A stretch of 64,000 nucleotides of DNA, from positions 434,001 to 498,000 of the forward strand of contig WHVA01000009.1 in the NCBI GenBank assembly GCA_015179125.1, in the 5' to 3' direction. The notes under the pieces are model-generated. The model ran no database searches. It was not told the origin of the DNA and was given only the letters and a program-made list of their open reading frames with translations. The stretch's first letter is position 1; each line of letters starts with the position of its first letter. Shown in pieces: positions 1 to 64,000 of the stretch. The translations under genes and the position numbers were made by a program. Source of the stretch: Gautieria morchelliformis (Eukaryota; Basidiomycota; Agaricomycetes; Gomphales; Gomphaceae).

Positions 1-569
1 CGATCAGACGCATCAGAAGCACTGATTTTCCAGGGCGAAGTATAAGATGAGATGGCCAGCTATGATTGTTTGGTGGTAGCCCCATTGTACATCCAGCACT
101 TGTTTTCTGGCCGAGTAGAATCTCTGCCATGATGGGTACCATTTTATGTCCCCGATTGAGGCTGGTGGAGCTGGCTAATGGGGGCTAACATTATTTATGT
201 GTACAGCATTCAGAAGGAGCTTGTTACTTTGAGGTTACTCAGTCCTTTAGAATTTTGGATTTATCGTTGAGCCATGGCATAAATGCGCCTATACCTGTTG
301 TATACTACAAATATCCAGCTATATCATGCCTCGCCTGTTTTCCAGTTCAGAATATCAGCTTAATCACCAGCCCTGAAACATTGTACTCATCACCTGGCCC
401 ATTCACCCAAGGTTAAAATTAATGCTGGGATACCCACCATCCCCGGCATCACTGGGAATCTTCTCAGCCCACAACCATTTAGGTCGCTGCCGGTGTGGGT
501 AGTTGACCCAATGAATCCTATTGGATGGACCCACCCCAAAAGACAAAAATTGATATAATTTTTATTTTA
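1..569. other. No recognisable gene
   Basis: I see no coding exon, known repeat or RNA gene here. The stretch is unique within the window as far as I can tell by eye. An AT-rich run near 550-580 precedes the first gene-like segment of remnant K, so this may be its upstream or intronic flank. Confidence 0.3.
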
Positions 570-1046
570 TTTTATATAGGTCTTATACATTGATGGATTT
601 GAAGAGTTGGTTGAGAAGGCCGAGTACACAGATTGGTGATCAACTGTGATGAATTTTCGTCAAGGTGACCCTGTGATCCAGAGTCACATTGCATTGATGT
701 TGGATGGCAGGCCAAAGGATGACGATCCATCTGCATGGTATGGACATGTGGCGTGGGGCTACGGGGCCAGTCCAAGCATTCAAGTCCTTATGGCGACTCC
801 CACGCTCCAAATGGTCCTTGAGTGAACACAGACAGTGCTGAAGGTTTGGCCCGACTTTCAGGGAGAATTGCATGAGGAGATGGAGCAGTGGGTGACCGAT
901 GCAGCAGAAGTTCAGGTGATATGACCCCTTTGTAGGTTGTTCGCTAACTTTTTGGGGCCTAGGCTGAGCTTCGGAGGGCACTCTGGGTTGAGGCAGTAGT
1001 TGACCCAGAATTCGAATGGCCACCTGAAGTGGATGAGTTGGTGAAA

Positions 1047-1694
1047 TGTTACGACCATGCAGTTCCGATGATACCCAGTTCCACACACATTCCAACCCTC
1101 CAATAGTTCCAATATTCCGCCCCTTGTTTTATTTCCCTTCTTCTTTTGACTCTATTACTTGGACCCACCGGACCCGCCTCTCAGTACAGCAAGACCATAT
1201 GTCCGGTCCTCCTTGTAGTTCGTTGTCAGATATGTTTTCCGACCCCTTGTTCTTTTGCCATTGTTTTACCTTACCCTGAATCCCCCTTGTAGTCCCCTTG
1301 TTCCCAATTAGTTAATTACCCTGTATGTCTATCCAACTTCCGCTCCCTCCAGAATTTGCTTAGTACTACCTCATTACATGTTGTCTCAGCTCTTTGTATA
1401 AAAGCCTCTCATGCATGCTGTTATTCCACAATCAGATAATCACCTCCGATACTTGATTTCCTTCGCTCTATCTCCTGTTCTTAGCACAATGAGTTTAGCA
1501 AGACCTCCATCTCCCCGCCTTCCACCTTCTGACTCAGTTCCGACTCAAGTTTCAACTTTTGTTTAGTTCGATACTTTCCGACTTCTGACCCACGTTCCGA
1601 AATACTTAGGATGATAGTTCATTGGGTGCGTAACATATAAGTTGAAGCTGTTGTCCTTTCCAGTTCCGACTTGTGGAAATCTTGATATATACCA
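1047..1694 (+). repeat. Solo LTR, family A (Gypsy chromovirus)
   Basis: It begins TGTTACGACC and ends in CA, and is flanked by the exact 5-bp target-site duplication TGAAA (1042-1046 and 1695-1699). It matches the LTRs of the chromovirus at 18516-28493 and the solo copy at 6251-6885. A TATA box (TATAAAAG, about 1397) sets the plus orientation. No internal region remains, so this is a recombined solo LTR sitting inside remnant K. Confidence 0.88.
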
Positions 1695-2254
1695 TGAAAG
1701 AGATAAAGGAAGTGAAGGTGTGGTTGGAGAGTTCAGCTTTCACATTACACCTGGTGTTCGTGGAAGCTGACACTAGCTCAGCCCTGTGTCCCGTCTTATT
1801 GCGACACCCATGGAAGGAGCCTGAAGTGAAGCAAAGGACTGGGAAGGACCCGGAAGGTATGTTACCTGCATTACTTTATGTGATACACCAGCTATTGTGA
1901 TTATGGGCTTTGGCAAAGCTCCTATCCTTTTTCACAGACACTGGCGGTCCCACGAGAATCGCCCGAGCCACAGTGCATTGAGCGACCTGTGTGGACGAAG
2001 CAGCCCATGTTCCTTTCCTCCGATGAGGATGGTGACAATGCGCCAACACTGAAGAAGGCCCAAACGGGGAACCCTCCCCAGCGCACCCTCGAACCTGCTT
2101 GGAGCCCCTCGATAGAGGTCATACCAGACGACCAACCTCCTCCACCACATCGGAAGGGCCGTGTGAATGCACAGGTTACAGAGGCCGATAAGGTGCCACA
2201 GTCAGTGATGAAGCAAGGGTACCCGGAGCATGTGTTTCTTCTTGGGTGGAAGAT

Positions 2255-3285
2255 TGTCAAGATTGGTTTTTAGGCGTTAATATTGTGTATTAGTGAACAC
2301 AGCGAATGCCCGAATGACTTGTGCGAATAAGTATGCCGCTCGGCAAAGAGGGTGAACCAACAAATGTTCACAAGATAAGAGGGCTGCCCAAATGGGGTTT
2401 GCCCTATCTACAGTCATAGCAAAATAGCCCATGACACTTGACGATGCAACGTGCAAGATGTCTCGGAAAGGTTGTCTAAGTAGTGACAATCCTTTCGCCG
2501 ACGAAGGTGCTCCTTCGGAGCCCTTCGCCGACAGCACAAAATAATTCGAAGGCTAAGGTAACAAAGATGAAGTATGAGAACTCTCACCAGTGATGCCTAA
2601 GTCTTCTTCTGGTCGTAGATAGAAATCTACAGGAGAAGGCTCAAGACGATAGTCACAGCGAGGTCAAGTTTGCACAAGTTAGACATATGATAATTGAACT
2701 GAGGAATATACATGTGAATGTAGACTACTTATATCGAATGCTCATATGATGCTAGCAAATAGGAAAGAGGCCGTCTGGAGTCAGGGTTGGATAGGGGTGT
2801 GCAGTCAGGATACATAATAGATGAAATAGACATACAATAGAGTGAAGAGGGGGGTGCGAACATGAAACGACGGGGAGGAAAGAGGGCGAAGGCCCCTATG
2901 TACGAAAACACGCCTTGGAACCCGTATATACACCACCCTGCAGGGACTCTTCGTCTGCTGGGTTGATCCCACACGACCTACGGGTAGGATGTCCCGCGAA
3001 TGCATCCTGGCCATATGAACACCTAAAGGGGTTGGATTGAGAAGGTGATGGGGCCAGTGATGAACCATCACGCCGGGTAAATGGTGTCGATCGTGTTTGA
3101 TGGCGTGCCTGCTGGCAAATGATGTGAGCAGCGAATAGTCATTTGGAGGATGGGGCGAACAGTGAATGGAGCAAATGTAGAGGAGGAGTGGTTGAAGGGT
3201 GGAGTGAACTCAGGCAAAGATGCAGGGGGAGTGACGAGGGGTAACGTAGAGACAGCGGGGTAAGGGAAATAGACAGGTCATGACA
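2255..3285 (-). repeat. Solo LTR, family B (Gypsy)
   Basis: It runs TGTCAAGATTGG to GTCATGACA on the plus strand, with the 5-bp duplication AAGAT at 2250-2254 and 3286-3290. Family B is a Gypsy element whose gag follows the LTR on the minus strand (see 10631-13849 and 29194-31573), so this copy is in minus orientation. A TATA-like box (GATATAAGTAG, minus strand, about 2735) agrees. It is inserted in remnant K. Confidence 0.88.
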
Positions 3286-3873
3286 AAGATGTTTATTGGT
3301 GTGAGTAATATTTCTTCTTGCTCTCCCACAGTTGTTCGCAATGCTGACAGCAGTTTCTGATGCAGCCCGAGGTCGTGATGAAGCATGCAAAGTGTGGGTG
3401 ATGCCTTCATTATGGCCACATGTGTAGCAGCCAGGTGGGGAAGATGTGTGGGAGGCGTATCTGTGATCGCCAGGGTTGCGTATTGTCTGAGGGTAAGTAG
3501 CCACTTATTCAAATCTTCCCTTCACCATCCGAGCTCATGTGGAGTTCTCCTTCCTCACCTAGAGTATGAGGCTAAGAAGGAGAAGGATGCTCGGGAGGCA
3601 TAGGTGAGGGAGCGGGGTATGAAGGCAAAGGACAAGGGATCCCTTTCTGCGACTTTGTCAATCTCGTCAAGGGGTATCCTTGGTGAGTTCCTTCTACTTT
3701 CCTTAGTATCTTCTTCGGCTGATTTCCAGATACCATCAAAGGCACTCAAACATCCACACTGGTCGCTGAGGAAAGGGTGGAGGAGCTGGTGGAGAGGTCA
3801 GAGGATCTGATGAGGAATGTGTCAGTGAAGTTGAACGAATTAAATGGGACTGTCTTAGAATTAGAGGGGGTAC

Positions 3874-4920
3874 TGTCATGACCCGTCTATTTTGTAAACC
3901 CATTAACCTCGACACCCCACTTTTATGTTCTCCCTGTTTGCTCCTTGCTGAATTCGCCAAATGTTTATTTGCTTTCATATCATTTGCATGTAGCAGGGCT
4001 ACCTGTACCCGATCTACGCCTTCTCCCCGGCTCGATGGTCCATCACGGGTCCCCTCACCTTCCTGGCTCAAACCCCATCGGATGCTCCTCTGCTCGGATG
4101 GTGTAACCCATTTATTTCCTGTACCCAGTTAGCCCTATTATCCATTTCCCCAGTCCTCCTCTATGTTCGCGTGGCTTCGCCCTCCCCTTGTGCCACGGGT
4201 CTTCCATGATCATCCTATTTGCCCTTCGCCACATTTCGCTGAACAACCATTCGCTGCTCACATCATTCGCCAGCAGGCACACCATCAAACATGATCGACA
4301 TCCCCTACCCGGCATGATGGCTCGTCACTGGCTCCATCAGCTTCTTGATCCAACCCCTTTAGGTGTTCTGTTCATATGGCCAGGATGCATTCGCGGGACG
4401 TCCTACCCATAGGTTGTGTGGGATCAACCCAGTAGGCGAAGAGTCCGTGCAGAGTAGCATATATGCAGGTCCCAAGACATGGTTTCATACAAAAGTGCTT
4501 TTGCCATCTTTACTCTCCGTTGTTTCATGTTCACCCTCCTCCCTCACTCTATTGTATGTTTTTTTTCATCTATTTCGTATCATGACTGCGCACCCCTATC
4601 CAACCCTGACTCATGACGGCCTCTTTCCTATTCGCTGATACCATACGTCCATCTTGTGCAAAATTGACCTCGCTGTGACTATCGTCTTGAGCCTTCTCCT
4701 GTAGATTTCTATCTTCGACCAGAAGAAGACTTAGGCATCACTGGTGAGTTCTCATACTTCATCTTTGTTACCTTAACCTTCGAACTATTTTCTGTGCTGT
4801 TGGCGAAGGGATTGTCGCTACTTAGACAACCCTTCCGTAACACCTTGCACGTTGTATCGTCAAGTGTCATGGGCTATTTTCGCTATGACTGTAGATAGGG
4901 CGAGCTCTGTTCAGGCAGCC
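3874..4920 (+). repeat. LTR B copy cut by element D
   Basis: Plus-orientation LTR B starting TGTCATGACCC directly at the end of remnant K. It matches the other B LTRs until the phrase GGCAGCC, where the LTR of element D (TGTCAGGGG) begins. The missing remainder of this LTR is not found beyond the D remnant, so the far junction has been lost or rearranged. Confidence 0.75.
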
Positions 4921-5501
4921 TGTCAGGGGACACTGTGTGGGAACCGTTGCTAACAAAAAGCCTCATGAAAAAAGGATAAAAATCGCTTTAAAACCTTGTT
5001 TTCCCAGCTGATAGTAGCTAATACACGTGGCTATTGTTGGGAGAATTATATTCAAATATTCCTTGAATTTCCTTTTATTTTTTCGCCATTTAACTTGGCT
5101 TCCCTGGCTCAAAAACTCCTTATTCTGTCAGGCAGAGTTATGAACCCATGCAGGTCCACAACTCTGCCACAGCCGCTCAGTTTAAAACTCCGACCGGAGC
5201 TTCCCACGAACCGTGAACTCAGAGTTGCAGGCACTCAAGCACCTACAACTCTGGTACCTTGGCTCACTCAAACTCAGCCACTGAGACTGAATGTCCTCTA
5301 CCGCTTACACAAGCCTGTGCAATTCAAACCCAGCTGGCACATGACTTGCATCATAGCAACCATGGCTGTGCAAGGCTGTGTACAAAGTCACACAAAGATG
5401 TACAAAGCCAAAACTAGGGTGCAGGTTTGACAAAGCCTATTGGAAGAATGAATCCTCCAAACACAATGCTACGACACCAAATAGGTCCCTTGATGTCATA
5501 G

Positions 5502-5573
5502 CGGCTGTGTAGGGCTGTGCAGGGCAGTGCGAGGCTGTGTATGGCTGTGAAAGGCTGTGAAAGGCTGTGCAAA
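5502..5573. repeat. GGCTGTG tandem repeat
   Basis: Six to seven imperfect units of about 10 bases containing GGCTGTG (for example GGCTGTGTAT, GGCTGTGAAA, GGCTGTGAAA, GGCTGTGCAA), 150 bases upstream of the TATA box of LTR C. The position suggests a repeated upstream promoter element; that role is inference. Confidence 0.7.
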
Positions 5574-6250
5574 CCAGGGAAGGTGATTGGCTATCTATTT
5601 CCAATTTCTTTGCACAAACACACCACAATAGTTACGAGGGTGTGTTTCAGCATTGCAAATATTTACATATGACATCACTCACCTAATAGATAGAAGAACC
5701 CCATTTTATGTAATCCTGTGTATTTTACAATATAAAAGGAGGCCATTCTGACCTCCTTGAATCATCCAATCTAGCAATCTACTGCTTCTATCCTACATGT
5801 GACTCGTGTGACTTGCATCTTACTAAGCTGCTAATCCCAGCTAGGGTTATTCACTTACTTTAGTGTCTAATTCCTTGTTAAGTAGATACTTTTCTGCTTA
5901 GCCACCTAGACTAATCCTCTGGGTGTAATTCTACAGAGTTAGTCTGTCAATTGATAGTCTTGCCATTCGCACTCCAATACCCGAGAGAATTGATCAGTTG
6001 ATTTTCCTGGTTAATATCTTTCACAAGTCAATTCCTGTTACTTGTAAAAGCCACTTTAGATTCTATTCTTTGCCTCTCGTTTTATTGCTGTCTGCTGGTA
6101 GATTATGAGGGCAGTCCATTTATAAACTCGCCTGCTAAGTACATTCCTTTATATTTTGGAATACGCTTGGACCCCGATAGTGTCCTTGAACCTACAGTCT
6201 TTTAGTTTATTGTTCAGTGCTGCTAAGAAACGCATTGCCTTCCATCCGTA

Positions 6251-6885
6251 TGTTACGTATTGAGATTTCCGCTAAGTTGGAACTGGAAAGGACAGTGGCT
6301 TCAACTTGTAGGTTGCGCCCCCAATGAACTATCATCCTAAGTATTTCGGAAAGGAGTCGGAAGTCGGAAAGTACTGAACTGAAGGTTGGTTGGAACTTGA
6401 GGCGGAAGGCGGAGAGACGGAGTCTTGCTAGACTCGCTGTGCTAAGAACAGGAGATGGAGCGAAGGAAATGAAGTATCGAAGGCGATTTATCTGATTGCA
6501 GAATAACAGACATACATGACAGGCTTTTATACAAAGAGCTGAGACAACAGGTAATGGGATGGTACTAAGCAAATTCTGGGGGAAGCGGAAGTCGAGTAGA
6601 CAATGCGTGGGAACTAACTAATTGGGAACAATGGGACTACAAGGGGGGTTCAGGGTAAGGTAAACAATGGCAAAGAACAAGGGGTCGGGAAAACATGTCT
6701 GACAATGAAACACAAGGAGGGCTGGACATATGGTCTTGATGAATGGTGAGGTGGGTCCGGTGGATCCGAGTAATAGAGTCGAAAGAACAAGGGAATAGAA
6801 CAATGGGCGGAATGTCAGAAATATCGGAGGGGCGGAAAGTGTTGCGGAACTGAAGGTCGGAAGTCGGAAATGAACAGTCGTAACA
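6251..6885 (-). repeat. Solo LTR, family A, inside LTR C
   Basis: Minus-orientation A LTR (TGTTACGTAT to GTCGTAACA on the plus strand), flanked by the exact duplication CCGTA at 6246-6250 and 6886-6890. It is the innermost layer of a three-deep nest (A in C in D), hence the youngest of the three insertions here. Confidence 0.9.
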
Positions 6886-7487
6886 CCGTATTAACTTGGA
6901 CTAGTTTTTATGCAGATTGCAACCAAGGTACAAATATTAAATTATTTCCGGAGTTGTGCTGCAGCATTGTTTAATATTCTTCGAGTCTCGCAAACGACAC
7001 GTTCTGATAGATTGAAGTGTTAGCAATAACACCACACCCTGTTTTCCATTTCCAGTTCCGACTCCATTTCCAACTCCGGTTCCGGTTCCGATTCCATCTC
7101 CGTTTCCGCTTTCGGAAATGATTCCGTTTCTGGCAGAACTTCCACCAGTTCTGTTCGCTTTGCCAATTCCACTCCAATTTCCGACTTCCGCTCTCGGAAC
7201 AGTGTTGGAAGTCAAGCGACTCGCATAGTGGGTGGCATCAAGGGTCGATCAAGGGTCAGGGGGATGCAGGGTTGATGGCGGGTGCCAAGTGTTGTCCCTG
7301 GCTGCGTAGTGTAGTATAATATGGGCTCGCTGACATTGGGGGTCCTTAGACTTTTCTCTTCAGATTTCCCCTTGTCAGGTGAGAATCCCCTCTCTTGTAT
7401 ACTCTGTTCATTTATACATACTTTGGATTTCCCCTTGTCAGTTGTGTGGTAGTGCAATCTCCACAACCAGCTAGGGTTGCCCTTACA

Positions 7488-10000
7488 GCAGAAAGGTCTC
7501 TCCCCTAGAGGACCGGCGGCCGTACTGCATGTTGCATTCGCCATAGGTGCATTTGGAATCGGAGACAGCGACTCAGAGATCGCAACCTCTTCTGCGCACA
7601 CGGCATATGACAGCCCCTCTTCTTACGTCGAGCTCCCAACCCCAGAAATCCCGTCCCATATTTCTCCTTCTGACATGGATCCGGACGATCGTCTTTGGAA
7701 TATGGAGGAGGAATTGATGCGGAACCGGATGAAGACCGACGCGATTGAAACAGCCTTACAAGCGATTTTGGCTAAGTTAGATATTCCACAAAGTGGTGGA
7801 AATACAATGCTGGATGAGCCGGATTTTGAAAAAGTGGAAGTAGTGGAAGAGAGGATGTCCGCGAAGTTGGCAAAGGTCAAACCCGCAACTCCGGCAGACT
7901 TTGATGGAGATCGGCAGAAGGGATGCGCATTCTTCAACACATGCAGCATCTACTTCGCAATTGTTGGAGACCTATTTCCAAAGACCAGGCTCGGATTCAC
8001 TGGGCATTGTCCTTTTTCAAGTCGGACCGCGCAGCCCGTTTTGCAAACAAGGTGATCCGACATGAAGCAAAGGGCAAGGGGAACTACTTCAGGGACTGGG
8101 AAGCCTTCGGGAAAACATTTTCTGACCCCGTTCTGCCTGAAAAATGAGCAGCTCACAGCCCTTATGAAGCTCGAGGGGACCAGCTGGTACCAGGCCAAGG
8201 ATCCAGTCAATGAGTACATTGATCGCTTCCAGGAGCTCATTGACCTTGCGGAGTATGATGACAACAAGGTGATCGTCATCAAATTCCGACGAGGACTTGA
8301 TCCAACACTCCAGAACCAAGTTGTGCTGCTTGGGATGGAGCTCCCGATTTCAATGACCTGGAAGGGTGGTACCCAACTGCGCAGAGGGTGTCCCGAAACA
8401 GGGAGGCAAATGAGGCCTTCGTGGAGACAAACTGGAACATGACATGCAGTTCCACTTGTCCTACTCCACCTGTGCCAAAACCCGGAAGTGCATTCATTCA
8501 CACATGCAAAATATTTCCGATGGTTGCTCCACCTGCTCCTATTAGGAACCCTAGCCCCCCTCCCGCGTAGAGTGGCCCTGCCCCGATGGATGTTGGCCGC
8601 ATGTGCGGAAAAGGCAATGGAACCATCACCTGCTTCCGATGCCAACAACCAGGCCACTATGCCCACGAGTGCCCCCAAGCCTTTGACATCTGGCTTATGA
8701 CCACAGAGGAGAAACTTGAGATCCTTCCAGAGTTCCTCGCACTCGCAGATATAAGCAGAGTGCCCACTGTGGAAGAAATCTCCGAAAATGTGGAACATGG
8801 CGCATCGGAAGTGGAAGATGCGTCGGATTTTGTGATGTGCAGCGGGTGAGATGTGTGCACCTGCTTCCTGTACATAACCGGTTTTCCTGTCTTGAAGTAG
8901 AGAATGAAAAGCCCCCACTCCCCTCACTTTGTACAGACCCATCAGATAAAGTCACACAAAAACCAAATCCGACACCCCGTCCATCCTGCATCTGCCCTTG
9001 GGAGAGATGCCTCCCAAAGCACTATGTTGTTGCTGCCACCCCTGGCCCCAAGTCACTAGTCGTTAAGGTGGATATCCAGGTGACAGATATGGCGGAAGTC
9101 AAATCCAGACCCACCCTTGTTGATTGCGGGGCCACTGGTCAGTTTATAGACCGGGACTATGTGGAACAGAACCGACTGACCACATGGAAGTTGCAACATG
9201 CAATCCCAGTGTTCAATGTTGATGGAAGCCCCAATGAGGCAGGGTCCATCACAGAGATAGTAGACACAATTCTCCTCTACGATGGACACACAGAATGCAC
9301 TTCCTTTGCAGGCACCAGCCTGGGGAAGCAAGACTTCATCCTCGGGTTTACTTGGCTGCAGGAGCACAACCTGGAGATCAACTGGCAGACACGGAAGGTG
9401 CTGATGAGTCGATGCCCAGCCAAGTGTCACATGTGCTGGTTGGAAGTGCGGAAGGAGTGCCAGGAGCAGCGGAAGACCGAACGGCTCATACAGACATGTC
9501 GTTCTGGCCCCCATCCACTGCTTGCAGAAGAAGACTCTGAAGCGGAATTTGAACCAGCTCCCACTTCCGATTTCGATTCCGATTCCGACTCCGACGTCAT
9601 CTGACTCGGCCCAGAAGACACTCTGGCAGAGGGGGAGCACTTGCTGTACGTAAACCTTCCACCGGAAGTGGAACACATCCGTGCCACCGGAAATATTTCG
9701 CAACGCCTTGCCGAAGCCTCCAGGAAGCATGATAAAGTGGAGGTGGAGATTCCGGAGTACCTGCGGGATTTTGAGGATGTCTTTGCCAAGGAGTCATTTG
9801 ATGCCCTGCCTCCACGGAAGCTGTGGGACCATGCCATCAAGTTGGAGCCTGGGTCAAAGCCCACCAACTGCAAGGTCTACCCACTGTCACCCAAGGAGCA
9901 GGTAGAGCTCAATGCATTCCTCGCAGAAAACCTCCGTACAGGGAGGATCTGCCCCTCCAAGTCACCCATGGCATCTCCGGTGTTCTTTATCAAGAAGGTG
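7488..10000 (+). mobile_element. Gypsy element D: gag, protease and start of pol
   Basis: Directly behind the D LTR lie, in order, a Gag-like region (about 7500-8560, with the Gag-type phrase NEYIDRFQELIDLAEYDDN near 8200), a CCHC zinc knuckle (CFRCQQPGHYAHEC, about 8630), an aspartic-protease-like region (about 9060-9420, DCGATGQFIDRDYV) and the beginning of reverse transcriptase (ending ..SPMASPVFFIKKV at about 10000). Everything beyond the first part of the reverse transcriptase is absent. This is a broken Ty3/Gypsy fossil with several breaks. The window also holds a solo LTR of the same family at 16411-16882. Confidence 0.85.
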
Positions 10001-10630
10001 TGAAGTCGAATCGAGTGTGCGGGAGGTTTGATGGAAATAGGTTGCGCAGAATATATGCGCAGTGAGAAGATTGCAGTGCAGATAGACAAGTCTCGAGGTG
10101 AAGAACTATATGTGAAAACAATGAGTTCGATTGACTAACAAATACGATATACAGCACAGCTATTTATCTATCATATGGGATGTGCTATGATATAAGGGGA
10201 ATAGGAGTGGGGATGAGTATGTGTGTGTGGCTCGGGGGTCGGTGCACCAGATGCTGCAGTGGGTACGTACTACGTTGGAATGAATGTGGTTCTAACTAAG
10301 GACATCAGATGTGTGGTGATTGGAAATGTGATCAGAATTGGAATTGGAAGGAAAGTGTAGGACGAAAGCGGTAAGGAGAGAATGACATGCGTGATGGACT
10401 AAGCATCGAGCTGCCCCACGGATCGACGCACCTCGGGCTCGGGGTTCAGGGGTGTGATCCGCAGATCATTGAGTCAGCTGTGTGTTCGTGAGTTGATGGG
10501 ATGTTGTGGTGGATTGTGTGGATGTGTGTGTGCTCGAGGGGAAAGGCTGGTGATCAGTGGCACGTGTGTGTTGTGGGTAGGAAGGATTAGATAGATTGGG
10601 GAGAAGTATGAATGATATTTTTGGAATAGA
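10001..10630. other. Unassigned GT-rich sequence between elements D and B
   Basis: This fills the gap between the truncated pol of D (plus strand) and the truncated gag-pol of B (minus strand). It has GT/TG-rich stretches and a minus-strand TATA-like GATAAATAG (about 10165) but no coding signal. It may be part of an LTR of yet another family, but I found no second copy and no target-site duplication. Confidence 0.3.
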
Positions 10631-12861
10631 ATTGTGACAGATGGTACAGAGTAGATAGGACTAGTGGTTAAGGAAATAGAGCGATCCATCATTAACACCG
10701 CAGAGGGGTCGCGAGCTAGTCCTCCGCGGGAGAGTCTTCGCTATCTTCGGAAGCCTCTTCGAGAGTGGCAACCTGAGGATCGCCTTTGAGGGTGAAGATA
10801 GCCCTGCCAGTGGTTGATGCAGGCTCCTGATAGCGGTACCCCTTTGCGTGATGTGTGGGGGGTTTGCCACAATAAGGGCAAAGGCCTTTGGATTTTCGTC
10901 GCTCTTTCTTGGCTTCAGTAAGACGTCCGGTAGCATCGAGGATACCAGAAAGGTCTTTCTGTTCATCAGGCTTGGCTACTGCAGAGGGTCTGGGACGAGC
11001 ATTAGCATGCGGTGTGGAGGATGGTTCAGAATAGGAAGGGGGGTGAATGGAAGTTGTAATCTGCTTTTCGCCTTGATGCCCCAGTAACAATTGTCAATGC
11101 GAAGAGCCTGACGCTTGAGATCCTCGAGACTTTGGGGATGTTTGTAAGAGAGCATGTGGTCTTTGATATGCTCAGCGAGGCTATTATAGAAAGCATCGTA
11201 AAGAGTGGCATCATTCCACTCGACATAAGAGGACAACTCAGCAAAAGTGGTCATGTGGCGATTAACACGATGGGTGTCAAACACATTGAGCTTGCGAATA
11301 TCTCACTCAGACACCTGTATGATGTCAGCCTGACCAAAAAGATGATTAAGCTCATCAGCGAAGGTAAGCCAGTCACTCCAAATGGGGGGTTCTGGGACCT
11401 GAATGAGAAAGGGTTGCCACCAGATCAAGGCAATGTCGCTGAGGTAGGATGCTGCACAGGAGACTTGTTGTCGCTCATGCTGGAACCTTCAGGGCTTGTT
11501 GTCAAAGACCATAACACAACTAGAAATGAATGTTCAGAGAAAGCGAGGCTCCTTTCCTGTGAATTTGTCAGGTTTCGCAGCAGCAGAATCACCGTCAGGG
11601 GCGGCTGGAGGGTAGGTGAATGGAAAAGGATAATAAGGGTTCCAGGGGAATCCTGGTTGCAGCCAAGGCCCTCCACCAGGAGGTGGAGGTGGGCCAGGAG
11701 GTCCGGGGTGCACAGGAGGTCCGGGAGGCCCAATTGGAGGTACTCCAACATGGGGCAAGGGTAGCCCAAAAGGTGGTTGAGGAGGAGGCGCAGGCCCGCC
11801 AGGTAGGGCAGGAATCTGTGCTGGAGGTGGTTGTGGGGGTGGTTGACCCACAAATAGAGGAGGTGCAGGCCCGCCAGGTAGTGCAGGAATCTGTGCTGGA
11901 GGTTGTTGTGGAGGTGGTTGTCCCACAAAGGGGTGAGGTTGTCCCACGAAGAGACGTGGGGTGCCCCCGAATGGTGGCACAGGCGCAGCATTCAGGTCGT
12001 AGTGGGGTATTCCCCCAAAAGAATAGCCAATGTGTTGTTCCAGTGCAGGGTCAGCATGAAGTCCCTGATCTACTGAGGTGCCTGGAGAGGGAGGCCTTGT
12101 CAGGAATTGGCTTGAAGGTGGCCCCTGTGTACCGAATGGTGAGGACTGCGAATAGTGTGAAGGGGGATGTGAGTGATGTGAATGAGATGAAGATTTGTGG
12201 GAAGCAGGCGTGTGAGCCCAAAATCCCGCTTGTACAGGGGTAGTGTACCCAGTGTTGAGAGGTGGTGTAGGACGCATATACGGAGGACGTTAGGCATAGT
12301 GTACATTGAGAAATGGATTCAGGGTATGACTTGGTGAAGCCAGGGGCAAGTGGGGCCATGCGAAGGCCAATTGTAATTGGGATCCTGAGGCACTGACAAT
12401 CCAAGGGAGCCTAGAAGGGTAAGGTGGTTGAAAACTGCTGGGGTTCTGTGGACGATCACCAGGTGAATTAGGAGCCATTAGGCAGCATAAAGGGTCGGCA
12501 CTGGGCCTGTGACCGGATATGGGAGTGCTCACCAAAAGTGGGTGGTGAGGTGAGAAGTGTTGTTCGCCTGGAGTTAGTTGGCATTGGACATCGAAATGGG
12601 GTGGTGATGCATGCTCGGGGACCGGATGAAGTGGAGTAGGCCGCGATGTGGACATAGTGACTAAGCGAAAAAAAGGGATGATATCTCTAGTAGGGTCTTG
12701 TGAAGGAAATGAGGTGGAAGCTGTTTGCCTTGGAAGTGGTGCTGCAGTAGGAACTGGACCTGTTGAGCAAGTTCTATGAACAACTGGTTGTTCTTGTTGT
12801 GTAAATGACATGAGAAGGAGATGGAAGAATGCTTTGACTGTAACTGTTAGTTCAATTATAC
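10631..12861 (-). mobile_element. Gypsy element B: gag region and leader
   Basis: Minus strand. A leader of about 50 bases follows the 5' LTR at 12862. Next comes a Gag region with a long proline/glycine-rich domain (about 11530-12280, repeated PPQPPPAQIPALPGGPAPP-type units), a conserved Gag block (LYDAFYNSLAEHIKDHML, about 11160-11220) and a zinc-knuckle-like CPYCGKPPTHHAKGY near 10850. The element stops around 10630; no reverse transcriptase or 3' LTR is seen. A broken fossil with several breaks. Confidence 0.75.
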
Positions 12862-13849
12862 TGTCAAGATTGGATTTTAGGCATTAATATCGTGTATTAC
12901 TGAACACAGCAAATGCCTGAACGGCTTGTGCAATGAGGTGTGTGGTTCAGTGAACAAGGTCAAGCCAATAAAGGTTTAGAAGGTAAGAGGGCTGCCCGAG
13001 CGGGGCTCACCCTATCTACAGTCATAGCGAAATAGCCCGTGATACTTGACGATATAACATAAAAGGTCTCACAGAAAGATTGTCTAGTAGTAACAATCCT
13101 TTCACTGGCAAAGGTACTCCTTCAGAGCCCTTCACCAACAGCACCGAAAATGGTATGAAGACTAAAGTAGTGAAGGTGAAGTATAGAAACTCACCAGTGG
13201 TGCTCAAGTCCTCCTCTGGCTTAAGATAGTAGTCTATAGAAGAGGGCTTAAGATGATAGTCACAGTGAGGTCAAGTTTTGCACAAGATAGACATATGATA
13301 ATTGAACTGCAGAATATACATGCAAATGTAAACTACTTATACTGAATGCTCGTATGAGATCAGCGAATAGGAGAGAGGCCGTCTTGAGTCAGGGTTGGAT
13401 AGGGGTGCGCAGTCAGGATACAAATAGATGAAACACATATACAATGGAAATAAGGAGGAGTGCAAACATGAAATGACGGGGAGGACAGAGGACAAAGGTA
13501 CCTATGTAAGAAAACATGTCTTGAGACCTGCATACATGTTACCCTGCATGGACTCTTGGTCTGCTGGGTTGATCTCACACGATCTATGGATAGGACGTCC
13601 CACAAATGCATGTCGGCCATAGGAGCACCCAAAGGGGGGTTGAATTGGGGAGATGATGGGGCTAGTGATAAACCAGCATGCCGGGTAAAGGATGTCGATC
13701 ATGTTCAATGGCGTGCCTACTGGCAAATGATGCGGGTAGTGAATGGTCATTCGGTGAATTCAGTGAAGGGTGAACAGAGCGAACATAGAGATGGAGCGAT
13801 GAAAGGGAAAATAGGGGTAACTGGATACAAGAATAAATGAGTCATGACA
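12862..13849 (-). repeat. 5' LTR of Gypsy element B
   Basis: TGTCAAGATTGG to GTCATGACA on the plus strand, matching the solo B LTRs. Because gag lies next to its left edge on the minus strand, this copy fixes the orientation of the whole B family. Its right edge abuts element F (13850), so B inserted into F. The partner 3' LTR and its duplication are missing. Confidence 0.82.
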
Positions 13850-14261
13850 GTACTCTGCCATGAACAAGAAGTCATGGCCCTTGATTCCCACGGGGTGCCA
13901 AGGCACCCCCAGAGGGTCGGTTGCATTCATGGTCGACGGCTTGTGCCTGGGTAGGAAATCATCGACCCAACGAAAAATTGTTTTCATGCCGTAGCCACCC
14001 AGTATGTCTACAATGGTGTCAGAAACTGTTCCTTGTATGCCACTGGCTATGGCAAGCCTAAACAGGAGGACATGGTCGACATAGATGCTGTTGCGCCATG
14101 AGATAGCCATGTAACGTTTGTGTGTGGGCAGGACAGGGCACATCCGGTAGGCCTTCTGCAGGTCCAGGCAAGCTGCCTGAGTGCCGGGTGCTGTGGTAAG
14201 CTGTGGGGATGGGTGTGCGTCAGCATGATGTATGACAGTACGGTGTGTGAAACAGGTGTGT

Positions 14262-15296
14262 TGTCAAGATTGGTTTTTAGGCATTAATATCATGTATTAG
14301 TGAACACAGCAAATGCCTGAATAGCTTGTGCGAAGAAGTGTGCCATTCGGCAAATAAGGTGAACCAATAAATGTTCAGAAGGTAAGAGGGCTGCCCGAAC
14401 GGAGCTCACCCTATCTACGGTCGTAGCGAAGTAGCCTGTAACACTTGACGATGTAACGTGCAAGGTGTCATGGAAAGGTTGTTTAAGTAGCAACAATCCT
14501 TTCGCTGGCGAAGGTGCTCCTTCGGAGCCCTTCACCGACAGTGCAGATAATAGTACAAAGGCTAAGGTAATGAAGGTGAAGTACAAAAACTCACCAGTGG
14601 TGCTTAAGTCCTCCTCTGGTCGAAGATAGGAATCTATAGGAGAGGGCTCAAGACAATGATCACAGTGAGGTCAAGTTTTGCACAAGATGGACATATGATA
14701 TGATAATTGAACTGGGGAATATACATGTGAATGTAAACTACTTATATCGAATGCTCATATGATGCTAGTGAATAGGAAAGAGGCCGTCTTGAGTCAGGGT
14801 TGGGTAGGGCTGTGCAGGCAGGATACAAATAGATGAAACACATATACAATAGAATGAAAGAGGAGTGTGAATATGAAACGACAGGGAGGAAAGAGGGCGA
14901 AGGTACCTATGTATGAAAACATGCCTTGAGACCTGCATACACGTTACCCTGCATGGACTCTTCATCTGCTGGGTTGATCCCACACGACCTACGGGTAGGA
15001 TGTCCTGCGAATGCATTCCGGCCATACGAACACTGAAAGGGGTTGAGTCAGGAAGATGATGGGGCCAGTGATGAACCATCAAGCCAGGTAGAGGATGTCG
15101 ATCATGTTTGATGGCATGCCTGCTGGCGAATGATGTGAGCAGCGAATAGTCCTTCAGTGAATGTGGCAAAGGGCGAATGGAGCGAACATAGAGGCAGCGT
15201 GGTCGAAGGGAGGGGCAAAGACGAGCGAACATGGAGGAGGAGTGGTGAAAGGGAAAATAGTGATAGCTGGGTACAAGAAATAAACAAGTCATGACA
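14262..15296 (-). repeat. Solo LTR B inside element F
   Basis: TGTCAAGATTGG to GTCATGACA with duplication TGTGT at 14257-14261 and 15297-15301. It is full length at 1,035 bp with the family TATA-like box on the minus strand. It lies within the reverse-transcriptase region of F. Confidence 0.9.
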
Positions 15297-16303
15297 TGTG
15301 TGTGTTGGATGTTTGGTTGGGTTATGGCACCAAGTGCATGCACGTGCATGTGCGTGTACGCGAATGTGTGGTGTGGAGAGGCAGTCTCGTTGCTGTGGGT
15401 GCATGTCGTGATGTTGTGTGGCATGGACGCGGTGCATGATGTGCAGTTGGGATGTGATGAGGAAGTAAACATGTGCGGTACTTACATATTGAGCTACAAG
15501 GCATGCCGAGCCCCAACACGTTGGGAAATCATTTGAGTCGAGCATGTCGTTGACCGATGTGCCATGTGGGTGTCGAGATTGGTTTTTAGGCGTTAATATC
15601 GTGTATTTGTGAACACAGCGAATGCCCAAATAGCTTGTGCGAAGAAGTGTGCCATTCGGCGAATAAGGTGAACCAATCAATGTTCAGAAGGTAAGAGGGC
15701 TGCCTGAACGGTGCTCACCCTATCTACAGTCGTAGCGAAGTAGCCTGTAACACTTGACGATGTAACGTGAAAGGTGTCACGGAAAGGTTGTTAAGCAGTA
15801 ACAATCCTTTCACCAGCGAAGGTGCCCCTTCAGAGCCCTTCGCCGACAGTGCCAATAATAGTATGAAGGCTAAGGTAATGAAGGTGAAGTACAAAAACTC
15901 ACCAGTGGTGCTTAAGTCCTCCTCCTCTGGTCGAAGATAGGAATCTATAGGAGAGGGCTCAAGATGATGGTCAGAGTGAGGTCAAGTTTTGCACAAGATA
16001 GACGTATGATAATTGAACTGCAGAATGTACATGCAAATGTAAACTACTTATACCGAATGCTCATATGATATCAGCGAATAGCAAAGAGGCCGTCATGAGT
16101 CAGGGTTGGATAGGGGTGTGCAGTCAGGATACAAATAGGTGAAACACATATACAATAGAAATAGGGAGGGGTGTGAATGTGAAACAATGGCGAGGAAAGA
16201 GGACAAAGGTACCTATGTACAAAAACTCGCCTTGAGACCTGCATACATGTTACCCTGCATGGACTCTTGGTCTGCTGGGTTGATCCCACACAATCTACGG
16301 GTA

Positions 16304-17229
16304 TGTTATGACCCGTTCCCGAATACGGACCAAAGCTCGGCTTCAGCTCTCGTTCGGGGACCTCGGCTATTTCTTGGCTTCCTTTGGGTTTCCCTTCGCA
16401 CTTCCCATCATGTAAGGGCAACCCTGGCTGGTTGTGGAGATCGCACTACCACACAAATGACAAGGGGAAATCCAAAGTATGTATAAATGAACAGAGTATA
16501 CAAGAGAGTGGATTCTCACCTGACAAGGGGAAATCCAAAGAGAAAAGTCTAAGGACCCCCAATGTCAGTGAGCCCGTATTATACTACGCTGCGCAGCCAG
16601 GGACAACACTTGGCACCCGCCATCAACCCTGCATCCCCCTGACCTCCCTGACCCTTGATTGACCTTTGATGCCACCTATTACGGGAGTTGCTTGCTTTCC
16701 GACACTGTTCCGAGAGCGGAAGTTGGAAATTGGAGTGGAACTGGCAAAGCAAACAGAACTGGTGGAAGGTCTCCCAGAAGTGGAATCATTTCCGAAAGCG
16801 GAGGCGGAGATGGAATCGGAACCGTAAGCGGAGTCGGAAATGGAGTCGGAACTGGAAATGGAAAACAGGGTGTCCCCTGACACATCACCCCTGATTCCCT
16901 TATTAGTTAGTTCCCCGTTTGCCTGACCCTTGTTTCCCCTGACCGTTGATCTGATCATGTTCTCTTCGCGACCCGGCATGCTACTTTACTATATGGACCT
17001 CCAGTCCATGTACAGTAGCTCTTCAGTTCAGATATCGAATTAGCTTATCATACTTAAGGCACTCTGCTTCTTATCGAAACCCACATCTCGGCTTATAGCC
17101 GAGACCGCTCCCAAAATTAGGGCGGAACATAGAGTGGGCGCAACCCCAGAGGTTGAAGCCAAGCCCTCCAACCTGAGACCCGAGTTCGGCCTGGTATAAC
17201 CGAACTGCAGTACGAACACAACCTTAACA
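16304..17229. repeat. Solo LTR, family G, inside LTR B
   Basis: It runs TGTTATGACCC to ACCTTAACA, flanked by the exact duplication GGGTA at 16299-16303 and 17230-17234. About 450 bp without the nested D LTR. No internal region of this family was recognised elsewhere in the window, so its superfamily and true strand are unknown. Confidence 0.82.
16411..16882 (-). repeat. Solo LTR, family D, inside LTR G
   Basis: TGTAAGGGCAACC to GTCCCCTGACA on the plus strand, that is, a D LTR in minus orientation, with duplication CATCA at 16406-16410 and 16883-16887. This uninterrupted copy defines the D LTR at 472 bp and identifies the split copy at 4921-7487. It is the innermost layer of a D-in-G-in-B-in-F nest. 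Confidence 0.92.
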
Positions 17230-18515
17230 GGGTAGGACGTCCCGCGAATGCATTCCGGCCATAGGAACACCCAATGGGGGTTGAGTCGAGAAGATGATGG
17301 GACCAGTGATGAACCATCAAGCCAGGTAAAGGATGTCGATCGTGTTTGATGGCATGCCTACTGGCGAATGATGTGAGTAGCGAATAACCGTTCAGTGAAT
17401 TCAGTGAAGAGCGAATGGAGCGAACATAGAAGTGGAGTGATGAAAGGGAAAATGGAGTTACTGGATACAAGACATAAACGAGTCATGACAGTGGGTCTCT
17501 TTTTGAAGCATTTCTGATGAGTCTCCATTTGTTGGAGCCAGGTTCTTTTTCGACTAGGCCCAGGGGGGATGTTCCTAAGTGACCGCCGAAGACGATATGA
17601 GCTTCATCAATTGTGAAAGGGTCTGTGATACGACCAGCGGTGATTTCCTCTTGTAGTTGTTTGTCTATCAGGTTGGGTTGGTCTAGAGCTGATTTCATGT
17701 TCGGGGGTATGAAGGTTTCAGTGAGGTTGGGCAGCATGCCAATCGGTGAGCCCTGGGTGATATCTAGCACAACATTAGGATACAAGTTCGAGAGGTTGAA
17801 GTGTTCTAGCGAGCGATGGAATGTGGTGGCTATATACAGTGTGACGATCCTGGATCGCTCAGATTCTAGGGCAATGGACTTCCCTGTGGGAACCCATGAG
17901 ACAAAGGGTGCAGCAGTGGGGGGGTGTCCTTTGGTGGTGGTAGTGCAGGTGCCCGTGAGGTTGAACTTAAAGCAGACGGGGGTGGAATATATGCTGTAGA
18001 AAAGTTTCTTGTCTCTGGCCACGACGTTGGTTTTGCAGTCAGCGTGTCCGTGTAGAGTGGCCAAGGTGCACTGGATGGAGATATGAGTGTTGGGGAGGCC
18101 ACATTTGAGGCAGAGCTTTGGCCTCGGCTCATGCTCTGCCTTTTCTCGAAAGGGCACGTGGGCCTGTCCACCATTGTGGCACAATGGGCCCGTGTCACCC
18201 AGGCCGGGAGCACCGTACGGCTGGAATCTATAATTGTTCCTGCTGGGTTGTGAGCGTGGGTGAACGGCAAGTTCAGAGCGGACTGAGGCTTTTATCAGGT
18301 CTGCGATCTTCTCTTCGTTCACTTCCCTGTCTGCCAGGAGCCATGCGTATGAGTACTCTGTGCTGCGTGTGTCTGGTGAGAACGGCTTGTCAAAAAGCTG
18401 CTGGCACATCTTGATATCCATATATAAGAAGGTCTTGAAAGCTGATTTCATGTGTGGATCAGTGCTGCAATGGTTGAAATGGCCGGCCCAGGCCAGCGGG
18501 AGTTTGGAGCCTGGT

Positions 18516-19171
18516 TGTTATGTATCGAGATTTCTGCTAAGTCGGAACTTGAAAGGACAGTGGCTTCAACTTGTAGGTTGCGCCCCCAATGAACTATCGT
18601 CCTAGGTATTTCGGAAATGGGTCGGAAGGTGGAATGTACTGAACTGAAGACTCATTGGAAACTTGGGGGGGAATTGAGGTGGAAGACGGAAGGCTGAGAG
18701 ACTGAGGTCTTGCTAGACTCGCTGTGCTAAGAACAGGAGATGGAGCGAAGGAAATCAAGTATCGAAGGTGATTATCTGATTGCAGAATAACAGACATACA
18801 TGACAGGCTTTTATACAAAGAGCTGAGACAACAGGTAATGGGGTAGTACTAAGCAAATTCCGGGGGAAGCGGAAGTCGAGTAGACAATGCATGGGAACTA
18901 ACTAATTGGGAAACAATGGGACTACAAGGGGGGTTCAGGGTAAGGTAAAACAACGGCAAAGAACAAGGGGTCGGGAAAACATGTCTGACAACGAACTACA
19001 AGGGTGACCGGATATATGGTCTTGATGAACGATGAAGCGGGTCTGGTGGGTCCGAGTAATAGAGTCGAAAGAACAAGGGAATAGAACAATGGGCGGAATG
19101 TCGGAAATATTGGAGGGGCGGAAAGTGTTGCGGAACTGAAGGTCAGAAGTCAGAAATGAACGGTTGTAACA
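18516..19171 (-). repeat. 3' LTR of chromovirus A
   Basis: TGTTATGTAT to GGTTGTAACA on the plus strand. The element-proximal edge is the U3 start, which holds a dense run of TTCCG motifs (seen as CGGAA on the plus strand, about 19070-19170). A pyrimidine-rich run on the plus strand at 19174-19184 is the expected polypurine tract. The TATA box lies near 18810 on the minus strand. Confidence 0.85.
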
Positions 19172-19292
19172 GTATCTCCCTTCTAAGGTCGAGCCCTGCG
19201 AGACCACAGGTCGGATCACGTGACCTGTGAACAAACGCGTCGGAGTTTAAAAAATAGGCTGAGGAACAAACACGTCTTCTTTCCAATCCAAC
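19172..19292 (+). promoter_or_regulatory. Promoter region of the antisense zinc-cluster gene
   Basis: Between the 3' LTR edge and the start codon lie a palindromic CACGTG box inside ATCACGTGAC (about 19215) and an AT-rich TATA-like stretch TTTAAAAAATAG (about 19245). The CGGAA array of the LTR lies immediately upstream. That this is a working promoter is inference. Confidence 0.45.
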
Positions 19293-20400
19293 ATGAGTGC
19301 TCCAATCGACTTCTCCAAGATGTCGAGTGCCGAGATGAAACAGCATTTCGCTGACATGCTCGCGCAAAAGGAACTGGCCGAAAAACGTGAGGCCGAGGAA
19401 GCTGCGCGGAAAGAGAAGGAATGTCAGGAGAAAGAGCAGAAAGAACAGGAGAGGAAGGACCGCGAGCGCCGCGAGGAGAAGGAGCGCGTTCGCGAAGAGA
19501 AATGGAAATGGAACGTGGCTAAGAAAGCTGCTGAGGACAAGGCTGCTGCGGAGAAGGCGGAAAAGGAACAGGTGAGTCGGGAATGTCTGGCGGAAATGTC
19601 CTTGTATTAACTGAAAATCCTTCTAGAAAATTGTTCAGGATGAGTCTGAGTCAGACTTGGAAGGTTCAGCGGAAAGTACACCGTCTCCTGAAGGAAAAGG
19701 GAAACAAAAGGAAACCGCTCCTTCGGTGAACATTGTGGTGGAACGGAAACAACGGGCGGACGAATGCCAGAAGGCTCGAAAGAGCAAGTTAAATCAGATG
19801 CTGGAGTTGCGTGAACTAGGACTGGAAAATCCCGCAACTAAGAAGTGGAAAACGTGGGACGACGATGAAGAGGAAAAGGCTCCTTGCGACCCATGCGAAT
19901 CTAGGGGGCTGGATTGCACGTGGTCGAGTAATCCACAGGAAACATCGTGTGGTCAGTGCCGGGACAAGAAAAAACGCTGTGTCATGGATGGGTGTGCCTC
20001 GAGGGTGGAGCGAAAGAAACAGAAGGTTGAGGAGTCGATTCTGAAGTCGGAACCGGGACCGAGCGGAGGGAGGTCCGCGGAATCGTTTCCGGTGACCGGA
20101 AAATCGGGACAGGCAGTGTTGAACCGGTTTACGATGTCTTATCCACTCCTTGACATTGCCGGGTCGCTGAGGGCCATGCGGGAACAGCAACGCGAAATCC
20201 GGGACATAATGATCGATATGGCAGAGGTTCAGCAGCATCAGGTTCTGTCAATTCAGAACCAGATGACTGTTATGTCCACAGTCCTGGAACAGTTGACGCG
20301 GGAAATGCGGTGGCGGAATGATCTGGTCCGGGACCGAATGGACGCGCAGCTGCAGGAGCAGGGAATTGGGGCAGAAGCAGGTCCGAGCGGGAGGGCGTAA
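19293..20400 (+). CDS. Zn2Cys6 zinc-cluster protein encoded antisense in chromovirus A
   Basis: Two plus-strand coding segments, 19293-19571 and 19627-20400, flank a 55-base GTGAGT..TTCTAG sequence that looks like an ordinary phase-0 intron, giving about 350 residues. The N-terminal 90 residues are a highly charged K/E/R coiled coil. In the second segment six cysteines follow CX2CX6CX10CX2CX6C (CDPCESRGLDC, then CGQCRDKKKRC), exactly the spacing of the fungal binuclear zinc cluster that binds CGG-type DNA sites. A basic stretch and a second helical, glutamine-rich region follow. It lies tail-to-tail with the chromovirus pol and between pol and the 3' LTR, so it is cargo or an accessory gene of the element. 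Similar Cys-cluster proteins are abundant in mushroom genomes; whether this one is a DNA-binding regulator is inference. Confidence 0.75.
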
Positions 20401-20639
20401 ACGAGGGAAAGAGTGGAAACGGAGTTGGTGAGTGTTGAAGTAGGAGAGGCGGAAAAAGAGCCGGAAGCGGAGAAAGAGGTCGAGGCGGAGACAATGAGGG
20501 AGGAGTAGGGGTCTAAAAGACTTGTAAATAATTTCTTGAAGTGTCGGAAAATAGCATAACGGATATTAATCGGATTTTGACATGTAACTTGAGATCTGTA
20601 AGAATAAATGAGGGTATCGGAAGTGGAATCGGAAATGAC

Positions 20640-23600
20640 TAGGGCGTGGAAATGGGGCCAGGCTTATCGGGATATGACTTGTGAAAATCAGAGACGAGGT
20701 CAGAGGTGTGATCGACTTCCATGGCGGAAATCCAGGAAGTCTCTTCGTCGGTGTTTTCATAGCCTGCCCACTTGACTAGGTGCTGGAGTTGGCAGCGGTA
20801 TCGTCTGTCAAGCTTGGAGTTGAGAATTTCCGAGATTTCATATTCCGGTTCTCCGTCGATGATTACCGGCGGAGGCGGAGGTTGTTGTCAATTCGGAATT
20901 GTATTCGGAACTGCAGGCTCAAGCATAGAGACGTGGAATACCGGGTGTACTGTGCGCATATTGTCAGGAAGTCTGAGGGTGAAAGAATGACTGCCGGCCT
21001 TAGCGATGATCTCGTAAGGTCCAAGGTATTTTTCAGAGAGTTTCTTTGAGGGGCGAGTAGTGCGGAAGTTTTCAGCTTTGACAAAGACTTTGTTGCCTAT
21101 CTCGAATGCCGGTTGCGGAAGTCGTTTCCGATCGGTGGAAGTTTGGTATCTCTTTTGGGCAGCGGATATGTTCTCTCGGAGGTGCTGGTGAAGGTCGTCG
21201 AGTTCCACAACGAAATCTCGGGCTCTTGCAGAGGCGAGGTCGCGTTCAGGGTGGATGGCGAGATTCGGGTGGTAGCCCTTGTTGGCGTAGAAGGGCGAAA
21301 TTCCAGTGGTAGCGGAAGGTGCATTGTTGTAGGCAAATTCTGTGAGCGGAAGGAGGTCGGACCAATTGCTGTGTTGGTAGTTGCAATAGATGCAGAGATA
21401 CTGTTCAAGGGTCTGATTAGTACATTCCGTTTGTCCGTCTCCTTCGGGATGATAACCGGAAATGAAGTGGAGTTTCATGTCGAGAGCCTTGCCGAGCATG
21501 CGGAAAAAGGAGGACACGAATTCGGATCCACGGTTGGAAGTCACATGGGAAGGGATTCCGTGCTTGGAAAAGATGTGGAGCATGAAGAGCTGTGCGAGCT
21601 GGGCGGAAGTGATGGTGTCGTATGTCAGAATAAAGATGGACTGCTTTGTGAGGCGGTCAACAATCACTAGAATGGCATCATAGCCAGATGACTTAGGAAG
21701 TTTCTCAATGAAATCCATGGATATCGAATTCCACGGTTGTTCCGGGATCGGAAGTTGCTTCAGGAGGCCGTAGGGTTTGTGATGTTGAGGCTTGGCTCGC
21801 ATACAGGTGGTGCATGACTTGCAGTAGTCTTGGACCATCGTGCAGAGGAGAGGCCAAGTATAGGTACGTCGGATTATGTTGAGGGTTTTGTTCTGGCCTT
21901 GGTGTCCTGAGAGCGGATGATCGTGGCTTTGCTGGAGTAGGCAAAGTCGTAGATCGTTGGTATCCGGAACGTAAATCCGGGACTTGTACCGGAGAAATCC
22001 GTCGGAATCGAGGGACCATCCAGGACTGGTTGGGTCATCGAGGTGGGCTGCAGAGATGGGATCGGAACGAAGTGCGGAATGGATGTCATAATGGAGAGAC
22101 TCGGTGTCCATAATAATCGAGGCGCGGAGTAGCGGAAACTGCAATGCTGTGGCACGCAGGGATGATGCCAGTTGCTCAGTCGAGAATACTGGGCAAAAAT
22201 TGTGTGGATTAATGCTGGCATAGTCGCTACTTCCCTCTTTTGGGTAGACATCCCAACGTCTAGTGAGTGCGTCGGGTTTTGCTCCGAGCTTTCCGGGGCG
22301 GAAGCGGATCACCATGTTGAACTGTGAGAGATATTCAGACCAGTGGACTTGACAGCGAGTTAAAATCTTAGTAGTTGCAAAATACTCAAGGTTCTTATGA
22401 TCCGTTACAACGTCGATCGGATAAGTTGGACCTTCGAGATAGTGTCTCCAGATTTTGAAGGCTTCGAAAATCACAAGTAGTTCCTTATCGTGGACGTCGT
22501 AGTTGAGTTCCGGGGCGGAAAAGGTGTGGGAATGAAAGGTGATCGGATGAATTTCTCCGTCGTCGGGGGAAATGATGGAAAGAATGGCGGCTAGCGCATA
22601 GTCGGAAGCGTCGGTTTCGAGTACAAGTTGGGCATCAGGAATCCAGAAACCGAGTATGGGAGCCGTGGTGAAGGCCGATTTGAGGGCTTCAAATGGAGAA
22701 CGGCATTCCGGAGTGAAATTCCATGGGGCACCCTTCCTGGTGAGACGCGTGAGCGGAACAGTAATGTCAGAAAAATTATAAATGAAACACCGGTAAAAGT
22801 TGGCAAAGCCAAGGAAAGACTGTACATCCTTAACATGTCGGGGTTCCGGCCATTCTTGAATTGCCTTGACCTTGTCCTCTGCCATGGTAAGACCCGTAGG
22901 AGAGAGGATGTAGCCTAGGTATTCGACCGTGTCGCGATGCCATTCGCATTTCTCTGCTTTTGCGTAGAGATGGTGTTTGCGTAGGCGGCGGAGTACTTTG
23001 CAGACATGTTCCCGATGTTTTTCCGGTGTGTCGGAATAGATGAGGATGTCATCAATGTAGACTAGGACACATACGTCGAGAAGGTCTGAAAATACATCGT
23101 TCATAAATCGCTGGAAAGCGGCGGGAGCATTGGTTAGACCGAAAGGCATGACGACCCACTCGAAAGCACCGTAGCGGGTGTGGAAGGTGGTTTTCCACTC
23201 GTCACCTTCCCGGATGCGGACAAGGTGATAAGCGTGCTGGAGGTCAATTTTGGTGTAGATCTTCGCCCTGCGGGGAGTGTCGAGTAGATTGGAAATGCGC
23301 GGAAGTGGATATTTGTCCTTCTTAGTGAGGGTGTTTAGTCGGTGGAAATCGACGCAGAGGCGGAGAGATCCATCCTTCTTCTTGACAAAAAGGACCGGAG
23401 CACCGTGCGGAGACAGCGAAGGGCGGATGAAGCCCATGTTGAGATGTTCATCAACGAACTTGCAGAGAGTTTGGAGTTCACTTTGTGAAAAAGAATAGAT
23501 CGGTCCAAGGGGCGGAGATGCTCCTTCTTCCAAATCTATCTTCAGATCATAAGGTCGATGTTCAGCAGGTTTATCGGCTTTGGCCTTATTGAACACGTCC

Positions 23601-23914
23601 GGGAAGTCACAATATTCTTCTGGAACTGAGCTCATGTCGACCGGAGCGGAAGTCGAGGCGGAACGAGCCTTGACTGAAGCCGAGTCGGAAAGGTGAAGCT
23701 GGAAAATGGTCGTGTCTTCTTGCCGTTGCAATACACGGAAAGCGTGGCGGAAATGAGCGCAATTCGAGGAGCTTCGAGGGATGGAGGTGCTAAAGCGGGA
23801 CCGGAGTGCGGAACTGAATCCATGAGCGGAGTTGCAGAAGAGGCCTGAGCCATCTTGCGGACGACGTCGGAATAGACGGAAGTTGATTAGGCATAATACT
23901 GTATTATGACACAC
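20640..23914 (-). mobile_element. Chromovirus A pol region (RT, RNase H, integrase, chromodomain)
   Basis: Minus strand. Going downstream: reverse transcriptase (PHGAPVLFVKKKDGSLRLCV; active site VYIDDILIYS), RNase H (LVLETDASDYALAAILS), the integrase zinc-binding region (HDHPLSGHQGQNKTLNI and CTTCMRAKP), the catalytic core (SMDFIEKLPKSSGYDAI, GSEFVSSFF) and a chromodomain-like end (YRCQLQHLVKWAGYENTDEE, about 20760-20830). The order RT-RNaseH-integrase-chromodomain defines the chromovirus branch of Ty3/Gypsy. Confidence 0.88.
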
Positions 23915-24866
23915 GAATGCCCGAATAACTTGTCGAATAAGTATGCCGTTCAGTGAATAAGTGAACCGATGAATTCACGAAACAAGAGGGTTGCCCGAAT
24001 GGGGCTCGCCTATCTACAGTCGTAGCAAATAGCTCGCAGCACTTGACGACGTAACGTGCAAGATATCGCGGAATGGCTGTCTAAGTTTCGACAGTCCCTT
24101 CGCTGGCGAAGGTCCCTTCAGAGCCCTCGCCACAGCACAGAAAGTAGTTCGAAGCTAAGTAAACGAAGATGAAGTATGAGAACTCACCAGCGATGCCTAA
24201 GTCCTTGGCTGGTTGAAGATAGAAATCTTCAACGGAGCTCAAGACGATGATCACAGTGAGGTCAAGTTGCACAAGATGGACGACGTATGATAATTGAACT
24301 GGGGAATATACATCGAAAGGAAACTACTTATATGAATGCTCATAAGGTATCAGCAAATAGAAAGAGGCCGTCACAAGTCAGGTTGGATAGGGGTGCGCAG
24401 TCATGATACTAGGTAGATGGAATAAACATACAATAGAGTGAGGGAGAATGCGAAGTGAAACGATGGAGAGTAAAGGGAGCAAAGGCACTTATGGACAAAA
24501 CCATGTTTGGGACCCGCATACATGCTACCCTGCACGGGCTCTTCGTTACTGGTTGATCCCGCACGGCCTATGAAGAAGACGTCCTGCGATCACACTTTGG
24601 CCATACGAACACCCCAATGGGGTTGATTAAGAAGATGATGGGGTTAATGATGAACCATCATTCCGGGTGAATGGTATCGATCAATCGATGGCGTGCCTGC
24701 TACGAAATGTGCGAGCACGAATAGCGGTTCGGAGAATGGGGCGAACAGCGGATAGAGTGGACGTAGAGGGGAAGTGGTCGTAGGTGCGGCGGAACTCTGG
24801 CGAAGATGCTAGGGAGTGACAAGGGGGAACATAGAGGTAGCGTGTAGAGAAATAAACCTCATGACA
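23888..24866 (-). repeat. LTR B copy inside chromovirus A
   Basis: A diverged B-family LTR ending CTCATGACA, lying between the protease and pol of A. It is flanked by a 12-base direct repeat ACGGAAGTTGAT (23876-23887 and 24868-24879), longer than the 5-bp duplications of the other B copies. It appears older than the other B copies, judging by its divergence. Confidence 0.72.
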
Positions 24867-24879
24867 AACGGAAGTTGAT

Positions 24880-26702
24880 CCGGGGTACAGAACTGTATTG
24901 ACCCAATGCCCAGTTAATTGACGGATTATATCGGGTGAGCCAATTGTGTCCTAGTACAACGGAACAGCTAGCATCTAGCGGAGTAACTAAAACATAACTT
25001 CATGGTTGTCCCCGGTAGCAAAACAGATAGACAGGTCCACGACTTGGGAAATTGCCGTGTTAGACCGACCCCGTCGAAAAGGCAAGCGGAATTGTCGGAA
25101 TGTTGCAGGTTGGAAGTTTATGTTTCAAAACCAAAGTCGAATCGAGGAAACAGTGAGTCGAACCGGATCGATCAATGCTGTGAATGGGGTGCGGAAATTG
25201 TGTCGGAAGTGAGCGGAACAGAGAGGGAGTCGAGGACGAAAGAGCGGATGCATTGAGTTAACCTTGTTTGTGCACGAATGGGTCAACACAGCCCTCAGCT
25301 CGTGCGGAGGCCGGAGGACTGCTGACTATTTTTTGCATCGTAGTGGAGCCGCTTCGGTATTTCTCTTCCCACTTCGCCGCACGGCCCTTGGCCTTGCAGC
25401 GGAAGCAGAAGCTCGAGTGCAATCGCGAGCGAACGTGACCCTCCTTGCCGCAGAAGAGGCAAAGGTTGTTGTCCATGCGACGCCTGGCGTTCTACCAGGG
25501 GTAAGTTTTCCGTCCTTCCCAAGTTTGTCGGAAAGGTCCGGAGTGCTCTTCCGGGCGTTGGTGTTGGAACCAGAGGCCCTGGTTATTGCGAGGGGTGGAG
25601 TTGTTGTTCCGGTTGCTGGAGTTGGATCTGGAACTGTTGTTGTTGTTGTTTCCAGAGTTGTTGTTTCCGGAATTAGTCTTCTTCTTGGTCTTTATCAGAC
25701 TTTTGTCGAAGACTTGTCGTTCTTGCTCTGGGCGGAGGTTTCGCGAGCAATCTCGGAGTGTCTTCCCAGTAGCGCGAATCAATGGATTGGGCTAAATTAC
25801 AAAGGTCGTAAGGGTGGCGGGTTTTCCGACGTGGGCAATTTCATCCTTGATCCCGGGATGGCCACCCATGTAAAACTGGTGTCGGAGTGCGGCTTCTCCC
25901 CATTGGACTTGAGGAGCGAGCTGCTGGAATGTGACGATATATTTAGCTATCTTATGAGTGTCTTTCATACGAAGCTTATCGAGTTCATTTTCCGCATTGG
26001 CCAAATGGTCCGAAGTTGCTGCGGAGTTCGGAAATGAAGTTGTGGTAATCGTCGGCCCAGTCGATGAGAGCGAACGGATCCATGAGGGCGGGTTGAAGTA
26101 GTCGAGAGCCATGCCTCGGAGATAGGAAAGGGTGTAATGACCTTTCATTCGTCGTCGGAAAGGCGTCGGGATGATCGCGGGAAGTGAGTTGAAGCTGGAC
26201 CAGAAATGGCTGGAGCTTCTTGGGGTCGGAACCGTCAATTGATCTGGTTCGCGGACCTTTGTCTTGGGGCGAGGTGGTGCTTGGGCCGGGCGCTGGAGTT
26301 GTCCGGCTAGCATTGCGATGGCTTGTGCAAGATCCAGAACTGGCGCGGGGGGAACTGGGTGGCGGGATCTGAGGTGGGATTGGAGGTGGAGGACCGCCGG
26401 GTGGGCCGCCATGAGGGCCGCCTGGGGGTGGTCCTGGTGGTGGTGGTGGTGCTGGGCGTCGGAATGACGCTGCTGTTTGTTCCCGCTGCTACTCGTCGAA
26501 TTCCCATCATAGTCGGGATTGTCGTCGGATTAGCGTCGGGAACTTCTTCGAAGCGTTGCAGAATAGCATCGGAGAGCTCATCAGCACGAGAGCTGCTGGA
26601 GGGTTCCGCGTGTCTTGGTGCTGCAGATCTAAGACTGCCAAAATAAGAGAGAGCTTCAACAGCTCCTGCTCGAGCTGAAGTAGCTGTGGTACGAGGAGGC
26701 AT
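24880..26702 (-). mobile_element. Chromovirus A gag and protease region
   Basis: Minus strand. The N-terminal Gag begins MPPRTTATSARAGAVEAL at 26702. The Gag core is near 25800-26200, a zinc-knuckle region (CLFCGKEGH) near 25460, and a protease tail with the typical phrase VVLGHNWLTRYNPSINW near 24930. The region directly precedes pol and follows the 5' LTR. Confidence 0.75.
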
Positions 26703-26745
26703 AGTGATAGGTATCGGGTGGGAATCAGATAATACTGTTACGTAT

Positions 26746-27866
26746 TGTTACGACCGTTCATTTCCGACTTCCGACCCTCAGCTCCGCAACACCTTCCGCC
26801 CCTCCGATATTTCCGCAACACCTTCCACCCCTCCGATATTTCCGACATTCCGCCCCTTGTACATTTCCCTTGTTCTTTCGACTCTATTACTCGGACCCCA
26901 CCGGACCCACCTCACCGTTCATCAAGATCATACCTCCGGTCCTCCTTGTGTTTCGTTGTCAGATATGTTTTCCCCACCCCTTGTTCCTTGCCATTGTTCT
27001 ACCTTACCCTGAACCCCCCTTGTAGTCCCATTGTTCCCAATTAGTTAGTTCCCACGCATTGTCTACTCGACTTCCGCTTCCCCCGGAATTTGCTTAGTAC
27101 TACACCATTACCTGTTGTTGGGTGCATTTATGCTCCTGCACCAAAATCAAGCATAATATGTTCAATTTATTGTGTGGTGTTTCCAATTGTTTCTCACATT
27201 GTTCTTGTACCATGCATCCATTTCTCTGATTATTTTCGAAAATTTCCAGTCACTCCCTATCTCTCCATTCCACTTTGTTATCTCTATTTTCACAGGCGGC
27301 TGCACCCAGCGGAGTTTGAAATGATTTCGACGCGGGAGCTCTTGGGCGCTAAAGGGCCGGGTGCACGTATATGCCTTCTGAGACAGGATTATACTCCTCT
27401 CTCAGTGACAATAAATTCACTGAGAGAGGCAAGTAGTATTCTTTGTATTTTCATAACATGTTGACTGAAAATCATGTAGTACATTTGATTCTAGGTATTG
27501 TATTAATACATCAGTGACAATAAATTCACTGAGAGAGTACATTTGATTCTAGCTTTCTAAGAACTCTACCGAACCTTCCCTGCCATAGCCCCTAGTTGCT
27601 AACACCTGTTGTCTCAGCTCTTGTATAAAAGCCTGTCATGTATGTCTGTTATTCTGCAATCAGATAATCGCCTTCGATACTTGATTTCCTTCGCTCCATC
27701 TCCTGTTCTTAGTACAGCGAGTCTAGAAAGATCTCAGTCTCTCTCCGCCTTCCGCCTCAGTTCCGACTCAAGTTCCGACCAACCTTTGGTTCAGTACTTT
27801 CTGACTTCCGACTCAGTTCCGAAATACTTAGGACGATAGTTCATTGGGGGTACAACCTATAAGTCG
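26746..27866 (+). repeat. Plus-orientation A LTR inserted in the 5' LTR of chromovirus A
   Basis: Ten bases of the host 5' LTR edge (TGTTACGTAT, 26736-26745) are followed directly by TGTTACGACC, the start of a second, oppositely oriented A LTR. Its TATA box (TATAAAAG) is at about 27624. It is interrupted by a 485-bp insert (27119-27603). Together with the host LTR to its right it forms an inverted pair. Confidence 0.78.
27119..27603. mobile_element. 485-bp insert with 9-bp target duplication
   Basis: Inserted in an A LTR and flanked by ACCTGTTGT (27110-27118 and 27604-27612). It has no coding capacity and no clear terminal inverted repeats. Inside is a perfect 12-bp-arm hairpin (CTCTCTCAGTGA, 8-base loop CAATAAAT, TCACTGAGAGAG, near 27398-27430); its core CAGTGACAATAAATTCACTG recurs near 27510. 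A 9-bp duplication is typical of Mutator-like transposases, so a non-autonomous MULE-type element is the best guess. Confidence 0.6.
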
Positions 27867-28493
27867 GAACTGGAAAGGACAGTGGCTTCAACTTGTAGGT
27901 TGCGCCCCCAATGAACTATCGTCCTAGGTATTTTCGGAAATGGGTCGGAAGTCGGAATACACTGAACTGAAGGTTCGTCGGAACTTGAGGTGGAATTGAG
28001 GCGGAAGACGGAAGGCGGAGAGATGGAGGTCTTGCTAGACTCGCTGTGCTAAGAACAGGAGATAGAGCGAAGGAAATCAAGTATCGAAGGTGATTATCTG
28101 ATTGCAGAATAACAGACATACATGACAGGCTTTTATACAAAGAGCTGAGACAACAGGTAATGGGGTAGTACTAAGCAAATTCCGGGGGAAGCGGAAGTCG
28201 AGTAGACAATGCGTGGGAACTAACTAATCGGGAAACAATGGGACTACAAGGGGGGTTCAGGGTAAGGTAAAACAATGGCAAAGAACAAGGGGTCGGGAAA
28301 ACATGTCTGACAACGAACTTCAAGGGTGACCGGATATATGGTCTTGATGAACGATGAAGCGGGTCCAGTGGGTCCAAGTAATAGAGTCGAAAGAACAAGG
28401 GAATAGAACAATGGGCGGAATGTCGGAACTATCGGAGGGGCGGAAAGTGTTGCGGAACTGAAGGTCGGAAGTCGGAAATGAACGGTCGTAACA
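27867..28493 (-). repeat. 5' LTR of chromovirus A (main part)
   Basis: Minus-orientation A LTR ending GGTCGTAACA at 28493. It faces the plus-orientation LTR to its left, so the two form a large inverted repeat centred near 27878. The U3 edge (28390-28493) carries the TTCCG array; the TATA box is near 28130 on the minus strand. Confidence 0.82.
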
Positions 28494-29193
28494 GGATGGA
28501 AGGGTGCATGTTTTGTTGGAAACACTGAAGAAATACAATATCGACACGATGACACAATTACAAAGCAGAATCAACTCATCGATATTCTTCTGAACGCATA
28601 CATAATACAACGACTTATGCCCGAGATCGCCGAACACACAACTACCCACTCGACCCAATCCAATACACACCCCTGATTATCCCGATGTCACGGGAATCCA
28701 CACCATGGTCCAGATCACCACTAAAGACCCTTCCCAAGCACGCCGAGCCCGAACCAGGTGGCACACACCCTAGAGTCACATGACCCAATCAAGGGACATG
28801 ACGTGTCAACCCGACCCTGCCTGTAGTTAGACCACATCTCCTATCCACTCCCAAAACCCGTTCCCTTTTTCTGTTTTACGCTCTACACCCCAACTCAATT
28901 TGTACAACACCCGTCGACACTCCTATCAACGGCTATGTGCCGTTCCCCCCCATCCCACCTTACTTTTGTTCCCATTCCATGAATACTAAGACCGCCAAGT
29001 ACTAGTATCAACTGATAAATAGCTAGCTCCATGTACCATAAAGTAGCAGCGAAATCCTACCCTATTTTGCTCTACATTGCTTTAGTTAAATTCTTGATAG
29101 CATATATCATAAAACACATATATTTAATTGTGTGTGCAGGTATTCTTGCTACCTTTGATTTCTACTCGATTTATCTCACGTTCAGAGATTAAA
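28494..29193. other. Unassigned sequence between elements A and B
   Basis: I recognise no coding sequence. It may be the 3' part of the B fragment that follows or an unrelated spacer. It shows no similarity to element F, which flanks the other edge of chromovirus A. Confidence 0.3.
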
Positions 29194-30545
29194 TCATATC
29201 ATTTTCAATATCATTTTCAATACTAACAAGATGTTTAACATGAAGGTTTCTTCTTCGCCGAGTTTCATGATTAGCTCGAAGGCAGCTGCACTGATTAGGC
29301 TTATATGCGGTGTTGCCCTCTTTGTCGGAGGCGGATCAGGAGGCAAAGAATGGAATGGGAGGTGGTCATCAATCAGCGATTCTGTACATGGTGCACAGGG
29401 GAGAGAATGGCTCGGAATGGGCTCTGTTTCTGGTCGAATAGGTTCGGGTTCTATTATGCTTTCTTTCGTGACTGAAAATGGATGGATGAGATTGTTAGGA
29501 AGTGATATGGAGGAATCAGAGGAGTGATTCTCGATCGGCTTGGTTGAGAGAAGTAATGGTTTGCCATCCACGTCAAACGTCCGCTCATAACCAGAAAGAT
29601 TCGGAATGGGAGCGGGTGAGGAAGTGACATCCGGTGGAAGGACCGGGACATAGGAGAGTGGTCCAATCACCGCATTCGGGACATAACCCAAGGATGGCGG
29701 GGACGAATGCGAACCAGGAACTGGCAGTGGCGAAGTCATCAAGGCAGTGTGGAGTTTGGGGATACTGTCAAATATAGCCAGAGGGGAAATCATCGTACAG
29801 GCCATAGCGACCGTCATACGTGGGAGCATGGAATCGGTGCTGGAAGGAAAGGTGATTGAGAGAGAGCCCCAATCGATAGTGGGTTTCATAGAGCGAATCC
29901 ACGGGAGCCTGAGAATGATCGTGGCTGAAGGGTGTAACTTTGTGACAAGTAGCGAAATGTCCTGCGAAGAGGAGTCGCTGAAAGTAGGGACGGAGTTAGA
30001 GAGACCAGGAAGGTGTACATGGATGATGAAGGCTGAATCGGAATGGGAGCTAATAGAAGCGAATAAGCACACAGGTGGTACAGAGTAGATAGGGTTGTTA
30101 TTTGGAGAGACAGAGCAGGTATGAGTAAGAGTTGTGGAAAATGAGTCGGAGTCCAGTGGGAGAGAAGGTCCAGGTCCGCCAAGTAGGGCAGAAATCTGTG
30201 CGAAGGATTGGTACAGGGAAGGGCGACCTGCGAAGGGGTAAGGCTGTCCCGCGAATAAACAAGGGTCAGGCCCGCCAGATGGGGCAGGAATCTGTGTAGA
30301 GGGGCATTGCAGGGGAGGTTGTCCCTCGAAGGGGTGAGGTTTGCGGGGGAAGGCGACCTATGAAAGGGTGAGGCTGTCCCACAAATAGAAGTGGTGCAGG
30401 CCCTTCAGGTGGGGCAGGAGTCTGTGCAAAAAGTTGTTGTGGGAGAGGTTGTCCCACGAATAGAAGTGGCGTAGAGTGCATGTGTAGAAAGGGGTGACGA
30501 GTAGATGGAATATGGCTTTGACTGTAGCTGTTAGTTCAATTATAC
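29194..30545 (-). mobile_element. Gypsy element B fragment: protease and partial gag
   Basis: Minus strand. A proline-rich Gag remnant (about 30166-30490, LLFVGQP repeats like the B gag at 11530-12280) is followed by a protease-type region whose phrase LLVTKLHPSATIILRLPW (about 29935) matches Gypsy proteases. The central gag and nearly all pol are missing. It directly follows the 5' LTR at 30546. A broken fossil. Confidence 0.65.
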
Positions 30546-31573
30546 GGTCAAGATTGGTTTTTAGGTGTTAATATCTTGTATTAGTGAACACAGCAAATGC
30601 CCGAATAACTTGTGCGAATAAGTATGCCGTTCGGCAAAGAGGATGAACCAATAAATGTTCACAAGATAAGAGGGCTGCCCGAATGGAGCTCGCCCTATCT
30701 ACAGTCATAGTGAAATAGCTCATGGCACTTGACGATGTAACGTGCAAGGTGTCATGGAAGGGTTGTCTAAGTAGTTCAATCCCTTCGCTGGCGAAGGCAC
30801 TCCTTCGGAGCACTTCGCCGACAGCACAGAAAATAGTTCAAAGGCTAAGGTAACGAAGATGAAGTATGAGAACTCACCAGTGGTGCATAAGTCCTCTTCT
30901 GGTCGAAGATAGGAATCTACAGGAGAAGGCTCAAGATGATAGTCACAGCGAGGTCAAGTTTGCACAAGATGGACATATGATAATTGAACTAGGGAGTATA
31001 CATGCGAATGTAAACTACTTATATCGAATGCTTGTATGGTAACAGCGAATAGGAAAGAGGCCGTCATGAGTCAGGGCTGGATAGGGGTGTGCAGTCATGA
31101 TACAAATTGATGGAATAAACACACAATAGAACGAAAGAAGGGTGCGAACATGAAACAATGGGGAGGAAAGAGGGCGAAGGCACCTATGTACGGAAATATG
31201 CCTTGGGACCCGCATATACACCACCCTGCATGGACTCTTCGTCTGCTGGGTTGATCCCACACGACCTACAGGTAGGACGTCCCGCGAATGCATCATGGCC
31301 ATATGAATCACCTAAAGGGGTTGATCGAGAAGGTGATGGGGTTAGTGATGAACCATCATGCTGGGTAAATGGGATCGATCATATTTGATGGCGTGTCTGC
31401 TGGGGAAATGTGTGAGCAGCGAATAGTCATTTGGAGAATGGGGCAAACAGCGAATGGAGCGAACGTAGAGGAAGAATGGTCGAAGGGTGGGGCAAACTCA
31501 GGCAAAGATGCAGGGGGAGTGATGAGGGGGAACATAGAGACAGCGGGGTAAGGGAAATAGACAGGTCATGACA
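30546..31573 (-). repeat. 5' LTR of the second B fragment
   Basis: About 1,028 bp, ending GTCATGACA at 31573, with the B leader (GTATAATTGAACTAACAG on the minus strand) on its left exactly as at 12862. Its right edge cuts into the gag of element I, so B inserted there. Confidence 0.83.
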
Positions 31574-32692
31574 CCATGCTGGAGGATGTCCAGATGGCTC
31601 TCTGCTCGTGTGGGGAACGTGGGACTCCATGTCAAAGCTCGCGACAGTCCACAGCCAACAAACGTGGCCACAACGTGGAAGACCCACAGCGAAAAGAACT
31701 GGACCGGCAGCGAATGCCCCTGCCAGCCGCCTCGGTCGAACAGGATGTGCGGTTCAGAAATGAACTGCAAGGAGAACCGGATGCCCCTACAGACAGCCGT
31801 AAGATGATCCAACAGATCATCAGAGAGCAGGCTGCCTCAGAGCCAGACTCTGAAGCTACGATGGAGAGCTTAGAGCTCGAAGCCGAGCACTGGCAGCAAA
31901 AAGAGGCCCCAGCCGCATGCCGCCATATGCGGGCCCTCGAACTGCTAGCGAAGAACGCTGAGGAAGCGGTGGCCCAGAGCCATGCCACTCAGCAGCCCAA
32001 TGAGCAGCTTGCATGCACCGTGCAAGAAGCATGACAGGCGTGCACAGCCTACAACAGCAGGCTGCCCATCCGCAACACGGGGCTAACTGGGGACACCCGG
32101 CACAGGACCCCCCTAGTCCAAGAGCACAAAATGCTCCAGACCCCAAGCCCGACCCAGGCCCAGCCCCAACTAGGGCATACAACAACCTGCCCCACGTGAT
32201 GTCACAGTCGCGCGAAAGATCCATGGCACTGACGAAAGGGCAGGGCATACCAGATCAAGTGGACAGTTCACATGAGCTGTACGACAGGATCACACAGATG
32301 ATCCGCGTGGCACTAGCAGACGCCACTGACACAGACCCTGAAAAGTCTGTGCTAGCAAAAGCCGGCGTGAAGCTGGCACACCCTGAGCCATATGCTGGGG
32401 GATCAGACCTTGAAGAGTTTGAGATCTTCCTTGCAGCCATCCTATGATGGCTGAAAATGAACTGCCTCCTGGGGCCAACCAGCATAGACATGCAGGTCGG
32501 CTATGTGGGCACTCACCTGATCGGTGAAGCCCAGGAGTGGTTCCTCCAAAATGTGGAATATTTCGACCGCTAGGTCCGCAATTGGACCCTGGAAACAGTG
32601 ATGCAGGGCCTGCAATAGAGGTTCCTGCACAAACTGACATACCACCACACTTTGAATACATTTGACACGGTCTTCATGTTTCGGTGTGTCAT
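31574..32692 (+). mobile_element. Gypsy element I gag fragment
   Basis: Plus strand. It encodes a Gag of the common basidiomycete Gypsy type: a charged coiled region (EEAVAQSHATQQPNEQLA), then the core phrases YAGGSDLEEFEIFLAA (about 32390) and LIGEAQEWFLQNVEYFDR (about 32520). The same Gag family occurs at 48611-49940. It is bounded on the left by a B LTR and on the right by repeat R. Broken, with several breaks; no pol present. Confidence 0.7.
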
Positions 32693-33200
32693 AGATCAGA
32701 CATCAGAATGCTGCCAAACTACGATGGAGGCCCTACCATCATGGTAAGTAACTTTATGAATGTATCCCGGCACGGTGCGCTGTAGCAGCCTTGATTCTGC
32801 CATGGCTCGGCTAGCTTTATATATAAGGTGATGGGAACAAGTCAGCTGGTAGTGAGAATTCGATGCTCGAGGCGCTATTTACAACGATTTCAAAATTCAA
32901 ACACACCAGACAGTGCCCCTGGATGTTGATGGGATGCATCGTGAGCCCAACATGTAATATAAAACAAACTGAGCTCTAACCTCATGTCCAGACATCATGC
33001 TACTGCACGTTCTCACCAGGCCAACATCTGCGACAGTTAGAATGGCGGTTGTGTGCCATATTCTGTAGAACAAGTCTGGGAAGCATAGAAGGAAAGGCCC
33101 ATTATAAAACGATTGAGGCGGGATTAGATGAATGTTGAATCCACAAAGTCATGGAAGTGCGGACCACGCAGTCGTTATTTTATGCTCGACGAGCTTGATC
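32693..33200 (+). repeat. Dispersed repeat R, copy 1
   Basis: It aligns by eye with 61952-62350 in the same orientation, starting ATCAGACATCA and including GTTGATG..GATGCATCGTG and the phrase TATAAAACGA. No coding signal. It may be the end of an unidentified element or part of a segmental duplication shared by the two helicase-bearing blocks. Confidence 0.6.
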
Positions 33201-33296
33201 GTTGATTGGTTCAATTTGCCGCCAGTGCCAAAATTATGTAACAAGCTAGCGCTGGAGCACTCTTCTACAATTCAATTGGCATACTGAGCTGAGCTA

Positions 33297-33907
33297 AGAT
33301 AGGGGACACCAGGAACCAACCACCCTGATGTAGGCAAGCGCTTAGATCACGTGACACGCCAAATCGAAAGACTTGGATCTCAATTTTTAAAAAAGTGTGC
33401 CAGATAATACAATTTTGATATACAGAAGTGTAAATTTTGTATCTAATTACTATACTTTTGATTGACTTGCTAATATGTTACTGGGCAAGGGACTCTGCCC
33501 ATGTTTGACCAATTCGCTGTATCACGTGGCATGTGACCTCCCAGAATGGTCATCCGTCACTGAGTGCCAACGTCCAAGCGCTGAGAAAGCTGACAAATAA
33601 TGTCACATGACGCGCCAAATGTTGCGGTTGGAAAATACAAAATGTGTCCCAAACGGTTCCAAAACACAAAATAAAGTATTTGGGAAAAAATTCTTAGTCT
33701 GCACTTCAAGAGTATATAACTCAGATACCCTGCATTATTTTGCTAAACCCTTCCCTACAAATTCAAACTAGACATATTGAGAGAAACCCTTAGGACTCAA
33801 ATAAGTCAGAACTTAATGTATGTGGGTGGAATTGAGGATGTCGGAAGGCGGCTGCTACTGGCGTGCTCACTTACATAAAGGTGGTTGGTTCCTGGTGTCC
33901 CCTATCT
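33297..33907. mobile_element. Tc1/mariner-type MITE
   Basis: Perfect 28-bp terminal inverted repeats (33297-33324, starting AGATAGGGGACACCAGG, and 33880-33907) flanked by TA on both sides (33295-33296, 33908-33909), the target preference of Tc1/mariner transposases. At 611 bp with no transposase gene it is non-autonomous. The TIRs are identical, suggesting a fairly recent insertion. Confidence 0.85.
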
Positions 33908-33959
33908 TAGTAGTTAATACGGCGCCCACCATAGCACCGGGCTGTGCTGTTCTCTCAGT

Positions 33960-34290
33960 CAGTGCCTTCTGACTTTGAGTTTGCCATGGTGAACGTCTGC
34001 CCGGCACTGCTCTTTGCATACTCGCTCTGGATGAGGCGGCATTCGAGGCCACTCCTCTCTGCTTTTCGTGTGTATTGACATGGAATGGGTGGCTGTCACA
34101 CTTGCGAAAGAGTCTCACCTCAAGATGCAGTGAGCGTCAAAGGTTTCAATTAATTCAATCTCATTGTTGCAACAGCCCATCACTGCCTTGTTCCTCACTG
34201 GATGTCAGTAGATGAGATCATCAGTGCATATCAGCAGGCAAGCAACAAGTTTTTCCAACACATTTCCTCTTGCACATTAGAGAAGTAGTA
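33960..34290 (+). pseudogene. Patatin-domain relic 1
   Basis: Plus-strand pieces recall the N-terminal half of fungal patatin-like phospholipase domains: the oxyanion-hole motif GGIRGHSSLLF (about 34031-34065), a degenerate version of the YFDLIxGTSTGG nucleophile strand (about 34140), and MSVDEIISAYQQASNKFF (34203-34256), which matches the MSVDE segment following that motif. The reading frame is not continuous and the catalytic GxSxG is lost. Such domains front many basidiomycete NLR-like (STAND) proteins. The same N-terminal half is missing from the NLR-like gene at 44650, but the two are 10 kb apart and not joined. Confidence 0.6.
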
Positions 34291-34954
34291 GAATTCCAAT
34301 TGCAGCGGTTCTGGGGAGTTCTTGGTGATAGAATCTCTCCCCTTCGCAGTGCCACTCTCATGCATCCACAAGTACAATCATCGGCGCACTGACTGACGTC
34401 TTCCGATCCACGCTCGGTGTTTGACGGCTTGCGTCGAATGTACCCTAATACAGTGCTTTTTTTTTGCTCAGGGTACAAGCATATGGATGTGTGTATAATG
34501 CCTGGCGGTCATTTGAAGTCAACAGAACACCCTTACGTTCATCCTAGTCTGAGAGCCGCTATCCTCTTGAGCAAAATAATGTCTGGAAAATGTTGAAGTG
34601 TCTTGGGGGTGTTCTACTGACGCCAATTTCCGAATGTTGTGCCTCATACAAGCGGTCTCGCTGTGCACCTGCTTCTACTCGTGAACACCTAGTCACGTAG
34701 GGAATTTACCAGTATGGGCGTGGCATGATACTTCCAGTTTTAAGGAAGCTTACCCTCTTTACTAACGGACCACAATGCTTTCTCTATCAGGCCCGATTCT
34801 ATGTCTTGCGACTTGAGCACAAGCTGCATTGCTGTCTGGAATTATGGGGCCATTTCACCTTGTTCTCAACTAGCCCACTGAATGCTGATGGTGTACTCTC
34901 ATTCGTGTCTCAGTCTATGACTGCCCTCTGTGCTCGCTGCTGGCGGAACTGCCG

Positions 34955-35260
34955 GTGCACTTGCAACACTCCTGCAAAGCTGTCTACGTGACTGTTCTGG
35001 ACGGCGGCAACAACCAAAGCCTCTCCTCTCTGGCTCTCATTCGTAAGGGTGGCGGTGGTACTTGGGAACGGACTCTCACCGCTAGCGCCAGTGAGTGTCA
35101 AACCTTCCGATTACTTCGATCTCATCATTGGAACAGGCACGACTGTATCTGTGCCCTGTTACTCATGCGTCTCTCCACCACGCTAAGCAAGACCATGAGA
35201 TTGTATCAGCAGGTAAGCAACACTGGTTTCTGGCACACCAAGATTTGTCTTACGCATTGG
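34955..35260 (+). pseudogene. Patatin-domain relic 2
   Basis: A second decayed copy on the plus strand. VTVLDGGNNQSLSSLALI (34991-35044) corresponds to the LSLDGGGIRGLSxLxIL start of patatin, and PSDYFDLIIGTGTTV (35104-35148) to the nucleophile strand; the GTSTG serine motif is altered. It aligns with relic 1 over about 250 bases (for example the shared TATCAGCAGG.AAGCAAC), so the two arose by local duplication. Not functional as seen. Confidence 0.62.
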
Positions 35261-36189
35261 ATGAAGTTCGACGGCCATATTTTCCCAATTCTCTGGGTAT
35301 TCTCGCTTTTCATTCTCATGCCTGTTGCACTGCTGTGGTCTCTTGCACAAGGAAAAAGACAGGTTTCCCGCCCCACGTCCTCAGACGCACGCCTGGTGCT
35401 TGAGGACTTATGCCAAACCTAGGCTAATGCAAGTTTATCTTTCGTTCAGGAGACTCAGCACATGGATGTGGGTCTAACCCTGTCATGTCACGGCAATTGT
35501 GTGTGAATACAGAGGATCCTTCACTGTGCCAGCAAGTGGAAAACTTTAAGGTGAGGTACAGAACCATGCATTGACCTGGAACGCTGTGCAGTGAGACTCG
35601 GCATCACCATATGGGAGTGTCGCTGAAGGGGTCAGTAGCGGTGGCCTGGACCAGCCTGTTCAACTTGTACCCAGTCCCACGGCATTCAGCTGTATACAGA
35701 GGGGACATGGTGGGCCCAACCCTCAATTACAAACTACTCCAAAACGAGTTCTACGTCCCAGATGTCCAGGTATTGTGTGAGAACTTACAAATCACTGGAA
35801 CTTGTCGCGGCGACCTCTTGAATGGCCCACACCATGAATGCTAACAAGACAGCACGGTCTGAGAGCCAGTGTACGTTCGAGTATGAGGAGATGGAAAAGA
35901 AAGGACTGGGGTAGTGAACTCCATCGCATGGGATATGGCATTGATATATCCAGCAAGATGAAGAACCATCTACCGTTCGTGAGGACATATCCCGGTGATA
36001 CTGCAAACTTTAATCGTGGATTCGTCCAGAATCATATCACGTGCATTCTTAGTATTGTATGTGACATCACTCGATTCTATAAATGGCGAACTTAGGCGAT
36101 TGACATGGTCGGCATGATCTGTCATCGCATCGCTCTGATCGCAGAAGCTGTCATGAGCATTCCTGATAAGCGCTGGTCTGAAGCAGTCG
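35261..36189. other. No recognisable gene
   Basis: Short open frames only. A plus-strand stretch near 35690-35845 (MVGPTLNYKLLQNEFYVPDV) looks mildly protein-like but matches nothing I know. It could be the continuation of patatin relic 2. Confidence 0.25.
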
Positions 36190-36660
36190 CGATGGCGTGT
36201 ATCTAAATATAGTCACGAAGGCGACATCGCCACGTGCACCCGCCATTCAGTAGCCCTTCCAACGGAATCGTTCCCCATATGGTCTGCCTTTGCTTGCTCT
36301 CAAATTTCATTGATTCTTCGATTACCTACTCCCCACCATCACTGTTTCATCAACCCCCAAATGTCTCCCACGCACTAGGACTTCGACGCGCAGCCCTATC
36401 CACGATTACCAGCGCTGTTCTCGCCGTCATCAGCAGGGTTGGGCTGGTGACAAGTAGTGTTTCAGTGAGTAGACTTCATGCTCTTGTCAGGTTATTATCA
36501 CGAGTTCCTTTTAGCAGACACGAGTGCAATGCAGTCCCTTTCGAGTATAAGGAGGTGTATATAACTTGGACAACGACACGGACGGTGATAATGGTGTGCA
36601 GAGCCTGGTCGGATTGTCCCACTTGTGAGTGCATACCCTGCCAGTGAGCCGAATATTCCA
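36190..36660 (+). repeat. Promoter-like unit U1 with decayed small ORF
   Basis: It contains TCTAAATATAGTCACGAAGG.. and a broken version of a small ORF starting MSPTH. It is the inverted counterpart of 60540-60870. This copy carries about 140-170 extra bases in the middle of the ORF compared with the other. The TATA-like TAAATATAG about 160 bases upstream of the ORF suggests it was a transcribed unit. Confidence 0.5.
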
Positions 36661-36689
36661 AGCCGCGTCAGACCCCGCATTCTAATTTT

Positions 36690-36900
36690 ACATCATGCTA
36701 CAAATGGCGATTTTCATCTTCCACGATCGACATGATCAACGTGATCGATCGCCCTCTGGCAGAAGCCGTCGTCTTGACACAGCCACGTGGGTCTAAATAT
36801 AGCAGAGAAGAAGATTGGCCGCGTGCGCTAAGCCTCTCCACCGATGTGGTCGACTCGCCAATGCCATTCCATTCTCGTCCCCCACGTAAGGTCTGCCTAC
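36690..36900 (+). repeat. Promoter-like unit U2
   Basis: It shares with 60330-60530 (inverted) the phrases AAATGGCGATTTTC, TCCACGATCGACATGATC, GCCACG(T)GGGTCTAAATATAG and ATGCCATTCCATTCTCGTC. It also resembles the start of U1 (GGCAGAAGC.GTC then TCTAAATATAG), so U1 and U2 may be tandem copies of a promoter region. No clear protein. Confidence 0.5.
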
Positions 36901-37341
36901 AAAACCTCATCTAGTCCTCGCTCCCAATACCCGCCATCGCTACTTCATACCGTCAACCTGTGGCTGACAAGGCTGGTGCCGCTTTTAAGGTGCGTACTCG
37001 TGGGGAGTCCCCCAGGGCCCGTCCTGCGAGACGGGAAGCTTGCATAGGCGATCAACGTCTAAGAGTAGGAACGGGAAATTCTCGAGCAACATGTTTGCAT
37101 GCGAGGTTCACGCCATCTCCATGTCCATCACATCTTTCATAATGAGGCACATGGCTGGCAACGAATGACCATGGGGACTTGAATTGAACAGATATTTCGA
37201 ATGCATCAGACACGGTCAAAGGAACAAAATTGACACAAGTACAGTACATGACATATGGGTGTTGTACAACCCATGAGATCAAATACTAGTACAACCATTC
37301 TAGATCAATGACAGATCTAACTAAGACGTGGTCTGAAGGCT

Positions 37342-37814
37342 TCAATTTAGCCCTGCAGCCTGCGGGCAAGAGTCCGCCTTGGCGCCAAGGTCGCAAGAGC
37401 TCTTTCCATCATTCGCACACTGGTAGAGGTGTCCATGGATGCAATTGGACAACCCGTCACCGCAGAAAGCAGCGTTCGGGGCTCCGTGGCAGGGGCAGGC
37501 AGTGGCTCCACACACGCTCTTTCCAAGCATTAATACACAGTAATTAGTTATACTTTCCAGCTTGAATAGCGAAACAACATACCGGGCTATCGGACACGCT
37601 CTTTCCAAGCTATTAATATGCAGTAATTAGTTGTCCTTTCCAGATTGAATAGTAAAACAACATACAGGGCTATCGGACACGCTCTTTCCAAGCTATTAAT
37701 ACACAGTAATTAGTTGTCCTTTCCAGCATGAATAGAAAAACAACATACAGGGCTATCAACCGCCTTGGCAAAAGCAGCGGGGAGGATGGCAACGAGAGCA
37801 GCGAAAGCAGTGTA
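37342..37814 (-). CDS. Small secreted cysteine-rich protein S1 (multi-exon)
   Basis: Minus strand. The hydrophobic leader YTAFAALVAILPAAFAKAVDSP (37749-37814) ends with an AFA signal-peptidase-like site. It is followed by two 27-nt mini-exons (37666-37692 and 37583-37609, each LGKSVSDSP) separated by GTATGT introns of about 56 bases, then a last exon with 8 cysteines (SVCGATACPCHGAPNAAFCG..GHLYQC..KSSCDLG..DSC). The C-x4-C-x-C..GHxYQC pattern is that of a widespread family of small secreted basidiomycete proteins of unknown function. The leader has no in-frame ATG; an in-frame stop precedes it, so the start is unresolved or a 5' exon is missed. A TATATATA box lies about 40 bases upstream. The last exon lacks the usual AG before CTTGG, and may begin at AGCGTG. 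Confidence 0.55.
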
Positions 37815-37829
37815 TTAGATAATGGACGG

Positions 37830-38900
37830 CGTGAGCTCGAGTGTATATATATGAAATGTTAGACCGACCGACCTTCATGGCTATCGGTTGGTGTGTTTGG
37901 AGAGATTGTTGAAATGCGTCAAGGTTTCGACGTGGGGACTGAGTATTCAGGCAGAAAAAGCACGTGATTTTATAGCTTTCCTCAGTCGACTGCGCAGCAA
38001 TGAGACGAAACCAGCGATCCCTGAAGAGACACTAAAACAGTTGAGAAATGGAGCTGACAGCCTGCGCATATGCAAAATGGCTAAATGGGAATGGTTCTGA
38101 GATATGATTATCAATTCAAGCAATATTTGATACGTCACGGTTTACCATATGGCTCTTCCCAGTCCATGCGAAGATAAAATAAGGGGTCTCAACTCTATTC
38201 ATGAAATGGAAACGTTGTTTCACCATCTTGAGGCAACTTGACGTGCCGGCAACCCCCTTTGCCTTTGGAAATAGTTAGCTAGGCGATTATGCCCACGGAT
38301 TGTAGGTAATGGTATGTGCACCGCATTCAGGGATACATGTAAGTGACTGCGGACTCATAAGTACTCACGAAGCTCTAAGGCATCTTTGAGTCAGACCAAG
38401 GAAGCAGTGGCATGGAAACGAACTTGAAGTCCGAGGCTGAGTGTATTCAACTCATCTATGAGGGGACTCCGGTAAACTAGAAATATGCTAACAAAATATC
38501 AAGGACAAACCCATGTTGAAAACCGTCATGTTACATCCATGCAGCGCCGCTGGTACTGCAGCTTGAACAACTATTGTCATCGTATATGACAAATGGCAAG
38601 ATATGACGCACTTGGGGCGTTTCCCAAGCGGGAAATTCACTATGTGAGCTTTGCCATTGAGAAGTGAGTGCTCTCAGCCTCCATACATAGAGACTGCAGT
38701 AGAGACTGCGGTCACTGATTATGTAATAAGACTGAAGGCATGATCATATGCTACAGTCATCACACTTCACAAGATCCTAGTTATTATTATTTCAATAATT
38801 AGACCGCTTGGTGGAGACATGGACACGTGCTTTGATCCCCAATTAGCCAAATTGCTTCCTAGGATCTCATGATATGTTTGTTCCTCGCGTTCGTTCATAA
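37830..38900. other. No recognisable gene
   Basis: The sequence separates S1 from the helicase relic. A short ORF (37888-38100) has no similarity I recognise. No repeat counterpart was seen near the other secreted-protein copy, where the helicase relic abuts directly. Confidence 0.3.
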
Positions 38901-39740
<840 letters not shown>

Positions 39741-40217
39741 AGCGGCGAGCGCGTGAGAGGGGAGCATGTGTGCGTGCATGGGGGGGTACATATGCGTAAG
39801 GGTAAGGGTGCTGTGGCAGTGACGGTGGCAGTGGCAGGCGTGGGTAAAGGGGGGCTTGCGGGTGCAGAGTTAGCGGTGGGGGGTGTGTGCGGCGCTGCGG
39901 GTGTGGCTGTTGTTGGCGGCGGCGGCATGTGTGTGCGGCAGTGCGGGGATGTGCGGTGCGCCAGCGTGCACATGCTCATGTGCGTCGCACACGTGGCCCC
40001 CAGCAACCTATCAACCGCACCCGCATTGTCCAGTCCCAGCCCCGTGCGCCGCTTCGGAGGGATCGTCCCCTCGTCCCCTCGTCCCCGGGCCCCGCCGTGG
40101 CACTCTCACGCACGTGCTTCCTGTCGACTGAAAGTCGAGCTCGGCGGCACTGCTGAACTCCCACGCAGGCACCATCTTGAAGAACTCCCGCCCTCTGGGT
40201 AGATCGGTATCGTCACG
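39741..40217 (-). repeat. GC-rich block upstream of helicase relic P1
   Basis: A GGTGGC/GTGTGCG-rich low-complexity block shared with P2 (58850-59290, inverted) and P3 (62960-63520). Apparent long ORFs here are by-products of composition. The shared block ends abruptly at about 40217, beyond which P1 differs from P3. Confidence 0.6.
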
Positions 40218-40640
40218 AGACACATAGGTATGGACCAGCTGCGTGTATGAAGACAGACGTGGAGAGCAATAGCCTTCCCCTTGCCGGGTGAGCAGATGGA
40301 CCCGGTGTGTGGAAGCGACGCAAAGCCAGTGTACACGTAAGCAGGCCACCCTCGCGTGGGAAAGCAGTGACGTGTTGTACTCACGTGCCAGGGTGCCAAG
40401 AACCGGCAGAGCGTGTGGCCCGTGCGAGCCACGCCGCCAGACTCCCGGAGGCGGAGAGAAAGTACAATGGCGTGGTAATGTGAGTAGCGGCGCGCAGAGG
40501 AAGGGTGCATGGAGTGTTCAGATTTAGTGTCCGGAGGGGCTTTAGTCTAGTGTGCGCATGTGGGTGCTGCTGTCGTAGTTCGGTCTATTTATATACATGA
40601 CCGCCGTCGCAACTCTTCTGTCGCCGTACCCTGTTCTTCT

Positions 40641-40905
40641 CTGTCTTCGCAACTCTCTCGCTTCGCATCTCTTCTCTCACTTCGCCACCTTTCTCTTGCT
40701 TCAACTCTTCTCTTGTTTCGACTCTTCTCTCGCTTCGCAACTCTTCTCTGGCTTCGACTCTTCACTTGCTTCGACTCTTCTCTGCTTCGACTCTTCTCTC
40801 GCTTTGCAACTCTTCTCTCGCTTCACCTCTTCTCTGGCTTCGATTCTTCTCTCGCTTCGACTTTTCTCTCACTTCGCAACTCTTCTTTCGCTTACCAATT
40901 CTTCT
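40641..40905. repeat. CT-rich tandem repeat
   Basis: About 15 imperfect units of roughly 17-20 bases with consensus like CTTCGACTCTTCTCTCG. Reading frames through it give repetitive S/L/F-rich peptides that I regard as meaningless. A TATA-like TATTTATATACATG lies just upstream (about 40590). Confidence 0.8.
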
Positions 40906-40999
40906 CTCTCTTTACACTCGCTGCCAAATGATGCCCCATAATTGAATTGCAGATCACACGCGCTATGTATTATGTAATGGACTTCTTTGTATTTTCAGG

Positions 41000-43319
41000 A
41001 GATGCGCTGGATGTTGCAGGAAGGAATTCGAGACTGCAGAGAAACAGAAACAGAAGCGAGCCGAATGTCCTACTCACAACAAACGCTCAGCCCAGTGGAC
41101 TGCACCAGTTACCATTCTCGTTACTCAACCCCTTGACCCAGCTCTCAACTCAAGTATTCCCGCTGCATCCAACTCTACTGCCTCGGGTAACAAGCCAGAT
41201 ACAGTCCATGTTAGACCATATGCTGTTGATCCCATGTGGAATGCAGAAGCTAGGGCCGCTCATGAGGCTGCAGCAATCGCACAGCAGCGGAAGGTTGAAA
41301 ACTGTCTCCTCAAAATGGCTCCGCATCGCACAATCAGGCTTTTTATATGGCATGTGGTAATTTTGCATATCTTTTGTATCAATAACTGTACTGATAATTT
41401 ATGTAATCTAGGAAAATGATCTGCCGAAATGTTTCCCAGTTGTTGTGAACTCCTACCCTGATTTTTCACTCTCCATGGCCGCACATGCCGTCTCATTTCT
41501 TAATATCAGCTGCACCGATACACTTGAGGCATGGAATCATCAACATGGCTATTGGGAACTGCACTCCTTGTCAACACATTGTCATGTAACTGAGAATCAA
41601 TGCCTGCTCTACAAGCTTATTCGCAATGCTAGCTCATCTCTCGAGGATGGCAAATGTGTCGGATTGGCAGAAGAACTCGCAATGCAACCTGTGCTTGGAA
41701 AGTGCACGCGACCGACTGAAAAAGTCGTATTGCCTGTTTCTAAAGGCCTGCCATTCAACCTCATAGAGAGCTCAGCCCCCACTGTGTCTTCCCAGCATTC
41801 TCCATCCATATCCGTGGGCTCGACCTCTCCGATGATATACAAACCAACGAGCCATTCAGTTTCTCCCGATTTTCTTCTTCCCCCTAACCGCCAGCGCAAC
41901 ACACTGCCCGATGAACATGCTAACACTGAACCCAAGGGTAAAGGGAGGTGCAGAGTAACTAAGAAGTTCCAAGTCTGCCCCACGAACTTCTATGTTTCAG
42001 AGGTCGCAGCCAGCTTTGATTTCATTCGGAAGGGACGCCAACAGGGCCGCACAACTATCGCATCACTATTCAAGGGGTTCTATTGACAAGACATTGTTCC
42101 CTCTACATTTAAATCAAAATGCAAATACTGGCAGGAAGACTTTAATGACGATCTCAAACAATGCTTTGTATCCTATGGAGAGACACCATGTGGCCTGTGG
42201 ACACACTTTCTGGCAACATATCATAGTTCAGGTGTGGAGCCCCCACTCAAATTGACACTCGAGGATGAATCGGACGTGACGTTGGACATGTCCACTGATA
42301 TCGCTTCTGACACATCGGATGGAAAAACTGACCGTCAATGTGTCTTCTGCTTCCCACCTCTCCCTCAGATCCTTTCCCAGTCACTTCAGGTGCTTCTTGA
42401 TGAGGTCCTGCTTCCCAAGAACAGCTATGCGGCCCCAACCAAGGAGAATCCATTGGCTCACAAGCATCGCCCAGGAAGGGGCTGGACGTTACGCTTGGCA
42501 TTTTGCGGTATGCATATGCAGGAGGTGGATGTTACTTTGGAAGGTAATGGTCAGAACTGGCCCGTTCCTGCAGATATTGAATACGAGATACTCGGGGCTC
42601 GGATTAAATCTCTGGAGAAAGAGATTACACAAGCAGTTGTGGCTCCTAAACGCAACCTACTCTTCCGTCGAGCAATCTGTCAAATGGTCAAACATGGTAT
42701 GAAATCTTTTGTGAGTTTAGACGGCATTCGCAAGCGTATGGAGTGGGAGCATGCAGGCTAGTCAGTGGTTTCACCTCTTCATGTCATGTTGCGTAAACTG
42801 ACGAAGCTATAGTTAGGGTGACAAGGGACGATTCTTATTAACGAGAACCTTCTCAGCCTCTTTCCGGAGCATCCCAACACAGACAAAGATGAATGGCTGG
42901 ACAAACTTCTTGATGCCCTCTTCGATGAGCCGAATGCCCAGGTGCCGAAGTTACCTTCTAGTAGAAAACTAGAAAATCACCCTGGCACAATCTTTATTGA
43001 CCCTATAACAATCCATCCTCTGAGCTACACCAATTTCCTAACCTGTGTCTTGATCCCTTTCACCACCATTCTTCTAATTCAAGCTGACCGATCTTGTGCA
43101 TTTGACGAGGCTTGGAAGACATGGCATGACAGTGGTCCTTGGGGTTCACACCACTCTTTCAATGAGGAGGATTCTGAGGCTTCTGCAAGAACGATGGAGG
43201 CTGTTGTCAAACCAGAACCTGTCAAAGATCGCATGCCTACCCCACTTTATGACGGTTGGCATGAGGTAGTTAGCATATATGAGGAGGGCAATCCTAGGGA
43301 GACCTTAATCATTGATTAG
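41000..43319 (+). CDS. Gene J: uncharacterised multi-exon protein
   Basis: The best-supported exon starts after a 3' splice site at 40999 and opens with a cysteine-rich motif (CAGCCRKEFETAEKQKQKRA, then ECPTHN) reminiscent of a zinc-binding module. A 55-base intron (41357-41411) leads to ENDLPKCFPVVVNSYPDFSL and a long serine/proline-rich linker. After an in-frame TGA at 42084-42086 the same frame continues with KCKYWQEDFNDDLKQ, CVFCFPPLPQILSQ, HRPGRGWTLRLAFCGMHMQE and, after a probable intron near 42755-42814, GRFLINENLLSLFPEHPN to a stop at 43317. I recall this type of protein as recurrent in mushroom genomes without a named domain; no function can be given. The single TGA means a pseudogene or an unrecognised intron. 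5' exons are not identified. It converges on the KDZ-associated gene 200 bases away. Confidence 0.55.
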
Positions 43320-43519
43320 GTAGTATCCCACTCTTCTTCTTTTTGACCACACATGTGCCGCATTTTCATTTTTTTTTTTTTTTTTTTCATTGACTCGATG
43401 TCTGTCGTGTATGCACTTTAACCAATACTCTTGTTGCCTGTACAAAAGAATATGCAAAACTATACTAAATTAAACAGCGCACATAGCATAGCTATCTCCT
43501 AGTAAGTCGTCACAAGCTA
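43320..43519. other. Convergent intergenic gap with T-tract
   Basis: It separates the stops of gene J (plus) and the KDZ-associated gene (minus). It contains a run of about 25 T near 43365-43388. No other feature seen. Confidence 0.5.
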
Positions 43520-44713
43520 TCAATGTCCTAGTAAGTCGTCACGAGGAATAGAGTATGGCACGTGATATGATGCCTTCAACTGGGCAATGATAACCCGGTT
43601 ACGTCGCATTATCATCTCGTCTGGAAAAAAATTAAATCTAATGCATTCATTAGCTACTTCTTGCATGGACAACAACAGTGAATGACCTATCCTGACGCAT
43701 GAGGCGGGTGATAGCATGGTATCCCCCAAACCAGAGATTGACTTGTTTGGCAGCTGATGAATTAAATGTCCACTGACCTGTCTTTTCATCCAGGAGCTCA
43801 GGCCACCATGCAGGGTTGCAGTATCGACCGCAGAATGCATCTGACTCCATATGCTTGCATTTGTAATGAAACACGTCCACGGGCATCACTACGTTTTCAA
43901 AGTATGTGTCGTTATCTTTGAATAGCATACCGGCCATACGACAATTATTGTCATACCACATGACCGACGGCAGGGACTGTTTGGTGGGAAATAAAGTCTT
44001 CCAGAAACCTTGGGTAATGATTAGAAGTTCCTTAATACACTAGTGAAGCTAAGACCTACACGGACACTATTTGGCCCTTCCGCCCCATAGAACGTCGCTC
44101 ATCCTAAGATCATGCCACATGAAGCTACGCAAAGCTGCTCATTGTGGGTTCGATGGCGTCCAAATCTGGCAAACACCTTCCGGAGCCCTGCATCAGGCTT
44201 GTCATCACATGGGTTGATGATCTCGCCATCCGCACCTATGAGAATTGGATCAGGTGACAATTCCCTGTCCTGCACCTGTGGCGCCGCATCGGCATCTGCT
44301 GCATGAAGGGCTTCTATACCCATGGACTTATTTGTCTTCGCCATACGTTCCTTCAGTTGAAAGATAGCCTTTCCTTGTTCAAGAAAGTGCGTTTCTGCTG
44401 CGTGATGTGTTTCAATTGAACATGTTCGAAAAGATTCCTCTGCCGGATCGCTGCATGCATCGACAGCACATTTGTTCTTATGGCTCGTGTGCAGGGAGCA
44501 ATATTGATCCTTATTACTCTCAAGTTCCTCCTTATAATAATGGATGCCACAGCAAGGGTGGCCAAGGCTGACGCCGTCGGTTACGACCGATCTCATAGCT
44601 CCGGTAATGTTTCCATCTGTGTCCTTGATGTGCTTCACACAGAGGTTACATGCATGATTCCATGCAGGCTGTCCGTTTCGTCTGCGCGATTCCCGCAAAT
44701 AATATAAGCACAC
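43520..44713 (-). mobile_element. KDZ-associated cysteine-cluster gene (truncated)
   Basis: Minus strand. Exon 1 (44713 down to about 44055) has the cluster CNLCVK, GHPCCGIHYYKEEL, CSLHTSHKNKCAVDAC typical of the CxC5/CxC6 domains found with KDZ (Kyakuja-Dileera-Zisupton) transposases. An in-frame TGA (where CGA would give Arg) lies before ATFYGAEGPNSVR, then an intron. Exon 2 carries WYDNNCRMAGMLF, VFHYKCKHMESDAFCGRYCN and WTFNSSAAKQVNLWFGGYHA, the conserved C-terminal KDZ-type block. A 49-base intron (GTCATT..TTAG) leads to FNFFPDEMIMRRNRVIIAQL and the stop at 43520. The 5' part of the protein is gone: the exon runs into the NLR-like gene, overlapping it over 44650-44713. This is a DNA transposon gene, now probably dead. 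Confidence 0.68.
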
Positions 44714-46983
44714 CCCGACTCTTTCGCACGTACACCGTGGAAAGGAATGAATCGTTCGACTGCGCTATCTGGGAGGCCGCTCGTGCTACGTCTGCTGCTC
44801 CTACTTTCTTCAAACGTATTTTTGTCGGCATACCACCTCTGGATGAAGAATTTGTCGATGCCGGTCCGGGTTGCAACAACCCTGTCAAGCAAATCCTCAG
44901 GGAGGCAGAACGCATCTTTCCGCACCAACATATTGCTTGCGTCATAAGTATTGGGACAGGTCATGTCACCACAACGGGCCTACCGGCACCCAGTCTGTTT
45001 AACAGGGTCATTCCTTTAGATGTAGCCAAGGTATTGGAGAAGATCACCACCGAGTGTCAAGCCACAGCAGAGGAAACTGAATTCCGCTTCAGATCTGTTG
45101 TGAATGGTTTCTTCCGGTTCAATGTTGAACAAGGAATGCAAAATGTGACACTAGCGCAATGGGAAAGGCTGAGAGAGGTGAAGACGCACACATTGCAGTA
45201 TTTGCAGCAGGACAAAGTAGACAAGATGCTCACAGTGGCTGTCAAAGCCCTGAGAGAGCGGTGGGAAGTGATACCTGCCACACACCTCAGTGCGTACAAC
45301 CTGCATTGCCTCACAACTGATGATATATGTTTTATGATAGACACCATTGGGGTAAGCACTATGGGTGGGGAACCTGATAGAAGAGCCCATTTTAAGACTT
45401 GCCCTCCACCAACAAGCCGGTTTACTGGAAGAGCTGATATCCTTTTGCAACTAGAGAGATACTTCTTTGCAGACTTACCATCCGATGGGGTGGAACAGCG
45501 CATCTTTGTCTTGTATGGGCTTGGTGGGGCTGGAAAAACACAGATTGCATTGAGATTCATTGAAAAGTTTTATCAATGGTGGGGTAATTTACCTGGGTCT
45601 GTTATGTTTGGACTAACTTTTGTTATGTTTAGTTTTTGGAGAGTCTATTATGTTGATGCAAGTAGTGTGACCACTATGGAGTCTGGCCTTGAAGATATTG
45701 CTCGGGAAGAGGGTATTGGTGAGACTGCCAAAGATGCTCTTCTATGGCTTTCTAGACAACACCAAGGGTGGTTGCTCTTCCTGGACAATGCTGATGACCA
45801 TGACATAAACCTTCGAAAGTACTTCCCACTGTGCAAGCATGGAAATATCATTTTGACAAGTCGCAATGTGGAGTGTCGTGTACATGCACCCGGCTCCAAC
45901 TGTCATGTGTCAAGTATGAATGCTAAGGAAGCTATTCATTTGCTCCTTGTGTTCTCTGCAGTCAAACATTCAGCAAATAATCTTAGCTTGGCATCTATGA
46001 TTGTCAAAGAGCTTGGCCATCTTCCCCTGGCCATTGTACAAGCAGGTGCCTATATCTCAAAGGGATGCAGTCTAAATGAATACCTGAAGATTTTCAAGAA
46101 GGATCGGGCTCAATTAATGAGCAAGCACTCAGTACAAATGGTGGATGATTATCCATGGGCAGTATATGCAACATGGGAAATTAGCTTTAAAAGGCTAAGT
46201 CCCATAGCAGCAACTCTGCTACATCTGTGCGCATTTCTACACTATAGAGGGATCTCCAAAAGCATCTTTCAAAAGGCTTCTCTGAGGGATCTTGGTGGAC
46301 CATTTGATGATGCAAAACGATTTTTACAGAACTTTCAAACCACAGATGGTGGCTGGAGTGACTTTCAATTTCAGGAGATCGTCAATGAGTTAGCCTCGTA
46401 CTCATTAATTAGTACCAATGAGGAAGACAGCACATTTTCCCTGCATCCACTAGTACATGCCTGGGCTCGAGATAACCTAGAGGGGGCAGAGCCGGAGAAT
46501 AAGCAAAGGTGTACAATGCAGATACTGGCACTTTCTATCCCAGATGAAGATAGTACAGAGGATTATGCTTTTAGGAGATCTCTTCTGTTTCATATCAATG
46601 AGCTTCATACAAAAGCTACAGATTCAAACATGGCTGAAAAATTTGCAAAGATATTTCATGAAGCAGGACGTTGGAAGGATGCTGAAGAGCTGGAGATTGA
46701 GGTCATGGAGACAAGGAAGAGGGACCTTGGTGAGGAGCATCCTGACACCCTGAGGGTTATGGGCAAGCTTGCCTCAACCTATCGGAATTTGGGTCAGTGG
46801 AAGGGTGCTGAAGAGCTGGAGATTAAGGTTGTAGAGACAAGGAAGAGGGTCCTTGGTGAGGAGCATCCTGATGCCCTGATGGCCATGGGCAACCTTGCCT
46901 CAACCTATCGGAATCAGGGCCAGTGGAAGGATGCTGAAGAGCTGGAGGTTCAAGTCATGGAGGCAAGGAACAGGTTCTGGTAA
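44650..46983 (+). CDS. NLR-like protein: partial patatin, NB-ARC, TPR
   Basis: 777 codons. Residues 1-130 are the C-terminal half of a patatin-like phospholipase domain (CAIPANNISTPRLFRTY; catalytic-dyad aspartate in FVDAGPGCNNPV, about residue 70). The N-terminal GGGxRG and GxSxG serine motifs are absent, so lipase activity is not expected. NB-ARC follows: P-loop GLGGAGKT (290-297), Walker B WLLFLDNADD (about 374), NIILTSRN, GHLPLAIVQAG and the MHD-like HPLVHAWARD (about 599). About 2.5 TPR units of 42 residues (RKRDLGEEHPDTLRVMGKLA) end abruptly at 46983. An in-frame insert near residues 312-331 (QWWGNLPGSVMFGLTF) may be a retained intron of about 60 bases. Such STAND proteins act in fungal non-self recognition and cell death. 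The 5' truncation coincides with the KDZ-associated gene, and the 3' end stops inside a TPR unit, so this is probably a pseudogene or a remodelled gene. Confidence 0.78.
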   Translation: MHDSMQAVRFVCAIPANNISTPRLFRTYTVERNESFDCAIWEAARATSAAPTFFKRIFVGIPPLDEEFVDAGPGCNNPVKQILREAERIFPHQHIACVISIGTGHVTTTGLPAPSLFNRVIPLDVAKVLEKITTECQATAEETEFRFRSVVNGFFRFNVEQGMQNVTLAQWERLREVKTHTLQYLQQDKVDKMLTVAVKALRERWEVIPATHLSAYNLHCLTTDDICFMIDTIGVSTMGGEPDRRAHFKTCPPPTSRFTGRADILLQLERYFFADLPSDGVEQRIFVLYGLGGAGKTQIALRFIEKFYQWWGNLPGSVMFGLTFVMFSFWRVYYVDASSVTTMESGLEDIAREEGIGETAKDALLWLSRQHQGWLLFLDNADDHDINLRKYFPLCKHGNIILTSRNVECRVHAPGSNCHVSSMNAKEAIHLLLVFSAVKHSANNLSLASMIVKELGHLPLAIVQAGAYISKGCSLNEYLKIFKKDRAQLMSKHSVQMVDDYPWAVYATWEISFKRLSPIAATLLHLCAFLHYRGISKSIFQKASLRDLGGPFDDAKRFLQNFQTTDGGWSDFQFQEIVNELASYSLISTNEEDSTFSLHPLVHAWARDNLEGAEPENKQRCTMQILALSIPDEDSTEDYAFRRSLLFHINELHTKATDSNMAEKFAKIFHEAGRWKDAEELEIEVMETRKRDLGEEHPDTLRVMGKLASTYRNLGQWKGAEELEIKVVETRKRVLGEEHPDALMAMGNLASTYRNQGQWKDAEELEVQVMEARNRFW

Positions 46984-47776
46984 GCACATCCCAGAACACT
47001 GAGTTAGCTATTTGTAATTTGTAATTATATACAGACCTAGTTTCAGTACCTGTCTGCTGATGTATTGTTCCATATTGTGGAACCTGGTGTCATTATTATA
47101 GCATTTTACCCATTTTTACCATTACCCCAGATCTGTTTCTCTGCCTTTCCTGGCCTTTGTACCTGCTTACTGATAGGGTTGTCCAATTAAGATTATATAT
47201 GATAATTGGGGTGGTTATGGCTGCCCTGATCTCATAATTTAATCATAACCGTAATTTAATATAATCATCACCACTCATAACCTTAATATAATCCTATTAT
47301 AATTTTATTTGAGCATGAAGCAGAGATTCTATTCAGAGGGAGAGATTTATGATAGTATGTTAATGTTTTCTAGGTAGTCTACTCCCAACCCCAAGCCCTT
47401 TCACTACTGCTGCAATAATGCTCATTAATACAACTAATATATTGCTGTTTTCAAGTCATTTTTATTGATAATTAACAGGTAAATACATAACTAACTAAAG
47501 GGGATGACTCCTGCAAGGACAGGTGTTGCTGCTGGAGCAAGTAAACAGTGTGGCATTAGATTTTTTTTTTTTTGTTATCCAATTTATTGTCTTTTGGGGC
47601 AATGCCCTATGTAAGACAAAGCATACAAAATGCTGGTTGCGACCTAGTTCTATCCACCCTTTGCTTATCGGTCTCTACTTGTGCTCTTGGGGGAAGCCGG
47701 AGCATGTCCGTGCCTGTGTGGGCGGGCGGGTGCTGCCACTCCTCGTTTGTTCTACCCTCTCAATTGCTACCATTGG
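46984..47776. other. AT-rich intergenic sequence
   Basis: Decayed tail of the TPR gene, then AT-rich sequence with a T-run at 47563-47574. I see no exon. The ORF at 47523-47786 is low complexity and unsupported. Confidence 0.4.
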
Positions 47777-48158
47777 AGGCATATAAAAAATTTCTTGTCT
47801 GAAAAACTGTTCAAAAAACTGTAAAGATATTCCAATTTTTTTAGTGTTTTTAATGTAAAAAAAAATTTGTGTTTTTGTTAGAATTTGTTGAGCAAGAAAA
47901 CTGTAAAAAAGTTTAAAGTTTTTTGCAGGGTTTTATGTCTTTTTATAAGTTTCTTTGTGACAACACAAAGACATCCATAAAAAACCCTGAAAAAAAACTT
48001 TGAATTTTTTTACAATTTTCTTGCTCAACAAATTCTAATAAAAACACAAAATTTTGTTATAGTTTTTTTTACATGAAAAACACTAAAAATATTTGGAATA
48101 TCTTTACAGTTTTTTGAACAGTTTTTCAGACAAGAAAACCTTTATATTTTATATGCCT
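47777..48158. mobile_element. Foldback (long inverted-repeat) element
   Basis: Two arms of about 185 bases, starting AGGCATATAAAA on the left and ending TTTTATATGCCT on the right, are near-perfect inverted copies (shared core GACAAGAAA.., AACTGTTCAAAAAACTGTAA, GAATTTGTTGAGCAAGAAAA). The centre is near 47955 (CTTTGTG ACAA CACAAAG). It is very AT-rich and has no coding capacity. It is most likely a foldback/MITE-type DNA transposon. If transcribed it would form a long hairpin RNA. Confidence 0.85.
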
Positions 48159-48169
48159 GCAGTGTGCCC

Positions 48170-48600
48170 TGGTCTGCCTCCCCCGGTAGGGTCAGGTCAC
48201 CGTAAACTTTCTCGAATCTCCCCGTACCCTGGATATATCTGAAAAGCGGCTTCATTTTAAATAACCTATGTATCATACATGTATACTAGTTATTACCTAA
48301 TCCCAGTGGGCCCCTTAGGGACCCACTGTATAGTTTATGAGTGGGAACCGGCCAGCGGTCCCCATTGCATCTTACCTTTACCTGTCACTACATAGCATCC
48401 AGAATACCACTCATTGGTCAAGTTCTGTCTGCCCATGTGATACACAGGGTTTAAGATTGTCATCTTTACACCTTTTTGAACTATCCTGCGGTTGATCACC
48501 ACGCAACCAACCAATTGTGGATTTGAAGCAATCTTGAAAAAGATTGCTGCATCGATGATTAAACATCATTGATACCCTCCAGTAGCCCCTCTACTGTCGG
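48170..48600. other. Unassigned sequence upstream of element I gag
   Basis: This could be the leader or LTR of element I, because gag starts right after it, but no second LTR is present for comparison. It contains a short perfect palindrome GTGGGCCCCTTAGGGACCCAC (about 48307-48327). Confidence 0.3.
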
Positions 48601-48610
48601 CTGCGAGCGT

Positions 48611-49940
48611 GATGATTCCACGCAGTCGAAGACAGACACGAGCATTGAGCTCGCGGCCCATGCCACAGGCGCAGCCCAGTGACATGACAGCTGATGCTAC
48701 GCTGGACCAAGAATCCAGGACGCCAGAAGATGGGGAGATCGTAGATCTCACCACCCTCATCCCCCCAATGGAGGACAAGGAAAACCCTGACCATGTCTCA
48801 CCAAGCGTGGTCGAGGATGAGACGTCACCGGGAGACAAACTGGCACTGCACCCCCAATCCCCTCTGCCCAGAGACAAGGGAAAAGGCAGAGAAGGCTCGC
48901 TGTTGTCAGGCAGCAGAGCATCAATATCGAGATGGACACAAAGCCACGACTCGAACCGCCGCCCATGAAGTAGAGCGATGATGATCGTCCCTGAAGGAGC
49001 ACGAAAGCAAAACGATGAGCCTCAGATGACGGTCAGGGCTCGGAATACTCAAGCTCAAGTCACGAGAGCTCGAGGACTCACGCCATCGACAGCGAGACGG
49101 CGGAGGCGATGAACAAGCAGGTGCAGGATGCCTTGCACTGGAGCGCCCTCACGGGCCACAAGCATGATCAATTGGCATCGCAGCTTGACAACATTGCCGC
49201 TGCCATCATGCAGAGTGGCAAGGAACTCCACCAAGCCGAGGAGATCAGGCTGCGAGATGCGGCCGCGCTGGGGGACATCCAGATGGCCCTCCGCTCATGC
49301 GGAGAATGTGAGGCGCCATGTCAAAGCTCACAACAGTCCGCAGCTAGTGAACGCGGCCACTACACGGAAGACCCACGACGAAAGGAACTGGACAGGCAGT
49401 GAATGCCGCCGCCATCCGACCCGGTCGAACAGGATGTGCGGCTCAGAAATGAACCCCAACAGACACCGGCTGCCCCAACGGACAGCTGCAAGATGATCCA
49501 GCAGATCGTCAGAGAGTAAGTTGTCTCAGAGCCTGACTCTGAGACCACGACCGAGAGCCTAGAGCTTGAAGTCGTGCACTGGCAGTGGAAAGAGGCTGCA
49601 GCCACACGCTGCCATATGTGGGCCCTTGAGCTGCTGGCAAAGAACACTGAGGAAGCAGTGGCCCAAAGCCACATCGCTCAGCAGCCCAACGAACAGCTCA
49701 CGCGAGCCATGCAGGATGCACAACAAACACGTGCAGCCTACAACAGCAGGCTGCGAATCCGCAACGCAGGGCTGACTGGGGACACCAGGCACAAAATGCC
49801 CCCAGATCCGAGAGCACCAAATGCTCCCGATCCTGAGCCCGACCTGGGCCTGGGGCCCATCAGGGCATACAACAGCCTGCCCCGCATGGCATCACAGCTG
49901 CACGAATGATCCATGGCCCCAACAGAGAGCCAGGGCATAC
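48611..49940 (+). mobile_element. Gypsy element I gag fragment, second copy
   Basis: Plus strand. The Gag N-terminus (about 48611-48970, acidic with TPEDGEIVDLTTLIPPM) is followed by the coiled region ALGDIQMALRSCGECEAPC, matching LEDVQMALCSCGERGTPC of the copy at 31574, and by NAPDPEPDLGLGPIRAYNS. It ends near 49940, before the Gag core. Broken, several breaks, no pol. Confidence 0.68.
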
Positions 49941-50546
49941 ATGTCTGCTTGACAGCTTCGCTTGACTTTTCCTGGACGCACTCTTGTTGTCACTCCATTT
50001 CACATGTCTGTGCGCGCACTCACACCTGGTGAAAAGCGGTTGTGCTGGCATCTGTCAGGATCAGGAAAAATCTGCTCCCTCAAAAAAGTCCAGCCAGAGC
50101 AGATAAGTGAGACAATAGCAGCTGAGAGCAGAGTGCGAGCGCTGGGAACATACCACTTCGAGGAGCTCAATCTGCCGTAGTCTGCATAAATCAGTTAGAA
50201 TAGGCTTTTGAAAAAAGCAGACCAGAGCATATTTAGAAATTTTACTGAAAGCAGATTAGAGCACATTAGAAAATATATCTATTACTAGCAACTGGCTACA
50301 AAACAGATTCTAGCAGTGTCTGTCCGCAGCTCGTCATCGAATACGACAAACAGCCGTAATCACCGAAAAACGTGCAGTCTATGCAAGGGCTGTTAACGGT
50401 ACACGCCTCTGATTAAGGCTGACCACTCACCATAGCCAGACAGAACACAGCTGCGATACGGCACAGAGCTGTTACCTGAATGGTCACACCTTTGATCCTT
50501 CTGCACAAGCTGAACCATAGCGTTAACTACGATATGGTCAAGCTAA
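49941..50546. other. No recognisable gene
   Basis: A 72-codon open frame (49962-50180) has no match I know. Repeated GCAGA(C/T)(C/T)AGAGCA-like phrases near 50220-50265. Nothing further seen. Confidence 0.3.
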
Positions 50547-51296
50547 TTATGTCGAGGAAAAATGCTCACCCCTCGACGTTCGCCGATGCTTGACTTTGTC
50601 CCCACGGTATGTCTGGGGAGTCACCATCAGTGGTGTGGTATCAGTGGGCTGTATGCGTATGGGAAGTGTCCGATCACCCTGCGGCCCCAGACGTGTGTCC
50701 ATATCCAAACCTGACCTGTGCGGGTGCGGGTGCAGGCGGGCACACATTGGGATATCGGGACTCCAACTCAAAAACTTCTTTAACATCTTCCATTTAACAG
50801 TGGAAGATGTTAAAGAAGTTTTTGAGTTGGCTGAGTCAGCCTGGCAAGCGAAGAAACAAGGCCACTGTCGGGAAGATCGCACGGCGCAGCGGGCGCGATG
50901 GGCGGGCTGCACCCTCGGCTGCAGCTGTGCAGGTGCGCTGCTGGGTGATGGTGCACGGAGGGAGGACGTCGATGTCAATGTGAACGTGTGGGGAGCGCTG
51001 GACCGGGCTCTCAGCTGGATGGATATCTTGTAGGCAGCTCTAATGGGGGGATACGGAGGAGGGTGGTGGGCAAGACCATGGTTGAACGTTGATGGGGGGA
51101 TGGAAGAAGCGGGGGATGTGGCGAGAGGAGAGAAAGAAAGAGCCCTTGCATTGCATATATGTGATTTCCCTTCTGTTGGGGTACCAGTACTTGTCGTGAT
51201 CAATTGCTTGGGGTTTTTCCGGCGCTGAACATTTTTTTCGTTGATATTTATAGTTGCTGTGCGGACTACAAGCTGAGTAAAGTCCGGGCACAGCAA
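50547..51296 (-). CDS. Doubtful 249-codon ORF
   Basis: An open frame on the minus strand, rich in P/S/H/R with no domain I recognise. It is overlapped by equally long plus-strand frames and contains the perfect 30-bp hairpin at 50763-50830, which would encode mirror-image peptides on either strand. I list it only because it is the longest frame in a 1.9-kb gap; it is more likely non-coding. Confidence 0.15.
   Translation of the reverse strand: MLCPDFTQLVVRTATININEKNVQRRKNPKQLITTSTGTPTEGKSHICNARALSFSPLATSPASSIPPSTFNHGLAHHPPPYPPIRAAYKISIQLRARSSAPHTFTLTSTSSLRAPSPSSAPAQLQPRVQPAHRARCAVRSSRQWPCFFACQADSANSKTSLTSSTVKWKMLKKFLSWSPDIPMCARLHPHPHRSGLDMDTRLGPQGDRTLPIRIQPTDTTPLMVTPQTYRGDKVKHRRTSRGEHFSST
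50763..50830. repeat. Perfect 30-bp inverted repeat (hairpin)
   Basis: Left arm 50763-50792 (CCAACTCAAAAACTTC..) and right arm 50801-50830 (..GAAGTTTTTGAGTTGG) are exact reverse complements with an 8-base loop TTTAACAG. No mismatches. Confidence 0.95.
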
Positions 51297-51299
51297 AAG

Positions 51300-51862
51300 C
51301 TAGCAAAAGCAAAGTAGATTTTACGAAATGTTACAAATGTTAGTCCCCAAGTCACAGTCCCAGTCATTTCAAGTAGCCGGATTTCAGTTTTTCGAGTGGG
51401 TTTACCAAATACGCAGATTTGAGAGCAGATACTGCCCGATTAGCGCAGTTTGCAGATTTTGCGTCCGACAGCGTCCGACCCTAGCACAACCTCTTTTCAC
51501 CGGGACTCGCATCTGCATTCTGCCATTGTCACCTGAGTTCCCATTTCTGCGAGTGCACTGGTATCTGCGCAGTCAATGCTCGATTTCCGTTTCCGCGATT
51601 TTCTACGACTTTTCTGCATACGGTGCGAGTCTCTCGTTTCTACGGACGCAGTCATAACCTGAGGCCGATATTTGATTCTTCTACGCACAGACACGCGATG
51701 TGTGGCCAGCCCTCGTTTTTCTGGCAAAATTACGGTCTTGGATACGTTGCGGAGTGGACCATTAGCTGGTATGTCTCTATGTGTTATACTCTCACACATG
51801 ATTTGGGTAGACGACCGAACCTGATCAGGGTTCCCTTCTACCACGTGTTCAAAACTGGCCCT
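51300..51862. other. No recognisable gene upstream of Copia
   Basis: Several short open frames; none convincing. Before the Copia insertion this sequence ran directly into the proline-rich hypothetical gene that now lies at 56360, so it may contain its promoter or 5' exons. Confidence 0.3.
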
Positions 51863-52083
51863 TGTGGGACGAAGGAGATATAATAATCTGATATTCTATG
51901 ATCTGTACAAGATCATCTGTCCTTATATACTAATTATGATGTTCCTATATTACCAATCTCTTCGAGCTGCTGTGCCGATGCGATGCCGGTGCACCAGCAA
52001 CCCGGGGTCGAGAGCGATCTCGAACCTCCGGCTAAATGCGTGCCGGCTCTGCCTCGGCGGTGTCATCGTCCCGATTACTAACA
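51863..52083 (-). repeat. Copia 3' LTR
   Basis: 221 bp, TGTGGGACGAAGG to GATTACTAACA on the plus strand, identical by eye to the partner LTR. The minus-strand TATA box TATATAAGG marks the orientation. Confidence 0.95.
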
Positions 52084-55000
52084 CTCCCCCTCAGCGAGAA
52101 GTCCCTTCGGTAAAATCCTAATTTCCCTAATAGATACCTATGTTGGTGCATGTCTAATCCCTTTGTAAATATGTCCGCTACGTTCTCCTTCGCCGGTACG
52201 TATGTAAGTGATGCCTCGTGAGAGACCACTTTCTCACGGATGAAATGATATGCGACATTGATGTGTTTGGTACGCGCATGATACGTTGTGTCATGCGATA
52301 GTGTAATGGCGCCTAGATTGTCTGATCGAAGTGACGTGGGCTGGGTTTGATCGATTCCAAGTTCCTCGATAAAACGCCTCAGCCAGATTAATTGCTTGGC
52401 GCCCTCGGTAAGTGCCATGTATTCGGCCTCCGTGGTAGATAGCGCGATCGTTCGCTTCTTTTTCGAGCTCCATGCGATAGCTCCCCCTCATAGTATAGCT
52501 ACATAGCCACTAATAGATAGTGCGTCGTTTCTATTAGCATAATCCGAGTCGACAAATATTTCGAGGTCGAGACCAGCGTCTCGTCGGAAGATTATGCCGT
52601 CGTCACGTGACCCCTTGAGGTACCTGAGCGCGTGTTTGATCGCCGTCCAGTGCTCGGTTCCGTAAGTAGTAGTGAATTGGCTCAGATGTTGTACGGTAAA
52701 AGCCAAATCAGGTCACATGCTGAGTGCTGCATACATGAGTGATCCGATCGCCTTAGCATAGGGTACTTCGGCAGTTGGACCTGTCGAGTCCATGGGTGTC
52801 GTGAGTTTGATCATTTTATGCAGAGGTGTAGATACGGAATGTGCTGTTGTCATGTTGAATTGATCGAGTATGATGTCGATGTAATGCCCTTGTGACATGA
52901 TCAGTGTTCCCTCATCCCTATTCCTCTCAACTCTAATTCCCAATATTTTCTTCATTTCTCCTAAATCTGTTAAAGGGAATTTTCCATGAAGCTCCCCCTT
53001 GAGCTTAATCATCCCTCCTTTGGAGTCAGCAAATAGTCCAAAGTCGTCCACATATACTGATATGACTTCGATTGAGTCCTTATCTTGTCTGATGTAGACG
53101 CATTCATCGGCTGTACTTTGATGAAAGCCGAGATCGAGTAATAATTTGCGTAAGCGCTGATGCCAAGCTCGCCCCGATTGTTTGAGTCCGTAGAGCGCTC
53201 TGTATATTCTTAGAACGCGTCCAGATCCATCATCAAAACCGTCGGGCTGGCGCATGTAGATCTCCTCATCTATAGTTGAATTGAGGTAGGCGCCTTTGAC
53301 ATCCATCATTTCGATTTCCCAATCGAGTGTGTTTGCGATCGCTAATAGAACACGTAGTGAATCGAATTTGACCACGGGTGAGGTTATCTCGTAGTAATCC
53401 ATCCCTGGCCTCTGTGTGAATCCTTGAGCCACAATCCTTGCTTTAGCCTTATCGAATTGTCCGTCCGGTTGTGTTTTGACAGTGTATACCCATCGGCAAC
53501 CGATAGCTACTCGTCCGGGTGGTAGTTCTGTTAGCTCCCATGTTCCTAACGTCTTGTGTTGGTCCATTTCAATTTCCATCGCTTTCTCCCAGATCGGCGC
53601 ATCATCACGTGATACCGCCGCTCTGTAATTCTCAGGTTCAGTGACGATTTCTCTCATTATGTAAACCTGCTCGGTGCGTCCTGAATTATTCAGCTTCCGA
53701 TAATCCGGTCTTTGAGTGATACGCGCGCTCCGTCGAATCTGTGGAGCTGGCGCTTGTTCAGGTGGATCAGGAACGGGTGTTGTCTGGGGTGATGACGTCT
53801 GTGGGGTAGATGTGATCGGGTCCGGCACATGCTCGCGTGGTGAGTGCTCCCCCTCGAGCGGTGCCGTGTCGTCATCGTCGTTATCTGGGATAGGGTAGAG
53901 TTTGTTGTCGTTTTCGTCGAATGTAATATTTCTTGAAATTTGAACATGTTTTGAGGCTTTATTGTAATACCTCCAGGCTTTTGCATGTTCTGCTACTCCG
54001 ACGAATATATGTTCTTCTGCCTTTGGATCAAGTTTGGCTCGACGTTGATCCGGCACCATAACCCAACAATTTGTTCCGAATTCCTCTAGACGTGCTATGT
54101 TCGGCTTCTTGCCGAATAGTGCTTGGAACGGCGTTGCGTCATCTCCAAGCGCTCGCGTGGGTGATCGATTTTTGATATAACACGCGTAAGCCACGGCCTC
54201 GGGCCAGAGTATTTTTGGCAGGTTCTTGGCAAATATCATTGCCCGTGCGTGCTCGAGTAAGGTCCGGTTGAGTCGTTCGGCAATTCCATTCTGGGATGGG
54301 GAGTATGGAGCTGTGGTCTCCATGATAATGCCATATTTTGCACAAAATTCCTTGAAATTTTTATTGACATATTCCCCTCCATTATCCGAGCGAAACCTCT
54401 TCAGTTTCTGACCTGTTTGGGTCTCGAGGAATGCCTTGTACGTCTCGAAGTGTTTGAGCGCTTCATCTTTGGTGCTCCCAAAATAGATTACGGTGTACCT
54501 CGATTTGATGTCCATGAAAGAATAAAAGTATTTCTCACACGATGGTCCCTCGGTCTGGGCAGGTCCCCATACATCGGATACTGTCAGGTCACTGACCTGT
54601 TCTACAGTGTCCTCGGCTCTTTTGGGGAACGGCTCCACATGCCGCTTGCCTTGTATGCATGCTTTGCACTGGCTCGGCTCGTTTGACTCGTCGATCTCAA
54701 GTCCGGTGACTAGATCGTTAGATTTCAACATTTTAATTGAATTTATGTTGACGTGTCCAAGTATCCTGTGCCATTTGTCCCATGACCGTCCTTTTGCCGC
54801 TGCGGCAAAGTCCTGTGCCTCGACTGATCGAGTGACCCGTGCCTTCATACAGAATAGCCGCCCACGCTTCTGTCCCTGTGCGAAGGTAATTCCGGCGCGT
54901 GATTTGAATTCGACGCCGGTGCCTGAAAATGTGGCCGTGTTGCCCTTATCAGTTAAACGCCCTACGCTGATAAGGTTGTTCGGCGCATCTGGTGCGTGTT

Positions 55001-56133
55001 TGACGTCACGTAGCTCGATCGTGTTCGTCTTGGCGCCGATCTTGAATTCCATGTATATAGTGCCTCGGCCTTGTGTATGTAGTACCGCACCGGGTGAAAT
55101 TCCTTCGATTTCAGATGGTTCCTCGGCATAGCTAGCGAAATCATTTCGGCTTCTAGCTATGTGTGTTGTTGCCGCTGAATCGGCTAACCAGTCGGATGCG
55201 GATATAGCACTGTATGCTACCTCCTTAGATACAAATGCGAAGTCCTTTTCTTCTGCTTGTTTGACTGTTTCTTTGTTCCCTGATTTGAACCATTTCGGTG
55301 CTTGGCCCTCCTTGCCGCCACCTTTCGCCCAACAGTCCTTCACGTAATGACCCTTCTTGCCGCAATTTCGGCACTTTCCCTTTGTTGCTCCTGAGTCATC
55401 TTTCCTGGTCCTGTGACGTTGTTGCGCCTTAAGCGCCGTCTGCCGTGCCGATCCAGCTTTCCGTGCTCGATCCTCATCGAGGACCCGAGCTATTAATATA
55501 TCAGCTGTTGTCCCGGCTCCACTGGCGTTTACTGCCGTAATAAACGCCGACCAAGAATCTGGTAATGACGTCAGCAACGTGTTCGAGAACTCGGTGTCAC
55601 TGATGTAATGCCCCCGCGCATTCAATTCCTGTTGAATGCCGCGGAGCTTGCGTACGTGCTCCTCCATGTTCGCGCCGTCCTCGGCAAGCGTCCGGAAGAA
55701 ATCTCTTCGGAGATTTACAATCCCCACTGCTCCCTTAGATTCGAATATAGCTTGTAGACTAGTCCATACAGCAAACGCAGACATCGTCTGATTGATGTAA
55801 ACTAGTTGTTCATCGGCAACTCTGAGGCAAATTTCTTTTCTGGCTTTCTTGTCCTTCCTTCTCCAATCGTCGATCTCCTGCTGCTCGGTTGCAGTGACGT
55901 TGTCGGCATCTGCCGGTCTCAGTTCCGTCTCCCTGCCGATAGCCACGTCCCACAGATCTAAGTCATTGAGTATCCACTCGAGCCGCCGGCGCCACGCCGC
56001 GTAGTTATCCCCGTTCAAGGGGTCGATCTTGTACGTGTTGTTGCTACTCGACATCGTCGATCGGTATTGAGTTGTTGGAGTATAGAGCGTAGTTAGATTT
56101 GTAGTAGTTTAGTTATGCGCGGGGCCCATAACC

Positions 56134-56354
56134 TGTGGGACGAAGGAGATATAATAATCTGATATTCTATGATCTGTACAAGATCATCTGTCCTTATATA
56201 CTAATTATGATGTTCCTATATTACCAATCTCTTCGAGCTGCTGTGCCGATGCGATGCCGGTGCACCAGCAACCCGGGGTCGAGAGCGATCTCGAACCTCC
56301 GGCTAAATGCGTGCCGGCTCTGCCTCGGCGGTGTCATCGTCCCGATTACTAACA
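56134..56354 (-). repeat. Copia 5' LTR
   Basis: Identical partner of 51863-52083, followed on its outer side by the duplicated target GCCCT. Its minus-strand end abuts the likely primer-binding site GGTTATGGGCCCC. Confidence 0.95.
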
Positions 56355-56411
56355 GCCCTCCTCTAAACCCGCGGCGCGTTCTACTTCTACTCGGTACATC
56401 TCCACCCGCTT

Positions 56412-57111
56412 ATGGCCAAGGATGAAGTGGAGATTGATGCTGCTCTGGAAAGAATCAGACAAATTTGGAAGTGCATGATGATGCATGTGAGAGGTCTCTG
56501 GGAGCACATTGCCAGTGGCCAGGGTCCGCGTGAAGCCATGGCAGGTGGTGCGGGGGTGAGATATCAACCGCCAGCGCCTGAACCCGCGGGACCTACACAG
56601 CTTGCCTATACACTCTGGCAGACCTACGGGCCCGACCTCACTGCCCTCCTCTATGCCCCGTCTAAACCTCCATCACCACCCTCATCGCCCTTCCCATCTA
56701 CATCCGCAGTCCCTCCCATCGACCTCTTCTAACCACGGGGGCCAGCCTCCCTATCCATATGCACAGCCCCCGTCACAACCCCAGCCCCACGATTCGCGTG
56801 CGCGGGGAACCACTCCTGCCATTGACATGCATCCAGATGTGATGCTCCTCGCACAGCGGCGCGCGCTCGAGGCAGAGCTCTCTCCGCTCCCGCCCACGAA
56901 TCCACATGGCGAAGCGCCTGTATTCCCGATCCCGCAGCCCGCTACTTCCCCGTTCACCACGACACAGTCCGCCAGGTCACGCGCGGCCTCATCAACATAT
57001 CTCCTGGCGCCAGGTGACGAGCGCCGACGGTATGAAGAAATTAGAGGGAAGAGATTGGAAGTGTGGATGAAGGCGAGGGTGCTGGGGACGATAGAGGTGA
57101 GGCGAGGGTGA
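56412..57111 (+). CDS. Proline-rich hypothetical protein
   Basis: Two overlapping plus-strand frames look protein-like. The first (56412-56732) has DEVEIDAALERIRQIWKCMM and a tryptophan/proline-rich part. The second (about 56730-57111) has MHPDVMLLAQRRALEAELSP and ends with a basic helix (DERRRYEEIRGKRLEVWMKA) and a stop at 57109. A short intron between the two frames would link them, but I could not fix its borders. No known domain. The young Copia element inserted 57 bases upstream of the first ATG and may have separated the gene from 5' exons or its promoter. Confidence 0.4.
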
Positions 57112-57114
57112 GCA

Positions 57115-57949
57115 GTTGATCGTGGTAGAGCTAGTGGTGGGGTGAAGGATCACCGGGGGCAATGGACGAGTAAAGACAGAATGAAGGGTGCTATCTTGAG
57201 CATCTGGAAGTCTTACATGAACGCACTGCGACAAAGCTCACTGATGTGCGTTAAGATGACGTATCTCCAGTGGGTTACCTAGGAGGGGAACACGAGGAAG
57301 CGAGATGGTATGAGAGATCGAGCTCAATCCCCAGAGTGTGCAAATGGCTGTAATTTTATAGCGGTCTTGGAGCGGTATCAGCCCCTGTCAACTTGAACGT
57401 TCGGGATATGGCGACACGAGACCATTTTTTTCTCCTTTTGGTGACATGTCCTGTACGGCGTGGGAAGAGGCTGTATGAAGAGACCATCGTATTTTAACAT
57501 GGAGCACAACGACCTGGTAACCACGATATTGTGCACTCGGTGTATCGGCTGTGACAGCGATGTAGTAGATCTTGCTACCGGTGACCCGGGAAAGCCCAGG
57601 AAGTTACTGAGGTGATCTGCGACGTGTTTGTAGTTTTGTTTAGTAAGATATTATTAGAATGGGGACAGTGCAAGCTAGGGAGAATAAACGGTATTGGACG
57701 TCTGGCGTGTTTATACAGTCATTCGATAATTCAGGTTGGAAAAATTTGTAGCACCGGTAACAAGCTAACCTGGTTGGATCCAGAGTCAAAAATAAACAAC
57801 CTTATCCAGATATACAACGAATTTGATAAATACTTATCGACCGCATACTGATACTTCTGAGCGAAGAGAGGTAACAGCTTCCGACGTGGTGAGGAACCCA
57901 CCAAACAAAGACAAACATGCTCCCTGGCGCCCGACCCCTGACGTCGTCG
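57115..57949. other. No recognisable gene
   Basis: AT-richer sequence with only short frames (for example 57612-57851). No match to the duplicated blocks, which begin near 57950. Confidence 0.3.
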
Positions 57950-59830
<1,881 letters not shown>

Positions 59831-59869
59831 CATATATATACACTTGAGCTCACGCCGGCCATTATCTAG

Positions 59870-60249
59870 TACACTGCTTTCGTTGCTCTCGTTGCCATCC
59901 TCCCCGCTGCTTTTGCCAAGGCGGTCGATAGCCCTGTATGTTGTTTTTCTATTCAAGCTGGAAAGGACAACTAATTACTGTGCATTAACAGCTTGGAAAG
60001 AGCGTGTCCAATAACCCTGTATGTTGTTTTGCTATTCAAGCTGGAAAGTATGACTAATTAATGCTTGGGAAGAGCGTGTGTGCCGCCACTGCCTGCCCCT
60101 GCCACGGAGCGCCGAACGCTGCTGTCTGCGGTGACGGGTTGTCCAATTACATCCATGGACACTTCTACCAGTGCGCCAATGACGGAAAGAGCTCTTGCGA
60201 CCTCGGCGCCAAGGCGGACTCTTGCCCGCAAGCTGCAGGGTTAAATTGA
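59870..60249 (+). CDS. Small secreted cysteine-rich protein S2 (multi-exon)
   Basis: Near-identical paralogue of S1. Leader exon 59870-59935 (YTAFVALVAILPAAFAKAVD), one 27-nt mini-exon 59992-60018 (LGKSVSNNP), and last exon about 60073-60249 (SVCAATACPCHGAPNAAVCG..GHFYQC..). One of S1's eight cysteines in the last exon is replaced by Tyr (LSNYIHGH versus LSNCIHGH). A TATATATA box precedes the leader by about 40 bases. As in S1 the leader is preceded by an in-frame stop with no ATG, so the start is unresolved. It sits directly behind helicase relic P2. Confidence 0.55.
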
Positions 60250-60329
60250 AGCATTCAGACCACACAACACGCATATGTCATGTACTGTACTTGTTTTGAT
60301 TTTATGCCTTTGACTGTCTGTGATGCCTA

Positions 60330-60870
60330 ATGTTGGGGACGAGAATGGAATGGCATTGTCGAGTCGATCACATCCGGAGTTAGCGGCGGAGATGCTTAGC
60401 GCCCACGGGCGATCTTCTTCGCTCCTATATTTAGACCCCGTGGCTGTGTCAGACGACAACTTCTGCCAGTGCGATCGATCATGTCGATCATGTCGATCGT
60501 GGAAGACGAAAATCGCCATTTATAGCATGATGTACAATTAGAATGCGGGGTCTGACGGGGCAACTTGCACTCGCTCACTGGCAGAGCATGCACTCACAGA
60601 TGGGACGATCCGACCAGGCTCTGTATACGTCCGTGTCGTTGTCCAAGTTATACAGCGATGGTATTCGTGAATAGGGCTGCGCGTCGACGTCCCAGTGCGT
60701 GGGAGACATTTGGATGTCGACGACAAAGTGAGGGCGGGGTGTAGGTAATCGAAAACGAAATTTGACAGCGAGCGAAGGCAGACTATATGGGGAACGACTC
60801 CGAGGCTACTGAATGGCGTGCGCACGTGGCGATGTCGCCTTCGTGACTATATTTAGATACATGCCATCCT
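60330..60870 (-). repeat. Inverted copy of promoter-like units U1 and U2
   Basis: The minus strand corresponds to 36190-36900 of the plus strand, including two TCTAAATATAG boxes (about 60430 and 60855) and the CGTGGCGATGTCGCCTTCGTGA phrase. This copy lacks the extra bases inside the small ORF seen at 36410-36550. Confidence 0.6.
60575..60709 (-). CDS. 44-residue unrecognised ORF
   Basis: Minus strand, ATG at 60709, TGA at 60575-60577, ending WSDRPICECMLCQ with three closely spaced cysteines. It lies about 150 bases downstream of a TCTAAATATAG box. The counterpart at about 36370-36650 is broken, but the flanks and both ends of the ORF are conserved. It could be the last exon of a longer gene or a chance frame; no family recognised. 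Confidence 0.3.
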   Translation of the reverse strand: MSPTHWDVDAQPYSRIPSLYNLDNDTDVYRAWSDRPICECMLCQ

Positions 60871-60999
60871 GAGATAAGCACAAGCGCTTATCATGTAGGT
60901 GTAAGAAGCTCCGTGATACGCGAGCACGTCCCCAATATTATCTGAATCTACATTCTATTACTTGATCAGTCATACAGAACCAGGCACACCATCAAAGAA

Positions 61000-61420
61000 G
61001 CAAGCGTCAATGAAGGGGCCATCAAAGAACCTGTCGATCAGGGGCGGATCGAGGTCGGCAAAGGTTGGCGCTTACCATCGCGCTTGCATCGACCAGATCG
61101 AACACGTCACGGTCCCAGGAATCAAGATTTGAAGCGGGAAACCAGATGCATCGAGGCGTGCCAGGCGGCCCACGTCCCTCTCCACCTAAACTCGTCGCGC
61201 ACCTCCTGGCGGCTACGCCTTGTATGTTCCTAGATAATGTAGCGCAGCAGGGCGGTGCTTGCCTGGGTGACCGTGTCGGTGCCCGCGATGACGATGAAGG
61301 AGGCGTCGGCGGCCGCCTGGGCGGGGGAGAGGGCGTGGGTCCTGGAGGATGCCGAGGATGTTGCGAAAAGCCAACGTAAAATAAGTAGGCTTGAGACCAG
61401 TTCGAAGCCATAATCACGGA
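61000..61420 (-). pseudogene. Cytochrome P450 fragment
   Basis: Minus strand: AAADASFIVIAGTDTVTQAS (about 61250-61310) is the I-helix oxygen-binding motif (A/G)GxDT of a P450, followed by LLRYI and RQEVRDEF (the start of helix J) and, after a possible intron, DVGRLARLDASGFP. No ExxR, no haem-binding FxxGxRxCxG cysteine and no N-terminal membrane anchor are found, and an in-frame stop follows LLRYII unless it is intronic. It is a short relic of a basidiomycete P450 gene. Confidence 0.6.
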
Positions 61421-61499
61421 AGTGGAGACCACAGACGTTCTGTGCGAGACAAGAACTCGGCACAGTGCCAAACGGGAGAGTGGCTGGAGCACAATATCT

Positions 61500-61951
61500 G
61501 CAGTTGCGGAACATCATCTCATTCAGTTCATACACCAGGGTACATAGAATACAGGTGTCCATGCGGACTTACCGAGCTGTGCACAACTGAGTTGTTAACT
61601 CATCATGCAACCTAGAAACGCTGTTGCTGTTCCGGTGACAACTTGTTCACCATTTATCTCCCTATAAATGTAAACACTCACATTCTGTGAGCAATCCCGA
61701 GAGAAATCAATAGCAATCCACGACAGAGTCCGGTGATCGGATCCAGGCATCGACTTTGAGATGGTGGGTCAATACGTAAAACCAACATATTGCTGAATGC
61801 CTGGCTGTCGCATAGAGAAGTCTTTTTGATTGCTCTAAATGGGGGCGCCATTGTATCGAGATGCAGTGTCTCTAGTCTCTAGACATTGAGAGTTGAAGTC
61901 TTCTCGATGTCTTGGCTCGGTTGCCATCCTTCATGTTTCAGTATGTAAGAT
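61500..61951. other. No recognisable gene
   Basis: The spacer between the P450 relic and repeat R copy 2. A plus-strand TATA-like TCCCTATAAATG (about 61660) suggests a former promoter, but no ORF follows. Confidence 0.3.
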
Positions 61952-62350
61952 ATATCAGACATCAAAACACTACCGAACCATGTTATCGGCCCTGCCAACG
62001 CTGAGTAACATGAAATGTACTCCTGGAATGGTGAGCTGTAGATTTTGCGGTGGCTGGACTTGACACTGACAGTACGTCTGGATGTTGATGAAATTTGATG
62101 AAATGCATCGTGATCCAAAGAGGAACAGAATACAAACTGACCTCCGACCTCAAGTCCAGACATCGCACTACTTCATCCCGCCAGAGAGGCCGACATCACG
62201 GAGTCTGGGACAACTAGAACGGCCTTTGTGTAGCATTACCCGGTCTGTGAAGGATATCACGAAATCCAGGGTTATAAAACGACCAGGGTGAGGTTTAATA
62301 GGTGTTGAACTAAGCCACAAAGCCACGTAAATGCATACCACGGTGGTGTT
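61952..62350 (+). repeat. Dispersed repeat R, copy 2
   Basis: Matches 32693-33200 in direct orientation (ATCAGACATCAAAACACTAC; GAAATGCATCGTGA; TATAAAACGA). No coding signal recognised. Confidence 0.6.
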
Positions 62351-62439
62351 TTGCCTAGCTCGGCACATGCCGTCGTGCTAAAACAGGCAAGCAGGAGCTC
62401 CGCAACGGCCTAGTACGGCTCGCGCCTCGTTCTCCACCC

Positions 62440-62960
<521 letters not shown>

Positions 62961-64000
62961 GTTGTGGCTCCCGTTTGCGTTTACGTTTGCCCTCAGGTGC
63001 TGCGGCGGGTCACGGTGTGCCTGCGGGCACGAGGAATGCAGCGGCGAGGGCGTGGGGGGGACCATGTGTGCGTGCGTGGGGGGGTACGTATGGGTAAGGG
63101 TAAGGTTACTGTGGCGGTGGCGGTGGCAGGCGCGGGTAAGGGGGAGCTTGCGGGTGCAGAGTTAGCGGTGGGGGCCGTGTGCGGCGCTGCAGGTGCCGCT
63201 GTTGTTGGCGGCGGCGGCGTGTGCATGCGGCGGTGCGGGAATGTGCGGTGCGCCAGCGTGCACATGCTCATGTGCGTCGCACACGTGGCCCCCAGGGGAG
63301 AGGCGCAGCGTCCCCAGCAACCTATCAACCGCACCCGCGTTGTCCAGCCCCAGCCACGTGCGCCGCTTCGGGGGGATCGTCCCCTCGCCCCCTCGTCCCC
63401 GGGCCCCGCCGCGGCACTCTCGCGCACGTCCTTCCTGTCGACTGAAAGTCGCGCTCTGCGACGCTGCTGAACTCCCGCGCAGGCACCGTCTTGAAGAACT
63501 CCCGCCGTCTGGGTAGATCGGTATCGTCGCGCGCCCGGCCCCGTCCCCGCGCTCGAAAAACGCGCGCTCCTGCACGCCGAACCACGCCAACGTCCCGCGC
63601 CACGCGCGCCGGCTGCCAATTCTTCTCGAGCTCGGCCCAGGCACAAGTCTCGCACGGGCAGCGTGCGTCCTCCGCGGCGAAGGCCCCCGCGTTGCGGTGG
63701 GTGTGCGTGTCATGCGGGACGGAGCCGCCGTACAGGGAGGGCGGGGCGGAACGTGAGGGATGGGAGGGTGGAGTCTACGGAGCAGCCGGTGGCGCTCGGT
63801 CAGAGGCACGGGGTACTGAGCAACGGCACATACCATCGGGATCGAGAGGGCGGTGGGAGATATGAAGTCTGGGAGGGGTGGCTGTTCGTGTTATGTGAGG
63901 GGAGGTGAATTGTTATTTAGAGTGGACATGTAAAATGCGTGGTAATACTGTGAAAGATGAGGGTGTGGATGGTGTGGGCAGCAAGGACGGGACGACATGT
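62961..64000 (-). repeat. Right arm of large inverted duplication (GC-rich part)
   Basis: The reverse complement aligns with 57950-59290. It continues to the window edge, so the arm may extend further. GC-rich and repetitive; the long frames on both strands overlap each other and are not supported as genes. Confidence 0.7.

Follow-up and report, generated by a model that had tools for sequence, protein, structure and literature searches.

Plant Gypsy retrotransposons of the Retand/Tat lineage (TRP28; Grande gene23, RIRE2 and Retand) carry a conserved antisense ORF between pol and the 3' LTR, and according to two reports its product is predicted to bind DNA and has been proposed to have a regulatory role (PMC11963269, PMC7264820). 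HTLV-1 likewise encodes an antisense nuclear regulator, HBZ, beside its 3' LTR (PMC11963269). In Arabidopsis, the VANC proteins of the Mutator-like VANDAL transposons are associated with a short word that occurs in one orientation and at high density within the protein's own family, and VANC proteins related to one another differ in the spectrum of elements on which they act. With both binding and demethylation shown for VANC, sequence-specific anti-silencing by a transposon is documented for these plant elements (PMC5735166 for both statements).

The locus described here lies in a 64,000-nucleotide stretch of the genome of the basidiomycete Gautieria morchelliformis (contig WHVA01000009.1), which we call the window, and consists of a Ty3/Gypsy chromovirus that carries an antisense gene with six cysteines (Table 1). 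The Retand-type ORFs are its closest anatomical relatives, being likewise antisense, placed between pol and the 3' LTR, and conserved in most copies. Retand belongs to a non-chromovirus lineage and has a TRP28 domain, whereas the window element is a chromovirus with a six-cysteine cluster, and TRP28 (PF04195) was not among the Pfam matches of the window element or of four relatives. HBZ, a spliced bZIP protein of a human retrovirus, is unlike the window ORF with its six-cysteine cluster. The likeness to VANC lies in an element-encoded protein together with a dense, unidirectional word of its own family; in contrast, VANDALs are plant DNA transposons, we know of no zinc cluster in VANC, and VANC21 sites are mainly noncoding whereas the word described below also lies in coding DNA. 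Fungal DNA transposons reportedly carry TET/JBP dioxygenase genes, which could counter DNA methylation; these encode an enzyme, whereas the window ORF is a candidate sequence-reading protein of an LTR element. The initial annotation had called an antisense regulator in a Ty3/Gypsy element unusual, which is half right, as antisense ORFs with predicted DNA binding are known from plant Retand elements (PMC11963269).

The order of RT, RNase H and integrase, a C-terminal chromodomain and LTRs place the window element among the chromoviruses. Pfam matches in pol comprise RVT_1 (2e-37), RNase H and H2C2, with rve at 27.0 bits, short of the 32.6 that its cut-off requires, and the chromodomain of this copy is barely above its cut-off and lies in a frame separate from pol. 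Between gag and the outer LTR (26736-27864) lies another LTR of this family, inverted and interrupted by ~500 bp of foreign sequence; the same inverted LTR adjoins gag in another copy, L011, though the left flank there is unrelated. LTR-like copies of the same family without an adjoining internal region are found at 1047-1691 and 6251-6885 of the window. The repeat of ~980 bp that is inserted in the element has stretches 75-85% identical to it elsewhere in the window, at ~2.3, 4.2-4.9, 12.9, 14.3, 15.6, 17.2 and 30.6 kb. Adjoining the 3' LTR is an open frame of 344 aa (17483-18517, minus strand), for which a Pfam search returned no family.

Table 1. Features of the antisense gene and of the chromovirus that carries it (window positions)
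Feature	Position	Strand	Description
3' LTR	18516..19171 (approx.)	-	TGTTAC...ATAACA on minus strand; KCGGAR 8 on +, 0 on -
Upstream region of ORF	19172..19292	+	Probable promoter / 5' UTR; near-palindrome with CACGTG, one KCGGAR site, A-rich TATA-like stretch
Exon 1	19293..19571	+	93 codons, Lys/Glu-rich; length varies among copies
Intron	19572..19626	+	55 nt, GTGAGT...CTTCTAG
Exon 2	19627..20400	+	Six-cysteine cluster, codons 19885-19980; C-terminal part helical (model made for relative L055)
C-terminal tail region	20401..20508	+	Coding in relatives (ends MREE), untranslated in window copy
Chromodomain	20639..20887	-	PF00385, 25.9 bits, cut-off 25.1
pol (RT, RNase H, integrase)	20888..23974	-	Open frame of 1028 aa; first codons inside inserted repeat
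Inserted repeat, ~980 bp	23887..24868		Absent from copy L010
gag fragment	25792..26529	-	PF03732, 24.4 bits, cut-off 24.1
Outer (5') LTR	27860..28493 (approx.)	-	95% identical to 3' LTR; inner end missing
KCGGAR array, element-wide	18516..26735	+	On ORF strand, reading YTCCGM in the sense of gag-pol; density 10.8-10.9 per kb vs 0.83 on other strand

The initial annotation had described a plus-strand, two-segment gene with six cysteines, set in a minus-strand chromovirus between its pol and 3' LTR, and this gene is present as described. It starts with an ATG, exon 1 ends in phase 0, the intron donor at 19572 and the acceptor at 19626 are as listed in Table 1, and exon 2 stays open for 257 aa up to a TAA at 20398-20400. 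The donor pattern GTGAGT is present at 47 of 52 loci, and the antisense ORF would be transcribed and spliced. The reading frame of relatives extends ~36 codons beyond 20400, so the window copy is short at its C-terminus. Exon 1 may be coiled-coil-like, to judge from its composition. The region immediately upstream of the ATG probably serves as promoter and 5' UTR of the antisense ORF; a regular expression for a TATA-like pattern, too crude for its count to carry weight, matched at 27 of the 52 loci, and the purine-rich tract of the element, which on the minus strand stands ahead of the 3' LTR, falls within the same interval. A near-palindrome with the core CACGTG, CACAGGTC-GGATCACGT-GACCTGTG, lies upstream of the ORF at 19205-19229, and a loose pattern for it has a match at 43 of the 52 loci.

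The cluster encoded by exon 2, CDPCESRGLDCTWSSNPQETSCGQCRDKKKRC, has the spacing CX2CX6CX10CX2CX6C. The fungal Zn2Cys6 class (PF00172) is characterized by CX2CX6CX5-12CX2CX6-8C, and the window ORF resembles members such as GAL4 and PPR1 in its six cysteines, its two CX2CX6C units and a basic CRxKKxxC half; unlike them, it is encoded by a retrotransposon, falls below the Pfam cut-off and has its halves seemingly swapped. All six cysteines are in register in 38 of 40 distinct copies before any filter is applied, with one cysteine lost in L042 and one in L051. A Pfam search with window exon 2 gave no match; in each of four relatives tested, Zn_clus was the top match, scoring 14.8-17.8 bits where the cut-off is 21. 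The basic residues lie between Cys 5 and Cys 6, not between Cys 2 and Cys 3 as membership of PF00172 asks. Half-by-half comparison with six canonical clusters gave scores of +4.6 to +9.5 for the swapped order and -8.3 to -10.2 for the straight order in four of five copies, and -1.4 versus -7.7 in the fifth (L050); the canonical clusters themselves favour the straight order in 15 of 15 pairs. The cluster thus looks atypical, with its basic half second and the order of its halves apparently swapped, and the identity of fungal zinc cluster that the initial annotation assigned to it is upheld by the spacing and not by the Pfam cut-off or the position of the basic half. The predicted cluster may bind two zinc ions and contact DNA. 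AlphaFold2 modelling of relative L055 gave a mean pLDDT of 59, with the cluster below 50; the confident parts were a C-terminal helix (171-257), which may mediate dimerization, and part of an N-terminal helix only. A PDB sequence search with exon 2 returned no matches at E values up to 1, and a search of viral contigs with a profile of the ORF gave six pattern matches, none of which was confirmed.

Copies were sought in the 122-Mb assembly that contains the window. A search at the DNA level gave 42 matches, and a protein search with exon 2 yielded 148 scored matches of 670 candidates, 60 to 100% identical, of which 115 are stop-free (counted by hand, partial rows and fragments included). These relatives, together with the purifying constraint described below, rule out a chance ORF. 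Among 150 chromodomain matches listed, at least 72 have an ORF match within 3 kb, on the opposite strand in all 72; 12 of the other 78 were fetched, and eight of these carry the cysteine pattern. The expectation that other copies would have the ORF at the same place was therefore borne out by many of them, though the cluster is absent from three of the ten fetched copies that have a 1257-aa pol frame (the other seven have the ORF), so that the ORF is usual but dispensable in cis. The three copies (L053, L054 and L058) have each lost the cluster to a different internal deletion, of ~590 to 910 nt, whose junctions share 8 to 11 nt; a further copy, L063, retains just the end of the ORF. In degraded copies of the ORF the stops are mostly TGA, and C-to-T change is ~2.6-fold more frequent at CpG than elsewhere (0.090 vs 0.035, from non-independent pairs), a pattern that fits cytosine-methylated copies and falls short of proof.

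Selection was assessed on exon 2 in 33 of the 40 distinct copies, those whose frame had 255 aa or more and contained the six-cysteine pattern; the remaining seven were dropped. The median dN/dS was 0.157 (Nei-Gojobori, 518 pairs among these 33 intact copies), and it was 0.154 for the 210 pairs with dS of 0.8-3. An overlap artefact is ruled out, as the ORF and pol do not overlap at all. The presence of all the cysteine columns in 33 of 33 copies is circular because the set was filtered on the six-cysteine pattern, and the usable count is the unfiltered one given above. The antisense ORF is a conserved gene of the element under purifying selection and not a single capture. More synonymous than nonsynonymous change with the cysteines kept, as anticipated in the initial annotation, is what we find; its suggestion that the element carries a DNA-binding regulator of its own stands as regards a conserved antisense six-cysteine gene, the DNA-binding role being plausible and unproven.

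The ORF is an island of divergence within the element. In ten divergent copies (L042-L051), synonymous divergence in exon 2 is 1.15-2.03, and it is 0.16-0.37 in the integrase/chromodomain region of the seven in which pol is intact there (it is disrupted in L048, L049 and L050). The ORF is 0.61-0.78 identical to that of the window copy in L044-L051, compared with 0.67-0.87 in L042 and L043; the LTR part is 0.84-0.95 identical in eight of these copies (L043 and L045-L051, with L042 and L044 having no LTR there), and the end of pol is 0.87-0.97 identical where present. Distances were compared over all pairs of the 29 copies, from 52 loci, that gave LTR, ORF and pol extracts, and one ORF alignment took in 26 of the 40 ORFs. 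Within ORF types (164 pairs) the distances were 0.083 for the ORF, 0.053 for pol and 0.075 for the LTR; between types (67 pairs) they were 0.288, 0.073 and 0.109, and for 13 intermediate pairs 0.239, 0.087 and 0.160, with no pairs at an ORF distance of 0.15-0.20. Old ORF lineages thus sit within backbones that have been homogenised, a pattern suggesting that the ORF is exchanged as a cassette.

Without any preselection, CGGAA emerged as the 5-mer with the strongest enrichment in the window element (68 occurrences vs 5.6 expected); it is also the top 5-mer in copies L010 and L011, and its extended form is KCGGAR. Densities are given here as ORF strand/other strand. KCGGAR occurs at 10.9/0.83 per kb in the window element, 14.9/1.08 in L010, 10.1/0.85 in L011 and, on average, 12.6/1.2 over 40 ORF loci, compared with 0.65/0.68 in host DNA (30-64 kb of the window) and 0.42/0.33 in 12 Copia loci. 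Three Gypsy loci with a pol 37-41% identical have 1.2-1.5 per kb on either strand, unbiased (two of the controls, L077 and L078, gave identical counts and are probably one subfamily); these and the Copia controls rule out TE composition across the genome as the source of the word. The orientation of the word is constant across the LTR, the ORF and pol, even though pol is read from one strand and the ORF from the other, and the sites vary between ORF types. After synonymous codon shuffling, TTCCG came first among 1022 words in window pol (29 vs 9.9 expected), and neither TTCCG nor CGGAA was outstanding in three Copia pol frames. Shuffling and the constant orientation in oppositely coded genes rule out codon usage as the cause of the word in pol, which therefore contains an orientation-biased word beyond codon choice. 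In the ORFs, CGGAA ranked 2 of 991 (L021), 6 of 986 (L047), 1 of 1012 (L055) and 44 of 980 (L052); window exon 2 showed no significant excess (6 vs 3.7 under codon shuffling, with 47 of 400 shuffles attaining the observed count). An element-wide motif of this kind, present in the window family, is not mentioned for the Retand ORFs in the accessible sections of the two reports cited above (PMC11963269, PMC7264820).

A sister family, B (L081/L082), has a pol 72-75% identical to that of the window family, A. At the equivalent place, downstream of L081, it carries an antisense ORF (L082 1780-2652, minus strand) with the pattern CX2CX6C-X15-CX2CX6C, the middle spacing of 15 being outside the Zn2Cys6 range given above. 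A Pfam search did not match Zn_clus in this ORF, and tblastn found no link between it and the window ORF, with which it is unalignable. A genome search with the family B ORF gave 150 scored matches of 494 candidates, stop-free in most matches listed, and dN/dS for two copies was 0.15. The dominant word of family B is CGAGG, at 8.8/2.15 per kb, with KCGGAR at 3.6/0.36 (3.65/0.30 in L081 alone, whose pol is 72% identical); a second copy, L084, whose ORF is 74% identical, has CGAGG 24/4 times and KCGGAR 5/1 times in 2 kb. Under codon shuffling, CCTCG ranked 1 of 1019 in the L084 pol frame and lay above the mean in seven of seven L081/L082 pol frames, the excess being clear in three (matched in 5, 5 and 0 of 300 shuffles) and small in the other four (matched in 14 to 144 of 300); CGAGG ranked 3 of 982 in the L082 ORF and 121 of 963 in that of L084 (8 vs 5.7). 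The sister family with a different antisense ORF thus has a different dominant word, a pairing that rests on two families and two family B loci. Secondary words are common to both, family A having CGAGG at 2.2-2.9 per kb and family B KCGGAR at 3.6. A third six-cysteine sequence, with the spacing CX2CX6CX10CX2CX6C, occurs at L083 2660-2800 (plus strand) and ends with the fetched stretch.

Two further Gypsy groups bear on the distribution of KCGGAR. L079, with a pol 52% identical, has 2.4/0.6 per kb. The other family (window ~7.0-10.4 kb; L076) is abundant, with 150 scored matches of 2463 candidates and a pol ~34% identical. No antisense six-cysteine ORF was found in the L076 copy, in which pol adjoins an LTR-like end, and yet a 494-nt stretch at that end has KCGGAR 9 versus 3 times, so the word is not exclusive to carriers of the ORF; the stretch of this family in the window has an unbiased 3.9/3.3 per kb.

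The reading that we favour, and hold tentatively, is that the ORF product would serve in recognition of the element by itself, as VANC does, with anti-silencing as its most likely use. A conserved antisense protein of DNA-binding type, a unidirectional word containing CGG and a sister family that differs in both are what a self-recognition system predicts. The ORF product would be a trans-acting nuclear protein of the retrotransposon, expressed on the antisense strand by a promoter of its own, located between pol and the 3' LTR, and composed of a Lys/Glu-rich N-terminal arm, a Zn2Cys6-like cluster with the DNA-contacting basic half second, and a C-terminal dimerization helix. KCGGAR, repeated in the same orientation over the LTR, ORF, pol and gag, may be its target, through which it would recognize its own element; dense binding along the element would keep or render the copy free of host silencing and so permit gag-pol transcription, as VANC does for VANDAL. 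Sister families would each have their own protein and their own word. Against self-recognition stand the array in L076, which lacks the ORF, the non-significant excess in window exon 2, the secondary words shared between families, the modest excess of the family B word in the L084 ORF and in four L081/L082 pol frames, the Zn_clus scores below cut-off and lack of a Zn_clus match in the family B ORF, the low pLDDT of the modelled cluster, the presence of the word in coding DNA, unlike the mainly noncoding VANC21 sites, and the copies without a cluster. In literature searches conducted mostly on records without full texts, we found no such self-recognition system, and no zinc-cluster or antisense-ORF equivalent, for LTR retrotransposons, and nothing of this kind on anti-silencing by fungal TEs.

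A more conventional role, in which the protein binds sites in the LTR or promoter only and turns gag-pol transcription up or down, like HBZ of HTLV-1, would leave the element-wide word to some other cause, and we consider it unlikely. The ORF does lie antisense beside the 3' LTR, KCGGAR is dense in both window LTRs (12 per kb in the 3' LTR and 22 in the other), one site is adjacent to the A-rich stretch that precedes the ORF, and HBZ and the plant antisense ORFs are discussed as regulators in PMC11963269. However, with 10-11 per kb, pol and gag come close to the 3' LTR in their density of the word, and in pol the word exceeds the codon-shuffle expectation; a regulator of the promoter would require neither.

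Alternatively, the word might act in RNA or cDNA, as YUCCGM in the genomic RNA, for instance in packaging by Gag or in self-recognition of RNA, with the antisense ORF unrelated. Its strict orientation relative to the element, whatever the coding strand, would suit such a function, as would the array at the LTR-like end of the L076 copy, which has no such ORF. We nevertheless judge this rather improbable, as CGG, the classical half-site of the Zn2Cys6 class, is part of the dominant word, which differs between families with different antisense proteins. VANC sites are likewise unidirectional (PMC5735166). Strand-asymmetric copying errors might instead have made the word, the ORF being constrained for another function; in base composition the ORF strand favours G (0.32) over C (0.19), and CpG sites decay. 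This is very unlikely, since KCGGAR is ~17-fold above host DNA while CGGCA and CGGTA are not raised, CpG decay means loss and not creation of a word with CpG, and the Copia loci (0.3-0.4 per kb over 12 loci) and the three distant Gypsy loci show no comparable density. Recent transduction of a host zinc-cluster gene as a passenger, which the initial annotation had entertained as capture of a host regulator, has in its favour the retained intron and a cluster resembling those of fungal transcription factors, though below cut-off, and is most improbable, being contradicted by conservation across families, the many deep ORF types, dN/dS of ~0.15 and an unalignable second six-cysteine ORF at the equivalent place in the sister family.

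Self-recognition extends to a broader proposal, to which we give slightly less credence, namely that in this chromovirus lineage a diversifying, half-swapped Zn2Cys6 antisense protein and a family-specific word, set in a single orientation across LTR, accessory gene and gag-pol coding sequence, may co-evolve, giving separate, non-interfering codes for anti-silencing (or self-activation). If true, it would hint at what antisense ORFs located between pol and the 3' LTR do; for those of plants, PMC11963269 describes the role as unknown. It would also provide a compact, testable system of two proteins and two words in one genome. It would be a second, independent case of sequence-specific anti-silencing, in Ty3/Gypsy, with a different DNA-binding fold and two natural protein/word pairs, and would mean that selfish elements repeatedly evolve self-addressed codes.
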